Part shown: positions 1-64,000 of the stretch, piece by piece
Layout: each line of letters opens with the position of its first letter
How positions within the stretch are numbered: the first letter of the stretch is position 1
Source: Akkermansiaceae bacterium
GTDB taxonomy: Bacteria; Verrucomicrobiota; Verrucomicrobiia; Verrucomicrobiales; Akkermansiaceae
NCBI GenBank assembly: GCA_013041925.1
Contig: JABDRB010000009.1
Coordinates: forward strand, 124,001 to 188,000
Direction: 5' to 3'
Length of the DNA stretch: 64,000 nt
Made by a program: the position numbers and the translations under genes
The notes under the pieces: generated by a model
The model's database searches: none
What the model was told of the DNA's origin: nothing
The model's input: only the letters and a program-made list of their open reading frames with translations

Positions 1-1
1 C

Positions 2-850
2 CAAGCTGGCCAGCTTGTGCGCATTGTTGCCAATACACCGAGTGAAGGTGGGACTAATCTTGAGGAAGCGCTGCGCCTTGCCCGCTCCTTGGCTGCAAGG
101 CAGCACCAGGAAGGCGCGCAAGATCGGGTCGTTCTGATCACCGATGGCGTCGCCAACCTAGGAAATACGGTTCCCGAAGAACTCGCCCGCGAGATTGAAA
201 CGATGCGTCAGCAGGGGATTGCCTTTGACGCCTGCGGTGTCGGTGCCGAGGGGCTCAATGATGACATCCTCGAAGCCCTCACGCGCAAGGGGGATGGTCG
301 TTACTACTTTCTCAACCGTGCTGAGGATGCCGACAGCGGCTTTGCCAAGCAGTTGGCTGGGGCACTTAGTCCTGCGGCGAAAAACGTGAAGGTGCAGGTC
401 GAGTTTAATGCCAAGCGGGTGACGAAATATCGTTTGTTAGGATTTGAGAAGCACCGACTGAAGAAAGAAGACTTCCGCAACGATCAAGTGGATGCCGCCG
501 AGATGGCAGCCGAGGAAGCCGGCAATGCCGTTTACCAGATTCAAGTCAACCCAGACGGTGAAGGTGAACTCGGTCAGGTTTTTGTCCGTTTCCTCGATAC
601 CCGCACGAACCGGATGGTCGAACGCAGCTGGCCACTTCCCTATGAACCCAAGGCCAAGGCGTTTGACCTGGCCGCACCGTCGATGCAGCTCGCTGGAACC
701 GCCGCGATGCTGGGCGAAAAACTTCACGGCACCGATGCTGGCTCCGTCCAGTTCTCGATGATCTCAAACACGCTGGGCAAGCTCCGCGGGCACTACGCCG
801 CCGACCCCCAAGTGCAGGATCTCATCCGGATGTGCGAGAAGGTGAAATAG
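2..850 (+). CDS. VWA domain protein, YfbK/DUF3520-like (5' partial)
   Basis: The frame is open from base 2, so the start lies outside the window; the GTG at 17 is not a credible start because it falls inside a VWA fold. The visible part begins at the VWA threonine loop (TPSEGGTNL) and continues through VVLITDGVANLG, the core strand and metal-site aspartate. After about residue 110 comes a beta-rich C-terminal region ending in helices (SMISNTLGKLRGHY), which matches the DUF3520 tail of YfbK-type proteins. These are usually exported or membrane-attached VWA proteins with a protein-interaction role and no known enzymatic activity. The giant envelope gene starts 37 bases downstream on the same strand, so the two are probably co-transcribed. 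The VWA family is certain; the function is unknown. Confidence 0.85.
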   Translation, partial: QAGQLVRIVANTPSEGGTNLEEALRLARSLAARQHQEGAQDRVVLITDGVANLGNTVPEELAREIETMRQQGIAFDACGVGAEGLNDDILEALTRKGDGRYYFLNRAEDADSGFAKQLAGALSPAAKNVKVQVEFNAKRVTKYRLLGFEKHRLKKEDFRNDQVDAAEMAAEEAGNAVYQIQVNPDGEGELGQVFVRFLDTRTNRMVERSWPLPYEPKAKAFDLAAPSMQLAGTAAMLGEKLHGTDAGSVQFSMISNTLGKLRGHYAADPQVQDLIRMCEKVK

Positions 851-887
851 ACATTTACAAACGATTTACACAACCCACGCCACCATT

Positions 888-3800
888 ATGATAATTAAAG
901 CTATGAATCCGATTACCAACCTTTGGAGACGTCACAAAAAAGGGCTAAGTTGCCTGACGAGTGTCATGTTATTAACTGGGGCGACCACGGCACAAAATCT
1001 CCCAACTGCAGGAGTGCAGGCCACGGTTGACGAAAGCGGGGCGGGGTCGGTGACGCTAACTGCCAAGGGTGTCCTTCCTAAGCCTCCCTTGTTTTTTAAA
1101 GCCGGAGCAGAGGCGGCTGTGAATGTCACCCCTGATCAAATCACTCAGGAAGTGGCGCTGACATTATCCGTTTTACAGGGTCGACCTGAGTTGCTCACGC
1201 TTGGCCTTCATGGGGCTGGGGATATTGTGTCGGTTACTGGTGCTGGCCTAGCCGACTGGGCGGTACGCACATCGGCAGATGGGAAAAATCGATACCTCGA
1301 CATCAAGCCCGTGCTTGTCAAAGATCAACCGGGGCCACGTGAGTTGAAGCTTATGGTGCGCAGTCGATATAAAATTAAGTCCCTGCCAGCCACCCCCGAC
1401 CTACTTACGATCAATCCAGGAATGGCGGCAGGGCTGACCCTTAAGGTGGATATCAAGACGCAGGGGCTCGATCTCAAGGTGGCTCAAATATTTGGGATGT
1501 ATCCCCTCGAGCAGGGCGGGTCGTTCCACAGCTCGGGGTCGAATTCCCTGACGCTCCAGTTAAATCGTTCCGGTGCATCGCCAGCAGATGCCGAGCTTCG
1601 TGGCGTCCGCATCACGGGTCGCGTTGATGAAAAACTCGGCAGCACTCAATTCACCCTCACCGCCTGGGCGCATGTTACCTCCGACGACGGAGGCACTATT
1701 GATTTGCTCAGCGGTCGCGCCGCGATCAGTCGTCTTGATGAAAATGCTGATTACCAAATTAAACTCGCCCCTGGTCCAAAAGGAGGACGCGTCTATCAGC
1801 TTGCCTTTGATCGTGCAGGCAAGTTCCCAGTGCAATTAAACATTATTGCACGTATCGACGATGACGGTGCCGGCTGGAAAAATATCGATTTCGTGGCACC
1901 CCAAGGTGCGGTGGTTCCCGTCCAACTAACGGGTCTGGATGATGACGTTGAATTTAACAAAAACCTACCGCTTCGACCTCAACGCTCCGTGGGTGCATGG
2001 CGTGGTTTCCTTCCTGCTACGGGGCATTGTTATCTTGCATGGAAAAAGGGACGCAAGGCTGGCGAGGGAAAACTCGCCTACACCAGTAAAGGTCTCACCG
2101 ATGTCACCGTCGGCGCGGGGCTGATGCGTCAGGAAACCAAGATTGACCTCAAAGTCCTCCAAGGAAAAATCAACCAACTCAGCCTGCGGATGGATGGTCC
2201 TGGTGAAGTGCTGGATGTCGAGGGCACTCACGTTGCGGCATGGTCGGTGGTGGCCGATGCCGCTGGCTCGCGTCGGCTCAGCATCCAGCTGAGCTTGCCA
2301 GTGAATAATTCGGGCGTATTAAAAATCCGAAGCCAGCAGGCACTGGATCAATTCCCGGTGACGGCCACTCCGCTGCGCCTCACCCCCATGGGAGTGCTAC
2401 GGCACTCGGGTCACGTGCGCCTTAGTAATGCCGGAGCTGTCCGGTTGGAAACTTCCGATGTTAAGGGGATGATGCAGTTGTCTCCGGAGCAATTTCCTAG
2501 TGGCGGACTCAAGGCCCGCCAGGTCTTTGTTTTCCGTTACCCGTCCGCTGAATATGCTTGGGCGGTGCAGGCGGATCAGATTCTCCCGGAGGTATCACTC
2601 AATGAGGTGGTCGTCTACCAGCAGACGGAAAGCGACCGTATTATCCAGGCACGTGTCGAGTTGGATATCCGTGAGGCCCCGCTGCGTGAGTGGGAGTTGC
2701 GGGTCCCCGATGGATTCGCCGTGGCCTCCCTATCGGGTGCGGAGGTGGCTGATTACGTGGTGGGAAGTGCTGTCGAAAAAGGCATGCGTGACATTAAGGT
2801 GCTGTTTAAAAAAGCGGTTTCGGGTCGGCAGTTGATTTCTTTACGTCTGGAGAAAAATGCCCCTGCTGCGGCTGGTGTTTGGCAGTTGCCAGTGCTTGAG
2901 TTCACTGGTGCCAAGTCGGTCAGAGGTCATATCGGCATCTCTGCGGCGGCTGGATGGCGTGTCATCCCCGGTGATGTTTCTGGGTTAACAGAAACTCCGC
3001 TTTCTTATTTCCCTGTCAAGAATCCCGATATTCAGCAAACCTACCGTTTCCGCGAACAAGGATGGTCGGCATCGATGAAGATTGAGGCTCGCGAGCAGAG
3101 TGTGCAGGCTGACGTCTTTCACCTCTACTCGCTCAAGGAGGGGATGGCTTATGGCTCGGCCTTGATGAATTACTACGTGGTTGGCGCGCCCGTCAATCAG
3201 TGGGAGCTATCCATCCCGCAAGCGTTCGGGAACGTGACCATCGAAGGCCAGAACGTCCGTCAGTGGCGCCGTGAGCAGGGTGATCGCGTCATTGTCCAGC
3301 TTGAACAGCCCGTGAGTGGCGCGGCGACTTTGTTGGTCACTTTTGAAAATGCGATGAGTGCTCGTGGTGGGCTCCTGCGTTTGGGTGAGGTGCACCCCCT
3401 TAATGTCCAAGGAGAAAGCGGTTTTATCGAGGTGGTCAGTCCTGTTTTACTTCGACACGAGGTAACACAAACATCTCCCGGATTGCTAGGCATCAGCGCC
3501 CAAGAGTTGCCCGCGGAGTTTCGGATGCTGACCACCGCCCCCGCACTCGCCGCTTGGCAATATGCCGCTCGGCCGTTTGAGTTGGAAATCGATATCGCGT
3601 GGTATGAACCAGGAAAGACGCTCGAGCAGGTGGTCGACTTTGCTGAGCTCAGTAGCCGAGTTTCCCGTGATGGGCAGGTGATGACCGAAGCCACATTCTA
3701 TGTCCGCACACGTGGCCGCCAGGCACTGCGTATGACTCTGCCCGACGATACCCGCCTATGGGATGCGCGTGCCGATGGTAAGACGATCACTGCGCGTGCT

Positions 3801-6800
3801 GATGGAGCGCAATACCTTCTTCCTCTCCCTGCTGGTGACGATCCTAATAATCCTGTTAAAGTGATTGTGCGCTACGGCGGGGTAGCTGGCAAGGGAAGCA
3901 AGGTGGCGCTCGGTGCTCCCACTCTGACGGCTCCGATCATTATTGCGGGATGGAAGGTGAGTGCCGAAAAAGGCCGTCTTTTGACCCCCTCGGGAGATGA
4001 TACTGGGGTGAGAAGGGCGCCGCTGACACAGACGGGTTTCGAAAGTCTACAAGACCGCGGAGCTCCCTTGGCTGGACTCGCTCTATTATTCCTCGGCGGC
4101 ATTTATGGCCTGCGTCGTAAAAAACCTGCTGGGTGGACTCGTGCGCTTTCTATGCTCGGGTGGTTGGTCGTCATTATCATTTCCGTTGCGCTTGCGGGCG
4201 AGGTTCAGAGCGAGCGGCGCGTCAATCAACGGTTCTTGGAAATTACCGCCCAGATTGTCAGTGTCGATTCGCCGGTCAATATCACCCTCAATAACATTGC
4301 GCCATGGCAGGCGATGGTTTCATGGATGGGTATCATCATTGCCGCAGTGGGTGCTGTCGCAGTGATCGGGAGTTTATTGGTTAAAAAATGGAGTCAGTTC
4401 TGGGTTCGTGGTCTAGCAGTTGCTGCCATGGCTGGGGGTGTCCTCGCCCAACGTGGCGGTGGGATCGTGTTTTTCTACCTGCTGGCAATCATCGCCCTGA
4501 TCCTGCTTCTTCTTGCTGTCGTAAAATCAGTTAATCACTGGAATCGCTGGATGGGTGAGCGTGCCCGACGCCGAAAAAAGGAACGTGAGGAGATTGATGA
4601 GGCGATCTCGCTAGGAAGCGCGGAAGGTGCCGCCAAGCTTCTTGTCATGGCCGCCGTTGTGGGATCCCTGCTCATGGGATCTGCCACTCAGGTTGATGCC
4701 GCCGCGGCTGATGCCCGTGCCATCGACTCCATCACGCAGACATGGAACATTGAAAAAGACCGGCTTTTTGCCACCATGGAGATCAAGCTGAATGGAAAAG
4801 CTGGTGCCAGCCACCTCCTGCTTCGTGAGCCTGCCGTGCTGACCTCTTTCGCGGGCGATGGCCTGCGCGTCAGCAAGCTGAAACAAGGTAAGTCGACGGT
4901 TTGGATGCTCGCTGTCGACCGCGCTGGGCCGCTCACGGCTACCGCGACCTATGAAATGGTCATGCCCGCAAAGCATGCCAGTTTCACCCTGCCAACCGGT
5001 CCTGCCTCGGTGCAGAAAATCACGGCGGATGTTGATGAAGTTGGCCTTGAGCTTTACTCTGATGCCGCCGTGCAGACACGGCGCGATGCGGCCAGCCCCG
5101 ATCAGTCAAATCGGGTGGAGCTCATCCTCGCGCCCCACAAAAAGATCACCATCGGCCTACGTGTCAGGGGACGTGATGTCGACTCTGAGAAAACCAAATT
5201 TTTCGCCGAGCTGGCGAACCTCTACCTGCCGTCACCCGGTGTGGTCGATGGTAACCACCGCGTCACTATCCGCCCATCCAGCGGCAAGGTGGACAACATC
5301 GCACTCACCGTGCCCGCCGGATTTGCCGTCAGTGAAGTTGCCGGACCTGCCGTGGGAAACTGGCGGTTTGACCCGGCTAGCCGTCAGTTGTTGGTCGATC
5401 TCGAGCCTGCCCAGTCACGCGCGTTCACATTCATGGTGGAAACCCAGCGCGGCCTCGACGCATTACCCGCCGAGGTGATGCTTCAGTCGCTGACCGTCTC
5501 CCGAGATGCGGGCGAGACCAACATGATCGGCCTCGCATTCGGACCAGAAGCCCAACCTGGAAAAATTACCGTCAATAAGCTGTCGGTGGTGAATGTTGAC
5601 GACTTCGATCGTAGTTTGATTCCGAGGAATTCCAGTGGCCGGAAAATTCCGCGCGGCATTCTCCATAAAGTGTATCGCAGCGCGTCTGGAGTTGGAAGCT
5701 TGACGTTGCAAGTCGCCCCCGTGAAACCCGAGGTCCGTGTGGTTTCCGAGCAGGAACTGACGCTCGGCAGCGAGCGCATCCTTCTTTCTGCCTCACTCAA
5801 TGTCAATATCACCCGTGCCGGCATCTTTAAACTCAGCTTGAATTTACCCGATGGTATGGAGGTCGAATCGCTCAGTGGCCCGTCATTAAGCCACTGGACG
5901 GAATCGAAACAAAAGGACACGCGTGTTGTCACACTTCATCTGAGTGGCAAAACGCTCGGTGCCCAGAAGTTTGCGCTTTCCTTGTCTGGTCCCCCTGCCG
6001 TTGAGGAAAAAAATTGGGCCGTCCCGCGTCTCATGCTCAATGAAGCTATTCGGCAGAGTGGTCAGTTGTTAGTGATGCCGGAAAAGGGCATCCGTGTTCG
6101 CGCCATCGATCGCAAAAATGTCTCAAGGATGAATACTCAGTCGAGCCTACGTGGTCAGCAGGTTGACCCACGGGTGAAAAAATCGGGTGGCCTCGCATTC
6201 CGACTCTTGCAATCAGACTGGGCACTCTCGCTCGCGATTGAAAAGCTTGATCCATGGATCACCGCGAAGGTGTTGCATGAGGTGACTCTGCGTGAAGGTC
6301 AGACCCGCACACGGATCTCCGCCATCTATCAGATTGAGCATGCCGCGGTCAAGCACATCCGTGTCGAGCTCTCCGGGCTTAGTGAAGAGGAAGCACGCAC
6401 CGTGCGTGCCAGCGGCACAGCCGTGAAGGATATTATAAAAGTCGAGGGTGACCCTGATACTTGGGAGCTTCGTTTTCGCCGTGGAATCCTTGGATCGGTT
6501 CATGTGCAAATCGAGTATCAACGTGTTGCCGATCGTGGTAATGGTGGTGCGGAGGAGATCAACCCTGCCGTTTTTGCCAAGGCGAAGCGCCTGATCTATT
6601 TTATGGCCGTGCGCACGACCGGTAGGCTCGATATGCAGGCTGGAAAATCCGCTCGTGGGTGGCGACGTAGCGACTGGACGGCCGTTCCTAAAAAACTGCG
6701 TAACCCCGCCGATACCAGCATGCCGGATCTGTGTTACCGACTTAACGAACCCGAGGGCTCGCTCAGCGTGGCACTGAAAAGACATCAGATGGCGGATACG

Positions 6801-7871
6801 CTGAAACTGCGTGTTACCGGCGGAAAAATGGTCACCATTTTCTCTCCTCATGGAGATACCCTGACATCCGTGAACCTGGAAACTCGCGTATTGGAAAAAA
6901 GCACCCTGCGCATCAGCCTGCCTGCCGGCGCTGCACTTTATAATGTGCTGGTCAATGGCGACTCCGTGCACGTGGTCAGGGAGGGCGATGATCACCTGTT
7001 CCACGTTTCACCGGGTCCAGTGGAAACGGAGCCAGCGGTGGTTTCTCTCGTCTACTCGACGCCATCGGCCGCGGGGGATATCAAACTCACAGCGCCTGGG
7101 TTTAATGTGCCGCTCGAGTCTCTTGAGTGGGATGTGCTCGTTCCAGAAGGATACAGGCTCGACGGCCACGCTGGTGGCTTTGAAATGCGTGGCAGCCAAG
7201 GGATGCGTGACTACACGCTGGAGGATTACCTCGCCGCCATCCGAAGCAGCAGGACAGAAGATGCTCAGAAAGGTCAGCAATCGCTAAAAAAAGCCAACGA
7301 TTACCTCCGCCAAGGCAAGCGTAAGCAAGCCGCCAAAGAGTTGAGTAAGGTGACCAAGAACTTTGCCGTCGATCAGGCCAGCAACGAGGACGCTCGCGTT
7401 CAGCTCCGACAGCTGCAGACTCAGCAGGCGCTCTGGGGGTTAAACACACGCCGCCAGCGTATTTACCTCGATAATAAAGCCGCGGGTAATGCCGCGATCG
7501 CTAACAGCGACCTCGAAGACTCCGCGCTCAATAACCCCCTCTTCCAAGGGCAACAAGAATTCGACGTCCGTCAAGTTGACGATTTCCTGCGCGGCAATAG
7601 CCAAGAGGAAAAGAAAAGCCTTAAGGTGATTGCCAATCGTCTGATCACCCAGCAGATCGCCACCGAGCCTGCACCGCAGACCATTAGCACCATCGTGCGT
7701 GGTCGTGGTGAGGTGCTTCGTTTCACCCGTGGAATCCAAGTCGATGGCGGTAAGGAACTCGGACTTGAACTTGATATCGACTCCACCCGTGGCGTTCAAA
7801 CCACCTCGGGTATCCTCCTCCTGCTTGGGATCGGATTCACCGGAGCCATCGCGCTGCGCCGTAAGTCATAA
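888..7871 (+). CDS. Giant double-headed envelope protein, 2,327 aa
   Basis: I do not recognise a named family. An N-terminal signal sequence (about residues 1-36, ending near TTAQN; a second ATG at 903 is an alternative start) leads into about 1,020 beta-rich extracytoplasmic residues. Then come about five membrane segments (near 1060-1077, 1088-1105, 1146-1166, 1175-1190, 1195-1215), a basic linker (ARRRKKEREE, about 1225-1235), and a second signal-like segment at about 1250-1270. A second extracytoplasmic half of about 1,030 residues ends in a final membrane segment (about 2303-2322) and the tail LRRKS. Both halves end in TM-LRRK and both carry a recurring motif of the form P-x-G-F-x-V-x-x-(hydrophobic)-x-G-x-x-V-x-x-W. 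A helical, Lys/Gln-rich stretch near 2120-2190 resembles TPR-like spacing. It sits directly behind the VWA gene and may act with it in the envelope (inference). Confidence 0.8.
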   Translation: MIIKAMNPITNLWRRHKKGLSCLTSVMLLTGATTAQNLPTAGVQATVDESGAGSVTLTAKGVLPKPPLFFKAGAEAAVNVTPDQITQEVALTLSVLQGRPELLTLGLHGAGDIVSVTGAGLADWAVRTSADGKNRYLDIKPVLVKDQPGPRELKLMVRSRYKIKSLPATPDLLTINPGMAAGLTLKVDIKTQGLDLKVAQIFGMYPLEQGGSFHSSGSNSLTLQLNRSGASPADAELRGVRITGRVDEKLGSTQFTLTAWAHVTSDDGGTIDLLSGRAAISRLDENADYQIKLAPGPKGGRVYQLAFDRAGKFPVQLNIIARIDDDGAGWKNIDFVAPQGAVVPVQLTGLDDDVEFNKNLPLRPQRSVGAWRGFLPATGHCYLAWKKGRKAGEGKLAYTSKGLTDVTVGAGLMRQETKIDLKVLQGKINQLSLRMDGPGEVLDVEGTHVAAWSVVADAAGSRRLSIQLSLPVNNSGVLKIRSQQALDQFPVTATPLRLTPMGVLRHSGHVRLSNAGAVRLETSDVKGMMQLSPEQFPSGGLKARQVFVFRYPSAEYAWAVQADQILPEVSLNEVVVYQQTESDRIIQARVELDIREAPLREWELRVPDGFAVASLSGAEVADYVVGSAVEKGMRDIKVLFKKAVSGRQLISLRLEKNAPAAAGVWQLPVLEFTGAKSVRGHIGISAAAGWRVIPGDVSGLTETPLSYFPVKNPDIQQTYRFREQGWSASMKIEAREQSVQADVFHLYSLKEGMAYGSALMNYYVVGAPVNQWELSIPQAFGNVTIEGQNVRQWRREQGDRVIVQLEQPVSGAATLLVTFENAMSARGGLLRLGEVHPLNVQGESGFIEVVSPVLLRHEVTQTSPGLLGISAQELPAEFRMLTTAPALAAWQYAARPFELEIDIAWYEPGKTLEQVVDFAELSSRVSRDGQVMTEATFYVRTRGRQALRMTLPDDTRLWDARADGKTITARADGAQYLLPLPAGDDPNNPVKVIVRYGGVAGKGSKVALGAPTLTAPIIIAGWKVSAEKGRLLTPSGDDTGVRRAPLTQTGFESLQDRGAPLAGLALLFLGGIYGLRRKKPAGWTRALSMLGWLVVIIISVALAGEVQSERRVNQRFLEITAQIVSVDSPVNITLNNIAPWQAMVSWMGIIIAAVGAVAVIGSLLVKKWSQFWVRGLAVAAMAGGVLAQRGGGIVFFYLLAIIALILLLLAVVKSVNHWNRWMGERARRRKKEREEIDEAISLGSAEGAAKLLVMAAVVGSLLMGSATQVDAAAADARAIDSITQTWNIEKDRLFATMEIKLNGKAGASHLLLREPAVLTSFAGDGLRVSKLKQGKSTVWMLAVDRAGPLTATATYEMVMPAKHASFTLPTGPASVQKITADVDEVGLELYSDAAVQTRRDAASPDQSNRVELILAPHKKITIGLRVRGRDVDSEKTKFFAELANLYLPSPGVVDGNHRVTIRPSSGKVDNIALTVPAGFAVSEVAGPAVGNWRFDPASRQLLVDLEPAQSRAFTFMVETQRGLDALPAEVMLQSLTVSRDAGETNMIGLAFGPEAQPGKITVNKLSVVNVDDFDRSLIPRNSSGRKIPRGILHKVYRSASGVGSLTLQVAPVKPEVRVVSEQELTLGSERILLSASLNVNITRAGIFKLSLNLPDGMEVESLSGPSLSHWTESKQKDTRVVTLHLSGKTLGAQKFALSLSGPPAVEEKNWAVPRLMLNEAIRQSGQLLVMPEKGIRVRAIDRKNVSRMNTQSSLRGQQVDPRVKKSGGLAFRLLQSDWALSLAIEKLDPWITAKVLHEVTLREGQTRTRISAIYQIEHAAVKHIRVELSGLSEEEARTVRASGTAVKDIIKVEGDPDTWELRFRRGILGSVHVQIEYQRVADRGNGGAEEINPAVFAKAKRLIYFMAVRTTGRLDMQAGKSARGWRRSDWTAVPKKLRNPADTSMPDLCYRLNEPEGSLSVALKRHQMADTLKLRVTGGKMVTIFSPHGDTLTSVNLETRVLEKSTLRISLPAGAALYNVLVNGDSVHVVREGDDHLFHVSPGPVETEPAVVSLVYSTPSAAGDIKLTAPGFNVPLESLEWDVLVPEGYRLDGHAGGFEMRGSQGMRDYTLEDYLAAIRSSRTEDAQKGQQSLKKANDYLRQGKRKQAAKELSKVTKNFAVDQASNEDARVQLRQLQTQQALWGLNTRRQRIYLDNKAAGNAAIANSDLEDSALNNPLFQGQQEFDVRQVDDFLRGNSQEEKKSLKVIANRLITQQIATEPAPQTISTIVRGRGEVLRFTRGIQVDGGKELGLELDIDSTRGVQTTSGILLLLGIGFTGAIALRRKS

Positions 7872-7895
7872 GCCCCGCCACACGGCACGGCAAAC

Positions 7896-7938
7896 CCTTC
7901 CCCTATTTACCAGCAGGAAAGAGGGGGAGGATTTTTTT
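7896..7938 (+). terminator. Rho-independent terminator after the giant gene
   Basis: CCTTCCCC (7896-7903) pairs with GGGGGAGG (7923-7930) with one G-T wobble, across a 19-base loop that can itself fold, and is followed by a run of seven T. It ends the VWA/giant-protein transcription unit 25 bases after the stop codon. Confidence 0.65.
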
Positions 7939-8080
7939 GTGTAAGATGCCCCCCGTGTTTGTCGGTATAATGATCAACATCAGGGCGATCATAAGAAGTG
8001 TGACGTTTCACCTCCGATACGTGTAGAATCACACGACTGAAAACCTGAAAAGTCACCGAGAAATAATTCAAAATCAAACT

Positions 8081-9451
8081 ATGTCCACCCACCCATCTTC
8101 TCCCGACATGGCACGCCGCCGATTTCTCAAGACATCACTCGGAGCAGCCAGCGCATTGGGTTTTCCCACCATCATCCCCGCCACCGCTCTTGGCAAAGGA
8201 GGTAAGGCCGCCCCCAGTGAACGCGTGACCGTTGGCATGATCGCCTGCGGAAATCGCGGCCGAGTCGCCTTCAGCTACGCCCAGATGCCCGACGTAGAGG
8301 TCGTCGCCCTCGCCGATCCTAACGCCGCCAAAATGGCCAAGCTTAAAGCACATGATAGCCTGAAAGGTAAGACGTTGAAGGAAACCGCCGATTTTCGCAC
8401 GATCCTCACCGACGACATCGATGCCATGCACATTGCCACAGGTGATTACTGGCACGTCCCCGCGATGCTCTTGGCCGCCCGTGCCGGAAAGCATGCATAT
8501 GTCGAAAAACCACTCGGCATCAGCATCGAGCAATGTCTGGCATGCAACGAGATTGTTCAGGAGCGCCCAGAGCTTCAGATCCAGTATGGCACACAAAACC
8601 GGTCAGGCTCGTATGTCCGACCCGCGATGGAACTCGTTCTCAATGGCCACATCGGTGAGGTGAAAGAGGTGATTGTCTGGGCTCCCGAAGGTGAGTCCGG
8701 CGGGGTGAACATCCCCAAACCTGCCCCCGATGGGTTTAACCTCGATATGTGGTTTGGCCCGGCACCCCTGAGGGAATACAGCAATGATCGTTGTGAGAAA
8801 GCCAAGGGGATTTACCATATCTATGATCATGCCATCGGCTATGTCGCTGGCTGGGGGGCCCACCCGATGGATCAACTCCAGTGGTGGTTGGACGAAACGG
8901 GTGTGGGTATTCCCGTGGAGGTGAATGCCACGGGGAAAATTCCCACCACCGGACTCTACAACACGGTCACTCACTGGGATGCAGAAATGCGCTATGCCAA
9001 CGACATGACCATTCGCTTTGCCGATAGACAATCGATCGATCCCTACCTCCCCAAGCTGGACGGGTTTAAAAAACAAGACCACGGCACGCTTTTCCTAGGA
9101 AGCGATGGTTGGGTCTACTGCTCAAGATACAGTATCCAGGCGTCATCCCGGGAACTGCTCGCCAAGAGTAAAAACCCAGGGGACAAACGCCTCATCCACT
9201 CGAAGGGGAAGCACGAACGCAACTTCATCGATGCCATCAAGGGCGATAATCAAACGGTCACCAATCTACCCTCCGCGATCCGATCGGACGTCGCCTGCCA
9301 CCTCATCGACCTCGCAATCCGCCACGGTGGCTCGGTCCGCTGGGATCAGAGCAAACAAACGATTCTAGGTAATGACGCCGCCCAAAAAGCCATGCACCGA
9401 CCCATGCGCCAACCATGGGACGTCCTCAATCCCAAATACACGGGTGCCTAA
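8081..9451 (+). CDS. Gfo/Idh/MocA-family oxidoreductase, Tat-exported
   Basis: A predicted NAD(P)-dependent sugar-type dehydrogenase of 456 residues. A twin-arginine signal (RRRFLK, residues 12-17, then a hydrophobic stretch to about 37) indicates folded export to the periplasm; ATG 8108 (residue 10) is an equally good start. The Rossmann glycine loop is ACGNRG (55-60) and the catalytic lysine lies in VEKPLG (K143). The C-terminal half has the WGAHPMDQLQWW segment typical of the family's substrate domain. Members with Tat signals are abundant in Planctomycetes and Verrucomicrobia and are usually linked to sugar or glycoside breakdown, but the substrate cannot be read from sequence. A TATAAT at 7966-7971 lies in the upstream gap without a convincing -35 box. 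Confidence 0.9.
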   Translation: MSTHPSSPDMARRRFLKTSLGAASALGFPTIIPATALGKGGKAAPSERVTVGMIACGNRGRVAFSYAQMPDVEVVALADPNAAKMAKLKAHDSLKGKTLKETADFRTILTDDIDAMHIATGDYWHVPAMLLAARAGKHAYVEKPLGISIEQCLACNEIVQERPELQIQYGTQNRSGSYVRPAMELVLNGHIGEVKEVIVWAPEGESGGVNIPKPAPDGFNLDMWFGPAPLREYSNDRCEKAKGIYHIYDHAIGYVAGWGAHPMDQLQWWLDETGVGIPVEVNATGKIPTTGLYNTVTHWDAEMRYANDMTIRFADRQSIDPYLPKLDGFKKQDHGTLFLGSDGWVYCSRYSIQASSRELLAKSKNPGDKRLIHSKGKHERNFIDAIKGDNQTVTNLPSAIRSDVACHLIDLAIRHGGSVRWDQSKQTILGNDAAQKAMHRPMRQPWDVLNPKYTGA

Positions 9452-9569
9452 AAATCGTCGGTCGCCCAGCCTCGTGGTGGTTCATTGTTCCAGTGATGAA
9501 AAATCCTGATGATTGACACCCAGCGGGATACTCGACAGGATCCGGGCGCTTCATTGCTCAACATTTTTC

Positions 9570-10601
9570 ATGTCCGCCCCCGCAAAGAACCACGGCCACC
9601 GCATCGCGGTTCTTGTCAGTGGGCTACTCAGTTTGACCATCCTGCTAGTGCTGGCGGTGCGGCTCGATGGGTCGGCGCTTCTCAGTGAGCTTGGTCGTCT
9701 TCACTGGGGTTACCTTCCTCTATTGGTATTGATCACGCTGTCCACTTTTTGGGTGAGGGCACTGCGCTGGCGGCACTTACTTCCTGATGGCGCCGGCCTC
9801 TCTCGGATGCGCCTGTTTGAGGCGACGCTGGTCGGTTTTACCGCCACCTTTATCCTGCCTTTGAGGGTGGGTGAGGTGATCCGCCCATGGGTGCTGAGTC
9901 GCTGGCAGCCGGTTAAGTTCTCGGCCGGTCTCGCGAGCGTGGTGACCGAGCGTGCCTTTGATGCCCTCACGCTGTTGGCGATGTTGGGTTTGGCATTGGC
10001 TGAACTCGATTCAGTCCCCCCGCTCGTCGCGGCTGGCGCCAAGATCGTGACCCTGCTTGCCGTAGCGATCCTGATCGTGATGATCGCCGCCTACCTAGGC
10101 GCCCATCACATGATCCGGGTGGGCGAACGTATGATCATGGCCGTCTTGGGAAAAAGATACCCGAAGCTCGCACAACGCATGGTCGCCATGGTCGAGGACT
10201 TTCTCGCCGGTCTACGCGGAGTCTCCAGCCTCAAGGACCTCGTGTGGTCAGTTTTCTGGTCGCTGGTCCTCTGGGCCTTGCTCGTGGCACTTTATCAAAT
10301 CGGACTGGTGAGCTTTGGTGTTAATGCCCCGCTTTGGGTTGGCGTCACCGTCTGTGTGATGATTGCCCTCGCGGTAGCGGCCCCCGGCGCACCTGGGTTT
10401 GTGGGGACGTTTCAGCTCGGCTGTGTCGTCGCGTTGGCCATCTTTGATTTCCCCGAGGAGTTTGGAGTGGCCTATTCGATTGTCTTACACGCCTTGCAGG
10501 CCGTCACCGTCGTCGTCTGTGGATTTGTGATCCTGCACCGACGCGGCCTCCACCTCTCCGATCTCAGCCAGCGAGCCACTGAGAAAAAAGAAACATCCTG
10601 A
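9570..10601 (+). CDS. Lysylphosphatidylglycerol synthase TM-like flippase protein
   Basis: A polytopic membrane protein of 343 residues with about eight hydrophobic segments, matching the LPG_synthase_TM (UPF0104/YbhN-like) family. Family marks include RWRHLL in the N-terminal third, the LRVGEVIRPW loop and the APGAPGFVGTFQLG loop near the C-terminus. Family members either form the membrane half of MprF or act alone as putative lipid or glycolipid flippases; no aminoacyl-transfer domain is attached here. The frame is open back to a TTG at 9513, but the ATG at 9570 (MSAPAKNHGH) gives a normal N-terminus and is preferred. It is not obviously operonic with its neighbours. Confidence 0.85.
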   Translation: MSAPAKNHGHRIAVLVSGLLSLTILLVLAVRLDGSALLSELGRLHWGYLPLLVLITLSTFWVRALRWRHLLPDGAGLSRMRLFEATLVGFTATFILPLRVGEVIRPWVLSRWQPVKFSAGLASVVTERAFDALTLLAMLGLALAELDSVPPLVAAGAKIVTLLAVAILIVMIAAYLGAHHMIRVGERMIMAVLGKRYPKLAQRMVAMVEDFLAGLRGVSSLKDLVWSVFWSLVLWALLVALYQIGLVSFGVNAPLWVGVTVCVMIALAVAAPGAPGFVGTFQLGCVVALAIFDFPEEFGVAYSIVLHALQAVTVVVCGFVILHRRGLHLSDLSQRATEKKETS

Positions 10602-10860
10602 TGGCTCGGTTTGGCGGGACCCCTTCAGTATTCCCGACTTTTCGGTATCCGCTTGAATGAGGCAACACGGTCCAACATGTTTTTCGCTTTATGCGTTGTC
10701 AGATCGCAGTCCACATGCCAGCCTATTCCTATTCAACGCCTTTTCCTGCCGCAACTCTTGCCCACACGATGCTCTTGCCCACCCTACCCAAAAAACAAAT
10801 CCCTAGCCGTTCAGGCTATGGGCCGCTGGAGGCGCAAACGGTTCGAGCCATCACAACACC

Positions 10861-11523
10861 ATGATTATGAGTAAAACTGCCGGTCAGCTGGGCCTGGCCG
10901 CACTCTGCGGGTCATTGCTGATCCAGATGATGGCCGGATGCACCGCATTCAGCGGAAAGTCCAAAACCGTATCCAACGTGCGCCCCGTCAGTTATCGGAT
11001 GGTTGCGGAGCCGGGCCCCGGCGCTTCCAAGATGTTTTACTACGCTTACCTTTTTCCTTCAATTCGCATGTCAAAGAGCGGATCGCCGATCGAAAAGATG
11101 ACGCCGTTGCGGGGTGCAGGTGGAGGACTTGAAGGGTGGAGGACCGCCAGCACCCGCTCTGCTGCGATGGGCCACAGGGTAGAGAAATCGTTCCGCCGCG
11201 TTGGTTATGATCTGATTTCTTTTCCTCAACTGTTGGCGCGCACCCAGCCCTATTCGGTGGTGGTGGTGAGTACATTCTACACCACTCCCTCGCCGATCAA
11301 GGACCCAGTCGAAGGTGGCCCAGACCGAACGGTTACCGTCAAAGTCAAGGGAGTCCTCTTCGGGCTTGATCTTGATCCGGCCAAGTCCCTGCCCGTTGGC
11401 ACGGTTCTATGCACGGGCTTCTACTCCGCGGAGAAGGACGACGTGAAGGAAGTGACGGGCAAGCTACTCGTTGAGGCGGCGCGTAATCTCGGCGAGCAGT
11501 TTGAAGGCTTCGGCATACTTTGA
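10861..11523 (+). CDS. Predicted lipoprotein of unknown function
   Basis: A protein of 220 residues with a classical lipoprotein signal: basic N-terminus, hydrophobic stretch and lipobox MAGC near residue 27, so it is expected to be attached to the inner or outer membrane. A second ATG lies two codons in. The mature part contains conserved-looking blocks (FRRVGYDLISFPQLLA and VVVVSTFYTT) consistent with a mixed alpha/beta domain. I recognise no family. It stands alone between the flippase gene and the adhesin gene. The 259 bases before it hold no convincing gene. Confidence 0.75.
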   Translation: MIMSKTAGQLGLAALCGSLLIQMMAGCTAFSGKSKTVSNVRPVSYRMVAEPGPGASKMFYYAYLFPSIRMSKSGSPIEKMTPLRGAGGGLEGWRTASTRSAAMGHRVEKSFRRVGYDLISFPQLLARTQPYSVVVVSTFYTTPSPIKDPVEGGPDRTVTVKVKGVLFGLDLDPAKSLPVGTVLCTGFYSAEKDDVKEVTGKLLVEAARNLGEQFEGFGIL

Positions 11524-11663
11524 AGTCCGACCACTCCGAGTTAGGGTGCCGCCACCCCTTCCCCCGCCGACCGACCACTATTCTCAGGAGAACATATCAA
11601 AGACGCTCTGGATGCCCTAATTTTATGGGGGTGGACTCCCCCTAAAAATACTAAAAAAAACAA

Positions 11664-11692
11664 TTGACGCAGCAAGTTGCACCTATCAGTAT
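11664..11692 (+). promoter_or_regulatory. Candidate sigma-70 promoter of the adhesin gene
   Basis: TTGACG (11664-11669), a 17-base spacer and CAGTAT (11687-11692), followed by about 50 bases of leader before the ATG at 11742. The -35 box matches well and the -10 box poorly, so this is only a suggestion. Confidence 0.3.
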
Positions 11693-11741
11693 CCGCGCAA
11701 CGGCTAAATATTTACGCCTTTTCTGAACCCAAAAAAAACTA

Positions 11742-12989
11742 ATGATAACAAAGCAAAAATTAATGGCTGCAGCCTTTGCGTGTGCAGTGACTCCAGTAGC
11801 CTATGCTGCTGATCTCGATGCAGTCGGTGCTCTTGGTGGCGTAACTGGTGACACTGTCGTTGTCGACGGCAATGCTCGAGTGGGTAATATCACCTCTAGC
11901 AACACTACCGCTGGCGCCGAGAATAACCTCACTGGAAATATACCTGTTCCTGGCGCACCACTTAATACTGAGTTTAACGTAACGAAAGAGTATAGCCGTG
12001 TCGACACAGTTGATACGACAGGCAACACATTTATCGATGCTGACGGTAATCTGACTTTGACTGCAGGCACAAGCACGACCCAAGGCACAGCTACTGGGAC
12101 TGTTGGTGCTGATGTTTTCCTTGCTGCCAAATACGACGTATACCCTGATGACGATCCTCAGGAAGGCTTGCCTATTCCTGGCACCAGTGAGTATGTTCTC
12201 GTTGAGGCTGATCCAGCCAGCCCCGGTGATTACATTGAGGTAGCTGTGGCTGGTGGCCCTTTTGCAAACGCAGGCGACTTGGAGACAGCCTTGAACGGCT
12301 TGACCCCAGTTGATTATGCTGCACTTGGACTAGCCGCACACTCAGTAGACCCTGCAACGACAACAGGCGGAAACCTTCAAGTTGGTGGTGACGCCAATGT
12401 TGACGGTGTGCTCTCAGTCGGTGACAGCGGTGCTGGTGGAGTTGCTGATGTAGATGCTGCCATTAACGGTAATGCTGCTGCAATCGCTCAAGAAGTTCTT
12501 GATCGTGCCGCAGGTGATGCAGCCACACTTGTTTCTGCAAACACTTACACAGATACAGAGGTAGCAGCTGAAGCAGTTCTTCGTGCCGCAGGTGATGCAG
12601 CCACACTTGTTTCTGCAAACACTTACACAGATACAGAGGTAGCAGCTGAAGCAGCTCTTCGTGTCGCAGGTGATGCGTTTCTTCAGAATCAAGTCAGCAA
12701 TAACGCTGGTGCAATTGCAAACAACAGCAGCCGAATCGCAAGCAACAAGCGCGACATCCAGACCAACACCCGCGGTATCGCGATGGTGGCTGCCATGACC
12801 AACACCACCGTGTTGCCTGGTAACACCCAAGCGGTTGACTTCAACCTGTCCCACTTCGAGGGAGAAACTGGGTTTGGCTTCGGTTACGCCCGCGCCATCA
12901 ACCCGAATCTTCAGCTGAAGATTTCGGTGGCCTCGACCACTGACTTTGATGAGTCAGTTGTGCGTGCCGGTGTGAGCTACCAGTGGTAA
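11742..12989 (+). CDS. YadA-like trimeric autotransporter adhesin
   Basis: A surface protein of 415 residues. A signal peptide ends at about AYAAD (residues 22-24). A Gly/Thr/Asp-rich passenger follows, then a coiled stalk with heptad-like NxxAIAxNxxRI repeats (about 320-355). The C-terminal 60-70 residues (GFGFGYARAINPNL to the terminal YQW) match the four-strand YadA anchor that trimerises in the outer membrane, ending in an aromatic residue as such barrels do. The stalk includes two near-identical 26-residue copies (RAAGDAATLVSANTYTDTEV and so on) plus a degraded third. The passenger is short for the family. Role: probable attachment or cell-cell contact (family knowledge). Confidence 0.82.
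   Translation: MITKQKLMAAAFACAVTPVAYAADLDAVGALGGVTGDTVVVDGNARVGNITSSNTTAGAENNLTGNIPVPGAPLNTEFNVTKEYSRVDTVDTTGNTFIDADGNLTLTAGTSTTQGTATGTVGADVFLAAKYDVYPDDDPQEGLPIPGTSEYVLVEADPASPGDYIEVAVAGGPFANAGDLETALNGLTPVDYAALGLAAHSVDPATTTGGNLQVGGDANVDGVLSVGDSGAGGVADVDAAINGNAAAIAQEVLDRAAGDAATLVSANTYTDTEVAAEAVLRAAGDAATLVSANTYTDTEVAAEAALRVAGDAFLQNQVSNNAGAIANNSSRIASNKRDIQTNTRGIAMVAAMTNTTVLPGNTQAVDFNLSHFEGETGFGFGYARAINPNLQLKISVASTTDFDESVVRAGVSYQW
12504..12677 (+). repeat. 78-bp in-frame tandem repeat in the adhesin stalk
   Basis: Copy 1 spans 12504-12581 and copy 2 spans 12582-12659. They are nearly identical, and a third, partial and diverged copy starts at 12660. The period of 78 bases is 26 codons, so copy-number change would lengthen or shorten the stalk without a frameshift. 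Confidence 0.9.
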
Positions 12990-13017
12990 TCTGATACTCA
13001 TCTGAACGAATTATCAA

Positions 13018-13051
13018 CCGGTCTGCCCCATGTGGCAGGCCGGTTTTTTTT
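13018..13051 (+). terminator. Rho-independent terminator of the adhesin gene
   Basis: CCGGTCTGCC pairs with GGCAGGCCGG (one G-T wobble) around a six-base loop and is followed by eight T. It lies 29 bases after the adhesin stop codon. Confidence 0.9.
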
Positions 13052-13258
13052 AGGGTATATGATCTCCCTTCTTGTCAGGTCAAAGCGAAGTCCATGTAAG
13101 GCCTGGCCACAGGCAGCCCATACCTCAGCATGTAACCTCAGATGCAATGACGGGTTCTAGACAGCCTGATTAAAAGTCCATGGGTTTTAATAATTGATTA
13201 ACGACGTGAACTAAGTATTAAGCATCAAAAAAGCAGACGATAATCCTCAGCACTCAGA

Positions 13259-14842
13259 ATGAACAAGAAACGTCGAAATAAAATGAAACCATTAGTCTAT
13301 TTAAATCTCGTCGTTTTGGGGATAGTCCTTGCTGCTACCGGATACTTCGCTGGGAAAAGTAGTAACGTGCCATCCGTCACACCCATGCGTATCAATCAAG
13401 CTCATGTTGAGCAGCCACAGACAGAGCAACCTGCACAAAAAACGACTGATTCCACCACTCAAGCACCTAAAAAAGGCCCGATCACCCCTGAGGCGATCGC
13501 TAAGGCCAAAAACGTGCCAGCCACTCTGAAGAAATCACAGGGGGATTATACCCTTGTGACCGTCATAGAAGGTGCTGAGGCCAATCGCCGGTTCAACAAG
13601 AAGCTTCAGCTCATCGGTAGTCAGCGCCGGCGCTTGGCGCTACTCACCCATCAGTTTGACAAGGCACCTGCGGAGTCTACGCAAGAACGTGAACGGATTG
13701 GAGGGATAATGAAAGAGGCCCGTGAGGCTTTTGAGGTCAACCTGCGGTTTATGGCGAAGAACTACGCCTATTCCCCGAAAAATAATTACCTGCAGGTGAC
13801 GCACGAGGCTTCATTGCTTTCTGTTACCGAGGAAGATGATAAGGCCAAGTCCGAAGCCGTATACGCATTCAAGAACGCAGAAGACTATGAGGATTTTCAG
13901 CAAAAGCGTGATGCCTATCTCCGCTTGGTACGTGAACAGGCTAAAGAGACCCGAGCGGCTAAAAAAGCGGCACCTTCCGGAGCCGTCCTCGTCAAGGGCG
14001 GTACTGCTACTCCCGTGCCTCAACAGGGCGGCACGCTTGCTCCAACTTCCGAGATGGATGTGCAAAGGAAGGAATTGCAGCGGCTCTACAATTACGATAC
14101 GGAAAGAAACTATCAGGTCAGGATAGAGAAGTCCGCGCTCTACGTCAGGGCGGTAAACACGAACCAGGCTGAGAAGAAAACACCCAAAAAACCAAATTCG
14201 AAGACACCGCAAAAACGTGTGATTTCCCCCGAGGCGATTGCCAAAGCTAAAAACGTGCCAGCTACACTAAACAGCCCACAGGGGAAATTTACCCTAGTGA
14301 CCGTTGTGGAGGGCGCCGATGCTAACAGCCGTCTCAATCAGAGATTTCAGGTCGTTGGTGCGCAACGAAAGAATCTAGCGGATCTTTCACAGCAATTTGC
14401 CAAGACCCCCACTGAATTCATGCAGCAGCGTGAAATGATCGCGGGGCAGATTAATGAAACTAAAAAGGCATTGGAGGAAAACATCCGCTTCATGGCTAAG
14501 AATTACGCTTATTCAGTGAAGAACAAGTATGTGCAGGTACCGCACCAAGCATCTTTGCTTTTCGTTACCAAAGTGGATGGCAAGTCCAAGGCCGAAAGGG
14601 TTTATGTATTCAAGAACTCTAGAGACTATGAAGACTTCCAGAAAAAACGTGATGTCTATCATCGCTTGAAAATTGAACAGGCAAAAGCAGCACGACCTGC
14701 TAGTAGAAAAGCTGGGCTTGCGCTGACTCCTGAGATGAAGAAAAGGCAAAAAGACCTCGTTGCACTCTACAGGTATAACCCTGAAAAAGCCTACCAGATC
14801 AAGATAGAGAAGTCCGCGCTCTACGCCCGAGTTGCTCAATAA
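13259..14842 (+). CDS. Membrane-anchored protein with a duplicated ~210-residue module
   Basis: A protein of 527 residues with a basic N-terminus and one transmembrane or signal-anchor segment (about 11-28), then a Pro/Gln/Thr linker and two homologous modules at about 71-300 and 317-527. Both modules open with SPEAIAKAKNVPATL or TPEAIAKAKNVPATL and share VTVxEGAxAN, NxRFMAKNYAYS and a closing IEKSALYxRA. The first carries an extra Gly/Thr/Pro-rich insert near 240-265. The modules look alpha-helical, with many charged residues. I recognise no family and predict no enzymatic motif. It has its own terminator and appears monocistronic. Confidence 0.7.
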   Translation: MNKKRRNKMKPLVYLNLVVLGIVLAATGYFAGKSSNVPSVTPMRINQAHVEQPQTEQPAQKTTDSTTQAPKKGPITPEAIAKAKNVPATLKKSQGDYTLVTVIEGAEANRRFNKKLQLIGSQRRRLALLTHQFDKAPAESTQERERIGGIMKEAREAFEVNLRFMAKNYAYSPKNNYLQVTHEASLLSVTEEDDKAKSEAVYAFKNAEDYEDFQQKRDAYLRLVREQAKETRAAKKAAPSGAVLVKGGTATPVPQQGGTLAPTSEMDVQRKELQRLYNYDTERNYQVRIEKSALYVRAVNTNQAEKKTPKKPNSKTPQKRVISPEAIAKAKNVPATLNSPQGKFTLVTVVEGADANSRLNQRFQVVGAQRKNLADLSQQFAKTPTEFMQQREMIAGQINETKKALEENIRFMAKNYAYSVKNKYVQVPHQASLLFVTKVDGKSKAERVYVFKNSRDYEDFQKKRDVYHRLKIEQAKAARPASRKAGLALTPEMKKRQKDLVALYRYNPEKAYQIKIEKSALYARVAQ

Positions 14843-14870
14843 AAATACGAGTTAATTCACCTTATAAAGT

Positions 14871-14912
14871 CCTTTCGCGATGAAAAATCTGAGCGAAAGG
14901 ATATTTTGATTT
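14871..14912 (+). terminator. Terminator-like hairpin after the duplicated-module gene
   Basis: CCTTTCGC (14871-14878) pairs perfectly with GCGAAAGG (14893-14900) and is followed by the T-rich stretch ATATTTTGATTTT. Confidence 0.7.
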
Positions 14913-14931
14913 TAGTTTAAGGATAGATCAG

Positions 14932-15026
14932 GTGCGTGGCCTGCGCTCTGTGGCTGGGGTGAGGGTATGGAAGCCGTCGTCGCGTTCGATGTGGATTGCG
15001 TGCAGCATGGTGTCGTGGCAGGGTGC
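14932..15026 (-). pseudogene. Remnant copy of the apbE 3' end
   Basis: Bases 14955-15026 match 19391-19462, inside the 3' end of apbE, with one mismatch in 72 bases. Read on the minus strand in the apbE frame, the fragment encodes APCHDTMLHAIHIERDDG and continues with its own short tail to a TGA. No upstream ApbE domain is present, so this is a fragment only. It lies antisense to the apparent 5' end of the BNR_4 gene. Confidence 0.75.
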
Positions 15027-16368
15027 TGCGGAGAAGCAGACGAAGAGTGCAATTGCAGGAAAATTAAGAGTAGAGGTGATCGATGAGGGAGAGGTCGCTT
15101 CGGATGCCCTGTGGCTGACTCGCTACAAGTTTGGCCCTGGTCTGAATGCCAATCGCGGTAGCATTCAGGTTTACAAGGGATATATTTTCGTCGCTTGGTA
15201 TCAGGGCGGCATGGATAAGCGCACGGTAATGTTGTCACGCAAGAAGATGGGTGGCAAAGAGTGGAGGCATGTCAAGTTCCGGCACCGTCACGTGATGTTT
15301 CGAGGTGACAAGAAATTGCCAGAGAACAAGCGGCGTGGCGACTCTCACAACACCATCGCTATCGGCATCTGTCCCAAAGACGATACCGTCCACTTGATTT
15401 ATGATCTGCACGCCTATCGACCGCAGGACTTCAAGGACGACTACTTTAATTATAGCGTCTCAAAGAAGGGCGGGGCGGTCGTTTCTGACGCACGGTGGAA
15501 ACTCAAGCTCTTCGAACCCAAGCGGAACCATTTGAACCCGAAGGCACCCAAGTCGGCTTATTATCGCATCACCTACCCGTCGTTCAGAGTTGGTGACAAA
15601 GGCGATCTGAGTGTTGATTGGCGAAAGGGAGGCACTCATGACGCGGAAAGACAGTTCAGCACGTATGACGGTGAGAGGTGGACTGTGCCAATGTCTTGGA
15701 ATAAACCAACTAGAGGCGGTATCAAAGGATTCTATGGTGATTTCAAGGTGTTCAACGGCAAGATGTATGCCTGTTGGGCGCGCCGTAGTGCCGATGACGT
15801 GAAGGCTGGATTCCTTGCCAGCGGTCTCTATTTGGGGCATTCCAACGACTCGAACGGAGGCTCGGCTTGGTATACTATGAGTGGTGAGAAATTTGAGCTT
15901 CCTCTGAAGGACTGGGAGCAGTTCAAGATTGCCGAACCTGTTAAATCGGGTGAGCGCATCGGTGGTGGCCCCAACTTCATGATCACCAAAGATGGTTCGT
16001 TTCACGGAGTCTATAATAAGATCGGCCTCAAGGGGAGATCATCGATTTCTAGGCACTTCTATCGTGCCAACGCAAAGGATACACTCTCGATATACGAAAA
16101 CAACGGAGTGATCCAGGGGGCTCTTCGCGAAATAGACGGCAGACTCTACCTCTTTGGTCTAGAGAAGGGTCGGCCTCAAGTCAGGATTTTTGACGCTGGT
16201 GCCAAGCGGTGGAATCTGGTTTATGCCGCTGCCGGCAAGCGTTACAGGCAGAGCGTCATCACTTGGGACGGCGATACCTGCTACTATCATCTTATAGAGA
16301 ACCCAGAGAGCAAAGAAGACGACAGCATACCCATGCGAGTCGTGAGCTTGTGCCTGAAAGCTCAATGA
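14932..16368 (+). CDS. BNR_4-type beta-propeller protein, probably missing its true N-terminus
   Basis: From about residue 55 this 478-codon frame matches the BNR repeat-containing family (BNR_4). It shows an opening NRGSIQVYKGYIFVAWYQGG, the conserved GDSHNTIAIGI with LIYDLHAY, and repeated beta-blade segments (WKLKLFEPK, ITYPSFRVGDKGDL, GGGPNFMITKDGSFHGVY). Related propellers include polysaccharide lyases and sialidase-like glycan binders, so glycan binding or cleavage is plausible but not proven. The first ~31 codons from the GTG at 14932 are the antisense of an apbE fragment and lack the signal peptide expected of this family. The real start is uncertain (ATG 14989 or 15007), and the gene may be 5'-truncated by rearrangement. 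Confidence 0.65.
   Translation: MRGLRSVAGVRVWKPSSRSMWIACSMVSWQGAAEKQTKSAIAGKLRVEVIDEGEVASDALWLTRYKFGPGLNANRGSIQVYKGYIFVAWYQGGMDKRTVMLSRKKMGGKEWRHVKFRHRHVMFRGDKKLPENKRRGDSHNTIAIGICPKDDTVHLIYDLHAYRPQDFKDDYFNYSVSKKGGAVVSDARWKLKLFEPKRNHLNPKAPKSAYYRITYPSFRVGDKGDLSVDWRKGGTHDAERQFSTYDGERWTVPMSWNKPTRGGIKGFYGDFKVFNGKMYACWARRSADDVKAGFLASGLYLGHSNDSNGGSAWYTMSGEKFELPLKDWEQFKIAEPVKSGERIGGGPNFMITKDGSFHGVYNKIGLKGRSSISRHFYRANAKDTLSIYENNGVIQGALREIDGRLYLFGLEKGRPQVRIFDAGAKRWNLVYAAAGKRYRQSVITWDGDTCYYHLIENPESKEDDSIPMRVVSLCLKAQ
14955..15026. repeat. Left copy of a 72-bp direct repeat (apbE-derived)
   Basis: Same sequence and orientation as 19391-19462 (offset 4,436 bases), with a single difference at 15011/19447. 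Similarity falls off abruptly at both edges. The two copies bracket the BNR_4 and DUF6288 genes. Confidence 0.9.
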
Positions 16369-16687
16369 TGAAACGACTAGGGGTCGATGTTATTGTCTTC
16401 CTAACATCTTTTGCTGATGGTTTTAATCTGGGAGCCAACGCAACTATTCATGATGCCCGCCTATCTCCCTTTTGCCCGCAAAGAACTGAGTATGAAAAAA
16501 TTCCTCAACGAAGGATTGCGTTACAAGTGCAAAACCTGTAAAAGCCACAACGGTAAGTTTGAGCGCAAGTTAAGGGAGTGATCCCATCTCGTCTTGATGT
16601 CGTTGCGCATACATCTTCATTTTTTGATGGACGCTCAGCGAACAAGGGGACTTTTTTTTATTTTATACTCATTATTATCACATTTTT
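16369..16687. other. Gap between the BNR_4 and DUF6288 genes
   Basis: A stretch of 319 bases. The only thing of note is a 42-codon frame at 16453-16581, listed separately. A poly-T stretch at about 16651-16658 has no stem before it. I see no clear promoter or terminator. Confidence 0.5.
16453..16581 (+). CDS. Possible small protein with a CxxC motif (or gene remnant)
   Basis: A 42-residue frame, ATG to TGA, containing LRYKCKTCKSHNGKFERK, a single CxxC knuckle in a basic context reminiscent of half a zinc ribbon. No ribosome binding site is obvious and no second cysteine pair follows, so it may be the broken end of a transposase-like or zinc-ribbon gene rather than a working protein. Confidence 0.25.
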   Translation: MPAYLPFARKELSMKKFLNEGLRYKCKTCKSHNGKFERKLRE

Positions 16688-19183
16688 ATGTCATCTCTTA
16701 TCATTCCTAGATTAGGCCGGCCGCTATGGATCTTGCTACTTGCTTTGCTCAGTTGCGGCATCATCCATGCGAAACCAAAAAATAAAGTTCCTGACTTTAC
16801 CCAAGGTGAGGTGCTGGATCCTGCACACTCAAAAAAGAAGATGCAAGACCGCACCATGGGGCCTACGGGACTCTGGGGGCAGGTGTTCTCGCGAGGAATG
16901 AAAAAAGGGGCCAGCCGAGATGCCCGTCAATTTCTAATCACAAAGGTCGAGGCAGGCAGTCCCGCTGAGGGCAAAATTGCGCTCGGCGATGTCGTGCTCG
17001 GTATTGCTGGCCGGAATTTTGACAGCGATGCTCGCAAGCTGCTTGCTGCCGCCATAGAGCGGGCCGAGCAAACCAACGGCGCCCTATCACTAAAACTATG
17101 GCGCGATGGAAAAATCTTCGACCAGACCATCCAGCTCAAGGTGATGGGCGCATTCGATCCAGAAGCTCCATTCAACAACCCCTACAACGATGCCGTGATC
17201 GACCAGATGGTGAGGCACGCGCTCACCATTAAACTGCCGCCGGAGAAGCGGACTTCAAAAGAAGATATCGTGGTCTTCATGCCTCCCATGGCGGCGCTTG
17301 GAATGTTGGCCACTGGTGATGAGAAGATCATGCCAAAGGTTCGCGCCTTAGCACACCATCTCTGCATAGATCAGAAGGCGGGTGGGAGGCCGATCACCTT
17401 TGAGGTTTCCAGCCGGGGGAAGCGCGTTTGGCGCACGTCCTATAGGCTTATTTTTCTAGCCGAGTATTACATGGCGACGGGCGATGACTATGTCTTGCCT
17501 GCGATCAAGACCCTAGCAATCGGCGGCGCCAAAGGACAGAGTGGTGTTGGTAGTTATGGGCACAGGTTTTCCTCAAGGAAGCCAGATGACAGTTACCATG
17601 GGCCACTGGAAGGATATGGCGCGATCAACAATGCCTCACTATCCATGCTCACCGGGCTCACCCTTGCTGTCAAATGCGGGGTTGAGCATCCTGAACTCAC
17701 TCAGGCCATCGCCAGAGGTAAGCGGTTTTTCGATTTCTTTGTTGAGCATGGAGGTATCTCTTACGGCGACCACTGGGCGGGCACAAAGTATTTTGAGAAC
17801 AATGGAACCTCTGGTCTTTCAGCAATCGCCTATGGCTTTATGGGCGATCCCCGTGGACAACGTTTCTTCTCCGCGATGGCGGTCGCTGCGGCTCCAACTG
17901 GACGTGAAGAAGGGCACCAAGGTTGCTACTGGTCGCACCTGTGGAGTGACATCGGTGCCGCTCGGTCGGGAGAAGAGGGTTTGATTGCCTCATTCTTAGA
18001 GACCCGCTACTTGCGAACTCTGGAACGCAGCTGGAACGGCCAAGTGGTCGACCAGAGTAATATTGGTCCGACGAAGTATAGTCAGGGTCGTGGTGATGTG
18101 ACAGGAGAGCGGTTACTGCTACTGTCTTTAGGTCGTAAAAAGCTATACTTCACGGGCAAAGAAATGTCCGTGAAACGTCCACTGGTAGGGCAAGCTCTTA
18201 ATGATGCACTTTTGGCAGGAAAATTGATTTACGATTCGGAAGCTCGTAAAAATCTCTCGGAAGAAATCATTTTCAGACTACTCAGGCACGAACTGCCAGC
18301 CGCTCGTATCACTGCGGCGACGGCGATGCAGGAGCAGAAACTTGATCGCGTAGATCGTCTGATTGAGATGGTCAACGACTCGGATCGCTACGCTCGCTAT
18401 GGAGCCTGCAATGCTTTGGCCTATGCCGGTTGGAACTCGGAGGATGCGGCCACGGCGGTGATGCGAAGGATGGAGCAGGATGATGATATTCTCTTCAGAT
18501 ATTTTGGTGTGGATGCGATCACTTCCGGTAAGGGTAAAAATTACGGTCTCTATGGAGCTGCGGCCAAGGCGGTTCCGGTCTTACTAAAGTTGGCCTCAAA
18601 GCCTGCCCCTAACGATCCAAGGGGGCACCTTACATGGCGGATAGCGGAGGCGCTTTTTTATCACAGTAGTAATCTCATTAAAACCTATCCGCCAGAGGGC
18701 GAAATCGCAGAGAAACTAATGATAGAAAGCCTGCAGCAATTCTTGCTCAACGAAAACGGTCGGGCCCGGTCTATGGTGTCTTTGAAGGATCTCACAGAAC
18801 AACAGCTTACTTTTCTCTGGGGGGGCATCTACGAGGCCACGCGCTACAACGCACCGAGCGGCATTATGTTTTCCAAAGGTGTGCGCACAAGCGGGATGGC
18901 GGCGATGGCCCAATACAGAATCAAAGAAGGGCTGGAGCTTATGATGGAGCTTGCTCAGACGTGGGTAGGAACGGATGAGCCACAAAGGTGGGTGCCTTGG
19001 TTTGGTGAAACGATGTTTGCTACGCTGCCTCTCTATGGGCGCGACGCTTTGCCGGTAGTTGAGGTCATTGAGCAATGGCCGGTCTTGAATGGACGCGGTA
19101 AAAGTCTGGGCAAAAGGCTGCCCGAGATGAAGAGGCAGATTAAAAACGCTCCACGATACGACCTTCATAGTATTAGAAAGTAA
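16688..19183 (+). CDS. DUF6288-like secreted protein with PDZ and HEAT regions
   Basis: A protein of 831 residues. A signal peptide (about 1-28, ending IIHAKPK) is followed by a PDZ-like domain at about 60-155 (ITKVEAGSPAEGKIALGDVV and LWRDGKIFDQTIQL). A large helical region (about 165-480) has alternating helices such as YRLIFLAEYYMATGDD and INNASLSMLTGLTLA, like an alpha/alpha toroid. HEAT-like helical pairs follow from about 515 (ELPAARITAATAMQEQ; DRYARYGACNALAYAG). This order fits the DUF6288 family common in Planctomycetes and Verrucomicrobia. No catalytic residues can be assigned. It lies downstream of the BNR_4 gene in the block bounded by the apbE repeats. Confidence 0.75.
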   Translation: MSSLIIPRLGRPLWILLLALLSCGIIHAKPKNKVPDFTQGEVLDPAHSKKKMQDRTMGPTGLWGQVFSRGMKKGASRDARQFLITKVEAGSPAEGKIALGDVVLGIAGRNFDSDARKLLAAAIERAEQTNGALSLKLWRDGKIFDQTIQLKVMGAFDPEAPFNNPYNDAVIDQMVRHALTIKLPPEKRTSKEDIVVFMPPMAALGMLATGDEKIMPKVRALAHHLCIDQKAGGRPITFEVSSRGKRVWRTSYRLIFLAEYYMATGDDYVLPAIKTLAIGGAKGQSGVGSYGHRFSSRKPDDSYHGPLEGYGAINNASLSMLTGLTLAVKCGVEHPELTQAIARGKRFFDFFVEHGGISYGDHWAGTKYFENNGTSGLSAIAYGFMGDPRGQRFFSAMAVAAAPTGREEGHQGCYWSHLWSDIGAARSGEEGLIASFLETRYLRTLERSWNGQVVDQSNIGPTKYSQGRGDVTGERLLLLSLGRKKLYFTGKEMSVKRPLVGQALNDALLAGKLIYDSEARKNLSEEIIFRLLRHELPAARITAATAMQEQKLDRVDRLIEMVNDSDRYARYGACNALAYAGWNSEDAATAVMRRMEQDDDILFRYFGVDAITSGKGKNYGLYGAAAKAVPVLLKLASKPAPNDPRGHLTWRIAEALFYHSSNLIKTYPPEGEIAEKLMIESLQQFLLNENGRARSMVSLKDLTEQQLTFLWGGIYEATRYNAPSGIMFSKGVRTSGMAAMAQYRIKEGLELMMELAQTWVGTDEPQRWVPWFGETMFATLPLYGRDALPVVEVIEQWPVLNGRGKSLGKRLPEMKRQIKNAPRYDLHSIRK

Positions 19184-19192
19184 TTCTTGCTG

Positions 19193-19210
19193 CTCCGCTA
19201 TATGGCGGAG
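19193..19210 (+). terminator. Weak terminator-like hairpin after the DUF6288 gene
   Basis: CTCCGC pairs perfectly with GCGGAG around TATATG, ten bases after the stop codon, but no T-run follows. Confidence 0.3.
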
Positions 19211-19372
19211 TCGCTACTTACTAGCAACGTGGCGTAGTTTCCGCGCTTTCATAGCCTCGGCTTTTCAGTCACGCTCAGGTATCCATTGCAAAGGAGATGT
19301 CGTCTCTTGAATTCGTCATCGCCGGTGGCGAGCAATCGCCTGTCGGTTTCGCGGAGGGATGAAAGATGCGCA

Positions 19373-20251
19373 TCAATCCTTTGTGGGGAGTGGGGTGAGG
19401 GTATGGAAGCCGTCGTCGCGTTCGATGTGGATTGCGTGCAGCATGGCGTCGTGGCAGGGTGCGGCTGCCATTTCCTCGGGGGCCATGAGCATGAGTGCGG
19501 TTGACCAAGCATCAGAATGGGCAGCGGATGGGCTGCGCGACCAGATCCGGGTGGGTTGATGTTCCTGGTGCTCGCGTGAGGGGTCAGGGTGCACGATATG
19601 GCTACCTTGGATGGCGGTGCCCGAGGCGCTGAGTGCCTCGTCGTGGAGGTTGATACGGAGTGTGTCGTTGTCGCCACTGAGATCGATTGGCCAGCTGGCT
19701 TGGCCGATGGCGAGGTGGGTGCTGGCACCCGCGGAAATGAGGGCGCCGTCGATGTCCCATCCTGTGAGGGTTTCTTTGAGTTGATCCAGTGTGTAGCCTT
19801 TACCGATGCCGCCGAGGTCGATCACGCGGCCTGGGGCGTCACATGTGACGGCTGGGGTGTCGGGGTGGACGGTGAGTTGTCCGATCGCTTGCGGAAGCTC
19901 GCCTGCGAGCCCAGATTTACGATGTGCGATCATGGTGCCGAGGGTGGGATCGAACAACCCGCAGGTATGCACAGCGGCCTCCATGGCGACGAGTAAACAC
20001 TGGTGACACTCCTCGCTGATATGGAGGGTTTCACCGGCGGCCATGTGGTTGATGCAGTAGACGTCACCACCTTCAAAGTAGCGACTGAGTTTTTCTTCCA
20101 GCTCATCGATGCGGTGAAAGCATTCGCAGGCGAGGCTGCGGGCGAGGGCATCGTCGTCTGTGCAGATCCTGATGGAATAGGTGGTCATCATCGCCTCGTG
20201 GTGGAAGAGGTGATGGGGAGGAAGTTGGGGGGGCGGATCGTTGCTCGACAT
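19373..20251 (-). CDS. apbE: FAD:protein FMN transferase, ApbE family
   Basis: Transfers FMN from FAD to a threonine of flavoproteins such as the NqrB/NqrC or RnfD/RnfG subunits, usually on the periplasmic side. The 292-residue product has family motifs including the central VIDLGGIGKGYTLDQ, then ALISAGAS and a C-terminal WSTALM segment. No signal peptide or lipobox is visible. The frame is open to 20305, but ATG 20251 avoids a 41-base overlap with the upstream gene and is preferred; MMTTYS (about 20 codons further in) is another option. It lies 14 bases after the Agl23-like gene on the same strand, so it is probably co-transcribed. Its 3' end is duplicated at 14955-15026. Confidence 0.88.
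   Translation of the reverse strand: MSSNDPPPQLPPHHLFHHEAMMTTYSIRICTDDDALARSLACECFHRIDELEEKLSRYFEGGDVYCINHMAAGETLHISEECHQCLLVAMEAAVHTCGLFDPTLGTMIAHRKSGLAGELPQAIGQLTVHPDTPAVTCDAPGRVIDLGGIGKGYTLDQLKETLTGWDIDGALISAGASTHLAIGQASWPIDLSGDNDTLRINLHDEALSASGTAIQGSHIVHPDPSREHQEHQPTRIWSRSPSAAHSDAWSTALMLMAPEEMAAAPCHDAMLHAIHIERDDGFHTLTPLPTKD
19391..19462. repeat. Right copy of the 72-bp direct repeat
   Basis: Lies within the 3' coding end of apbE. See the left copy at 14955-15026; one mismatch in 72 bases. Confidence 0.9.
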
Positions 20252-20264
20252 GCTGATGGGTGGC

Positions 20265-21818
20265 TTACGGAGATTCGGGTGCGTTCCATTGTTGCCAGTG
20301 GTCATTGCGCAGGAAAAGAATCACGGGCACATGGGAGCGCAGGGTGCGGGGCAGGGCGACGTGGGATTTTTCCAGCTGAATCTGTAAATCGTCCGCCATC
20401 TCAGGCATGGCAAAAACCAACGGGCATTGGCTCACGGCAGGTGTGGGTTCGGGCCAGTACCCGATGGCATCAAAGTCGCGGAGGTACCACGGCAGCGGCC
20501 AGTATTCGGTGCCAACAACGGCGACGGGTTCGAGGGCTGCAGGTGGGAGGTGTTGGGTGAGATCGCGCATCCAGGTGCGGATGGATTCGACATCTCGGCT
20601 TGTTGGTGCGTAGGCGTAGGGGTTACGGGCGTCATTGGCAAAGCGTCCTGTGGCGTAGCGGGTCAGTCGGTTTTGCTGAAAAATCACGCCGATGAGGACC
20701 AGGGTGGCGACGGCTTGGATCGGGGTTTTCCACTGGGAGAAACCGCGGAAGCTGAGTCCAGCGAGTAGGCAGACGTGGGCCCATGGTAGGCACATGAGCC
20801 AGGGGGTTTTGTAGGAGATGGTGCTGTAGATGAGGATGTGGAAAATGGCGGAGAAGGCGAGGAAGCGGGTGATGTCTTCTTGGTGGCGCCGCTTACCCGA
20901 TGGCAGGTAGCTCCGGATAAGCGCGATGGTGGCGAGCACCAGAATGGGGGTCTCGAACCACCAGACCCCTCCCTTGCTGGGCACAGCTAACATCTCGAAG
21001 TAGTAGCTGAATGGCTTGTCGTGACCCGCTCCGGTTTGGTAAACAAAAAACGTGCGGACTGCGTCCCATGCGCCCATTAGGTTGCTGAATCCATCAGTGT
21101 AATACCAGCTGGCGCTGATGCCTGCGGCGGCGGCGAAACTGAGTGCGGGCATCCGAAACTCCCGCCATAGCCGCTGGCGGTTTTTGCTTGTGTTGTGTTG
21201 ATTGATTTTGCGGATGTGAGACAGGGCGACGATGGCGCCAGCGGCGGTCCATGCGATGATGCTGATGGCGAAGGACTCCTTGGTGGCAAACATCAAGCCG
21301 ACCAGCCCACCGACCACCCCGAACTTGAGGGTGTGGGAGTATTTCGGCCTGACGCAGACGAGGGCAAGTGCCGCGAGCCCACAGAGCGCTAGGATCATCT
21401 CGTGAATAAACATTCGGCTAAAATAGACGAGTAAGGGGGAAGTCGCGAGCAGGGCGGAGGCTGCAAGCATGGGGATGTCACCGAAGCGCCGGCGCCAGCA
21501 TAGCGGAATCATCACCAAGAGTGTGCCCGCGGTGGCGGTGGCGATCCGCAGGCTGAGCTTGCTCATGGATCGCCATGACGTCTCCCCATTGAGCTGACAA
21601 ATCGGCGCAGCAGCGGCGCTGAGCAGCGGGCCGTGGTTGTGGACCGGGTTGAACTGGTAGTCGGCAGCTGGGTTGATCCGCTGCGAGGTGATCCGGGCAC
21701 CAGTCGCCTCGTCAAAGTGGAATGGACGGTCGGATAGCTCATCAAAGCGCAGGAATGCGGCCAGTGTGATCACGGCAATCCAACAGAAAAAGAGAAAGAC
21801 TTTACTTGAGATATTCAC
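20265..21818 (-). CDS. Agl23/TIGR03663-type membrane glycosyltransferase-like protein
   Basis: A protein of 517 residues with about ten hydrophobic segments. The early periplasmic loop carries RPFHFDEATGARI, with the acidic pair typical of lipid-linked sugar (GT-C fold) transferases, and then NPVHNHGPLL, matching the TIGR03663 family called flippase activity-associated protein Agl23. GT-C enzymes use polyprenyl-phosphate sugars and act on the outer face of the inner membrane. The divergent neighbour at 21856 encodes a GT2 enzyme of the type that makes such lipid-linked sugars, so the two may form a donor-acceptor pair (inference). Confidence 0.82.
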   Translation of the reverse strand: MNISSKVFLFFCWIAVITLAAFLRFDELSDRPFHFDEATGARITSQRINPAADYQFNPVHNHGPLLSAAAAPICQLNGETSWRSMSKLSLRIATATAGTLLVMIPLCWRRRFGDIPMLAASALLATSPLLVYFSRMFIHEMILALCGLAALALVCVRPKYSHTLKFGVVGGLVGLMFATKESFAISIIAWTAAGAIVALSHIRKINQHNTSKNRQRLWREFRMPALSFAAAAGISASWYYTDGFSNLMGAWDAVRTFFVYQTGAGHDKPFSYYFEMLAVPSKGGVWWFETPILVLATIALIRSYLPSGKRRHQEDITRFLAFSAIFHILIYSTISYKTPWLMCLPWAHVCLLAGLSFRGFSQWKTPIQAVATLVLIGVIFQQNRLTRYATGRFANDARNPYAYAPTSRDVESIRTWMRDLTQHLPPAALEPVAVVGTEYWPLPWYLRDFDAIGYWPEPTPAVSQCPLVFAMPEMADDLQIQLEKSHVALPRTLRSHVPVILFLRNDHWQQWNAPESP

Positions 21819-21855
21819 AGATTGATTGAGGATTAGAATCCAACGAAGTCATTAC

Positions 21856-22632
21856 ATGTCCGATCTTGAAATGAAAGCTCAAACCCCATCGAGGATCCTG
21901 CTGGTTACCCCTGTGTGGAAGGATGCCGAGCGGCTTGGTGGTTTTGGCACGGATCTGGCTGAGACGCTCGCGGCGTGTCACTACGATGTGCACTGGGTGA
22001 TTGCCGACGATGGCTCGGGCGCCGAACAGCATCAAAAGCTGCAGGAGCTGCACCAGAAGCTGAGTGGAGTTTATCCGAAGGTTTCCCTGCATTTTGCCAA
22101 GGAACATCGAGGAAAAGGCTCGGTGGTCCGAGAAGCCTGGGGGATACACCCGGAGGCCAATTGGCTGGCTTTTGTGGATGCCGATGGCAGCTTGGCTCCA
22201 GACGAGCTGCTCCGGATGTTTGCGGCTGCTGAGCAGGGGGGGGAGACGGTGCTTGCTATCCGCAAGCGGACGGAGACCACCGATGTGCATGAGACGGTCA
22301 TTCGAGCTATTGCGCACCGGCTCTTCATCCTTGCGGTGAAAACCCTTGTGGGAGTGCAGTGTGAGGACCCACAATGTGGTGCCAAGGTGCTACGCGGCTC
22401 AGATTATCGAGCGGTTGCCGAGTCCTTGAAAGAGGACGGGCTGGCCTTTGATGCCGAAATGCTGACGGCGCTGGCGGCTAGCGGGGCGCCGTGGCAAGAA
22501 CTTCCCGTGACCTGGATTGAAAAAGACGGGGGGAAGGTGAACCCGATGCGTGATGCATGGGGGATGCTCGCCGCCCTCTGGAAAATTCGTGTCCGCCAGA
22601 GGAACGGCGAGTTTAAGAAAAACGAGGCGTGA
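21856..22632 (+). CDS. Family 2 glycosyltransferase (polyprenyl-phosphate type)
   Basis: A protein of 258 residues with the GT-A fold of the dolichyl-phosphate mannosyltransferase/DPG synthase group. It has an N-terminal strand (RILLVTPVWKD), VIADDGSG for the nucleotide-binding aspartates, HRGKGSVVREAW and the acidic metal-binding motif VDADGSLAPDE. The CEDPQCGAKVLRG and AFDAEML segments further along are also typical. No C-terminal membrane helices are seen. The frame is open back to a TTG at 21826; ATG 21856 is preferred. It is divergent from the Agl23-like gene and ends two bases from a convergent gene. Confidence 0.87.
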   Translation: MSDLEMKAQTPSRILLVTPVWKDAERLGGFGTDLAETLAACHYDVHWVIADDGSGAEQHQKLQELHQKLSGVYPKVSLHFAKEHRGKGSVVREAWGIHPEANWLAFVDADGSLAPDELLRMFAAAEQGGETVLAIRKRTETTDVHETVIRAIAHRLFILAVKTLVGVQCEDPQCGAKVLRGSDYRAVAESLKEDGLAFDAEMLTALAASGAPWQELPVTWIEKDGGKVNPMRDAWGMLAALWKIRVRQRNGEFKKNEA

Positions 22633-22634
22633 GC

Positions 22635-23360
22635 TTACTCAGGCTTACCGAAGACTTCAACCTCGGTGTAGTGGTTCATCTCGTTGGAGGTGCTTCCACG
22701 TGAGTAGAGGCGAACGTAGCGGCCTTTGGTGCCTTTGCCGTTCACGAGCAAGCCGAAGCGTGACTCGATGTAGGGGCGATCGCTGCCTTTGCCGAGTCCC
22801 GATGAGTCATCGTAGTCGTTGTTGTAGAGGGTGGTGACACCGGACTTAAACTCAGGATCGTCGGAAACCTGAACGATGACGTCATGGTAGACACGTTTCT
22901 CGCTGTGGAAGTGCCAGATGAGGATGGCGTAGAGCGGGTTGCTTTTCTCGAGGTCGATCTGGGCCCACTGGGTGCCTTCGACCATCTCGAGGAAGTAGCC
23001 TTCGCCGGCTTCCTTTTCGCCGTCTGTAAGGTAGGAAACCTCACCAAGGATCGGGAAGTCGTCGCTGGACGTGACTGTTTTTCCTTGGGAGAGCAGCACG
23101 GTGCCCTCTGGGACAAGAAACGTAGGAAACTTCTTGATTTCCGGCATCAAGTTTTTGACGTTTTTGGGTTTGGGTGACCCTTCGATGACCTCTTTCGGGA
23201 GGTCTGTTTTGAGTTCGACGCCGCCTGTGGTGCCGATGCCAGGGCCTGCTGAGCTGCCGCCGCTGGTGTTGCTGTCTGCGGATGAATCATCCTTGCAGGA
23301 GCTTAACATCAGAAGAGAAGCGGTTCCGAGGACGAGGGTAGGTAGTGTTGTTATTTTCAT
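22635..23360 (-). CDS. Lipoprotein with an F5/8 (discoidin)-like domain
   Basis: A protein of 241 residues. The lipoprotein signal ends in the lipobox SSC (residue 22), followed by a Ser/Gly-rich linker. From about residue 90 a beta-sandwich region (VTSSDDFPILGEVSYLTDG, WAQIDLEKSNPLYAILIWH, GRYVRLYSRGST, VEVFGKPE) follows the pattern of carbohydrate-binding discoidin domains. Its ATG overlaps the stop codon of the upstream oxidoreductase (ATGA at 23357-23360), so the two are translationally coupled. A glycan-binding role at the cell surface is plausible. Confidence 0.78.
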   Translation of the reverse strand: MKITTLPTLVLGTASLLMLSSCKDDSSADSNTSGGSSAGPGIGTTGGVELKTDLPKEVIEGSPKPKNVKNLMPEIKKFPTFLVPEGTVLLSQGKTVTSSDDFPILGEVSYLTDGEKEAGEGYFLEMVEGTQWAQIDLEKSNPLYAILIWHFHSEKRVYHDVIVQVSDDPEFKSGVTTLYNNDYDDSSGLGKGSDRPYIESRFGLLVNGKGTKGRYVRLYSRGSTSNEMNHYTEVEVFGKPE

Positions 23361-24679
23361 ACTTGTAGTTGTTCGGGTGTGAAGACGATAGGTTGTTTTT
23401 GCAGGGCGGATGGATTGACCCAGAAAATAGGGGCCTCACTTTCGAAGGCGTGACGCGCATCGCAGTTGAGGGTAGCTTCGCCACGGACGGCGGCAAAGAA
23501 GTTTTCGAGGTGTGGCTGGTGCGGTGGCTTGTTGAGCACACCGGGGATAGCAAACTCCTCGGGGGCAGCGGATTCGTAGGAGGCGATCCCATCGGTCGAC
23601 TTCGGTTTGGGTGGTGCTGCCTTTTTATCGAGGTAGCCACGCTTGACGAGATCGTCCCATTCGGGGGCTGTGCTTTCGCGGTAAATCGCACTGCTGCTGG
23701 ACATTTCAGAGGTGTTGATGGTGCCATCGGTGCCCATGAAGCTTTCGTAGAAGCCGCCACCGGCACTGGTGGTGGTGAGCACCTGATAAAAGGCGCGGAC
23801 GGGCCCTTGGGGTGCATCGTATTCAAAGATGGCCATGACGTTGTCAAAGTGCTCACGTGTCTTGAAGAAGTCATTTCCGCCGGAGGCAAAAACGGACTTT
23901 GGACGACAGCCGAGGAACCAGTTAAAGACATCGATCTGGTGTGCGCCGAGGTCGGAGATGGGGCCGCCTGAGAGGTCGCGGTAAAAGCGCCAGTTCATAA
24001 ACTGGTGCATGTCCTTGAATCCGTATTTATCGAGCACAGCCTGATCGATGGCGAGGCTCTTTTTGTATTGGATATCTTGGGATGATTTCACCGCACGGTT
24101 CCACTGGCCATTGATGTTGACGATGGTTCCGCAGATGTTGTTGTTGTTGATCAGGTGATCGAGGGTGTAGCGGTAACGTGGGTTGCTGCGGCGCTGGTGG
24201 CCGATCTGGCAGAGTTTTTTGTTGCGCTCCATCGCGTGCACCATGGCGCGGGCGCCATCGAGCGTGTTGGACATCATTTTTTCGCAATAGACGTGGAGTC
24301 CGGCGTCGAGGCATTTGACGGTGTGGGGTGAGTGCCAGAAGTCGGGGGTGGCGACGATGGCGACATCGAGGTCTTTTTCCTTTTCGAGGAGTTCATCGAT
24401 GTCGGTGTAGCGGTTTGGGACGTGTCCTTGCAGGGAGCGGACCTTACCTGCGGCACCGCGGCGGTTGTAGTCCCAGATATCGCAGACCGCTTGGAAGTGG
24501 AGGCCTGGGATGTTGGACATAGCGCGGAAGAGGACCTGCCCTTGTTTGCCCATACCGATCAGGGCTACGTTGATTTTGTCGCCCCCTTTATTGGCGGCTT
24601 TGAGGATGGACGGTGCACCAAGCACCAGTCCGGCACCGGCGATGGTGCTTCCTTTGGATAAAAATTCGCGTCGTTTCAT
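23357..24679 (-). CDS. Gfo/Idh/MocA-family oxidoreductase, Tat-exported
   Basis: A protein of 440 residues with a twin-arginine signal RREFLSKG (3-10) and hydrophobic stretch to about 28, so export in folded form is expected. The Rossmann loop is GMGKQG (42-47). The family's EKP motif reads CEKMMSN here: the lysine (K133) is kept but proline is replaced by methionine. The C-terminal domain includes GGPISDLGAHQIDVFNWF. Sits between the DoxX-like gene (51 bases upstream) and the discoidin-like lipoprotein gene (ATGA overlap), forming a three-gene operon. Sugar-type redox activity is expected; the substrate is unknown. Confidence 0.9.
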   Translation of the reverse strand: MKRREFLSKGSTIAGAGLVLGAPSILKAANKGGDKINVALIGMGKQGQVLFRAMSNIPGLHFQAVCDIWDYNRRGAAGKVRSLQGHVPNRYTDIDELLEKEKDLDVAIVATPDFWHSPHTVKCLDAGLHVYCEKMMSNTLDGARAMVHAMERNKKLCQIGHQRRSNPRYRYTLDHLINNNNICGTIVNINGQWNRAVKSSQDIQYKKSLAIDQAVLDKYGFKDMHQFMNWRFYRDLSGGPISDLGAHQIDVFNWFLGCRPKSVFASGGNDFFKTREHFDNVMAIFEYDAPQGPVRAFYQVLTTTSAGGGFYESFMGTDGTINTSEMSSSSAIYRESTAPEWDDLVKRGYLDKKAAPPKPKSTDGIASYESAAPEEFAIPGVLNKPPHQPHLENFFAAVRGEATLNCDARHAFESEAPIFWVNPSALQKQPIVFTPEQLQV

Positions 24680-24730
24680 GATAATAATGCTAGTTAAATA
24701 CTCGTTGGCGATGGGATGATGCGCGGCTGA

Positions 24731-25252
24731 CTACCACTTTTTAAGCAGGCAGAAACGGTTGTGGTTGGCCCAGCTCAAGGCCATGGCGATGAGTGCCATG
24801 TGGATGCCAAGCCAAGCGATGCCGGCATCTTGTTTGATCAGGATCAAGCCCCAGGTGAGGCTGACATAGACGAGGCCCAGTAAAAACAGGCTAACGCGGC
24901 TGGCGACACCAAGCAGGATGGTGAGGCCTAGAATGATGAGGGCTGGCCCGAGCACGACGTCGTAAATTTTGAGTGCCCATCCCATCATGAGGGGTTCTTC
25001 GGAAAAGGTGGTGTTCATGGCCTCGGGGATGCCGTGGTAGTTTTCAAGGCTGTAGCCTTTAGAACTGGCGGCTTCGGTGAGGTCGGCGTCATAGGCTTCA
25101 CCGTCAATTTTAACGGGTGACTCACTCATGACCTTGCCGGCGAACTTTTCGATACCAGTTTGAACGGCGCGCACTCCGAGCCAGACGCGGAGGAGGAGTG
25201 AGGCGAAGAGGAGACCGAGCGGGTTATTGGCTGCTTTTGATTCAGTGGACAT
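24731..25252 (-). CDS. DoxX-like membrane protein
   Basis: A protein of 173 residues. The first membrane segment (LLFASLLLRVWLGVRAVQTG) ends in the GxxKFAGK pattern of DoxX/TQO-small-subunit-like proteins. An extracytoplasmic insert of about 50 residues and three more membrane helices follow (near 95-112, 118-135, 145-160). The family is generally associated with redox membrane complexes, but individual roles are mostly unknown. First gene of the operon leading to the Tat-exported oxidoreductase, which suggests a link to its electron transfer (inference). Confidence 0.75.
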   Translation of the reverse strand: MSTESKAANNPLGLLFASLLLRVWLGVRAVQTGIEKFAGKVMSESPVKIDGEAYDADLTEAASSKGYSLENYHGIPEAMNTTFSEEPLMMGWALKIYDVVLGPALIILGLTILLGVASRVSLFLLGLVYVSLTWGLILIKQDAGIAWLGIHMALIAMALSWANHNRFCLLKKW

Positions 25253-25525
25253 GGTGGTGGGTGTAGTGTTGGTTTCTAGTTGGAAATGTTACGGGGTGAA
25301 CCTTGTTGAATGGCAACATCGATGACCAGATGTGGCAACTGGGTTGCTTGGACATGGTGGGTTCGTTTTATCATACGCACTTGTTGGCGTGAACTTTCAT
25401 GTAATGTGCAACATATCTCAGGCACGCGTCAAGTGCGGTCAGAGTCAACGAATCGTTTTATCAAGGGCGTGAAGGGGTGGGGGACGGCCAATCGCGGGTC
25501 AGCGTTTGCGGTCAGTGGCTGGCCC

Positions 25526-26236
25526 CTAATCATTTACCGGGGATATCGAGCGCACTTCGGCCTCGGATAAGGTTCGGTATTGCCCTGGTTTCAGCTCGGG
25601 ATCGAGCTGGATTTTCCCGACGCTGAGTCGGTGGAGTGCGGTGACGCGGTTGCCGACGGCATGAAACATCCGCTTGATCTGGTGGTAGCGGCCTTCGTAG
25701 AGGGTGAGTCTTGCTTGGCGGGGTGTGAGGATCTCGAGCTCGGCGGGACGGGTGGTGAGGTCTTCGTAAGCGAAATAAATCCCCTGGGTAAAGTGCGCAT
25801 GGGTTTCCTGCGTGATCGGTTCGGCTGTTTCCACGAGGTAGACTTTAGGCACGCCATCACGTTTGTGATGCGGGGGGTCGGTGAGTTGGCGCGACCATTT
25901 TCCATCGTTGGTGAGGATGAGTAGGCCGGTGGTGGCGCGGTCGAGTCTTCCGGCAATGTGCAGGGTTTGCGGCTCGTCGATGAGTTCCATCACGGTGGGG
26001 TGCTGGAGATCGGTGGTGGCGCTGAGGTATCCCGCAGGTTTGTTGAGCATGATGTAAACCGGGGTGTCGGCGCGCAGCAGGACACCATCGAGCTCGACCT
26101 GCGTGAAGTCACCAATCTCACATTGGCTGTCTTTTTCTATCGCACCTTCCACGCGCACCCGGCCGGCTGCGAGGATCGGTCGGATCGCACGACGGCCATG
26201 TGGCGAGTGGTGATAGAGGAAGCGATCCAGTCTCAT
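25526..26236 (-). CDS. RsuA/RluB-family rRNA pseudouridine synthase
   Basis: Isomerises specific uridines of ribosomal RNA. The 236-residue protein has an N-terminal S4-like RNA-binding domain (MRLDRFLYHH to about residue 45) and the catalytic core with GRLDRATTGLL (catalytic aspartate D99), LNKPAGYLS and a late EGRYHQIKRMFHAVGN block. The last two are standard for the RsuA/RluB/RluE/RluF group; assignment to 16S U516 (RsuA) is likely but not certain. It is ten bases from the fucU-like gene on the same strand. Confidence 0.9.
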   Translation of the reverse strand: MRLDRFLYHHSPHGRRAIRPILAAGRVRVEGAIEKDSQCEIGDFTQVELDGVLLRADTPVYIMLNKPAGYLSATTDLQHPTVMELIDEPQTLHIAGRLDRATTGLLILTNDGKWSRQLTDPPHHKRDGVPKVYLVETAEPITQETHAHFTQGIYFAYEDLTTRPAELEILTPRQARLTLYEGRYHQIKRMFHAVGNRVTALHRLSVGKIQLDPELKPGQYRTLSEAEVRSISPVND

Positions 26237-26246
26237 ATCGGATCAG

Positions 26247-26681
26247 TCAGTCCGTGGGTGTGACACCTTTTTTGAGGATGATGTTGCCGTATTTGGCGGT
26301 TTCTCCGGTCATAACGACAGCAAAGGCGTCTTGGGCTCTATCATAGAAAGGAAAGCGGTCGAGGCGGCTGATGGCGGGAGCTTGGGGTGCGTGATGATGG
26401 ATGGGGACGAGGTAGGAAGCCTCGACGGCGGGGTCAAGGGTATCACCCTCCACGGCGGCCATCATGATCAGTGGCGCGTCGGCGTAGGTATCGAGTTCAA
26501 AGAGGGGTAGGATGCCATCAAGCAGGGCTGGGATACGGAGGCCGTCGGCGCGCAGGACCCGGTCATTAAAACGATCACCAGGGAAGTGGGCGTCGGCGAG
26601 AACGATTTCATCCCCGTGTCCCATACGGCTGAGGACGGCGAGAAGTTCCGGGGAGATGAGGGGTGAGATTCCTTTGAGCAT
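26247..26681 (-). CDS. fucU: RbsD/FucU-family mutarotase (L-fucose mutarotase-like)
   Basis: Interconverts alpha and beta anomers of a sugar, L-fucose for FucU. The 144-residue protein begins [14 protein letters not shown] and has the family's [14 protein letters not shown] block with its histidines and aspartate, and the closing [10 protein letters not shown]. The frame is open to 26744, but the ATG at 26681 matches the family start exactly. Other fucose-pathway genes are not adjacent, so the in vivo sugar is inferred from the family. It is probably co-transcribed with the pseudouridine synthase gene. Confidence 0.88.
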
Positions 26682-26869
26682 GGTGTGAGTGGTTGTGGGG
26701 GGGATGGCACACGATCGCGGGGGGCATCGCAGAGTGCATGGCAACCTTGACCTGTTTTCCTCTGCGCATCAAGCCCTAGCATCTTGAACCAGACCGCGCG
26801 GGCTTTCTCGCCTTGGCAGGTATCGTCTTGACGTATCGTAGAGGCGTGGATAGCAACGGTGTCGAGCTT

Positions 26870-27424
26870 ATGAAAAATATGATCAAATATGGAGTATCAC
26901 TCGGTGCCTGTGCGCTGGTCGCGGCGTGTGGATCATCGGGAGTGGGAGGCACAGCCACCAGTGGTGGTGATGCTGTTGCAGGAGATTGGAAAAAGGTCGC
27001 GGGTGTCACCCATGCCGTGACAGGAAACCGCGAGGTGATGAAGGCCAAGGTCGATGGGGGTGAGGTGGTGGCGATGTTGGTTTGGCGCGATTATAGTGCT
27101 GCGCTTGATGGAGCCATTTCTAAGTGGTATGGCGACATGGCGACCCCGCCACCGAAGTTTGTGGTCGAGTCGCTGATGATTTCCATCGACGGCAAAGGGA
27201 TGATCATTCCGCAGGCGAAGTCCCGCTACTTGGCATCGCAGTGGATGAATGGCTTGAGCCATCTTGGTATCAACCAACGCGGTGAGCAACTGCGTGTGCT
27301 TGTCGATGTGGGTGATGGCGCCGAGGGCTGGACGGCCACCTATGTGGTGAACGCTCAAAATCTTAGCCTGATCTCACACGAGGTCAGGGATGGTGCGGAG
27401 GTGCATAACGAGGTGGTGGAATGA
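26870..27424 (+). CDS. Small predicted lipoprotein, unknown function
   Basis: A protein of 184 residues with the lipoprotein signal MKNMIKYGVSLGACALVAAC (lipidated cysteine about residue 20), then a Gly/Ser linker. The mature domain contains VVAMLVWRDYSAALDGAISK and a strand pattern ending YVVNAQNLSLISHEV. I do not recognise the family. The frame is open back to a TTG at 26813, but the ATG at 26870 gives a proper signal peptide. The last bases overlap the MGMT-family gene (ATGA), so the two are translationally coupled. Confidence 0.7.
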   Translation: MKNMIKYGVSLGACALVAACGSSGVGGTATSGGDAVAGDWKKVAGVTHAVTGNREVMKAKVDGGEVVAMLVWRDYSAALDGAISKWYGDMATPPPKFVVESLMISIDGKGMIIPQAKSRYLASQWMNGLSHLGINQRGEQLRVLVDVGDGAEGWTATYVVNAQNLSLISHEVRDGAEVHNEVVE

Positions 27425-27756
27425 AACGATTGCCCACCGAGTTTGAGCAGCGTGTTTACGACCTTGTTCGCCGTGTCCCTGCGGGGAAAGTGGTGACCTA
27501 CGCATCGTTGGCGCGCGCGCTTCATTGCGGGTCGGCTCAGGCGATCGGACAAGCGCTCAAACGCAACCCGTTTGCACCCGATGTGCCGTGCCATCGGGTG
27601 ATTACGTCAAGCCTAACGGTTGGTGGTTATTTAGGATCAACAGGTGGATCCAAGCTGAGGAAAAAGATTGATCTTCTCCGTGCCGAAGGGGTGGAGTTTG
27701 ACGCGGTCGGGGCCTTGACCACCAAGGATGCGGTGATGGTGGATGGGGTGGTATAA
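27421..27756 (+). CDS. MGMT-family alkylated-DNA repair protein
   Basis: A single-domain protein of 111 residues matching the C-terminal DNA-binding domain of O6-alkylguanine-DNA alkyltransferases: VPAGKVVTYASLARAL (recognition helix) and the active-site PCHRV with C57. Alkyltransferase-like proteins replace this cysteine with tryptophan; here it is intact, so real alkyl transfer is possible despite the absence of the usual N-terminal domain. It starts inside the stop codon of the upstream lipoprotein gene. Tail-to-tail with the P-loop gene. Confidence 0.88.
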   Translation: MKRLPTEFEQRVYDLVRRVPAGKVVTYASLARALHCGSAQAIGQALKRNPFAPDVPCHRVITSSLTVGGYLGSTGGSKLRKKIDLLRAEGVEFDAVGALTTKDAVMVDGVV

Positions 27757-27765
27757 ACACGCCAT

Positions 27766-28383
27766 TTACGGGTGCATGTCGCCTACCGCGTCGTAGCAGA
27801 GCAGGAGTGACTCACGGATGTTGCCGCGAGTTTGATGCCACCAAGATGGGAAGTGCGTGCGTAACGCATCATAGTGATCCGGAGCGAGTGCCTGAACGCA
27901 GCGGTCGAGCAGCGAGATCGCGGGGTCGAGGTGGAGTAAACATGGAAGCTTGGATGCCCGGTGACGGGTGACGAGCAGCGCGTGGGCGTCGCGGGTGAGC
28001 GCGTAAAATTTCCGTCGTGCGATCCAGCTGAGTTGTTCTTCGCCGTCGAGGATGATGGTTTTCCCGATACAATGGGCCAAAGCTTGCCAGCTCTTTGGAT
28101 CTAGCGTGGAATTTTCGCGGTTGAGAAAGAGATCGAGGGATTCGTGACCGTCCTGATGGAGGCGTTTTTTCCAAGCATCGAGGAAGGTGGTTTTGCCTGA
28201 CCCGTGCCGGCCAGTGAGGGTGGCTCGTCGTCCGAGTTTCTGCCAGCGGGTTTCGATGGATGGCCACGATGTGTCGGCCCACGCTGGATTGAATGTGAGT
28301 AGACGCTCGACGCGGTCGGTCGCGAACGGGTTGTCATGGGCTTGCACTAGTTGTTGTAGAGTTGATTCCGTGCGTTCGCCCAC
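27766..28383 (-). CDS. Small P-loop ATPase-like protein
   Basis: A protein of 205 residues with a Walker A loop GRHGSGKTT (58-66) and a likely Walker B strand TIILDGEEQL (109-118, D113), followed by VTRHRASKLPCLLHLDP, as in small AAA/STAND-like NTPases. No partner domain is attached. Its start overlaps the end of the beta-sandwich gene upstream by 37 bases, indicating coupled expression in an operon with that gene and the DUF3592 gene. The nucleotide-dependent function is unknown. Confidence 0.72.
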   Translation of the reverse strand: MGERTESTLQQLVQAHDNPFATDRVERLLTFNPAWADTSWPSIETRWQKLGRRATLTGRHGSGKTTFLDAWKKRLHQDGHESLDLFLNRENSTLDPKSWQALAHCIGKTIILDGEEQLSWIARRKFYALTRDAHALLVTRHRASKLPCLLHLDPAISLLDRCVQALAPDHYDALRTHFPSWWHQTRGNIRESLLLCYDAVGDMHP

Positions 28384-28796
28384 ATCGCAATTTTCTTTTT
28401 TCCTGTGATAGGGTTATCCACGGGCGTCAGGGTGATTTTCTCGCCATTCGGGGTGAGGGTGAATGGGTACCGGGATGATGTTTCCTCTGGTTCTTGCACC
28501 GCTTCGAGGGCCCATGCAAGCGACACGATCTGCCCTGAAAAGCTGTAGGGTTCGTTGGGAAGGATGAAGGAAAACGTTTCATGTCGACTCGTTGATGAGC
28601 CAGGGGTGACGGCCCATTCGAGCTCCGAAATAACCTCAATATCTTGGGTGCCACGGCCACTGGTGAACCAGAAAAGGCGGAGGGAAATACCCGTCGTGCT
28701 CGGTGTGGGTAACCAACTCACAGTTCCCGAGATGGTGTCGCCGGGTGTGAACTCAGTGTGATCGTAATCGACTTGGATATGCAGTGAATCAGACAT
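28347..28796 (-). CDS. Arrestin-like beta-sandwich protein, unknown function
   Basis: A protein of 149 residues that starts MSDSLHIQVDYDHTEFTPGD, a strand-turn pattern typical of arrestin-N-like or Ig-like sandwiches (FTPGDTISGTVSW, ETFSFILPNEPYSF, SLAWALEAV). No signal peptide, so probably cytoplasmic. The frame is open to 28895, but the ATG at 28796 (six bases after the DUF3592 stop) is the natural start. The neighbouring DUF3592 protein ends in a comparable domain. Shares 37 bases with the downstream P-loop gene. Confidence 0.65.
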   Translation of the reverse strand: MSDSLHIQVDYDHTEFTPGDTISGTVSWLPTPSTTGISLRLFWFTSGRGTQDIEVISELEWAVTPGSSTSRHETFSFILPNEPYSFSGQIVSLAWALEAVQEPEETSSRYPFTLTPNGEKITLTPVDNPITGKKKIAMWANARNQLYNN

Positions 28797-28801
28797 TTCA
28801 G

Positions 28802-30508
28802 TTAGTGGGTGATATGAGCGGCGAGCACGGTGACCTCGTAGCGGTCTGAGACGTCCGGCCAAATGGCGATGTCGCCCTTGACGTGAAGCGACCACTTGAT
28901 GCGGTTGTGGCTGCTCTTCCAGCTGGGCATGATTTTTCCTGATTGAGTGGGGAGGTCGATGGTGGCAGATCCGGAGATGCTTTTTCTCGGGTCTTGTGTG
29001 TCGATCAAGGCGTGTTGATAAAAGAGCCGGGTGTCGGTCACGGTGTTGGTGCCGCGCCGATACTGGGCTTCCTCTTCACCGACTAAGTAGATGGCAAAGT
29101 GATTCATCCTGTGGCTGCCTGCGCCGACGTTCCATTTTAGTTTGGCGGGTTGGCCGAGGGTGATATTTCCTGGTGTTAGGTTGATTCTGGGGGCGGGGTT
29201 AAACAGCGCGAGCAGGCGGTAGATGATGTTTCCGATCAAGCCGATGCCGATCAGGACAAAGGGGGTGATAAAGAGAATCAAAAACCATTCTGGGTTGTTA
29301 CTCTGCCAAGATTTAATGGCCTGCCAGACAAAGACGGAGGTGATGCCATTCCAGAAAATCCCGATGGCGATGGACCCGATGAACCATTTGACCCGACCGC
29401 TCCCCGGGCTGAAGTCTTTTTGTGCGGAATGATGGAAGTCGTCGGAGCCGGATGCGCTGTGCTGGTGGCTGCTAGGTCGACTGCGGAGGTCGTTGAGGTA
29501 GTCGTCGGATTTTTTTCGTGCGTGGGATCGTTTGCGCAGTGTGTGCCAGAGGCCACCGACCCCGACGGCGATAAAGGGAAGTGGGAATAGGGCAAAAAGT
29601 ACCCACCAGCCGAGGTCGCGATCGATGATCGCCTGCCAGGGTCGATCTGGGTTGACGTAGCAGGTGATGGATTTTCCAGCTGGGTGTTGATCCACTTTTT
29701 TCTGTTTGCCAGCCCGTCCGCTTGAGCTGCCAGACATAAGTCCGGTGGTGTTGGATTTGTAGGGTTTTCCTTGGAATTGGTATTGGTAAAAAATATCCAC
29801 GCTGTAGGTGGTGCCATCGTCACTTGAGTGCGATTCCACACGGCTCCAGATGACTTTGGCGGGTGTGGCCTTCCAGCTTTTGGCGTCGGTGTATTTCATC
29901 CATTGCGGGACGATGACACCAGCGAACACGCCGAGGCCGACGATGGCAAAAACGGAAAAAAAGGGAATGAGGATAGCTTTCGGGGCGTCACCGTTTTTCT
30001 TTTTGGACGACAGCGCGGAGCGTTCCTTATTTTTTTGTTTGCGGGAGACAATGATCAGGCCGATGCCGATGGCGACGAAGCCGGCGCCAAACAGGGCGAA
30101 TGCGAGGCCACCCCAGATGTCACCGGTGCCTGTGATGAGCACGGATTCGGATGGGTCATCTGGGTTGACGTGACAGCGGGTGAGCTTGCCATGTTGATGC
30201 TGCGCGATCAGCTCGCCGAGGTCTTCGTAATCGTCTTCCCCCTTTTTGCTGGCCCAGACGCGGTTGCCCGTGTGGGTCGCTCCTTGCCAGCGGTAGGAAT
30301 AGCTGACGGCAGGTTGAAACGGGGGCGAGGCATTCCGGTCCGCCTTGATTTCCAAGTGGCTGACGGTGCAGTCGACCTCGTCCCAAGCAGAACGATGGAC
30401 GGCATCGTATGCCAATTTAAGTCCGATGACGAGAAAGAGGGAGCTGAAGGCAGTCCAAAACAACCCGAAGATCAGGAGGCCGCGGGATGATTGGGTTGAT
30501 GTTTTCAT
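28802..30508 (-). CDS. Membrane protein with two DUF3592 regions and a C-terminal beta domain
   Basis: A protein of 568 residues. Two copies of a DUF3592-like unit (TM helix, extracytoplasmic strand domain with SYSYRWQGATHTGNRVW or IFYQYQFQGKPYKSNTTG, the HVNPDDPSES or YVNPDRPWQA closing motif, then TM helix) occupy about residues 1-320. Two further TM helices lie near 375-435. The last ~125 residues (RINLTPGNITLGQPAKLKWN onward) form a beta-sandwich resembling the separate protein encoded next. First gene of a probable three-gene operon. Function unknown. Confidence 0.8.
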   Translation of the reverse strand: MKTSTQSSRGLLIFGLFWTAFSSLFLVIGLKLAYDAVHRSAWDEVDCTVSHLEIKADRNASPPFQPAVSYSYRWQGATHTGNRVWASKKGEDDYEDLGELIAQHQHGKLTRCHVNPDDPSESVLITGTGDIWGGLAFALFGAGFVAIGIGLIIVSRKQKNKERSALSSKKKNGDAPKAILIPFFSVFAIVGLGVFAGVIVPQWMKYTDAKSWKATPAKVIWSRVESHSSDDGTTYSVDIFYQYQFQGKPYKSNTTGLMSGSSSGRAGKQKKVDQHPAGKSITCYVNPDRPWQAIIDRDLGWWVLFALFPLPFIAVGVGGLWHTLRKRSHARKKSDDYLNDLRSRPSSHQHSASGSDDFHHSAQKDFSPGSGRVKWFIGSIAIGIFWNGITSVFVWQAIKSWQSNNPEWFLILFITPFVLIGIGLIGNIIYRLLALFNPAPRINLTPGNITLGQPAKLKWNVGAGSHRMNHFAIYLVGEEEAQYRRGTNTVTDTRLFYQHALIDTQDPRKSISGSATIDLPTQSGKIMPSWKSSHNRIKWSLHVKGDIAIWPDVSDRYEVTVLAAHITH

Positions 30509-30527
30509 GGCTTCACTCTTTCATTTC

Positions 30528-31493
30528 TTACCGCAGCCCGACGGCTTTACGGACGCGATCGAGCACCTTGGTGGATTCTGCCCGAGCTTTTTCTGCTCCA
30601 CGGGCGATGACCTGATTGACGTAGTCGAGGTTGTTTTCGAGCTCCTCACGTTTTTCCCGGACGTGGGCGAAGTGTTCCCAGTAGACGTCGAAGACCCGTT
30701 GTTTGAAGTCGCCGTAACCAAAGCCGCCAGCTTCATGGTCGTCGATCATTTGCTGCAGCTGTGATTCGTCGGCAAAGAGCTTGTAAAGCGCGATGACCGT
30801 CGAGCCCTCGGTGGGTTTCGGGTCCTCGACCGGTGTGGAGTCGGTGACGATACGCATGATGGCTTTGCGGATCGCTTTTTTCCCGCCTGTTAGCGGGATC
30901 GTGTTGTGGTAGCTTTTGGACATTTTTTGTCCGTCGAGTCCTGGGACCACGGCGGTGTTTTCCTTGATTTGGACCTCGGGGATGGTGAGGGTATTATCGC
31001 CGAATCGGTCGTTGATTTTACCAGCGAGGTCGCGGGTCATCTCGAGGTGTTGTTTCTGATCTTTCCCGACGGGAACGAGCTCGGCGTCGTAGAGTAAGAT
31101 GTCGGCGGCCATCAAGGTCGGGTAAGCAAACAGGGCGTGGTTGGCATCGAGACCTTTAGCGACTTTGTCTTTATACGAGTGGGCACGCTCGAGGAGTCCC
31201 ATCGGGCAGACGGTCGATAAGATCCACGCGAGTTCGTTGACCTCGGGGATGTCGCTTTGGCGGAAAATGGTCGCCTTATCGGGATCGAGGCCGCAGGCGA
31301 GGAAATCGATGGCAAGGTCTTGGATGTTAGCGCGCAGGGTGTCGGCGTCCGTCATGCTTGTCATCGCATGGTAGTCGGCAATAAAATAAAAGGCATCGCC
31401 CTGGTCCTGAAGGTGGACGGCGGGCTGCATGGCACCGAAGTAGTTGCCGATGTGAAGTTTACCGCTAGGTTGGAGGCCGGTGAGAATACGCAT
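30528..31493 (-). CDS. trpS: Tryptophanyl-tRNA synthetase
   Basis: Charges tRNA-Trp in the cytoplasm. The 321-residue protein is normal length for bacterial TrpS, with the class I signatures HIGN (14-17, in SGKLHIGNYFGA) and KMSKS (190-194), and the VGKDQKQHLEMTRDL tryptophan/tRNA motif. The start MRILTGLQPSG is the standard family N-terminus. It is nineteen bases from the DUF3592 gene on the same strand. Confidence 0.97.
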   Translation of the reverse strand: MRILTGLQPSGKLHIGNYFGAMQPAVHLQDQGDAFYFIADYHAMTSMTDADTLRANIQDLAIDFLACGLDPDKATIFRQSDIPEVNELAWILSTVCPMGLLERAHSYKDKVAKGLDANHALFAYPTLMAADILLYDAELVPVGKDQKQHLEMTRDLAGKINDRFGDNTLTIPEVQIKENTAVVPGLDGQKMSKSYHNTIPLTGGKKAIRKAIMRIVTDSTPVEDPKPTEGSTVIALYKLFADESQLQQMIDDHEAGGFGYGDFKQRVFDVYWEHFAHVREKREELENNLDYVNQVIARGAEKARAESTKVLDRVRKAVGLR

Positions 31494-31639
31494 GCAGGTT
31501 TTTTAATGCGATCGCCGTAAGAAGCAAGAGTCAAGACCACCGATGCGATGAAAAGTTGACCCGTTTAAGTGATGGCACGCCTAGGACGAGGTCCTCGTGA
31601 TCCATCATCGCTCAGGGGTGTTTACGGGGGCAGTTGGTG

Positions 31640-33100
31640 TTACGTCCCGCAGAAGGTTTCGGTGACGATTTCATCCGGCGTCGGCGGCGTCTCGAGGTCG
31701 GCCTCATTTTCCTGCTCGGAGTAGGGAGTGGCGAGCGCATCGGTGAGACGATGGAACGGCGCGTAGTCGCCCGCATAGGCGGCTTGGATCGCTTGCTCGA
31801 CGCGGTGGTTGCGCGGGATCAGGATCGGGTTAGCTGCCCGCAGGCTGGGGAGCCTTTTTGCGGGGTCAGATGCATCGCGCCACTGAGTGAACCAAGTTTC
31901 GAATGGTCCTTTGTCCGTAAACATGGAGGACAACGTTTCTGGACTGTCACCTGCGGCGATACGGGTGAGGTGGCGGAAAAAGAGAGTGAAGTCGATCTGT
32001 TGGTCGGCAAGAAGCGAAAGTCCGCGTTGGATGATGGTTTCAGGCGCATCGACGGGTAGGCCGAATTTAGCTCGGAAGCGTGTCATGTATTGTTGGCCAA
32101 AATAATCAGAAAACTCGGAGAGGGCGGATTTTGCCATGTCGGTGGCACGTTCCGTGTTGTCATCGAATAAGGGGAGCAGGGTTTCGGCAAAACGCGTTAG
32201 ATTCCAAAGGGCTATGCTCGGTTGGTTGCCCCACGCGTAACGTGCTTGCTGGTCGATGGAGCTAAACACACACTGCGGATGGAAGGCGTCCATGAAGGCG
32301 CACGGTCCGTAGTCGATGGTCTCTCCCGAGATGGCGGTGTTATCCGTATTCATCACGCCGTGGATAAAGCCGAGTGACATCCATTGGGCAATGAGCTCCG
32401 CCTGTGATTGAATCACCGATTTTAACAACGTGAGATAAGGGCAGGTGGCATGATTCTGGTTGTGAACCTCGGGGTAGTGCCGCGCGATCGTGTAGTCGGC
32501 AAGTTCGCGCACCGCCTCGCGGTCCTGCTGCGCCGCAAAGTATTGAAACGTGCCAACACGGAGGTGGCTGGCAGCAACACGGGTGAACACAGCACCTGGA
32601 AGCGGGCCGTCTTGGCGTAGGATGGTTTCGCCCGTGGTCACCGCCGCAAGCGCTCGGGTTGTGGGGACACCCAGAGCGTGCATGGCTTCGCTGAGGATGT
32701 ATTCACGCAGCACCGGGCCGAGCGCCGCTTTGCCGTCGCCACCCCGTGAAAAGAGTGTCCGCCCGGAGCCTTTGAGCTGCAGATCTCGGCGGACGCCATC
32801 GGTATCGATGATCTCACCGAGCAGCAGGGCACGACCGTCACCGAGCTGGGGTGAGAAGCCGCCGAACTGGTGGCCGGCGTAGGCTTGAGCCAGTGGTTCG
32901 GCTCCGATGGGTATGGTGTTTCCCGCCAGCATAGCAATCCCTTCAGAGGATGCCAGCCAGTCGGGGTCGATCCTGAGACTGGCTGCCAAGCTGGCATTAA
33001 TACGGATGCCTTCCGGCATGGGGACGCGGGCGGGGTCCTGCTTGGCAAAAAATCGTTCCGGAAGTCGGGCGTAGGTATTGTCGAAGGGAATATCAGGCAT
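31640..33100 (-). CDS. selO: Protein adenylyltransferase SelO (YdiU)
   Basis: A pseudokinase-fold enzyme that transfers AMP from ATP to Ser/Thr/Tyr of target proteins, linked to redox homeostasis. The 486-residue protein has AGHQFGGFSPQLGDGRA, the nucleotide-binding SRGGDGKAALGPVLREY and the metal-binding HGVMNTDNTAISG and DYGPCAFMD blocks. It ends in FCGT, with a single cysteine and no in-frame TGA, so it is not a selenoprotein. It stands alone between trpS and the divergent topoisomerase gene. Confidence 0.95.
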   Translation of the reverse strand: MPDIPFDNTYARLPERFFAKQDPARVPMPEGIRINASLAASLRIDPDWLASSEGIAMLAGNTIPIGAEPLAQAYAGHQFGGFSPQLGDGRALLLGEIIDTDGVRRDLQLKGSGRTLFSRGGDGKAALGPVLREYILSEAMHALGVPTTRALAAVTTGETILRQDGPLPGAVFTRVAASHLRVGTFQYFAAQQDREAVRELADYTIARHYPEVHNQNHATCPYLTLLKSVIQSQAELIAQWMSLGFIHGVMNTDNTAISGETIDYGPCAFMDAFHPQCVFSSIDQQARYAWGNQPSIALWNLTRFAETLLPLFDDNTERATDMAKSALSEFSDYFGQQYMTRFRAKFGLPVDAPETIIQRGLSLLADQQIDFTLFFRHLTRIAAGDSPETLSSMFTDKGPFETWFTQWRDASDPAKRLPSLRAANPILIPRNHRVEQAIQAAYAGDYAPFHRLTDALATPYSEQENEADLETPPTPDEIVTETFCGT

Positions 33101-33309
33101 CGGGTGGTTTTGTAATAGGACGGCTCAGGCCCATTTGCAAAATGTATTCTTTGCCGCTTGCGGCCCGTTGTGTTGTCCAAGCGGTCCTATCCGCCTCGTG
33201 CTGTGTTGCTTCGAGTCGCCGATAAAAGTCGGGGCTTGCATGAATGCTTAAGGATGCTTAAATACTTCTCGCCTCTTTTTGACCTCCCTTTTTCCGACGA
33301 CCTTCCCCC

Positions 33310-35334
33310 ATGGATGAAACAGATTTAACACCGGATACGACCCCGGATGACGATAACTCACATGAGCATGATAGCTTGCGTGGCATGTACTCGGATTACT
33401 TTCTGGATTACGCCAGTTATGTCATCATGGAACGTGCCGTGCCGCACCTTGGGGACGGGCTAAAACCTGTGCAGCGCCGGATCTTGCACTCGATGAAAGA
33501 GCTCGAGGATGGACGCTACAACAAGGTGGCGAACGTGGTGGGCAATACGATGAAGTATCACCCGCACGGTGATACATCCATCGGCGATGCCATGGTGCAG
33601 CTGGGCCAGAAGGAGCTGCTCATCGATACTCAGGGGAACTGGGGAAATGTCCTCACGGGGGATAAAGCCGCTGCACCGCGATACATTGAGGCGCGGCTGA
33701 CGCCCTTTGCGTTGGAGGTTGCTTTTAATCCAAAGACGACTGAGTGGACACGCAGTTATGATGGGCGCAACAAGGAGCCCGTCACGCTGCCGCTGAAGTT
33801 TCCGCTACTTTTAGCGCAAGGCGTCGAGGGTATTGCCGTCGGTTTGGCGTGCAAGATGCTGCCCCATAATTTTATTGAGCTGCTGGAGGCGTGTATTGCT
33901 GCGCTGCGCAAGCAACCATTCGAGTTACTGCCTGATTTTCCGACGGGTGGGCTGATGGATGCCAGCAACTACAACGACGGCATACGTGGGGGTAAAGTGC
34001 GGGTTCGCGCGGAAATCAAGATTGAGAAAAAGCGTGTCCTCCGGATCACTCAGGTGCCCTTTGGTGTGACCACCGGCAGCTTGATGGATAACATCGTGGC
34101 GGCAAACGAGAAGGGGAAGATTAAGATTTCAAAAATCGAGGACAACACCGCGGCCGATGCCGATATCATTGTTCATTTACCCGCGGGCACCGACCCCGAG
34201 ATGGCGCGCGACTCGCTTTACGCATTTACTGATTGTGAGGTATCGATTTCCCCGAACGCCTGTGTGATTCACCAGGGGAAACCTCGCTTTATGGGGGTCA
34301 CGGAGATGCTCAATCACAGCGCGTCTCAGACCAAGGACCTCTTGCAGCTTGAGCTCGAGATCCGCCTCGGCGAACTTCAGGAAAAATGGCACTTCAGCAC
34401 GCTTGAAAAAATATTTATTGAGAACCGGATCTACCGTGACATCGAGGAGTGCGAAACCTGGGAGGCTGTGATCGTGGCCATCGATACGGGTTTAGACCCG
34501 TTCAAAAAACGCCTCCAGCGCGAGGTCACCGAAGAGGATATCATCCGCCTCACCGAGATCAAAATCAAACGCATCTCGAAGTTCGACGGCTTCAAAGCCG
34601 ATGAGGCGATTCAGGCGCTGGAAGACGAAATCGAGCAGATCGAGAAAAACCTGCGTAATCTCACCCGCTATGCCGTGGCCTACTTCAAAAGCCTGATCAA
34701 AAAATACGGTAAAAACCGCGAACGCCGCACCGAGGTCGCCACATTCGGCGTCGTCAACCGCACCCAAGTCGTCGCCACCAACGAAACCCTTTACCTCGAC
34801 CAAAAAAATGGCTTCGCCGGCTGGGGCCTCAAAAAAGAGGAGAGCGTGGAAAAGTGCTCACGCATCGATGACATCATCGCCATCGATGGCGAAGGGAAAA
34901 TGCGCGTGCTCAAGATTGCCGATAAGGCATTTGTCGGGAAACGGCCACAGCATGTCGCCATTTTCCGTAAGGCCGAGGATAAGATTTACTCGCTGATCTA
35001 CCGCGATGGTCGGCAAGGTGCCACCTACGCCAAGCGCTTCCGCATCGGTGGTGTCACCCGCGATAAGGAATACGATCTCACCAAGGGGACCAAAGGCACC
35101 CGCGTGCTTTACCTCGCGGTGCATAACACCGAGGCAGAAAGCGCCGCCAACCTCGTGCTTGTGCACCTGAAGCCCGCCCTCCGTTTGCGTAATGTTTCCC
35201 GTCCTTTTGCCTTTGGCGAGCTCGCCATCAAAGGCCGCGGCGTGAAGGGGAATCTCGTCACCAAACATGCCGTCGATCGTGTCGTCCGCGCCCCCAAGGA
35301 GTCGTCCGGTGATACGCTCACCCTCGAACCTTAA
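33310..35334 (+). CDS. Type II topoisomerase subunit A (GyrA/ParC homologue)
   Basis: The DNA-cleaving subunit of gyrase or topoisomerase IV. The 674-residue protein has the winged-helix region (KPVQRRILHSMKEL, 52-65; YHPHGDTSIGDAM, 83-95), the catalytic dyad R124-Y125 in AAPRYIEARL, and a long coiled segment near 400-450. The C-terminal beta-pinwheel is shortened (about 475-660), so the protein is smaller than typical GyrA (about 850). That size and sequence resemble the GyrA/ParC-like proteins of Bacteroidetes and Verrucomicrobia; whether it supercoils or decatenates depends on the partner B subunit, which is not in the window. Confidence 0.92.
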   Translation: MDETDLTPDTTPDDDNSHEHDSLRGMYSDYFLDYASYVIMERAVPHLGDGLKPVQRRILHSMKELEDGRYNKVANVVGNTMKYHPHGDTSIGDAMVQLGQKELLIDTQGNWGNVLTGDKAAAPRYIEARLTPFALEVAFNPKTTEWTRSYDGRNKEPVTLPLKFPLLLAQGVEGIAVGLACKMLPHNFIELLEACIAALRKQPFELLPDFPTGGLMDASNYNDGIRGGKVRVRAEIKIEKKRVLRITQVPFGVTTGSLMDNIVAANEKGKIKISKIEDNTAADADIIVHLPAGTDPEMARDSLYAFTDCEVSISPNACVIHQGKPRFMGVTEMLNHSASQTKDLLQLELEIRLGELQEKWHFSTLEKIFIENRIYRDIEECETWEAVIVAIDTGLDPFKKRLQREVTEEDIIRLTEIKIKRISKFDGFKADEAIQALEDEIEQIEKNLRNLTRYAVAYFKSLIKKYGKNRERRTEVATFGVVNRTQVVATNETLYLDQKNGFAGWGLKKEESVEKCSRIDDIIAIDGEGKMRVLKIADKAFVGKRPQHVAIFRKAEDKIYSLIYRDGRQGATYAKRFRIGGVTRDKEYDLTKGTKGTRVLYLAVHNTEAESAANLVLVHLKPALRLRNVSRPFAFGELAIKGRGVKGNLVTKHAVDRVVRAPKESSGDTLTLEP

Positions 35335-35409
35335 AGGGGGAAAGAGCAGGTGAAAGATTTTTTACATCCAAGGCTTGACGCAAAGCGGGGAATCATCAAT
35401 ACTGTTCAC

Positions 35410-35622
35410 ATGAACAGAAAAACCCTTGATTCGGCTCTTGATGCGTTATCGCTGGCGACACAGACCGTTTGGGATGTTGTTAAATCCACGCTGATGGATG
35501 CCGCCACCCGCATCGCGTCACTTGTTAACCGCAAGCCCTATCCTCAGGATCGACGAGGGCCGCAGTGGCAACAACTCGAACTTCCCTTATCCAGAACGCC
35601 AGTTAAACGCTGGAACCGATAA
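35410..35622 (+). CDS. Small uncharacterised protein
   Basis: A 70-residue protein starting MNRKTLDSALDALSLATQT, amphipathic in its first half and basic at the end (PVKRWNR). The frame is open back to a GTG at 35350, but a weak promoter-like pair, TTGACG (35375) and AATACT (35398) with 17-base spacing, lies inside that extension, favouring the later ATG. No family recognised and no ribosome binding site is obvious. Confidence 0.4.
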   Translation: MNRKTLDSALDALSLATQTVWDVVKSTLMDAATRIASLVNRKPYPQDRRGPQWQQLELPLSRTPVKRWNR

Positions 35623-35733
35623 GTCGAGCGCGGCCGTCCTAGTCGCCCGGTCCATCGTCCATCATCCATCGGTCACGGGACCAAGACACGAATCATCCTT
35701 GCGAAATCGGTGTGCCTCGGTCAGCATCCCGGC

Positions 35734-37038
35734 ATGCGCCTCTACAGCACCAACAGCCCGAGTCACGGCCACCCTGACTATGTGGAATTTGGCGAAGCGG
35801 TCCTCCGCTCGCTTCCGGCTGATAACGGTCTCTACATGCCCGAAAACATCCCCGTCCTTGACGATGGATTCTGGCAGGAATGGAAAACGCTGAGTTTCCA
35901 TGACATGGCATGCCGGGTGGTCTCAACACTCCTGCAAGGCGCCATTCCCGAAGACACGCTGAATGAAATCATCGGCGATGCGCTGAACTTCCCCGCGCCG
36001 GTGGTTACGCTGGATAACCAACACCGTGTGCTCGAGCTTTTTCATGGGCCCACGCTTGCCTTCAAGGACTTTGGTGCCCGTTTTATGGCGCGTGTCATGG
36101 CTTGGTTGACACGTGACGATGACCACACGCTGACCGTACTGGTCGCCACCTCGGGGGATACCGGTGGTGCGGTGGCGAGCGCGTTTCACAACGTCCCCGG
36201 CACCCGCGTCATAATCCTTTACCCATCGGGTAAGGTCAGTGGACTTCAGGAGAAACAACTCACCGCTCTCGGTGGCAACATCACCGCATTGGAAATCGAC
36301 GGAAGCTTCGACGATTGCCAACGGATGGTGAAAGCCGCATTTCTTGACGAGCCAACCGCCCGCGCCTGCAACCTCACCTCAGCGAACTCGATCAACATCT
36401 CGCGCCTTATCCCGCAGATGCTCTACTACTTCGAGTCGGCGCGTCAGCTCGAGACGCCCCCGGTTTTTGTGATCCCGAGTGGGAACTTCGGAAACCTCAC
36501 CGCCCTCCTGCTTGCCACCCACATGGGGCTGCCTGTCACGCAGATTGTCGCTGCCACCAACGTCAACGACGTTGTCCCTGAGTATCTCAAAACGTCGCAA
36601 TACACGCCTCGCCCCTCCGTCGCCACCCTTTCTAATGCGATGGACGTCGGCGCTCCGAGCAATTTTGCCCGAATGCGGGAGCTGTTTGGCGACGACTGGA
36701 AAGCGATGACTGAAAACATCACCGGCTTTGCCTCGAATGATGTTGGCACCCGCGCTGCCATCCGTGAGGTGTATGAAAAATGGGGCTATGTCATCGACCC
36801 CCACGGTGCAGTCGGTTACCTCGCCGCCAAAGCATGGCTGGCGAACCACCCGGACGATACCACCATCATCCTCGAAACGGCCCACCCGGCGAAGTTCCCC
36901 GAAACCATTGCCGAGGAGCTCGGCCCCGATGTTCTCGAGATTCCCGAACGCCTCGCCTGCCTCGCCAGCGAACCCAAAGTCTCCATCCCCATGGCCGCCG
37001 AGCCAGACGCTCTGATCGCTTGGCTTAACCAAGCGTGA
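35734..37038 (+). CDS. thrC: Threonine synthase
   Basis: Converts O-phosphohomoserine to threonine with pyridoxal phosphate. The 434-residue protein has the PLP lysine K111 in HGPTLAFKDFGARF, the phosphate-binding TSGDTGGAVASAF loop and the family opening MRLYSTNSP. This start at ATG 35734 matches family members; an upstream GTG at 35710 would add eight residues. No other threonine-pathway gene is adjacent. Confidence 0.96.
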   Translation: MRLYSTNSPSHGHPDYVEFGEAVLRSLPADNGLYMPENIPVLDDGFWQEWKTLSFHDMACRVVSTLLQGAIPEDTLNEIIGDALNFPAPVVTLDNQHRVLELFHGPTLAFKDFGARFMARVMAWLTRDDDHTLTVLVATSGDTGGAVASAFHNVPGTRVIILYPSGKVSGLQEKQLTALGGNITALEIDGSFDDCQRMVKAAFLDEPTARACNLTSANSINISRLIPQMLYYFESARQLETPPVFVIPSGNFGNLTALLLATHMGLPVTQIVAATNVNDVVPEYLKTSQYTPRPSVATLSNAMDVGAPSNFARMRELFGDDWKAMTENITGFASNDVGTRAAIREVYEKWGYVIDPHGAVGYLAAKAWLANHPDDTTIILETAHPAKFPETIAEELGPDVLEIPERLACLASEPKVSIPMAAEPDALIAWLNQA

Positions 37039-37172
37039 AGCCAGCAAGGTGCCCGATGATATCGGCCACCCGTCAGCGGCGTCCTAGGCAACTTGCGGCG
37101 ACCGAGGCGACCAAGGCAATCGCCGCCATGGCAAAATGTATTTGAAACATTCTGCGGAGGTGGCATTTTAAA

Positions 37173-39161
37173 ATGATGATGACGGCCGCCCGCATACTCC
37201 CCCACCACATGACGCATGCGTTTTTTTTCAAGCGTCTTGCCAGGGCAGCGATGATCAGATCGGGATGTGTCATGTTTCTTGTCATGCCCATCGCCGGCGC
37301 GGCATCGGCTAGCGAGTCGCCAGCGCATGCGCCCGTCCCAGAGGAAAAACTCCTCGCTGCAGCCCGCCAGATTGATATTCGGGTGGCAAAGATTTTTAAG
37401 AAAAAGGGGGTGAGGATTCCCAGTGACGCCAGCGACCCCGTGTTTTTGCGCCGCAGTTTTTTGCTCGCTGTCGGACGGATCCCCACCGTGGAGGAGGCAC
37501 GCGTTTTTATCGAATCAGACGATCCTAACAAGCGCCGCTTGATCACGCGCTACCTGATGAATTCCCAAGGCTACCACAGCCACATGGGCAACTGGCTCAT
37601 CGATATGCTGCGGGTCAGGGAAAACTTTCAGAACGGACGCACCGCTGCACCTTACATGCAGTGGGTGCGCAAGGCGGTGAAGGCAAACAAACCCTACGAT
37701 CTCATAGCGCGCGATCTCCTCTCCGCCAAGGGGGCCATCTGGGAAAATGGCGCGGTGGGCTACTACATCCGCGATAAGGGGATGGCCCTCGATAACCTCG
37801 CCAATAGTATGCGACTATTCCTTGGCACCCGCATGGAATGTGCGCAGTGTCACGATCACCCGTTTGACGACTGGGAACGCATGGATTTTTATCGGCTCGC
37901 GGCCTTTACCAACGGCCAGAGCGAGATCAACCGCGGTGTCTGGAACTCCCTGTGGCGTGAGATTCGTGACGCCAAACAGGAAAACACACCACTGGGCCGC
38001 ATGGTCCGCTATCTCGGTGACGAGGTCTATTACAGCACTCTCACAGGTGCGGGTAGCGGTCGGATCAGGCTGCCCAGCGACTACCAATACAATGATGGCG
38101 ACCCTGGCGATTGGGTGAGCGCCCATACTCCGTCTGAAAAAACCTTTGGCAAAGGCGTGCGGATGACCAAACGCAAAGACAGCGACGATGGCCTCGAGCG
38201 CTTCGCAGCATGGGTGACCCACCCGCGGAACCAACGCTTCGCCACCATCATCACCAACCGCATGTGGAAACGGATTATCGGCACCGGCCTGTTTGAACCC
38301 GTCGACGAATACGTCGTGCCCGAGGAAACCACCTCACCTGAGCTGACCCGCTACCTCACCGAGCTCATGCAGGAGTTAAACTATGACCTGAAATCCTTTC
38401 AGCATATCCTGATGCTCACCCGCGTGTATGCCTTTGCTTCTTCTAACAGAGAATTGTCCCCAGGGGAGAAACCCCTTTTTGATGGTCGGAAAATCAGCCG
38501 TATGAGCGCCGAGCAATACTGGGATTCACTGGTGACGCTCATAGCGGGCAACCCCGACCAGCTCCCCACACGCGGGTCGTCCGATGCCATTTATTATAGA
38601 AACCGACCCGTCCTCGTCGGCGCCATGAATATGACCACCCTGCAACAAGAAGTGCTCGCGATCGACTCCCCTCAAAAACTCCGCAGGTATGCTCAGAACC
38701 TGCTCGCCCGCATCGACCAGCACGGGAAAAATAAGACGGAAAATAGGGACATGATGATGATGCGTAGTCGCAGTGGCCGCGGCGCCCTCACTGGGATCGC
38801 GCGCGCATCCGAACTTGCATCGCCAGCCCCCATGGGGCATGTGCTCGAAATTTTTGGTCAGTCGGATCGAGTGTTGCTGGACTCGGCAACCCGCGAGGCC
38901 AATGCCACTCAGGTGCTCTCGATGCTAAACGGGCAAGTGGAAAAACTCGTAGTGGCAAACGATCAAGCGCACGTCCACCGGCTCTCACAAGGTAGTCACC
39001 AAGACAGAATCAGGTCGCTCTTTTTAGGAACCCTCTCGCGCCCACCCAGCCCGTCGGAAATGAAGGTGATGCAGGCCGAGGTCGCCGCACGTGGTGATGC
39101 TGGATTCCGCAACATCGTCTCCGCCTTGATCAATACTCGCGAGTTCATCTTTATCCCGTAA
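37173..39161 (+). CDS. Secreted DUF1549/DUF1553 protein with a CxxCH motif
   Basis: A protein of 662 residues of the Planctomycete/Verrucomicrobia type. It has a long N-terminal region with a hydrophobic segment at about 28-46 (signal, cut near ASASES; ATG 37209 is an alternative start). DUF1549 covers about 60-270 with MECAQCHDHPFDDW (C223, C226, H227: a haem-type CxxCH motif). DUF1553 covers about 350-640 (RFATIITNRMWKRIIGTGLF and SRPPSPSEMK). Such proteins always travel with a DUF1501 gene, here 12 bases downstream. Their substrate is unproven; links to polysaccharide breakdown are inferred in the literature from gene neighbourhoods. Confidence 0.88.
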   Translation: MMMTAARILPHHMTHAFFFKRLARAAMIRSGCVMFLVMPIAGAASASESPAHAPVPEEKLLAAARQIDIRVAKIFKKKGVRIPSDASDPVFLRRSFLLAVGRIPTVEEARVFIESDDPNKRRLITRYLMNSQGYHSHMGNWLIDMLRVRENFQNGRTAAPYMQWVRKAVKANKPYDLIARDLLSAKGAIWENGAVGYYIRDKGMALDNLANSMRLFLGTRMECAQCHDHPFDDWERMDFYRLAAFTNGQSEINRGVWNSLWREIRDAKQENTPLGRMVRYLGDEVYYSTLTGAGSGRIRLPSDYQYNDGDPGDWVSAHTPSEKTFGKGVRMTKRKDSDDGLERFAAWVTHPRNQRFATIITNRMWKRIIGTGLFEPVDEYVVPEETTSPELTRYLTELMQELNYDLKSFQHILMLTRVYAFASSNRELSPGEKPLFDGRKISRMSAEQYWDSLVTLIAGNPDQLPTRGSSDAIYYRNRPVLVGAMNMTTLQQEVLAIDSPQKLRRYAQNLLARIDQHGKNKTENRDMMMMRSRSGRGALTGIARASELASPAPMGHVLEIFGQSDRVLLDSATREANATQVLSMLNGQVEKLVVANDQAHVHRLSQGSHQDRIRSLFLGTLSRPPSPSEMKVMQAEVAARGDAGFRNIVSALINTREFIFIP

Positions 39162-39173
39162 TCCATCTTTCTC

Positions 39174-40478
39174 ATGAAAAATGACCTGAATCGATCTGAT
39201 GATATCACCCGCCGTGGTTTTATCATGAATGCCGCCCGCACCTACCTCGGAGTGGGCCTCACCCCTCTCATCGGATCCGCTTTGACAAGCTCATCCGCTG
39301 CCCAGTCGAATCCAACAGGAAACGCGGCACAGGCTGTCATTTTTCTCAATATGTCCGGCGGCATGAGCCACATCGACACCTTCGATGTCAAACCTCGTAA
39401 AAAAGAGGTGCAGGGGCCAGTCGAGGCCATCAACACCAACGTCGATGGTATCCAGATTAGCCAATACCTCCCTAAAACCGCCGCAGTCATGGATAAAATC
39501 TGCATCATCCGATCGATGACATCTGAAAATGGTGCCCATGACCGCGGCCAATACGTCCTCCACCGGAGCTACGCGCCACGCGGCACCATCGTCCACCCGA
39601 CACTTGGCGCATGGACGATGAAGCTCAAGGGGCGGAACAACAAGGACATCCCCGGCTTTGTCACCATCGGTGGCAGCACCGCCAATGCCTCGGCGGGCTT
39701 TTTTGGTGTTAAGTTCGCCGGCGTCCCACTCGGCCGACCCGATGAGGGGCTCAAGGACAGCGTGCGTGCCGACTCCGTTTCCGAGGAGGACTTCGGCCGC
39801 CGCCTCAAACTCGCCGACACCCTGAATCAGGATTTTCACCGGCAGCACCGCAACGTCGAGGCCGCCGCCTATGACGAGCTTTATCAAGAAGCCGTGCGCC
39901 TGATGCGCAGTGATGACCTCAAGGCCTTTGATATCGCGCGCGAGCCGAAGTCGTCCCGCGTCGCCTACGGCAGCCACGCCTTTGGTCAAGGGTGCCTGCT
40001 CGCGCGCCGACTCGTTGAGCACGGCGTGCGCTACGTCGAGGTCAACCTCGGCGGCTGGGACACCCACTACGATAACTTCACCGCCGTGGAAGCCCGATGT
40101 CAGGTGCTCGATCAAGCCTACGCCAATCTCCTCATTGAGCTCGAGGCCAAGGGGCTGCTGCAGAGCACCATCGTCGCCCTCAGTTCCGAGTTCGGTCGAT
40201 CGCCAAACATCGTTGCCGAGCACAACAATGGGCGTGATCACCATCCGGCCGCGTTTTCGAGCCTCCTCGCTGGTGGTGGGATCAAGGGGGGCACGGTTCA
40301 CGGGAAAACTGACTCCAAAGGGAACCGCGTTAAAAAAGAAAAAGTCACCATCCAGGACTTCAATGCGACCATCGCCCACGGCCTGGGGATGGACGTGAGC
40401 GCCGTCCTCCACTCCCCATCCGGTCGCCCCTTTCAGGTCGCGCACAAGGGCCGACCCGTCAAAGCGCTATTTGGTTAA
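39174..40478 (+). CDS. DUF1501 secreted sulfatase-like protein, Tat signal
   Basis: A protein of 434 residues. The twin-arginine motif TRRGFI (12-17) is followed by a hydrophobic stretch and cleavage near SSAAQSN, so it is exported folded. The body has the alkaline-phosphatase-like layout of DUF1501: VIFLNMSGGMSHIDTFD, SENGAHDRGQYVLH, NLGGWDTHYDNF, ALSSEFGRSPNI and NGRDHHPAAF, which supply likely metal-binding Asp/His residues. It forms a two-gene unit with the DUF1549 gene. Hydrolase activity is likely by fold, not demonstrated. Confidence 0.9.
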   Translation: MKNDLNRSDDITRRGFIMNAARTYLGVGLTPLIGSALTSSSAAQSNPTGNAAQAVIFLNMSGGMSHIDTFDVKPRKKEVQGPVEAINTNVDGIQISQYLPKTAAVMDKICIIRSMTSENGAHDRGQYVLHRSYAPRGTIVHPTLGAWTMKLKGRNNKDIPGFVTIGGSTANASAGFFGVKFAGVPLGRPDEGLKDSVRADSVSEEDFGRRLKLADTLNQDFHRQHRNVEAAAYDELYQEAVRLMRSDDLKAFDIAREPKSSRVAYGSHAFGQGCLLARRLVEHGVRYVEVNLGGWDTHYDNFTAVEARCQVLDQAYANLLIELEAKGLLQSTIVALSSEFGRSPNIVAEHNNGRDHHPAAFSSLLAGGGIKGGTVHGKTDSKGNRVKKEKVTIQDFNATIAHGLGMDVSAVLHSPSGRPFQVAHKGRPVKALFG

Positions 40479-40605
40479 GAAAAAATTCCCTATTTTTCCC
40501 TTGTCAGCCAGCACCCTGACACGTAAGAACTCCCCGCCTCCGGCAGCATCCCTGCCACGGCACACCCATGATCTGACCAGCATGCGGTGGATAAATATCC
40601 CTTAT

Positions 40606-40691
40606 GGGTAGGTGGCCGAGTGGTTAAAGGCGGCAGACTGTAAATCTGCTCACGTAAGTGTACGAAGGTTCGAATCCTTCCCTGCCCACCA
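40606..40691 (+). tRNA. tRNA-Tyr (GTA)
   Basis: An 86-base cloverleaf with encoded CCA. The acceptor GGGTAGG pairs with CCTGCCC (one G-T pair). The anticodon stem GCAGA/TCTGC encloses CTGTAAA, giving anticodon GTA. A long class II variable arm and the T-loop GGTTCGAATCC are present, as expected for bacterial tRNA-Tyr. It lies at the junction between chromosomal and AT-rich accessory DNA. Confidence 0.97.
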
Positions 40692-40702
40692 CTTTATAAT
40701 GA

Positions 40703-40732
40703 AGGAGTTACGTTAATTCGTAGCTCCTTTTT
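40703..40732 (+). terminator. Terminator of the tRNA-Tyr gene
   Basis: AGGAGTTACG pairs with CGTAGCTCCT (one G-T wobble) around TTAATT, followed by TTTTTG. It starts 12 bases after the CCA end of the tRNA. Confidence 0.85.
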
Positions 40733-40859
40733 GTTTTGTCCAGACACCCCAGGATGGGCGGAAGATGGGCGTTTTTATTAGCCCTAACTTGCCTCCAATT
40801 GTCCCACTTTGTCATGCCTTGAAAAAATAGTCGATTCTATTGCAAGTAGTTAAGATGCG

Positions 40860-40874
40860 TTAACTGTGCTGCAT
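40860..40874. repeat. 15-bp direct repeat, left copy
   Basis: TTAACTGTGCTGCAT, identical to 42820-42834. Together the copies flank the repeat-protein gene at 40988-42763. Confidence 0.7.
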
Positions 40875-40987
40875 GTGATATGCAAGGAAGAGTAACGATT
40901 ACAGGAGACAATTAACCTTGTATTCAATTCAAAGCTCTGTTCGTATGCAGTAGATAATAAATTGGATTGCTCCCTAGTTGGAAATAT

Positions 40988-42763
40988 ATGGAGAAGTTCC
41001 ACATTCAAATTAAAGTTATGGGGAGAATATTTATAGTTGCGGTGCTATTTTCAATTTTTAGTTCTGCGGTTTTTGCTCAGAATAATTTTTCTATGGGATC
41101 TGCCAAAGGAGATGTCCTGAAAATTATGGGGAAACCTGACAAAGTTAATCGCTATGAAGCACTTGGCTATGAGTCGTGGAAATACGGGTGGAGCACGGTC
41201 AAAATTTCAACACGTAATGACCGGGTGCTAGAATGGCAGAACAAAGGCAATCTCAAGGTTAGTTTTGCGGCAGGAAGAAACATCACCCAAGCAACTCGGT
41301 ATACTCGAGGATCGCATAAGGATGACGTATTGCGGCTACAGGGAACCCCTGACGGCATAAACCGTTATGAGGCACTTGGCTATGAGTCATGGAAATACGG
41401 GTGGAGCACGGTCAAAATTTCGACACGTAATGAGCGGGTGCTGGAGTGGCAGAACAAAGGCAATCTCAAGGTTAGTCTAACGGCAGGTAAAAATATTACC
41501 CAGGCAACGTATTATACGCGAGGATCGCACAAGGATGACGTACTGAGGCTACAAGGGACCCCTGAGAATATTAATCGCTATAAGGCACTTGGCTATGAGT
41601 CATGGAAATACGGGTGGAGCACGGTCAAAATTTCGACACGTAATGACAGGGTGCTAGAGTGGCAGAATCAAGGCAATCTTAAGGTTCGTCTAGCGGCAGG
41701 AAGAAACATTACCCAAGCAACTCGGTATACTCGAGGATCGCATAAGGACGATGTGTTGAGGCTACAGGGGACCCCTGGCAATATCAACCGCTATGAAGCG
41801 CTTGGCTATGAATCGTGGAAATACGGGTGGAGCACGGTCAAAATTTCAACACGTAATGACCGAGTGCTGGAGTGGCAGAACAAAGGCAATCTGAAGGTTG
41901 GTTTTGCGGCAGGAAGAAACATCACCCAGGCAATTCAGTATACGCATGGTTCGCACAAGGATGATGTACTGCGGTTACAAGGAACTCCCGATGGCATTAA
42001 TCGCTATAAAGCTCTAGGTTACGAAACTTGGACATACGGCAATAGCAGAGTGAAAATTTCTATTCTTTCAGCCAAAGTTCTAGACTATGCCGACAATGGT
42101 ACATTGAAGGTGAAGCCGATGAAGAGCCTACCGAAAAGACTCAGTAAATATCATCACAAGCATAGAGGGATGACTTTGTATTATGATGAAAACAAGACAT
42201 ATACTGGAGTGGTTTCATTTGATGACAAAAATCTTGGGAAGGTTTACGGTATGTCTGAGAGAGGTGTGATGTATTTTTATGACAAAAAATTTAAGCCTCT
42301 TAATTTGTGTGCATACTCGAACGGGAAATCTATAAAGGTTTCATCGGTAAGGGGCGCCTATGATCCTTCACTGTATAAATACATAAATTCGGCTATCTCA
42401 AGCATTAATATTTCCGGTGATATTACAGCATCTGGAACAACAATGCGTTTGGGGAATATGACATTTACTGATTTAGTTACAGATAATGGTTCCTATGTTC
42501 ATGGGACATCGATAGATTTTGGTAATTTAAAGTTTGATGATTACTATTCAGGCAACGGAGTTACAACCTCCGGAAGCAGAATAAATATAGGTAATATTTC
42601 ATTTGGGGATTGGTCGTCCTCGGATGGTAGTAGTGTATCAGGCTCAAGCCAAAGGCTGGGTAACTTTATATATCACGATTATACTGGTTCTGACGGTAAA
42701 ATCTACAGCGGAACCACAATGGAAATTGGGGGGTTTTCGTATACTGATGTGTATGGCTGGTGA
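40988..42763 (+). CDS. Secreted repeat protein with BamE/SmpA-like units
   Basis: A protein of 591 residues with a signal peptide (MEKFHIQIK onward, cleaved near VFAQN, about residue 31). Five units of 71 residues follow, each with GSHKDDVLRLQGTP, GYESWKYGWSTVKIS and RVLEWQNKGNLKV. The KDDVLRLQGTP pattern recalls SmpA/OmlA (BamE)-like domains. From about 480, four shorter Gly/Ser/Thr-rich repeats (MRLGNMTFTD, IDFGNLKFDD, INIGNISFGD, MEIGGFSYTD) are likely a beta-solenoid. The frame is open to a TTG at 40967; ATG 40988 gives the proper signal peptide. The gene is AT-rich relative to the chromosome and sits between 15-bp direct repeats, so it is probably acquired. Confidence 0.72.
   Translation: MEKFHIQIKVMGRIFIVAVLFSIFSSAVFAQNNFSMGSAKGDVLKIMGKPDKVNRYEALGYESWKYGWSTVKISTRNDRVLEWQNKGNLKVSFAAGRNITQATRYTRGSHKDDVLRLQGTPDGINRYEALGYESWKYGWSTVKISTRNERVLEWQNKGNLKVSLTAGKNITQATYYTRGSHKDDVLRLQGTPENINRYKALGYESWKYGWSTVKISTRNDRVLEWQNQGNLKVRLAAGRNITQATRYTRGSHKDDVLRLQGTPGNINRYEALGYESWKYGWSTVKISTRNDRVLEWQNKGNLKVGFAAGRNITQAIQYTHGSHKDDVLRLQGTPDGINRYKALGYETWTYGNSRVKISILSAKVLDYADNGTLKVKPMKSLPKRLSKYHHKHRGMTLYYDENKTYTGVVSFDDKNLGKVYGMSERGVMYFYDKKFKPLNLCAYSNGKSIKVSSVRGAYDPSLYKYINSAISSINISGDITASGTTMRLGNMTFTDLVTDNGSYVHGTSIDFGNLKFDDYYSGNGVTTSGSRINIGNISFGDWSSSDGSSVSGSSQRLGNFIYHDYTGSDGKIYSGTTMEIGGFSYTDVYGW
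41086..42100 (+). repeat. 213-bp coding repeats in the secreted repeat protein
   Basis: Five consecutive units with a period of 213 bases (71 codons). Units 2-4 are nearly identical at DNA level, including TATGAGTCATGGAAATACGG and its variants; the first and last are more diverged. Recent internal duplication or gene conversion is implied. Confidence 0.85.
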
Positions 42764-42819
42764 CAAGATTTGATCTAAGCACTATCATTTTTGAGCTGTA
42801 TTAATATTTCTCAAGCTAT

Positions 42820-42834
42820 TTAACTGTGCTGCAT
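42820..42834. repeat. 15-bp direct repeat, right copy
   Basis: TTAACTGTGCTGCAT, identical to 40860-40874, located 1,960 bases away and just beyond the repeat-protein gene, next to the excisionase-like gene's terminator. Confidence 0.7.
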
Positions 42835-42838
42835 AGGC

Positions 42839-42874
42839 AAAAAAATACCCCGCTACGTGGTGTGTAGCGAGGTA
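42839..42874 (-). terminator. Terminator of the excisionase-like gene (minus strand)
   Basis: On the minus strand TACCTCGCTAC pairs with GTAGCGGGGTA (one mismatch) and is followed by a T-run. It lies 26 bases past the stop at 42900. Confidence 0.85.
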
Positions 42875-42899
42875 TGTGAGTGGGACTGAATCAGGTCAG

Positions 42900-43091
42900 T
42901 TAAATTCCGTGCTCGATAATCTGGTCGATATCGTGTTCACGGAATCTTACCGAGCCGCGCAGGAAGACTTTTTCGAGCACTCCCTCGGCGACCATCCGAT
43001 CCACCGTGCGGGTGGATACGGACAGCCGTTGAGCTGTCATTTGTTTGGTGATCAGCCGTTGATGAGTTTGTCTTGGAGGTTCTTGGTTCAT
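42900..43091 (-). CDS. Excisionase-like helix-turn-helix protein
   Basis: A 63-residue protein with the layout of MerR-like/Xis DNA-binding domains (HTH_17): LITKQMTAQRLSVSTRTVDR as helix-turn-helix, then VFLRGSVRFREHDIDQII, the wing and closing helix. Such proteins bend DNA at attachment sites or act as small regulators. The frame is open to 43193, but that region overlaps the next gene and ATG 43091 (MNQEPPRQ) fits the family. In a circular form of the element it could lie near the integrase gene, which would suit an excision role (inference). Confidence 0.75.
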   Translation of the reverse strand: MNQEPPRQTHQRLITKQMTAQRLSVSTRTVDRMVAEGVLEKVFLRGSVRFREHDIDQIIEHGI

Positions 43092-43143
43092 ACTTTGAGT
43101 CGTGTGAGTGGGGTTTAATTTGTGAGGGTGATGTGGAGCTATT

Positions 43144-43506
43144 CTAAGCTCCGCCAATATCTGAATAGGCATCGAGTGACTCAATACCTTCAATCATGGG
43201 ACCGATATCGCCGCAATTGACGCAGCTTGCCCAGGTGCCGTCAGGTCGCTCATGTGATTGGCCGAAGCAGTGGAGGGTGTTGCAGTCATTGCAAAGGAAG
43301 ATTGTCTTCGAGGCGCAATAAGGGCATCCGGGGTAGACGCTTGATGTGGAGATACCTCCACGGATAATGTCGGGGCCGTATCCAACGATGTTTCGGTTTT
43401 CAGGGGCAGCAAGGGAGCTGTATCCTTCCCATTCAGTTGAGTTCTTTTTCCGGAACATCAATCCGAACGGCCTTCTGTGAAGTGAGCAATAAGTTTTAAC
43501 GATCAT
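43144..43506 (-). CDS. Zinc-ribbon protein resembling the TerY-C metal-binding domain
   Basis: A 120-residue protein with C61-x-x-C64, C72-x-x-C75, C80 and C95-x-x-C98 (CPYC, CNDC, LHC, CVNC), the spacing of the TerY-C zinc domain found with tellurite-type VWA proteins. The N-terminal 55 residues (RPFGLMFRKKNSTEWEGYSS) show no known domain. It is divergent from the sigma factor gene, and a VWA gene lies 2 kb away, so a functional link with that operon is possible. The assignment rests on cysteine spacing only. Confidence 0.55.
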   Translation of the reverse strand: MIVKTYCSLHRRPFGLMFRKKNSTEWEGYSSLAAPENRNIVGYGPDIIRGGISTSSVYPGCPYCASKTIFLCNDCNTLHCFGQSHERPDGTWASCVNCGDIGPMIEGIESLDAYSDIGGA

Positions 43507-43710
43507 GCTCTACCAACGAGTTGATCACTTCTGATGTCCGAGGAATCGGTGATTTATGTTCAAAAAAAGTTGTTTTGAAACTTTTTTAAGAAAAACTGCA
43601 TTTCCGCCGGATAAATAGATTCCTCATTACGATTCTTTTATGAACGCATGATATGATGTGGGGTATTTGTTCCCGCTTCTGCACCATGTGAAAATAATCT
43701 AATCCATAAC

Positions 43711-44442
43711 ATGAACATGAAATTTGTAGAAAAAAATAACCGAAAGAGGAATCACCATAGTAGGAAGGAAGCAAAAATTGTTGAGGCGAAGGCTAAACAT
43801 GAGAACTACCTCCTCAACTTTGCACGTAGTTTAACGTCAAATAATAAGGTTCAAGCTGAAGATGTTGTTCAATTAGTATGGGTGAATCTTTTGAATAATC
43901 CTAAAGGGGCCGACTACCTAGATTTACCCTGCTTGATTAATAACGTTAGATGGCGATTTGGTGACCTGCAAAGGAGGGAGGGAAAATATGTAGAATACAA
44001 GGAAGGGGTAAACAATGACTCGTGCCCCACTTATGAGCAGCATTCCAGTCCGAAAATTTATGGTGAACACCATAGTGAGCAGGAACAAAAAAATAATTTT
44101 TGGGAGATGTTCCCAACTATTGAGTTAACGGAAAAACAGAAGGAAGTTGTTTGGTTGAGGATTTATCATAAATACTCATTTAAACAAATCTCAGACATAG
44201 CAGGAATACCTAAGGCTACGGCTCATGATTGGATCATATTTTGTCGAAAGCAATTTGTGACTGCACGTAGTAGAAATCCCCAATATTTCAGTTTGATCTT
44301 GGGTGGAACTCAAAACGGTGACGCGATTCGTAAATTGGAGTTGAGTTATAGCAATGGTAAATACGCAGCAAATTTATTTAACAAGTTAGATCTATACTTT
44401 TGGATTATCAGGCAGCGAGTGCGTCAATTATTTTCACGTTAA
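43711..44442 (+). CDS. Sigma-70-family (ECF-like) RNA polymerase sigma factor
   Basis: A 243-residue protein. Region 2 at about 30-90 includes QAEDVVQLVWVNLL (49-62), the core-binding/-10 recognition helix pattern. Region 4 at about 138-182 includes LTEKQKEVVWLRIYHKYSFK and the HTH QISDIAGIPKATAHDWI. About 60 extra C-terminal residues (LSYSNGKYAANLFNKLDLYF) are unusual for ECF factors. No anti-sigma gene is adjacent. It may direct transcription of the operon that starts 130 bases downstream (inference). AT-rich, with no clear ribosome binding site. Confidence 0.8.
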   Translation: MNMKFVEKNNRKRNHHSRKEAKIVEAKAKHENYLLNFARSLTSNNKVQAEDVVQLVWVNLLNNPKGADYLDLPCLINNVRWRFGDLQRREGKYVEYKEGVNNDSCPTYEQHSSPKIYGEHHSEQEQKNNFWEMFPTIELTEKQKEVVWLRIYHKYSFKQISDIAGIPKATAHDWIIFCRKQFVTARSRNPQYFSLILGGTQNGDAIRKLELSYSNGKYAANLFNKLDLYFWIIRQRVRQLFSR

Positions 44443-44451
44443 AATGATTTA

Positions 44452-44472
44452 ATCTTATCCATCGGATAAGAT
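44452..44472. promoter_or_regulatory. Perfect 9-bp inverted repeat
   Basis: ATCTTATCC and GGATAAGAT are separated by ATC, directly between the sigma factor stop codon and its terminator. It could be part of a double terminator or an operator for the operon downstream. Confidence 0.4.
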
Positions 44473-44477
44473 GTTCT

Positions 44478-44514
44478 AAATCCCCTCACCCTAATCCGGT
44501 GAGGGGATTTTTTT
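44478..44514 (+). terminator. Rho-independent terminator of the sigma factor gene
   Basis: AAATCCCCTCACC pairs with GGTGAGGGGATTT around CTAATCC, running into a T-tract. One of the strongest terminators in the window; it separates the sigma gene from the operon that follows. Confidence 0.93.
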
Positions 44515-44571
44515 GAGTCTATTACTCGACAATGCCGGACAAAGGAGGACTTCAATCCGTTGGTAGGGTGA

Positions 44572-45516
44572 ATGGTTACACTATCTACATTTTCCTATAA
44601 CCTCCTTCTATGCCTTTGGTTGGCATTTGGAGTTTACATGCTCGCAGGCGATCTCATCCGAGGGGTTGTGTATTACTTCGGTAAAGGAGATGGTGTCATG
44701 GGAAGGTTTGGTAACTTCATCGAACTCTCCACCCAGAGAGGCAGTTTGGTTCGAGAGCTTGATCAATACGCCATGGACACAGGATTACGTCCCGACACGA
44801 TGAAAGTCTACATTATGCTTTTGGGTGTGTTGTGGATCTACGTAACAGCTGCCGTGTTGGGAATCTTTGGAATAGAAATCGACCCGCCATACCAGACATT
44901 TTGCTCAATATTACTCGCCATCGGCCTTGGCTGCATCATCGAGCAAGGGAAGGTTAAGTATGTAAAAAAGGCGGATCGTGAAATTAAGCAACGGCTTACG
45001 GATTCAGAAAAGGAATTCATCAATCTTTCCCAGGTATTTGGTGATCTCAGTGGAGCCTATTACAATACCGGACAAGAAATCAAAGGGTATAAAGCGACAG
45101 GTCTGCTCTCGGGGACTATTTATGAGAATCGACTCAAGCGAGTTCATGATAACTTCAACCTGCTAGATAATGGTTTTCGATATGGCATGTGGAACGCCTT
45201 GAATGGCGCGTTTTCCAGCATTGAAGATACCCTCAAAACTATTCGCGAGGATGCTAAAGAAGAGGTTGAGAAAACTGTAATTGAACAAGCTATCGAAACC
45301 GAAGAGGGAGCCCACGATATCTTGGAGACGGGAGTTGATATTTTGAGGGATAGCGTAAAGGCGAAAAAGGAACGAGCTAAGAAGCAATTCAAAAAAATGG
45401 CGAAGCTCTATCACGAGGACAGTCACCCGAATGCGACTCAAGATGAAATCGATGAACTGAATAAGAAGTTTAACATTATTAGTCGTGCCCACAATCACCT
45501 CAAATCCATTTACTAA
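44572..45516 (+). CDS. Membrane protein with a degenerate J-domain-like tail
   Basis: A 314-residue protein with membrane segments at about 9-27, 79-100 and 108-124, then a charged helical region (about 130-265). The last 45 residues, FKKMAKLYHEDSHPNATQDE then FNIISRAHNHLKS, follow the J-domain helix II-loop-helix III layout. The HPD tripeptide that stimulates Hsp70 is HED here (281-283), so Hsp70 activation may be altered or lost. First gene of a tight five-gene operon; the VWA gene follows after 25 bases. An AAAGGAGGA at about 44541 is too far upstream to serve this ATG well. Confidence 0.65.
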   Translation: MVTLSTFSYNLLLCLWLAFGVYMLAGDLIRGVVYYFGKGDGVMGRFGNFIELSTQRGSLVRELDQYAMDTGLRPDTMKVYIMLLGVLWIYVTAAVLGIFGIEIDPPYQTFCSILLAIGLGCIIEQGKVKYVKKADREIKQRLTDSEKEFINLSQVFGDLSGAYYNTGQEIKGYKATGLLSGTIYENRLKRVHDNFNLLDNGFRYGMWNALNGAFSSIEDTLKTIREDAKEEVEKTVIEQAIETEEGAHDILETGVDILRDSVKAKKERAKKQFKKMAKLYHEDSHPNATQDEIDELNKKFNIISRAHNHLKSIY

Positions 45517-45541
45517 CAAACAACAAAACAACTCAAAAATT

Positions 45542-46165
45542 ATGTTTAAAATTAAAAAATACCAACCCAAGAAAGAAGAAACAGCCCTGAATCAGTTACG
45601 CAATGTGCAGGAGAAAAGCCGTCCAGCCAGCCTGATGACCAACGCCGGAAACAATGTCTATCTGGTGATCGACATGTCCATTTCGATGGAAGGGGAAAAG
45701 TTCCTTTTGGCGAAATCCGGTGCCATGGAATTTTCTAGGGATGCCATTAGAAAAGGATGGAAAGTGGGGCTGATCGCCTTTCATGACTCAGCTGACATGA
45801 TGTGTGCGCTGACTACTAACGAGTCAAGGCTCGATAGTGCCGTCTCAAAGCTACAAGTCCGAGGATCGACAAACATGTCGGCGGGCTTGGATTGTGCAAC
45901 TCAGCATCTCAGACAGGAAAGGGGGAGGCGTTATATCGTCCTCGTTACGGATGGATGGGCAAATGATCCGACGGATGCCCTGAGACTAGGTGACATCGCT
46001 AAGAGAGAGGGAATCGAAATCATCACGCTCGGCACGCCAGATGCCTTGGAAGAGTTTCTTAAACAGCTCGCATCGAGTGATCAACTCTCATCCATTGTGA
46101 AGGATGAACAATTACAAATCGGCATGACTGAAGTTGCCGGACTCCTCCCATGCCATGAACATTAA
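45542..46165 (+). CDS. TerY-like VWA domain protein
   Basis: A 207-residue protein made essentially of one von Willebrand A domain with a complete metal site: DMSIS (44-48), T110 in GSTNMS, and D137 in VLVTDGWAND. The short stand-alone form resembles TerY/YegL-type VWA proteins, which work as interaction hubs with kinases, phosphatases or metal-binding partners. The frame is open to 45485, but ATG 45542 (MFKIKKYQPK) avoids overlap with the J-like gene. Its 3' end overlaps the next gene by 11 bases. Cytoplasmic; no signal peptide. Confidence 0.85.
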   Translation: MFKIKKYQPKKEETALNQLRNVQEKSRPASLMTNAGNNVYLVIDMSISMEGEKFLLAKSGAMEFSRDAIRKGWKVGLIAFHDSADMMCALTTNESRLDSAVSKLQVRGSTNMSAGLDCATQHLRQERGRRYIVLVTDGWANDPTDALRLGDIAKREGIEIITLGTPDALEEFLKQLASSDQLSSIVKDEQLQIGMTEVAGLLPCHEH

Positions 46166-46814
46166 ACCGATATTACTCAGAATTCTGGGATGGGCTGTCT
46201 TTTTCTCGTTTTTCTTGCTGATCTTTCCTCCCTTCAAACGAGGGAAGAGCGGTGGAACTAACGGGGAGAAACATCCCATGTCAGAAACTTACGTTGATTC
46301 ATTTCCTGAAAAACAGGTTGTCAAAAATAAACCTGTTTCCGAAAGAGAGAAGAACCAAAGGAATCGCTTTGAAGCAAAACCACAGATCAAACCTGCACCT
46401 CGGGCATTTGTCAAAGTGCCGCCTAAAGCGATTGTTGTCCCAGAAGATCCTGTTCCGAGTGCTGTTGCTAAAAAGAAAACCCGTCAGGTGTCGAGGCGGA
46501 TTGTTTCGAGCAAGAAATCCACTCCTCATTCAACGCGCCAGAAGCAAACCTCCGAACAACTCAAGGTTAAGATTACGCCTGTAAAGCGTAAGGCATCCAT
46601 TCGCTATTATAGGCTCAAAAAACAGTTCCATGGAAAGCTCGTTCGTCTCAGGCGTTGGGCGAGCCCTAGAGCCTTCTGGGGGGCGGAAATTCATGATTAC
46701 GAAGATCTCATTCTGAGTGCCCAACGGTGGCATCACGGCACCGGAACTTTATGGATTAAAGTCACCAGAAAAAACGGTCGAAGCGGCTGGTTGCCGTATG
46801 GCTACATTAACTAA
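46155..46814 (+). CDS. Single-pass membrane protein with an SH3-like tail
   Basis: A 219-residue protein with one N-terminal membrane segment (about 5-24, LLRILGWAVFFSFFLLIFPP). A long basic, Lys/Arg/Pro-rich low-complexity region (about 30-150) precedes the C-terminal 35 residues, GTLWIKVTRKNGRSGWLPYG, which look like a bacterial SH3-like fold that may contact cell wall or partners. The start overlaps the end of the VWA gene by 11 bases. No known family. Confidence 0.65.
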   Translation: MNIKPILLRILGWAVFFSFFLLIFPPFKRGKSGGTNGEKHPMSETYVDSFPEKQVVKNKPVSEREKNQRNRFEAKPQIKPAPRAFVKVPPKAIVVPEDPVPSAVAKKKTRQVSRRIVSSKKSTPHSTRQKQTSEQLKVKITPVKRKASIRYYRLKKQFHGKLVRLRRWASPRAFWGAEIHDYEDLILSAQRWHHGTGTLWIKVTRKNGRSGWLPYGYIN

Positions 46815-46831
46815 CAAAACGAAAGCAAATT

Positions 46832-47437
46832 ATGAACAATATCAAAACATACATCAAAAAATCCATGTGGGGGTGGCTCATCATCCCCGTAAATCTCGCT
46901 CTCTTCGGCATGAATTCGTCATTTCTTGTGGGAGGCATCGCTGAAGAACAGCGAATGGTCCCGTGGCTTGGCAGTCTGATCCTGATACTCGGGGCCGTAT
47001 CGTTTTGGATGATCCTTCCTGCATCAGAGGACAAATGGAGGAAGGGGATACATGTCGCCGCAGGTTCGCTAGCTCTCAAGTACCTTGTGTTCTTTGTTCC
47101 GATACATCCAGTGTTCCTGGCTTGGACTGAGGTGCATGGGCTCTTATGGGCGGTGAACATTATCATGCTGGCGACCACGATGCCTTTGATCATAGGACTA
47201 GGCATTCTTTGTATGGATGCCGGGCGAGGACTTAGGATTTCAGGTGCTTTGCTCTGCATCGCTGGGATTGCCGCATGGGTGGTACACGTAGTCATTTTCA
47301 AAGACGGCATGGTCTACGCAGCCTTCATCAGTAATGGAGATGGGTTTGCCATCTATGCCATGAACTACGCACACAGCATAATTTTGGGAGGGTTTCTCCT
47401 GCTCGGATTGCCGAGGGTAAACAAACACAATCAATAA
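46832..47437 (+). CDS. Six-helix membrane protein, unknown function
   Basis: A 201-residue protein with hydrophobic segments at about 13-33, 44-63, 76-96, 105-127, 136-155 and 172-193 and short loops, consistent with six transmembrane helices. Histidines occur in helix-flanking positions (IHPVF, EVHGLL, VVHVV), but no haem or metal motif can be asserted. Fourth gene of the operon, 17 bases behind the SH3-tailed gene. Confidence 0.7.
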   Translation: MNNIKTYIKKSMWGWLIIPVNLALFGMNSSFLVGGIAEEQRMVPWLGSLILILGAVSFWMILPASEDKWRKGIHVAAGSLALKYLVFFVPIHPVFLAWTEVHGLLWAVNIIMLATTMPLIIGLGILCMDAGRGLRISGALLCIAGIAAWVVHVVIFKDGMVYAAFISNGDGFAIYAMNYAHSIILGGFLLLGLPRVNKHNQ

Positions 47438-47479
47438 TGATAGAACTAACAAAAAACGAATATGACCAAGGAGCAAATT

Positions 47480-47785
47480 ATGAAAGGAGAAATTGATTGG
47501 GATGAAATTGTTATCCCAGGTGATGAGGATTGCCCACCGCTAACTCAGAGAGACTGTAGGGATCTTTTTTGGGATTCCTTTAAGCGGCTTGAAAACGTGA
47601 CAGAGCAACAGATGGAAGCGTATTGGCTGGATTCGCAGTTTGACCTTACTGAGAAGGAAATCGGTGAAAAATTGGGAGTAAGCGAACAGGTGGCTATTGA
47701 TTGGATCAAGCATAGCAGAGATGAAACATTACGTCTTCAGGGAGAGCGATGGGCTAGTTATGGAGATGATGATATTCCCTTTTAA
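47480..47785 (+). CDS. Small HTH protein, sigma-region-4-like
   Basis: A 101-residue acidic protein whose C-terminal half, LTEKEIGEKLGVSEQVAIDW then IKHSRDETL, is a helix-turn-helix like sigma region 4 and similar to the HTH of the sigma factor encoded upstream (both have A-x-DWI). The start is decided by AAGGAG at 47468-47473, spaced six bases from ATG 47480; the ATG at 47462 lies before this site. Last gene of the operon. It may compete with or tune the sigma factor (inference). Confidence 0.65.
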   Translation: MKGEIDWDEIVIPGDEDCPPLTQRDCRDLFWDSFKRLENVTEQQMEAYWLDSQFDLTEKEIGEKLGVSEQVAIDWIKHSRDETLRLQGERWASYGDDDIPF

Positions 47786-48351
47786 GAGTATCTGGAGGGG
47801 AAAAGCCTTTCCCCTGGCCGGAGCTTGTAAAATCTCCGGCGCACCCTATTCGAGCGGGGACACCCCGCAACGCCCAGTCATTCGAATTCATTAGCGAGCT
47901 GCCAAGCTGACACTTGGCAGCCCGTTTTATTTTAGCGGACGAACCAGTTTGAACGAACCAGCTTGTTTGGCTCCGCACCACACCCTCATTCCCGAAAGGA
48001 CACGCTCCTGCATTTCACCTGCGATTTGCCCCACGCGCGTTCCGCGCCGGGGGCAATTCCTCCGGCTCCATTTTGTCGCTTTGCCTTCCGGCATTTCCGG
48101 TCGCCCCTTTTTGACTGACCACCGCAGCACTCCACTGCGTTCGAGTGTTGCCGTGGCCTTCGATCTGTTTTTAAGGGGGCTCTGCCCCCTCGTGGTCAAG
48201 GGTGTCCCCGCCCTTCCGCACGCCGCTGCGCTTTGTTTGTGCAGGGCGGGTGATCCCCCTCCCTATGACCTCATACCCCCACTCTCGCCGAGAGCAAGGT
48301 TTCATGCGCGGGCCTGAAGCCTGTGGCTCATTAAAGAAAGAGAGAAAAACT
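47786..48351. other. Hairpin-rich non-coding block upstream of ardA
   Basis: 566 bases, GC-richer than the flanking genes. Perfect stem-loops occur at 47796-47815 (AGGGGAAA/TTTCCCCT), 47817-47840 (GCCGGAG/CTCCGGC), 47854-47868 (GCGGGG/CCCCGC), 47898-47921 (terminator) and 48174-48190 (AGGGGGC/GCCCCCT). A 122-codon frame exists at 47949-48317, but its composition does not look like protein. Candidate single-strand promoter or replication-signal region. Confidence 0.6.
47898..47933 (+). terminator. Terminator of the five-gene operon
   Basis: GCTGCCAAG (47898-47906) pairs perfectly with CTTGGCAGC (47913-47921), followed by CCGTTTTATTTT. Confidence 0.85.
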
Positions 48352-48882
48352 ATGAAGAATACACCAAAAATATATGTCGCTTGCCTTGCTAGTTATAACG
48401 CTGGAATCTTGCACGGGGAATGGGTCGATTTGTTCGACTGTGATGACCTGAATGAGAGCGTTCAAAAGATGCTTAAAAAGTCACCTGTTAGCGATGCAGA
48501 GGAATACGCGATCCACGACCACGAATTTTGCGGAGGTCTGAGCGAATACGCCGGACTTGATACCGTGGAGGCTATCAAAGAAGCCTATGAAAAAGCGGAG
48601 AGTGAAAGCGTTGACTGGGATCTGTTTTGTCAATTTTGCGAGCATAAAGGCCATGACATCGAAGCTGATTCAGTTGAGAAATTCAACGAGGCTTATACCG
48701 GGTCTGCTGATACGTTGGTCGATTGGTGCCATGCTTTTCTGGATGATACCGGACAGCTTGAAGCGATTCCCGAAAATCTGCGATACTATTTCGATTACGA
48801 GGCCTTTGCCCGCGATATGGAAATCGGTGATGTGTTCACCATCCGTCATGAGTGTGAAACCCATGTTTTTTGGAATCATTAA
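48352..48882 (+). CDS. ardA: Antirestriction protein, ArdA family
   Basis: A DNA mimic that blocks type I restriction enzymes and protects incoming single-to-double-stranded element DNA. The 176-residue protein is very acidic, as required for DNA mimicry, and opens with KIYVACLASYNAGILHGEWV, the standard ArdA N-terminus. It also has EEYAIHDHEFCGGLSEYAG and the closing YFDYEAFARDMEIGDV. The start ATG follows an AAAGAAAGAGAG purine tract. ArdA is typical of conjugative and mobilizable elements, often in the leading region. Confidence 0.93.
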   Translation: MKNTPKIYVACLASYNAGILHGEWVDLFDCDDLNESVQKMLKKSPVSDAEEYAIHDHEFCGGLSEYAGLDTVEAIKEAYEKAESESVDWDLFCQFCEHKGHDIEADSVEKFNEAYTGSADTLVDWCHAFLDDTGQLEAIPENLRYYFDYEAFARDMEIGDVFTIRHECETHVFWNH

Positions 48883-48895
48883 CCCGTTGAGAAAG

Positions 48896-48927
48896 CAGGG
48901 GAGGCGAAAGCCTTCCCTGTTTTTTTC
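48896..48927 (+). terminator. Terminator of ardA
   Basis: CAGGGGAGGC pairs with GCCTTCCCTG (one G-T wobble) around GAAA and is followed by eight T. Confidence 0.9.
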
Positions 48928-48995
48928 CAGAGCTTCCTGCTCTGGACTCGGCAAGGGGAACCCATCCCCTTGACCCTAGTTTCTTCTTCTGTGAT

Positions 48996-49011
48996 AGTAT
49001 CATATGATACT
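48996..49011. repeat. 16-bp perfect palindrome
   Basis: AGTATCATATGATACT, in the gap between ardA and the HTH gene; a possible binding site for a dimeric regulator or initiator. Confidence 0.6.
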
Positions 49012-49162
49012 GCCACCGCCATCTTGTGCGAGAAGTCGCACTGTGATATCCTGTGATTTCTCGACGACATTCCCATGTCGTTAATTTATCGATGCCCTTC
49101 CGGGCAACCTAACTAAACACATATACAAAGAGGAGGAGCAAAGGCTTGTTAAAATCCGAATA

Positions 49163-49190
49163 AGAAAAAACCGCCGTTGGCGCGGCGGTT
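49163..49190 (-). terminator. Minus-strand terminator-like hairpin
   Basis: AACCGCCG and CGGCGGTT pair perfectly, and on the minus strand the stem is followed by a T-run. No minus-strand gene ends here, so it may block read-through or serve another purpose. Confidence 0.5.
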
Positions 49191-49332
49191 ATGTTCTTCA
49201 TGAGTGATGCATGTCTCTAACTAACAAGAGGAGTGTATCTGATTATCTGGAAAAGTACAAGAGGCTTGTCACCTCGAAATGTAATTTTTTACATCCTCAT
49301 GCCCAGGTTTTTAAAGTCGTGCTTATGATACC

Positions 49333-49887
49333 ATGCAGCATGTTTCACATATTCTATTTTCTACATCCGCTAACAGCACAAGAAAGGTTTTTCCGACGAT
49401 ACCTTCATCGAGAGCTGAAGCCATCGAGCCGGAGGATAACGGCACGTTTATCCTCCCGATGAAGCAGAGTTTCATGAAAAACCGCCGGATTATGGACAGC
49501 ACGGCAAGGATGCTGGCGATGCTCGCGGGCTGGGCAGGCCATGGCCAGGCGTTGGAAACCACGCAGGGCATTGTTGCCCGTCACATCGGAAAATCCGTGC
49601 GCACGGTGCAGCGGATGTTGCTCGATGCCTGGCGTGAGGGCTACCTCACTTATGCCTACACCAAGAACCGCCGGGGCATGATCACGGGAATCCGTGTTTT
49701 CCTCAGGTTACAGCGCATCCTGAAGGAGAAGAAACCCGTGGTTTCAGCGCGAAAGCGCAGAAATCCGGGGGCGACACCTGTGGCCGACACTAATAGAAAC
49801 ATAGATATAAAAAGAGAAAAAGATCCTGAAATCATGGCCAGATTGGAGCGGTTTGCTCAATCGGCAGGATTAGCCATTCCGATTTGA
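49333..49887 (+). CDS. Helix-turn-helix protein, possibly replication-related
   Basis: A 184-residue protein with the central HTH ETTQGIVARHIGKSVRTVQR followed by MLLDAWREGYL, preceded by the helical MKNRRIMDSTARMLAMLAG. The layout resembles winged-helix DNA-binding proteins of plasmids and mobile elements that act in replication initiation or control. The C-terminal 50 residues are basic and low in complexity. The true start is unsure: ATG 49333, or one of the later ATGs before MKQSFMKNRR. Located next to a palindrome-rich region. Confidence 0.6.
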   Translation: MQHVSHILFSTSANSTRKVFPTIPSSRAEAIEPEDNGTFILPMKQSFMKNRRIMDSTARMLAMLAGWAGHGQALETTQGIVARHIGKSVRTVQRMLLDAWREGYLTYAYTKNRRGMITGIRVFLRLQRILKEKKPVVSARKRRNPGATPVADTNRNIDIKREKDPEIMARLERFAQSAGLAIPI

Positions 49888-50074
49888 ACCTTATCTTCTC
49901 TAAATCATCATTGGAATGACCCATTGCTAGGCTTGGCGGGAAAGCGTGTGGGCGAAGCCGCGCTTTAATGGAAAATGTAGAGGCTCTCTTTTCTGTTAGC
50001 TTGCGTAACATTGCAACTCGACAAAGCTTGTTCAACGAGATATTAGGCAATTAACAACCGCGTATTATAGAGCT

Positions 50075-50683
50075 TTGCGAACCAATTACATACTCATCGA
50101 CTATGAAAATGTCCAACCGGGGCTGTTGCCCACGGGTTCAGACATTCCGATCAAAGTCCTCACCTTTATCGGCGAAAGGCAAACCAAGATCCCATTTGAA
50201 TTAGCTTCATCGCTACAAAAACTAGGCAATCAAGCGAGCTATATTAAAATAGATGGTAACGGTCCAGATGCTCTGGATTTTCATATAGCCTACTACGTTG
50301 GCAAGTTAGCAGAGCAGGATTCGAATTCGTACTTTCACATTGTGAGTAAGGACAAAGGATTTGACCCTTTGATTCGCCACCTTAAGAAAAACAAAATTTT
50401 GATTCAGCGTGTCAACAGCCTCTCAGAAATTCTTATCTTGAGTAATTCTAATAACAGCACGTTGGCTCAGAAGGTGACATCAATGGTCGAGTCCTTGAAA
50501 GCTAGGGGGAATTCACGACCAAGGAGGGTTAAAACACTCGAAAATACAATCAACGCCTTTTTTATGAAGAGCCTCAGCGAGGCAGAGGTGAAAAAGATTG
50601 TAGCGCAACTGGCCAAGCAAAAAGTAATTACGCTTACTGATCAGGTCGTAAGCTACAACGCCCCGATCACGGGCAAGGACTAA
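50075..50683 (+). CDS. PIN/NYN-like nuclease domain protein
   Basis: A 202-residue protein starting at a TTG (MRTNYILIDYENVQPG, a start seen in related proteins). The pattern of acidic residues, D9 and E11 in IDYENV, D65/D68 in GPDALDFHIAYYVG, and D93/D97 in VSKDKGFDPLIRHL, matches PIN-like/NYN ribonuclease folds. About 75 C-terminal residues form a helical region of unknown role. The HNH nuclease gene starts three bases after the stop codon, so the two form a couplet. Possible RNase or tRNA-targeting defence component (inference). Confidence 0.75.
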   Translation: MRTNYILIDYENVQPGLLPTGSDIPIKVLTFIGERQTKIPFELASSLQKLGNQASYIKIDGNGPDALDFHIAYYVGKLAEQDSNSYFHIVSKDKGFDPLIRHLKKNKILIQRVNSLSEILILSNSNNSTLAQKVTSMVESLKARGNSRPRRVKTLENTINAFFMKSLSEAEVKKIVAQLAKQKVITLTDQVVSYNAPITGKD

Positions 50684-50686
50684 CAA

Positions 50687-51427
50687 TTGCTCGATATGAA
50701 AATTGAGAACGAAGCTGTTCGTCAAGTCTATGCACTCTGCCGGGAGATGCATCGAGGTCGTATCACAAGGGGTGATCTGATGACAAAAGTTGAGGAACAA
50801 CAGCTAATGGCAGTCGGATCAGCTGGAAACTACGCGCAGAATTTTAAGTATATGATGCAGGGTGTGGGCTACAATAGGGCCATGAATCTATATTCAACTG
50901 ATTATTTTCTTCGCAATATCAGAAATGACTATGGGCAGCTATCTTTTGAAAAGGCTCTTCATGCAGCAAATGAGCACGTCGAGTATTATGATTCATTAGG
51001 GAAGGGGCGACAGGTATCTACCCGCGAGTTGCTTAAAAAACTAGATAAGGAATTTCAGTCGGAAAGCTTTTGGTATCCTGATGAGATCCCAGATGATGAG
51101 GACACCGACCATAGAGAGGGAAAAGCAAAGCAAGTTTTAGTGAATATTTACGAGCGTAATAGTAAAGCTCGCCTTGAGTGCATCGAGGAATATGGCTACG
51201 ATTGCGCTGTGTGCTCGTTTAACTTCGAGTCGTTTTATGGGACTCTTGGCTCTGGATTTATTCATGTCCATCACCTGGTCGATATAGCTACAACTGACCG
51301 AGAGTATACAGTTGATCCTATCAAAGACCTTCGCCCTGTATGCCCTAACTGCCACGCTATGTTGCATAAAGAAAAGCCCGCTATGTCGATTGAAAAACTT
51401 AAAAGTATCATTGCCGAGCAAAACTAG
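50687..51427 (+). CDS. HNH endonuclease with an N-terminal helical domain
   Basis: A 246-residue protein. A helical N-terminal region (about 1-110) precedes a C-terminal HNH domain with C173-x-x-C176, FIHVHHLVDIA (191-201) and the second zinc pair VCPNCHAMLH (218-227), all intact. The start TTG at 50687 has AAGGA seven bases upstream; the ATG at 50696 is less well placed. HNH proteins of this size often cut DNA in restriction-type defence. It pairs with the PIN-like gene just upstream. Confidence 0.85.
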   Translation: MLDMKIENEAVRQVYALCREMHRGRITRGDLMTKVEEQQLMAVGSAGNYAQNFKYMMQGVGYNRAMNLYSTDYFLRNIRNDYGQLSFEKALHAANEHVEYYDSLGKGRQVSTRELLKKLDKEFQSESFWYPDEIPDDEDTDHREGKAKQVLVNIYERNSKARLECIEEYGYDCAVCSFNFESFYGTLGSGFIHVHHLVDIATTDREYTVDPIKDLRPVCPNCHAMLHKEKPAMSIEKLKSIIAEQN

Positions 51428-51444
51428 AGAGTAGCCTAATTCCC

Positions 51445-52080
51445 CTACGCCAACGGAGGATGATCCTCAGGATCGGTTCCATCGTCTGGATTGCCTGGCG
51501 GTTTCATCGTCTGGCTTTTACTATATGCCTCTTGCAGCATGACCGCAAATTGCGCCGCGATTCGTTCATCCGAAATCGTGGCGATGGGAACGACATTGCT
51601 GCCGTAAATCAGTTCGACTTTCCGATATCCTAGCTTGTGCATGTCTAATGTAGAAAGTCGGCCTGATGGCCGTGGCTTTCTGATTTTTTGCTCCTGACTT
51701 TCATTGAGGAATTTTTCGTATGCCCGAAACTGAACCGAAATACTCGGATCAGTTCGATAGCAGCGACCATTCACCGTGATGTGATCGGTAGTAAATATAA
51801 CGTTTGTCCTTTTTGCGAAAAGTAAAAGGCAGAGGAGAATTGATGACTTCTCAAACATGAGGAGAAAATGAAAAACAGCCAAGGGGAAGGCCGCAACATC
51901 TCTTACCGTGAGCCAGCGTAACCATCCAAATAAACACACTAACAGAAGGACGGACTTGAGCCGTTCCGCCCACTTTAATCGATGAAACGTGGGATGCCAT
52001 CCCGACACACAGCATAAGCCGTCAGCTTCTGAAACAGAGAGTGACGGCCATCGGGGAAGATGTGGCAGCTGTTTTGACAT
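51445..52080 (-). CDS. Membrane protein of the mobilization region
   Basis: A 211-residue protein with two or three hydrophobic segments (about 41-57, 62-75, 78-90) and a soluble C-terminal half ending in a Pro/Asp-rich tail (NPDDGTDPEDHPPLA). It lies 29 bases downstream of the coupling protein gene on the same strand. As that coupling protein lacks its own membrane anchor, this small membrane protein could provide it (inference). No family recognised. Confidence 0.65.
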   Translation of the reverse strand: MSKQLPHLPRWPSLSVSEADGLCCVSGWHPTFHRLKWAERLKSVLLLVCLFGWLRWLTVRDVAAFPLAVFHFLLMFEKSSILLCLLLFAKRTNVIFTTDHITVNGRCYRTDPSISVQFRAYEKFLNESQEQKIRKPRPSGRLSTLDMHKLGYRKVELIYGSNVVPIATISDERIAAQFAVMLQEAYSKSQTMKPPGNPDDGTDPEDHPPLA

Positions 52081-52109
52081 GCGTGTGAATGGGGGCTTTT
52101 GATAGGGTG

Positions 52110-53627
52110 TTATGGGTTCATGCCCATGAATTTTCGGTATTCGTCAAACATCTCGTGTTTATCGTAATAAGCACGCTGAAGAACCATCGCTGGCCATGTT
52201 GGACGAATGATGAGCTGACGAAGTAATTCATCGTCACGACCGAAAAATCGTGAGATTTCTTCCGGTGTCATCAATGGGTGGCTTTGCTGGCCCCAGGAAT
52301 CTCCAGTGTCTCCGCTTTGAACCCGTGAGCTATAACCGGGAGTTTTGACATTGGCACTCTGGACAGTGGTTTGTCCGAGCCGCTTGGAAATCCATTCCAA
52401 GGTTTGCATTCCCGAATTGCCGAAGAACTGAAGCACCCCGGAATTTTCAACAAAGGTTTCCCATCTTTTTCCGTAGAGGGCTTGGAGCTGGCCAAGATCC
52501 TGAAGAATCGGCCAGAGTTTACAGCCAAAGCCTGCAATCTGTCCCACGGCATCTTCCAGTGATTTCATATGGCCGAGGATGGCAAATTCATCGAGACACA
52601 TGAGCACCGGATGCTTTGGTCTGGATTTTTGCCGCTCCATGGCATCGAGTGTCAGGTTAACAAAGAGCCGAAGCCAGCCAGAGCAAATCCCCATTTTTGT
52701 GGCCGGAAGGCAGAGGTAGATCGAGACGTTTTCAGTTTTAAGCTGTGAAAGATCGATGCTATGAGTGGACAAAACTTTTTGAACCCGTTCAAAACCGATG
52801 AAGTCAATATGACGCCTCAGTGTGGAAAGAACAGTTTCCCGTTCCGTGTCGGGCTTATCAAAGAAACTATCGGCTGAGTAACTGATGGAAGGGTGAGCGG
52901 AGTTTTGAATCATTTCATTTTTAAGATCCTCATCGAGGCTCATAATAAATTCATAGACCGACACTAAATTGCGTTTTCCTGTGTAGTTAGAATCTGTAGC
53001 AATGTGAAGAAGGACTCCCGTTAGGAACATGCGAGAGCTTTCGTTCCAGTGAGGATTTTTTTCACCGGGGGCAGTAACGATCAGGGCATCAGCAATGAGC
53101 CCGGCATCTTCCAGGAGAGAGGGGCTATTGGCCTCAAGTAAAGTCAGAGGGTTGAATCCTCCGGCAAATTTTTTCCTGATAGATTTAGGTGTAGTTCCAA
53201 AGGGATCGAGGAGAACGACCCTTTGCCCCAACATGTCAGCCCGCCATTCGGCGGTCGCCTTGGCATTTTCTCCTTTGGGGTCTATAGCTAGGAGAGATCC
53301 CGGATAGACAATGAGATTAGGGATAATGGTACTTCGCCCTTTTCCTGAACGCGATCCGGCAACGGTAAGCATGTGCCTGTCGTCACCTGCCCCGATAGGG
53401 AGCCCGCCCATGGCGAAACGTTCGATTCGACCATCTTGAAGTTCAGTGACGGAAATATCACCATTGATAACCCCCAAGTAAATCTTGCCCTGCACATTTG
53501 GTTTGTGGAGAGAAAGGGAAGGTGTTTTCACGATGCTTGCGGATTTTGCAAACTTGGCATTGGCAATAGTCGATTCCAATTGCTCAGCCGACCCTCGGGG
53601 GAAGTTGTTGTGTAAACTCGTTGTCAT
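52110..53627 (-). CDS. VirD4/TraG-type type IV coupling protein
   Basis: An ATPase that connects the relaxosome to a type IV secretion channel during DNA transfer. The 505-residue protein has Walker A GSRSGKGRS (91-99) and Walker B VLMCLDEFAIL (341-351), with IDPKGENAKATAEWRADMLG after the first, typical of TraG/VirD4. The usual N-terminal membrane helices are absent. It is the middle gene of a minus-strand set (53673-54083, this gene, 51445-52080). No other type IV secretion gene is in the window. Confidence 0.92.
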   Translation of the reverse strand: MTTSLHNNFPRGSAEQLESTIANAKFAKSASIVKTPSLSLHKPNVQGKIYLGVINGDISVTELQDGRIERFAMGGLPIGAGDDRHMLTVAGSRSGKGRSTIIPNLIVYPGSLLAIDPKGENAKATAEWRADMLGQRVVLLDPFGTTPKSIRKKFAGGFNPLTLLEANSPSLLEDAGLIADALIVTAPGEKNPHWNESSRMFLTGVLLHIATDSNYTGKRNLVSVYEFIMSLDEDLKNEMIQNSAHPSISYSADSFFDKPDTERETVLSTLRRHIDFIGFERVQKVLSTHSIDLSQLKTENVSIYLCLPATKMGICSGWLRLFVNLTLDAMERQKSRPKHPVLMCLDEFAILGHMKSLEDAVGQIAGFGCKLWPILQDLGQLQALYGKRWETFVENSGVLQFFGNSGMQTLEWISKRLGQTTVQSANVKTPGYSSRVQSGDTGDSWGQQSHPLMTPEEISRFFGRDDELLRQLIIRPTWPAMVLQRAYYDKHEMFDEYRKFMGMNP

Positions 53628-53672
53628 ATATTGAACTAACGTGTCTCGACATGCCGTTATCCGACGAAATTA

Positions 53673-54083
53673 TTAGATTCCTAAAAAATCCGTAGGTTTG
53701 CCGAGTTGCCGCTCCGTCTCCGAGGAGGACGAAGCGGCAGCAGGTTCGGCGAAAACCTCAGGAACACTTTCTTTACGAAAGGTCATCGAGAGAGGGTGAC
53801 CTGCTATACTGCCTTCACTGAAATACTTGGATGCAAATGACGTGGTGCGTGACCACGCATGTTTTTTCCCCAAGATTTCTTTCCCTGTTTTCTCTTTCGC
53901 ATTGTCATCGACGATGATCCATCGCTCCGATGCCGAGGTGTAAAACGGCATGTTGCGGATGTTTTGGATCGTGAACTTGAAATTAATCTTATCGAGCGTC
54001 AGCGTTTCCACTTTGTCCAAAAGCTTTGCAGGTGGCACGTAGCCAGCTAGTGAAATTTTCCGGTGCTCGTATGTCTTTGCCAT
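53673..54083 (-). CDS. Uncharacterised protein upstream of the coupling protein
   Basis: A 136-residue protein starting MAKTYEHRKISLAGYVPPAK (ATG 54083; an upstream ATG at 54101 would add six residues). The central part (INFKFTIQNIRNMPFYTSAS, RWIIVDDNAKEK) suggests a small alpha/beta domain and the C-terminus is low in complexity. No known family. First gene of the minus-strand set with the coupling protein, so likely linked to transfer. Confidence 0.6.
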   Translation of the reverse strand: MAKTYEHRKISLAGYVPPAKLLDKVETLTLDKINFKFTIQNIRNMPFYTSASERWIIVDDNAKEKTGKEILGKKHAWSRTTSFASKYFSEGSIAGHPLSMTFRKESVPEVFAEPAAASSSSETERQLGKPTDFLGI

Positions 54084-54501
54084 GTTCACCTCATGGATCA
54101 TTCTATCGTCGAGGAGTTAATATCCGGTTAATAAGGTCACCGCATTTTTGTGTTTCTGAAGTCACGGGCTGTTCAAACGGGTAGCATCCGAAGGTCAGCG
54201 ATCCTCGGTGTAGCTGCCATCATTTCCCCTGGAGCGGTATGCCCGCTCGTGAGTGTCATGGGCATGGTTGTCCCCAGCAGCGGTATTTTTTTGGTCCTTT
54301 TGGGAACCCTCGGTCAACAGAAGCACCCGACCCATATTTACGATTACCCTATTGCCGTGCACTTGCTGTCAAGGGCTGGCCCGCGCCAGTGGCTTCGCCA
54401 CCCGTGTGGCTCCATGACAGCTGCGCTTATTCACGGCAATCATGAGTTCATCGTAAGGGACGGATACTCCAGCCCTCGTAAACCTAAAAAGGAAAAATAC
54501 C
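54084..54501. other. Divergent intergenic region
   Basis: 418 bases between divergent genes, expected to hold their promoters. A 120-codon plus-strand frame (54150-54512) covers it but shows no protein-like composition and overlaps the next start. A short GTGGC/GCCAC hairpin lies near 54390-54405. Nothing else recognised. Confidence 0.4.
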
Positions 54502-54729
54502 ATGACTACTGAAAACCAACCAGCCACGAAAAGACCTACTCACCGCGTATCATTCTCCCGCATTGTCGGCAAAAAAGAAGACGGCAGCGATAAGCTCGGA
54601 GCTGCCCGCGAGATCGGAGCCGTTTGGGCCCGTAACGGAGACAAAAAAGGCGGAGTGATCAAATTTGATCATATCCCGGTCGAACTCACCCGCCACGAAG
54701 GAGTTCTCTTTCTCCTTCCGGTGGAGTAG
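54502..54729 (+). CDS. Small conserved-looking mobile-element protein
   Basis: A 75-residue basic protein containing THRVSFSRIVGKKEDGSDKL, IGAVWARNGDKKGGVIKFDH and a closing EGVLFLLPVE, a compact beta-rich fold. Preceded by AAGGA at a good distance and followed by a perfect terminator, so almost certainly expressed. Function unknown; such small genes are common next to mobilization genes. Confidence 0.7.
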   Translation: MTTENQPATKRPTHRVSFSRIVGKKEDGSDKLGAAREIGAVWARNGDKKGGVIKFDHIPVELTRHEGVLFLLPVE

Positions 54730-54748
54730 GAAATCCATCCACCATCGC

Positions 54749-54790
54749 ACGGGCGAAGCTTCACCGCTTCGCCCGTTTTTCATTTTTAGA
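54749..54790 (+). terminator. Terminator of the small mobile-element gene
   Basis: ACGGGCGAAGC pairs perfectly with GCTTCGCCCGT around TTCACC, followed by TTTTCATTTTT. Confidence 0.93.
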
Positions 54791-54820
54791 CAGTTTCCGC
54801 AACGGCGCGTTTCACACCGA

Positions 54821-54985
54821 TTATCCATACCGGAGGATCGGTTGCCTCTGACGCTGGAGTTCATTCTCCATTCTGAATTGTTGTGCCAACAACATGATCC
54901 AGAACAAATGCCAGATGTTCAGGTCATTCTCTTTTTTGCGCTGTTCCTTCGCCTCCCGGTTAAAGTCATGTCTTAACTTCATCAT
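54821..54985 (-). CDS. Small helical protein, 54 aa
   Basis: The start at ATG 54985 is fixed by a perfect AGGAGG on the minus strand (complement of 54991-54996), five bases away. The protein (MMKLRHDFNREAKEQRKKEN then LNIWHLFWIMLLAQQF) is charged and helical with one short hydrophobic stretch. Antisense to the end region of the small plus-strand gene's terminator. Unknown function. Confidence 0.5.
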   Translation of the reverse strand: MMKLRHDFNREAKEQRKKENDLNIWHLFWIMLLAQQFRMENELQRQRQPILRYG

Positions 54986-55508
54986 CTTATCCTCCTGATC
55001 TATCAATGTTTTTGCCTGTCTCATGCAGGGGATAAAAGGGGGTGGATCTGACGCTGGCACCCGCAGGGGCGCAACGCAGAGGAGCAGGGGTTTTCACCCC
55101 TTGCCCAGGAGGAGTTTCACCCCCACGCTGCACCTTCGAGACGGGCTGGCATTGAGGATCAGCCAGAGACACACAAGGTGACCCGTGGAGCCGTGATGAA
55201 CCGTTAGGCGCAGCCCACCACCGAGCTGGGTTACAGGCCGAAAGTTGGCCTTGCCCGGACAGGAGGCGGTCGCTGGCACAGCGATGCATCCAGGCGTGCT
55301 ATTTCCATATGACGACCATTCATGGTAGAATGAAGAAATAGGGATAGCGCGTCGGATGGCAGGGTAGCGAGATGCGTTTATGTATACATAAACCCCTCGT
55401 CAAGGGGGTGATAACCTCCCCCGTTGAATCCCCACGGTAAGTGAAATCCGATACATCGAGTATCAATTTCCCTATCGCTGGCGCGAGCATTTTAGAAAGG
55501 ACAATCCT
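54986..55508. other. Intergenic region upstream of mobC, candidate oriT
   Basis: 523 bases. Contains an 18-bp perfect palindrome (55376-55393), an adjacent ACCCC/GGGGT hairpin (55392-55410), an AGGGG/CCCCT hairpin near 55086-55101 and CCGT/ACGG arms near 55421-55437. Its position beside mobC and the relaxase gene is where oriT is usually found. No nick sequence could be assigned. Confidence 0.5.
55376..55393. promoter_or_regulatory. 18-bp perfect palindrome near mobC
   Basis: GTTTATGTATACATAAAC, 116 bases upstream of the mobC start. Candidate operator for MobC (ribbon-helix-helix) or relaxosome binding site. Confidence 0.55.
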
Positions 55509-55859
55509 ATGGCTCGACCTATCAAAAACGCAAAGAAACGGCTCAGCCGCCATGTCTCATTCCGCCTCGATGAAGCGGAATTCAACAGCCTCAATGACGA
55601 CGCCCGCCTTGTCGGGTTGTCGGCCAATCAATTGGCCCGACAACTCACCACCAAGGGCGGCAAGAAGCTCGTCATCGAGACAAGTCGCCGAAACGATCCC
55701 GCGCTCCTCAAACGGATCGACAAGATCGGCCATAACCTCAATCAGCTCGTAAAAAACTCACACATTTTCGGTAGGCTCGACGACAGTGTCAGCCAGCTTT
55801 GTTCCCGCATTGATGGCATCATTACCGAGGCTCTGAGAGACCCCAACGATGATTCCTAA
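55509..55859 (+). CDS. mobC: MobC-like relaxosome accessory protein
   Basis: A 116-residue protein. The basic N-terminus (RPIKNAKKRLSRHVSFRLDE) leads into a ribbon-helix-helix DNA-binding domain (SFRLDEAEFNSLNDDAR). A helical tail matches MobC/BstF-type proteins (IDKIGHNLNQLVKNS). These bind oriT and help the relaxase nick. AAAGGA lies at a proper distance from the ATG. Overlaps the relaxase gene by 11 bases. Confidence 0.88.
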   Translation: MARPIKNAKKRLSRHVSFRLDEAEFNSLNDDARLVGLSANQLARQLTTKGGKKLVIETSRRNDPALLKRIDKIGHNLNQLVKNSHIFGRLDDSVSQLCSRIDGIITEALRDPNDDS

Positions 55860-57390
55860 GATTACAACTGGCGGAAAAAGCTTCCAAGGTGCGTTCATGT
55901 ATTACATGCACGACAAGAAGGCTGACACCCGAGAGCGCGTGGCCTGGACCCAGACCGAGAACATGCTCACCACCGACCCCGACAAGGCGTGGAAGGTCAT
56001 GGCCTACACAGCCATGGAGCAAGTTCGCCTGAAGGAGGCAGCTGGTCAGTCACGCGCCGGACGAAAACTCGAAAAGCCCGTTTTCGCCTACTCCTTGGCC
56101 TGGCATCCTGAGCAGGAGCCAGACCAGAAGCATATGCTCGATACTGCCAGACAATCTCTGCGCATGATGGGCTTGGAGGATCATGAAGCCCTCATTGTTG
56201 CCCATCAGGATGAACCACAAAAACATGTGCACGTTATTGTGAACAGGGTTCATCCCATCACCGGACGCGCCGGAGATGTCAGGAATTCGAAGCGGAAATT
56301 TTCCGACTTCGCCCACGAGTATGAACTCGAACACGGCAAGATCTATTGCCTCCAGCGCGAGCAAAACCAGCAGAAACGGGAGGAGGGCAGGCTGTCCCGC
56401 TACCACGATCCCTCCATCGTTAAAGCATGGGAATCCAGCGACAACGGCAAATCATTTGCCGCTGCCCTCAAAAAAGACGGCTACACGCTGGCGCGTGGCC
56501 GTAAGCGTTTGGTGGTCGTTGACCCCCACGGCAAAACACACAACCCTGTTCGCCACCTTGAAGGCGTCAAAGCCAAGGACTTCAACACCCGGATCAGCGA
56601 CCTCGATCAGAGCCGACTACCTGACGCTGACCATGTGCCGAAAATTTCAGACGAGCTGAAACTCGCCCCGGACTTCAACGAGGAAGCCCGCAAGGTTGCC
56701 CAGTCCCGTTCCAAAGAGAAGGAAACGGACAAAAAGGGCAAATCCTCAGGAGGCAAAGAACACAAAGAATCCAAGCAAAACGCTACGAAGCGTAAACAGC
56801 AAGCCGCTGAAAAGGCTCAGCAAATTAAGCAAGCCAAGGCCGCAGCAAAAGCCAAAGAAAAGGCCCAGCAAGAGGCACGGGAGGCATTCGAAGAACAGGC
56901 TATCGAACGCCTAAATCACCAGCAAGACTGCCACATCGAGGAAAGCGGCCAGCTCCATTCTCAATACCATTCCCGCTTAAAATCAGCCAAGAGCCGACTC
57001 GCCCAGCATTACCAGCTCCGCGAGCAAAAACAGCAGATCCAAGAACTGGCCGAAGCGACCAGAAACCCATCCATCTGGCGACGCATGACAGGCCGAGCCC
57101 GCCGGGACAGGCAAGACCTCAGCACCGCCGTGAAGACCTACAAAAACGCCCGAGGCCGCTACTCCGAGAGAATCGGAAGCATCAGATCCGAGCACGCCCG
57201 CACCGCCGATGCACTTCACTTACGGCAAGCCACCGAAAAACAGGAACTCCGAAGCTACATCGACTACCAGCGCGAGACTGGAAACTATGGTCAGACACAA
57301 GAAAAACAGCACACCAAAGAACTCACCCGCAAGCATCAGCAGGATCTGAAAAACAGGCGGGATCGAGGTCGGGATGGCCCGATGATGTGA
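55849..57390 (+). CDS. MOBP-type relaxase
   Basis: Nicks oriT and pilots the strand into a recipient cell. The 513-residue protein has the relaxase domain in the first ~200 residues: a candidate catalytic tyrosine pair in FMYYMHDKK (Y18/Y19) and the metal-binding motif HQDEPQKHVHVIVN with H119, H126 and H128. The C-terminal ~300 residues are charged coiled-coil (KEKAQQEAREAFEEQAIERL), without primase or helicase domains. It is translationally coupled to mobC and 16 bases upstream of the integrase gene. Confidence 0.92.
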   Translation: MIPKITTGGKSFQGAFMYYMHDKKADTRERVAWTQTENMLTTDPDKAWKVMAYTAMEQVRLKEAAGQSRAGRKLEKPVFAYSLAWHPEQEPDQKHMLDTARQSLRMMGLEDHEALIVAHQDEPQKHVHVIVNRVHPITGRAGDVRNSKRKFSDFAHEYELEHGKIYCLQREQNQQKREEGRLSRYHDPSIVKAWESSDNGKSFAAALKKDGYTLARGRKRLVVVDPHGKTHNPVRHLEGVKAKDFNTRISDLDQSRLPDADHVPKISDELKLAPDFNEEARKVAQSRSKEKETDKKGKSSGGKEHKESKQNATKRKQQAAEKAQQIKQAKAAAKAKEKAQQEAREAFEEQAIERLNHQQDCHIEESGQLHSQYHSRLKSAKSRLAQHYQLREQKQQIQELAEATRNPSIWRRMTGRARRDRQDLSTAVKTYKNARGRYSERIGSIRSEHARTADALHLRQATEKQELRSYIDYQRETGNYGQTQEKQHTKELTRKHQQDLKNRRDRGRDGPMM

Positions 57391-57406
57391 TGGATGGGCT
57401 TAGTAT

Positions 57407-58651
57407 ATGGTAACTTATACTGCTTTCGAGATCACCACGTCTGACAAGCTGGATCCAAACGAACTTTTCATACATCATCTCCTTCCAACATTATTCACGG
57501 GAAACCGACGTAAACGGTTCTCCCTGCACAGCTCGAATAAAAATGAAGCTGCCAACCTTGCATCGCAAATTTTCTCGTTTCTAGTCGGCAACGGATGGGC
57601 TGAAACCATAGCAAAGTATAAATCGCACCCGTCTGATACCGTTAAACCACCTCATGAAGCCACTGTGGGTGACTTGATTCGCGTTGCCGAGAAATACGCC
57701 ACCGTGCGTGAACGCACATTCCAGACCTATATTAAATCGCTCCGTAAAATCGTAGCCGACATCATGGAGGTTCCAGATGAGAAAAAGCACCAGTCGGGTA
57801 ACTGCACCGGAAACAAAGAGTGGAAGGAATCCATTGATGCTACTCCGTTAAGTGCAATCACACCTCTAAAAGTGCAGGGTTGGAAACAAACATACATCAA
57901 ACAATCTGGGAAAGATGCCTCAGCAAAGCGTAAGGCAACAGTTACAACCAACAGCCTCATCAGAAACGCCAAGGGGTTCTTCTCAAAGAAGCTCTTACCA
58001 TTTCTCCATGAAGAACTGGTTCTGCCCACTCCCCTGCCATTTGAAGGCGTTCGATCAGAAAAGGCTGGCTCAGTTCGGTATCACAGCAAGATTGATGCGG
58101 TCAAGCTGATGGGCCAGGCTGATAAGGAACTGAAAGATAAACACCCCCAGGCCTATACCGTCTTCCTCCTCGCGTTTGTCTGCGGATTGCGGGTTTCGGA
58201 AATTGACCACCTATTGTGGGAGTCCGTAGACCTCGATCAAGGATTACTCCATGTACGAAGCACTAAATATCATACACTCAAAAGTGAAGATTCAGAAGGT
58301 ATCTTGGATTTGAGCGATGAAATGTGTAAGCATCTACAAAACCGCGTGCGAAAGGCTGCTGATGATTTTGTAATCATGGTTGATAAGAGCGCACAAAACG
58401 CTTCCCTCTCTAAGTACCGTTGTCAAAAGCACTGTGATGTATTGATTAAATGGCTCCGCAATAAAGGGGTCAAAGCACAAAAACCCATTCACACCCTCCG
58501 CAAGGAAATAGGCTCCTTGGTAGCCGCTGAGCAGGGAATTTTCGCTGCATCTCGATATTTACGTCACTCAAACATCCAGATAACTGCCGCAGTGTATCTT
58601 GATAAGAAGAACAAGGTCGTCCCATCCATAGGGATTCGGGTATGCGCCTAA
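57407..58651 (+). CDS. int: Tyrosine-type site-specific recombinase (integrase)
   Basis: Integrates and excises the element. The 414-residue protein has an SAM-like core-binding region (about 85-200) and a catalytic domain with R262 (CGLRVSEID), H362 and R365 (HTLRKEIGS), H387 (RYLRHSN) and the nucleophile Y397 (AAVYLDK), so it looks active. The N-terminal 80 residues are atypical. Linked to the relaxase gene by a 16-base gap. Its attachment site could not be identified in the window. Confidence 0.93.
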   Translation: MVTYTAFEITTSDKLDPNELFIHHLLPTLFTGNRRKRFSLHSSNKNEAANLASQIFSFLVGNGWAETIAKYKSHPSDTVKPPHEATVGDLIRVAEKYATVRERTFQTYIKSLRKIVADIMEVPDEKKHQSGNCTGNKEWKESIDATPLSAITPLKVQGWKQTYIKQSGKDASAKRKATVTTNSLIRNAKGFFSKKLLPFLHEELVLPTPLPFEGVRSEKAGSVRYHSKIDAVKLMGQADKELKDKHPQAYTVFLLAFVCGLRVSEIDHLLWESVDLDQGLLHVRSTKYHTLKSEDSEGILDLSDEMCKHLQNRVRKAADDFVIMVDKSAQNASLSKYRCQKHCDVLIKWLRNKGVKAQKPIHTLRKEIGSLVAAEQGIFAASRYLRHSNIQITAAVYLDKKNKVVPSIGIRVCA

Positions 58652-58707
58652 TAACGGCAATTTTAAGGGAATAAACTTGATCTCCCATATTCTTATGCCT
58701 AGGAACA

Positions 58708-58736
58708 TTGACGAACCATAGTCTATGGTGTAAAAT
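58708..58736 (+). promoter_or_regulatory. Sigma-70 promoter with a dyad operator in the spacer
   Basis: TTGACG (58708-58713), a 17-base spacer and TAAAAT (58731-58736). The spacer holds the perfect inverted repeat ACCATAGTCTATGGT (58715-58729), the position of metal-responsive regulator sites. The first metal gene starts at 58745, only about two bases from the predicted transcription start, implying a leaderless transcript. Confidence 0.7.
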
Positions 58737-58744
58737 CTAAAACG

Positions 58745-59125
58745 ATGCTTTTTGCTAAAAACATTACTACTTTCATCTTAGTGCTGCTGCTGGCTAATCC
58801 AGCTTGCTGTTGCGCTTTGATTGGCTGTGGTGCATCGGATGAAGCCCCTGTTAGCTCGTGTTGTTCAGAATCTACTGATAGCAATAAGGACGAGAATGCT
58901 CCCAGTGATGAGCATGATTGCTCATGCTCAATTAATAAGCAATATACGGACCAGGGACAAATCAGCTTTTCTGGCCCAGACTTTCCAGTCCTATCAGCCC
59001 CCCCTGTCGTATTTGTAGATGTTAGCCCTATAGTGCCAATTTTCACTATAGACGCGCCATTGGCCAAACGCCCGCCACCAGGTGGCCCGGCCCTACGAGT
59101 TCTATATTCTGTTTTCCGTCTTTGA
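58745..59125 (+). CDS. Exported Cys-rich protein of the metal efflux operon
   Basis: A 126-residue protein with a hydrophobic N-terminal segment (FILVLLLANPACCCALIGCG) containing four cysteines, then SSCCSE and DCSCS motifs in an acidic region, and a C-terminal PPPGG segment. Small Cys-rich exported proteins of this layout are often encoded first in copper or silver efflux operons and may sense or buffer metal ions. No named family. It starts just downstream of a strong promoter. Confidence 0.6.
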   Translation: MLFAKNITTFILVLLLANPACCCALIGCGASDEAPVSSCCSESTDSNKDENAPSDEHDCSCSINKQYTDQGQISFSGPDFPVLSAPPVVFVDVSPIVPIFTIDAPLAKRPPPGGPALRVLYSVFRL

Positions 59126-59350
59126 TATACGGAACATATCCGCGAGCCCTCCTTTTATTGGGCATATTCCTGCGGATCAATCGATGACATGACTTGATAG
59201 TCTCGCGAAATTGTCGCGCCCGTCATCCCCACGGTTCCCAGGACTAGTGTGTCCATATTTGTTAGGGCTATTGATAAAATAGCAACACGTGCCCCTGTGC
59301 TTACGTGTTTCCCAAACCAACAGACTAAGAAACAAATAGTAACTCATATT

Positions 59351-59692
59351 ATGAAAATTAAAAAATACATCCAAATACTCGCCCTGCTAACCTTTGTCCC
59401 ATTCATGTTCGCATCATGCAGTGAAGACAAAACTGATGCTGCCAAAGCTGACATCGAGCAATCCTCAGCCAAACCATATCCTCTCGATACCTGCATCGTT
59501 TCTGATGAAGAGCTAGGTTCGATGGGAGCTGTTTACGCATTTGTTCACGAAGATCAGGTAATCAAAATGTGCTGTAAAAAGTGCTTACCTAAATTCAACA
59601 AAAACCCAGAAAAATACCTCTCAAAACTCAAGAGAGGCAAGGGTTCTGAAAGCGACCGTGATCAAACGGATCACAGTGGCCACAATCATTAA
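59351..59692 (+). CDS. Metal-binding lipoprotein with a YHS/TRASH-like motif
   Basis: A 113-residue protein with a lipoprotein signal ending in the lipobox ASC (about residue 23). The mature part has YPLDTCIVSDEELGSMG, then IKMCCKKCLPKFNKNPEKYL, the Cys-x(n)-CCxxC arrangement of YHS/TRASH-like heavy-metal domains, and a His-rich tail (HSGHNH). Likely binds copper or silver in the periplasm for delivery to the efflux pump. The frame is open back to 59249; ATG 59351 gives the proper signal. Confidence 0.75.
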   Translation: MKIKKYIQILALLTFVPFMFASCSEDKTDAAKADIEQSSAKPYPLDTCIVSDEELGSMGAVYAFVHEDQVIKMCCKKCLPKFNKNPEKYLSKLKRGKGSESDRDQTDHSGHNH

Positions 59693-59707
59693 ACTATTTA
59701 TCAATGG

Positions 59708-59737
59708 TATTCTGGAGAGGGGCACCTTTCCAGAATA
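59708..59737 (+). promoter_or_regulatory. Perfect hairpin between the lipoprotein and tolC-like genes
   Basis: TATTCTGGA pairs perfectly with TCCAGAATA across 12 bases, 15 bases after one stop codon and 18 before the next ATG. No T-run follows, so it may be an mRNA processing or stability element rather than a terminator. Confidence 0.5.
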
Positions 59738-59755
59738 TCCAACCTATGAATCACC

Positions 59756-61075
59756 ATGAGACTATTTCTATCATCCCTAATCCTTGTATCCAGCCTGTTA
59801 CTAATAGGTTGTCAAACAACCAAAACAACCACTCAGAATGCAGTGACTAACCCTAGTCATCTAGCTCCCCCTGTAAGAACAAGCAACTACTCCATTCCAT
59901 CCAGTTCGGGGCTGGACAATATCATCTCACTAGCAATGACGCATCACCCGTCCTTAGTTGCAGCACAGCAAAAAATACAACGACTTCAGGCTAGAGTTCC
60001 ACAGGCACGAACTCTTCCCGACCCGAAAGCTCGCATCAGTGCCGGAAGCCTTGCGGAGACAGCCGCTGGCCGAACCTCCGCAATGGCTGGGATTGAGCAA
60101 CAAATACCATTTCCAGGAAAACGGAAAGCAGCAGCACAGGCAGCGCAGAAAGAAGCTGATGCAGCCAGAGCCGAGCTTGAAAACCTCAAGCTGCTCATAG
60201 CCGAGCGCATCAGAATCGCCTATTGGAATTACTACCTCGCATATCAAAACCAGCGCATCAATAGAGACAGCAAAAGTGTGCTGAAGACCATACAGGAAGT
60301 GGTTCAAGCCAGAGTGAAAGCCAATAAAGCGACTCAAGCCGACATTCTCAGGGTTTCCACTGAAATCAGCAAAGTTGACCAGCAACTCATTGCCGCGCTT
60401 CAACAAGTCAGCAGTGCCAGAGCCACACTCAACTCTCTGCTAAACCGTCCCGCAGGGGCACATTTGCCCTACCCCAAACGCTCATCCGTTCCGAGCCAGG
60501 GCAGCCTGAGTAAGTTGATTGCAAGAGCGGAGGCCACTCACCCTACCGTCAGGGCAGGGCAGGCAAAGATGACCGCTTTCCAGCATCGCTTACGAAAAGC
60601 CCGCCTCGACGCATACCCCGATTTCCTAATCGGTGCCCAACACGCTTGGGTATCAGACTCAGGTCTTTCTCCCGCAGCTAACGGAAAAGACCAAACAATG
60701 TTCACGTTGGGGGTGACTATCCCACTCTGGCAAAAACCCCGCAAAGCAAAGGTTCGTGAAGCCAGCGCGGGGGTGGCCGAGATGCGAGCCAATGTGGCAA
60801 CTTCCAGATCGGAACTTCGCCTGCGCATCGAAGATGCGTGGTTCCGAGCCAAATCATCACGTGAAATGATTACACTGTTCGATCAACGCCTTATTCCTGA
60901 TGCCCAACAGGCACACGATTTATCGCTTCAGGCATACAGCTCAGGGACACAATCCTTTGTCGATGTGCTCGATACATGGAGATTGCTACTCAAATTCCAA
61001 CTCCAGCAGGAAGGAAACCGAGCCTCGCTCGGCAAGGCATCAGCATCACTTAAAAGTGCCGCTGCAATTCGATAA
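59756..61075 (+). CDS. TolC-family outer membrane efflux lipoprotein (CusC-like)
   Basis: Forms the outer membrane channel of a tripartite efflux system. The 439-residue protein has a lipoprotein signal (LIGCQTT, cysteine about 19) and two repeats of the OEP layout (LISLAMTHHPSLVAAQQKI, and in the second half a matching ATHPTVRAGQAKM). ARTLPDPKARISAG, PFPGKRKAA and a final QSFVDVLDTWRLLLKFQ are typical of the CusC/CzcC group. Directly upstream of the CusB-like gene (19-base gap). Confidence 0.9.
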   Translation: MRLFLSSLILVSSLLLIGCQTTKTTTQNAVTNPSHLAPPVRTSNYSIPSSSGLDNIISLAMTHHPSLVAAQQKIQRLQARVPQARTLPDPKARISAGSLAETAAGRTSAMAGIEQQIPFPGKRKAAAQAAQKEADAARAELENLKLLIAERIRIAYWNYYLAYQNQRINRDSKSVLKTIQEVVQARVKANKATQADILRVSTEISKVDQQLIAALQQVSSARATLNSLLNRPAGAHLPYPKRSSVPSQGSLSKLIARAEATHPTVRAGQAKMTAFQHRLRKARLDAYPDFLIGAQHAWVSDSGLSPAANGKDQTMFTLGVTIPLWQKPRKAKVREASAGVAEMRANVATSRSELRLRIEDAWFRAKSSREMITLFDQRLIPDAQQAHDLSLQAYSSGTQSFVDVLDTWRLLLKFQLQQEGNRASLGKASASLKSAAAIR

Positions 61076-61094
61076 TTTAAACAACAATAACACT

Positions 61095-63308
61095 ATGAAA
61101 AACTCTAACATAATCAAAACCCTGTTAATCCTGGTCAAAAAACCAGTCGCAGTCTTACTCCCTATCACCTTATTTTTTGCAGGCTGGTGGTTTGCCCTCC
61201 CATCTGAGCAAAAAGACACTACCAGCAACACAAGCTCGGAAAGTGCTCAGGAATGGACATGTTCAATGCACCCTCAGATTAGGCAGCCCAATCCAGGCCT
61301 TTGCCCGATCTGCAATATGGACCTCATCCCTCTTGAAGCAGGAAATGATGAAGGTGGTTTACGTGAAATCGTCGTAAGTGCAGAAGCCGCAGCGCTCCTT
61401 GATCTGCGAGTCAGCCCAGTGATAAAGGCACCAGCACAAGTTGACGTGAGCTTGTTCGGAAAAATTGACTACGACGAACGCAAAATCGTCACCACCACTG
61501 CTCGAATAAGTGGAAGGATCGACCGCCTTTATGCTGATTTTACAGGCACCACCGTAAGCAAAGGTGATGCCATAGCTAAAATCTACAGCCCTGAACTCTA
61601 CGTAGCCCAAGAGGAACTCATTAGAGCAGTAAAATCCATCAACGATTCCGGCTCCCAATCGGTGCGCAACATTCGCACAAACTTGCTCAATGCCGCCCGA
61701 GAAAAACTGCGACTCCTAGAGCTTACCGAGTCACAAATCGCAGCCATCGAAAAACAGAAAAAACCCAATGATCACATTACAATTTCTGCACCGCAGAGTG
61801 GAATCATCGTCAACTTAAACGCTAAAGAAGGACAATATCTGAAAACTGGCGACCCGCTCTTTGGCATAGCTCAACTGAATTCTGTATGGTTGAAAATGGA
61901 AGCCTACGAGTCCGATCTTCCTTGGTTGCGATACGCACAGGATGTGTCTTTCAAAGTTGAAGCACTTCCTGGTAAGACATTCCACGGGCGCATAGCCTTT
62001 ATCGACCCTCAGCTAGACCCTAACAGACGGGTGGTAAAAGTTAGGGTGAATGTCGAAAACAAGAAGCTACTTCTCAAGCCTGGCATGTTCGCAAACGCAA
62101 ATGTCCAAGCCAATGTAGCGTTACACGGGCGCGTTCTTAGTGCCGATCTGGCAGGAAAATGGATCAGCCCGATGCATCCTGAAATAATCAAAGATGAAGC
62201 TGGAACCTGCGATATATGCGGTATGCCCCTTGTCCCCGCTGAAAAATTTGGCTTTGTTGCACCCTCCGGCCCAGTTGAGAATCCTCTGCTTATTCCAGTT
62301 AGCTCGGTACTTCGCACAGGCAACAGGGCGGTGGTCTATGTTCGCCTTCCTAACAAAACCGAACCCATTTTTGAGGGGCGCGAAATAGTGCTAGGAGCAC
62401 GTGCAGGCAACTACTTCATCGTTAAAAGCGGATTAGGCGTGGGTGAACTAGTCGTTACTAAAGGGGGCTACAAACTTGATAGTGAATTACAGATTAAAGC
62501 CAAGCCCTCCATGATGAATCCCAATGCTGGTATCCAAGAACGCTCTGCCAACAACGCTCCTGCTCAAATAGCCGGTCAATGGTCATCACTGCTCCGCACT
62601 TACGGCAAACTCGCTCTTGCCATGGAGAAAGGCGACCACGATTCCGCTACTGCTGAACTCGAAAGCATGAAATCCGCACTTGAGAGCATCAAGCACGATC
62701 AGCTCCAACCTAAAGAGCTGGCTCTTTGGAAAGAATTTTCGATGCGCCTCGCCAATATTCTCACAGAGGTGGCTGATATGCCTGCGAACACTTCCACCCT
62801 CTCTATTATCCGACACCAGATGGAGGAAACTCGTCGCTATGTTGGCCTTTCTGCTACTCCCATTGCACCGATCAAATCGGATACTCAATGGATAGCCCCT
62901 CTAGCGGCTACTAAAAACGCATACTTGTCCCTCGCTAAAGCACTTGCCGCCGATAAGGAGCAAGAAGCCTTAAAGGCCATTCCGCAAGTAATCACCGAGG
63001 CCAGAAAACTACCCAGCGATGATCATACCGATAAACTTCTGCAAGCTCTCAAGCATCTCAACATGCAGAAAAATATCAAGGGCACACGAGCTGCATTCAA
63101 ACCTGTTAGCATAGCCCTCATCTCCATCATTCGCAAACACGGCATCGACCATCTCGGCAACCTTTATGTCATACACTGCCCCATGGCAGACAAGAACAAG
63201 GGCGGTGATTGGCTATCAGAGAAAAACGAAGTCAGGAACCCCTACTTCGGAAGCTCCATGCTCGGCTGCGGAGATGTGACCGACACGCTTTCAAAAGGGA
63301 GCAAGTAA
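61095..63308 (+). CDS. cusB: CusB-like periplasmic adaptor with two metal-binding motifs and a DUF3347-like tail
   Basis: A 737-residue protein, longer than usual CusB (about 400). An N-terminal anchor at 12-35 is followed by heavy-metal-binding domain 1 at 54-79 (CSMHPQIRQPNPGLCPICNM). The membrane-fusion core (hairpin near 190-235, lipoyl/barrel regions to about 350) carries a second such motif at about 356-384 (MHPEIIKDEAGTCDICGMPL), then the end of the core. A helical C-terminal part (about 500-730) resembles DUF3347, with YVIHCPMAD and NPYFGSSMLGCGD, likely metal ligands. The ATG at 61095 is preferred over in-frame starts inside the tolC gene. Confidence 0.88.
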   Translation: MKNSNIIKTLLILVKKPVAVLLPITLFFAGWWFALPSEQKDTTSNTSSESAQEWTCSMHPQIRQPNPGLCPICNMDLIPLEAGNDEGGLREIVVSAEAAALLDLRVSPVIKAPAQVDVSLFGKIDYDERKIVTTTARISGRIDRLYADFTGTTVSKGDAIAKIYSPELYVAQEELIRAVKSINDSGSQSVRNIRTNLLNAAREKLRLLELTESQIAAIEKQKKPNDHITISAPQSGIIVNLNAKEGQYLKTGDPLFGIAQLNSVWLKMEAYESDLPWLRYAQDVSFKVEALPGKTFHGRIAFIDPQLDPNRRVVKVRVNVENKKLLLKPGMFANANVQANVALHGRVLSADLAGKWISPMHPEIIKDEAGTCDICGMPLVPAEKFGFVAPSGPVENPLLIPVSSVLRTGNRAVVYVRLPNKTEPIFEGREIVLGARAGNYFIVKSGLGVGELVVTKGGYKLDSELQIKAKPSMMNPNAGIQERSANNAPAQIAGQWSSLLRTYGKLALAMEKGDHDSATAELESMKSALESIKHDQLQPKELALWKEFSMRLANILTEVADMPANTSTLSIIRHQMEETRRYVGLSATPIAPIKSDTQWIAPLAATKNAYLSLAKALAADKEQEALKAIPQVITEARKLPSDDHTDKLLQALKHLNMQKNIKGTRAAFKPVSIALISIIRKHGIDHLGNLYVIHCPMADKNKGGDWLSEKNEVRNPYFGSSMLGCGDVTDTLSKGSK

Positions 63309-63355
63309 GCAATGCTGCAAGTCACGACCTAAATTTACTATTAGCTACTAACAAA

Positions 63356-64000
63356 ATGTCAAAACTTATCCATTTCTGTCTAAACCAAAAACTGGTTGTC
63401 CTCATCCTTCTCACATTCGTGATTGGATGGGGTGCGCGTGTTGCCCCATTCGATTGGGACACTGGCACTTACCCACGTGACCCTGTTGCCGTCGATGCCA
63501 TCCCAGACCTCGGTGATAACCAACAAATTATCTTCACTGAGTATATGGGGCGCTCACCCCAAGATGTAGAAGATCAAATCAGCTATCCACTCACCGTTTC
63601 CCTGCTCGGCATACCAGGTGTTCAGGAGGTGCGTAGCTATTCCATGTTCGGTCTATCTTATGTCTATCTCATTTTCGAGGAAGATGTAGATTACTACTGG
63701 AGTAGAAGTAGGATATTAGAAAAACTGAATTCCCTCCCTTCTGGAACCTTACCCAATGGGGTAATTCCTGCTCTGGGACCAGATGCCACCGGCCTCGGGC
63801 AAGTTTATCAGTATTTCCTCGAAGGCCAAGATCCCTCGGGAAACCCAACCCCAGGTTGGAATCCCGAGGAGCTTCGCTCCATTCAAGATTGGTATGTTAG
63901 ATACTCATTACTGGGCGCTGAAGGCGTGGCTGAGGTCGCCTCCGTTGGCGGCTTTGTGAAGCAGTACCAGGTCGAGGTTGACCCAGTAAAACTTCAAGCA
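63356..64000 (+). CDS. cusA: CusA-like heavy-metal RND efflux pump (3' partial)
   Basis: The inner membrane proton-driven pump of the operon; the first 215 codons are visible and the gene runs off the window. It has the N-terminal membrane helix (LVVLILLTFVIGWG), then DAIPDLGDNQQIIFTEYMGR and QDVEDQISYPLTVSLLGIPG, which are characteristic of CusA/CzcA pumps, and GPDATGLGQVYQYFLEG. The class of pump is certain; copper/silver rather than cobalt/zinc/cadmium is inferred from the adaptor's metal-binding motifs. Confidence 0.95.
   Translation, partial: MSKLIHFCLNQKLVVLILLTFVIGWGARVAPFDWDTGTYPRDPVAVDAIPDLGDNQQIIFTEYMGRSPQDVEDQISYPLTVSLLGIPGVQEVRSYSMFGLSYVYLIFEEDVDYYWSRSRILEKLNSLPSGTLPNGVIPALGPDATGLGQVYQYFLEGQDPSGNPTPGWNPEELRSIQDWYVRYSLLGAEGVAEVASVGGFVKQYQVEVDPVKLQA

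Follow-up and report, generated by a model that had tools for sequence, protein, structure and literature searches.

A five-gene operon of VWA and membrane proteins beside ardA on a mobilizable element of an Akkermansiaceae bacterium

The window analysed here, a 64,000-nucleotide stretch of DNA (positions 124001-188000 of contig C19 within a 3.28-Mb Akkermansiaceae genome assembly), carries a compact operon of five plus-strand genes (P1-P5, 44572-47785) as variable cargo of an integrated mobilizable element. Our best guess from its sequence is that the operon could be a module for surveillance, stress or exclusion at the membrane. It is an orphan of moderate interest, and a three-hairpin non-coding element lying between it and the antirestriction gene ardA may be the more important discovery.

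Layout and proteins of the operon

The five ORFs follow one another in tight succession, as the initial annotation had described: in 44572-47785, 98% of the plus strand lies within ATG ORFs of at least 100 aa, whereas 1000 shuffles gave 1.2% on average and never more than 16%. The intergenic gaps previously given are correct, at 25, -11 and 17 nt for P1/P2, P2/P3 and P3/P4, where the start of P3 overlaps the stop of P2; the last gap is 42 nt if P5 starts at the ATG at 47480, which has AAGGAG eight bases 5' of it, and 24 nt if it starts at the ATG at 47462. This layout agrees with a single cargo transcription unit, from which we infer that P1-P5 are co-expressed. Upstream, a terminator-like 13-bp hairpin (44478-44510, plus strand) separates the operon from a sigma-like gene, and a consensus promoter scan recognised no promoter 5' of P1. 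The "perfect terminator" reported at the other end is indeed a perfect 9-bp stem (47898-47921, plus strand) followed by a T-rich tail, CCGTTTTATTTT, but it sits 112 nt beyond the P5 stop with other hairpins intervening; because the three-hairpin element comes before it, this hairpin may be part of the ardA leader rather than of the operon. Terminator-like sites are not in excess in the region (5 observed, 5.0 in shuffles).

P2 (45542-46165, plus strand; 207 aa) is a soluble protein with a 37-aa N-terminal extension. Its assignment as a VWA protein, already made in the initial annotation, is certain by sequence comparison (PF00092, E 7.9e-20): the MIDAS is complete (D44xS46xS48, T110, D137) and invariant in the alignment columns with distant VWAs. 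Relatives of P2 are distant generic VWAs only, of the Bat/Ca-channel-like kind, 28-37% identical and found inside larger proteins.

P1 and P4 are predicted membrane proteins. Hydropathy places three TM helices in P1 (44572-45516, plus strand; 314 aa) at about 6-33, 76-104 and 105-128, followed by a presumed cytosolic helical region and a C-terminal J-like segment. The J-like tail proposed earlier is, by its sequence, weak but real and degenerate: taken alone, it matches the Pfam DnaJ profile at E 2.4e-5 and also aligns to PDB J-domains, but its 24.8 bits fall under the gathering cut-off of 27.8 and its motif, YHEDSHP, has HED in place of HPD, so stimulation of Hsp70 is not expected. P4 (46832-47437, plus strand; 201 aa) belongs to no family; of the six helices ascribed to it, five are clear and the sixth is marginal. 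Single-sequence structure models of P1 (pLDDT 41) and P4 (pLDDT 56) are too poor to confirm a fold. Weak matches of P1 to phage tape-measure proteins in a phage collection were rejected as coiled-coil similarity, and a match to P4 in one genome (G148, E 1e-3) was judged to be chance because its reading frame is low-complexity.

P3 (46155-46814, plus strand; 219 aa) combines an N-terminal TM helix, a K/R/P-rich linker and an SH3b-like C-terminus. The single TM helix bears out its description as a membrane protein, while the SH3-like tail is tentative: the last 23 residues resemble SH3_3, in its C-terminal half only, at E 0.064 (13.9 bits, cut-off 27), and the C-terminus also aligns to Pex13-SH3 (E 0.036). 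The similarity between P3 and a Sie-like phage family (E 0.099) was rejected, as the TM helix alone was aligned. The small HTH protein P5 (47462-47785, plus strand; 107 aa, or 101 aa from 47480) is acidic, and its HTH resembles sigma region 4 (Sigma70_r4_2, E 1.3e-4; 22 bits, below the Pfam cut-off of 25.7). Its only other match in its own genome (E 1.5e-4) is the sigma-70-like protein encoded just upstream of the operon (43711-44442, plus strand; regions 2 and 4, sigma70-ECF E 9.9e-10). With 30% identity over 61 aa (pairwise E 2e-7), P5 is by sequence a paralogue of this gene and seems to have arisen by truncation from the element's sigma-like factor.

The initial annotation held that the gene set matches no known system, and none was found in Pfam, NCBIfam, PADLOC or PHROGs; PADLOC families gave no match for P1-P4 and matched P5 only at E 0.03. 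Homologues were sought in genome_contigs (P1, P2), viral_contigs (P1-P5), plasmids, phages (P1) and genome samples from the same genus up to the phylum. P1 has no relatives in 98 related genomes, 388 genomes of the phylum (its own excepted), plasmids, genome_contigs or viral_contigs; P3 and P5 are absent from about 240 genomes of the order each (own genome excepted), and P4 has no credible relative among 190. None of 72,556 plasmids carries P1, P3 or P4, and viral_contigs yielded no homologue of P1, P3 or P5; taken together, the samples and collections covered gave no homologue of P1, P3, P4 or P5. Among the species sampled and the matches listed, the five-gene set is thus rare, but it may occur elsewhere.

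The mobilizable element and the three-hairpin sequence beside ardA

Synteny with congeners stops at about 40785, directly past a tRNA-Tyr gene (40606-40691), and returns at about 58744, directly past an integrase gene, so that the element spans about 40.8-58.7 kb. No stretch of at least 12 bp of tRNA-Tyr recurs as an att repeat near the integrase end. On the 3' side of the operon lie ardA (48352-48882, plus strand; PF07275, E 1.2e-32), an HTH gene, PIN7 and HNH genes, and genes for a TraG/VirD4 coupling protein, NikA/MobC, a relaxase and a tyrosine integrase, which upholds the earlier view that the operon travels with ardA and nuclease genes on an element of the mobilizable kind. Despite the coupling protein, no mating-pair genes were identified among the window ORFs scanned. 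In another species of the same genus (G010), tRNA-Tyr is followed by an apparent homologue, read by eye without formal alignment, of the excisionase-like gene at 42900-43193. The tRNA-Tyr site may have been used repeatedly for integration, as this arrangement suggests.

Sister elements were marked by relatives of the relaxase. Two of them (L042 and L044) have the sigma-like gene and TraG and none of P1-P5, which argues that the operon is variable cargo. Relatives of the sigma-like gene, carried by further integrated elements within the order, occur in these two and in nine other genomes. In several other genomes the sigma-like gene has a small conserved ORF on its 3' side and integrases as neighbours, as in L106 and L108; the sigma-like factor thus seems to be part of a mobile-element module that recurs.

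The three-hairpin element (47797-47878, also given as 47797-47875; plus strand) lies just 3' of the operon. The DNA around it, 47786-47935, folds much more stably than its shuffles do (z -5.7 as RNA). The 22-nt core of the element, GCGGGGACACCCCGCAACGCCC, is at 47854-47875; in 12 of 12 aligned copies the core GCGGGGASACCCCGCAACGCCC is identical except for the loop base of its hairpin. The rest is less constant: hairpin 1 varies in sequence, to the point that in Campylobacter an entirely different, AT-rich stem takes its place, hairpin 2 also varies and is present in most copies though not in all, and the RNAalifold consensus contains hairpins 1 and 3 only, with weak covariation.

Plasmids from Alphaproteobacteria, Campylobacterota and Acidobacteriota carry further copies of GCGGGGASACCCCGCAACGCCC, in many cases close to anti-restriction genes. 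The three-hairpin element occurs in Paracoccus, Ketogulonicigenium, Shinella, Phenylobacterium, Caulobacter, Magnetospira, Campylobacter and Granulicella, on plasmids in each case. Annotated neighbours include ArdC, T4SS and topoisomerase genes in Campylobacter, ArdC in Ketogulonicigenium and Granulicella, and toprim in Caulobacter. Sister element L048, of the same family, also has it; L045 lacks it despite its ardA homologue. The core was not found in viral_contigs by exact search or in the literature searched, and the element has no match in Rfam. A second conserved non-coding block, GGGTGTCCCCGCCCTTCCGC (48176-48302, plus strand), lies 5' of ardA and is shared with proteobacterial plasmids, matching non-coding DNA of Sedimenticola and Novosphingobium plasmids about 90 nt 5' of ArdC-like genes.

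Possible functions of the operon

We hypothesize, as a possible rather than a probable reading of the sequence, that P1-P4 could form a membrane-bound complex regulated through P5, with a surveillance or protection role for the benefit of the element. P1 and P4 would make up an inner-membrane core, and the soluble P2 would use its intact MIDAS to bind either P1, at its cytosolic part, or a client. The degenerate J-like tail of P1 could be a docking or interaction helix, not an Hsp70 activator, and P3 would tie the complex to the envelope by its basic linker and SH3b-like tail, while P5, as a region-4-only paralogue, may modulate the element's sigma-like factor at the operon promoter. The complex might then survey, or protect against, a membrane event such as entry of a phage or competing element, or envelope stress. 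Counting for this model are the P2/P3 overlap, the MIDAS, the J-like tail, the TM helices, the P5/sigma paralogy, and the variable-cargo and element context. Counting against it, no homologue of the four non-VWA proteins backs their conservation as a set, PADLOC gives no match, the J and SH3 assignments fall below family cut-offs, the single-sequence structure models are too poor, and no promoter was recognised 5' of P1; in addition, as the operon encodes no nuclease, kinase, ATPase or other effector, a defence mechanism would have no obvious output.

Two other explanations are close rivals of the membrane-surveillance reading. The operon may simply be orphan cargo that evolves fast and serves a housekeeping-type purpose in the envelope, such as cell-wall remodelling, with no part in conflict; SH3b-like tails such as that of P3 are typical of envelope proteins, and neither a defence-family match in PADLOC nor any conservation was found, whereas a variable slot beside ardA, PIN and HNH genes would be more typical of conflict or fitness cargo. 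We regard this explanation, too, as tentative. It is rather unlikely, in turn, that the operon sits among the mobilization functions as an accessory transfer module, aiding the use of a resident conjugation machine or mediating entry or surface exclusion. Such a role would suit an element that has a coupling protein and no mating-pair genes identified, and an operon adjoining ardA and a conserved non-coding block known from conjugative plasmids, but mobilizable relatives with TraG and the sigma-like gene (L042, L044) do without the operon, and P1, P3 and P4 are missing from the entire plasmid collection.

P2 had also been called TerY-like, and a further rival reading is a divergent TerY-P-like module for metal or stress signalling, with P2 as its VWA. 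TerY-P triads consist of a TerY VWA, a PP2C and a Ser/Thr kinase-zinc ribbon protein and have been described as metal-sensing phosphorylation switches and anti-phage systems (PMC11090510, PMC10889362). A candidate zinc ribbon does exist: a stand-alone TerY-C-like protein of 120 aa (43144-43506, minus strand; PF15616, E 0.011, below the Pfam cut-off) is encoded on the same element, 2 kb from the P2 gene, and has a homologue on a Prevotella plasmid (25% identity across 99 aa, pairwise E 4e-11), also a stand-alone TerY-C protein, which adjoins kinase, VWA and PP2C genes. The zinc-ribbon gene, however, is encoded 1 kb 5' of the operon on the other strand, where it forms a pair with an excisionase-like HTH gene, and neither a kinase nor a PP2C was found among the element ORFs scanned (some short ORFs fell outside the scan). 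P2 aligns with the triad VWA over two motif-sized fragments and is otherwise unrelated to TerY-type VWAs; plasmid tblastn with P2 likewise returned mostly generic "VWA domain-containing" proteins, none annotated as TerY. We therefore drop the TerY-like label for P2, and consider a signalling module that pairs it with this zinc ribbon very unlikely. Taken further, the membrane-surveillance reading would make the operon a new defence or exclusion system of the membrane, built around a VWA protein and controlled by the element's sigma-like factor, and the adjacent GCGGGGASACCCCGCAACGCCC element a single-stranded promoter or priming site of a new class; this combination would be improbable.

Comparison with known systems

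Proteins with an N-terminal TM segment and a C-terminal J domain make up the DjlA-like layout of J-domain membrane proteins. P1 resembles them in having N-terminal TM helices and a C-terminal J-like segment, and differs by its HED for HPD and the lack of a recognised TerB domain. The likeness to TerY-P triads lies in a small VWA protein within a mobile-element operon and a TerY-C-like zinc-ribbon protein near it; here, though, the VWA is not of the TerY type and three membrane proteins stand in place of kinase and PP2C. MoxR-vWA ternary conflict systems (PMC7159879) also associate an intact-MIDAS VWA with partner proteins on a variable locus, but no MoxR AAA+ ATPase, VMAP, iSTAND, FtsH or beta-propeller is found in P1-P5 or the scanned neighbours. 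Should the five genes work as a unit, they would enlarge the accessory repertoire of mobilizable elements by a VWA module that is membrane-bound and AAA-free.

The three-hairpin element, for its part, is best compared with the Frpo/ssi promoters, single-stranded promoters of plasmid leading regions (PMC11541004). Both are structured non-coding DNA 5' of anti-restriction genes on conjugative or mobilizable elements; the element described here has a different sequence and its own conserved GCGGGGASACCCCGCAACGCCC core, and a linear consensus scan of its plus strand recognised no sigma-70 site. As -35/-10 hexamers are thus not recognised, we can only hypothesize, by analogy of position, that the element could act as a promoter on single-stranded DNA. 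Its core and three-hairpin layout are common to a chromosomal mobilizable element and to conjugative plasmids from several further phyla, in many cases next to ArdA or ArdC genes. This sharing across phyla opens to direct test the idea of a broad control signal of leading regions that is distinct from the Frpo family.

Sigma-like factors and the left end of the element

The sigma-like factor of the window (43711-44442) has relatives in the related elements L044 (7276-7917) and L042 (7551-8117) and in three loci from other genomes, L106 (1722-2255), L107 (6624-7229) and L110 (4207-4731). In these relatives the gene is followed by a small conserved ORF of about 60-72 aa, and integrases adjoin some of the sigma-like genes; factor and small ORF apparently form a recurring mobile-element regulatory pair within the order. 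Near the element's left end, a stand-alone TerY-C-like zinc-ribbon gene (43144-43506) is overlapped by an excisionase-like HTH gene (42900-43193). A 598-aa protein (40967-42763) contains near-identical 71-residue repeats (period 213 nt), and on either side of its gene lies one copy of a 15-bp direct repeat, TTAACTGTGCTGCAT (at 40860 and at 42820).

Conserved non-coding DNA before ardA

The three-hairpin non-coding element (47797-47878; core GCGGGGASACCCCGCAACGCCC), which has no entry in Rfam, also occurs in the sister element L048 and on plasmids from Alphaproteobacteria, Campylobacterota and Acidobacteriota, where ArdC/ArdA genes often lie close to it. It is a candidate for a single-strand promoter or a priming site of the leading region. 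A second conserved block upstream of ardA (48176-48302) matches proteobacterial plasmid DNA ~90 nt upstream of ArdC-like genes.

A possible nuclease module

The adjacent PIN7 and HNH genes (50075-51427) possibly constitute a separate nuclease module; the HNH protein weakly resembles type IV/II restriction enzymes.
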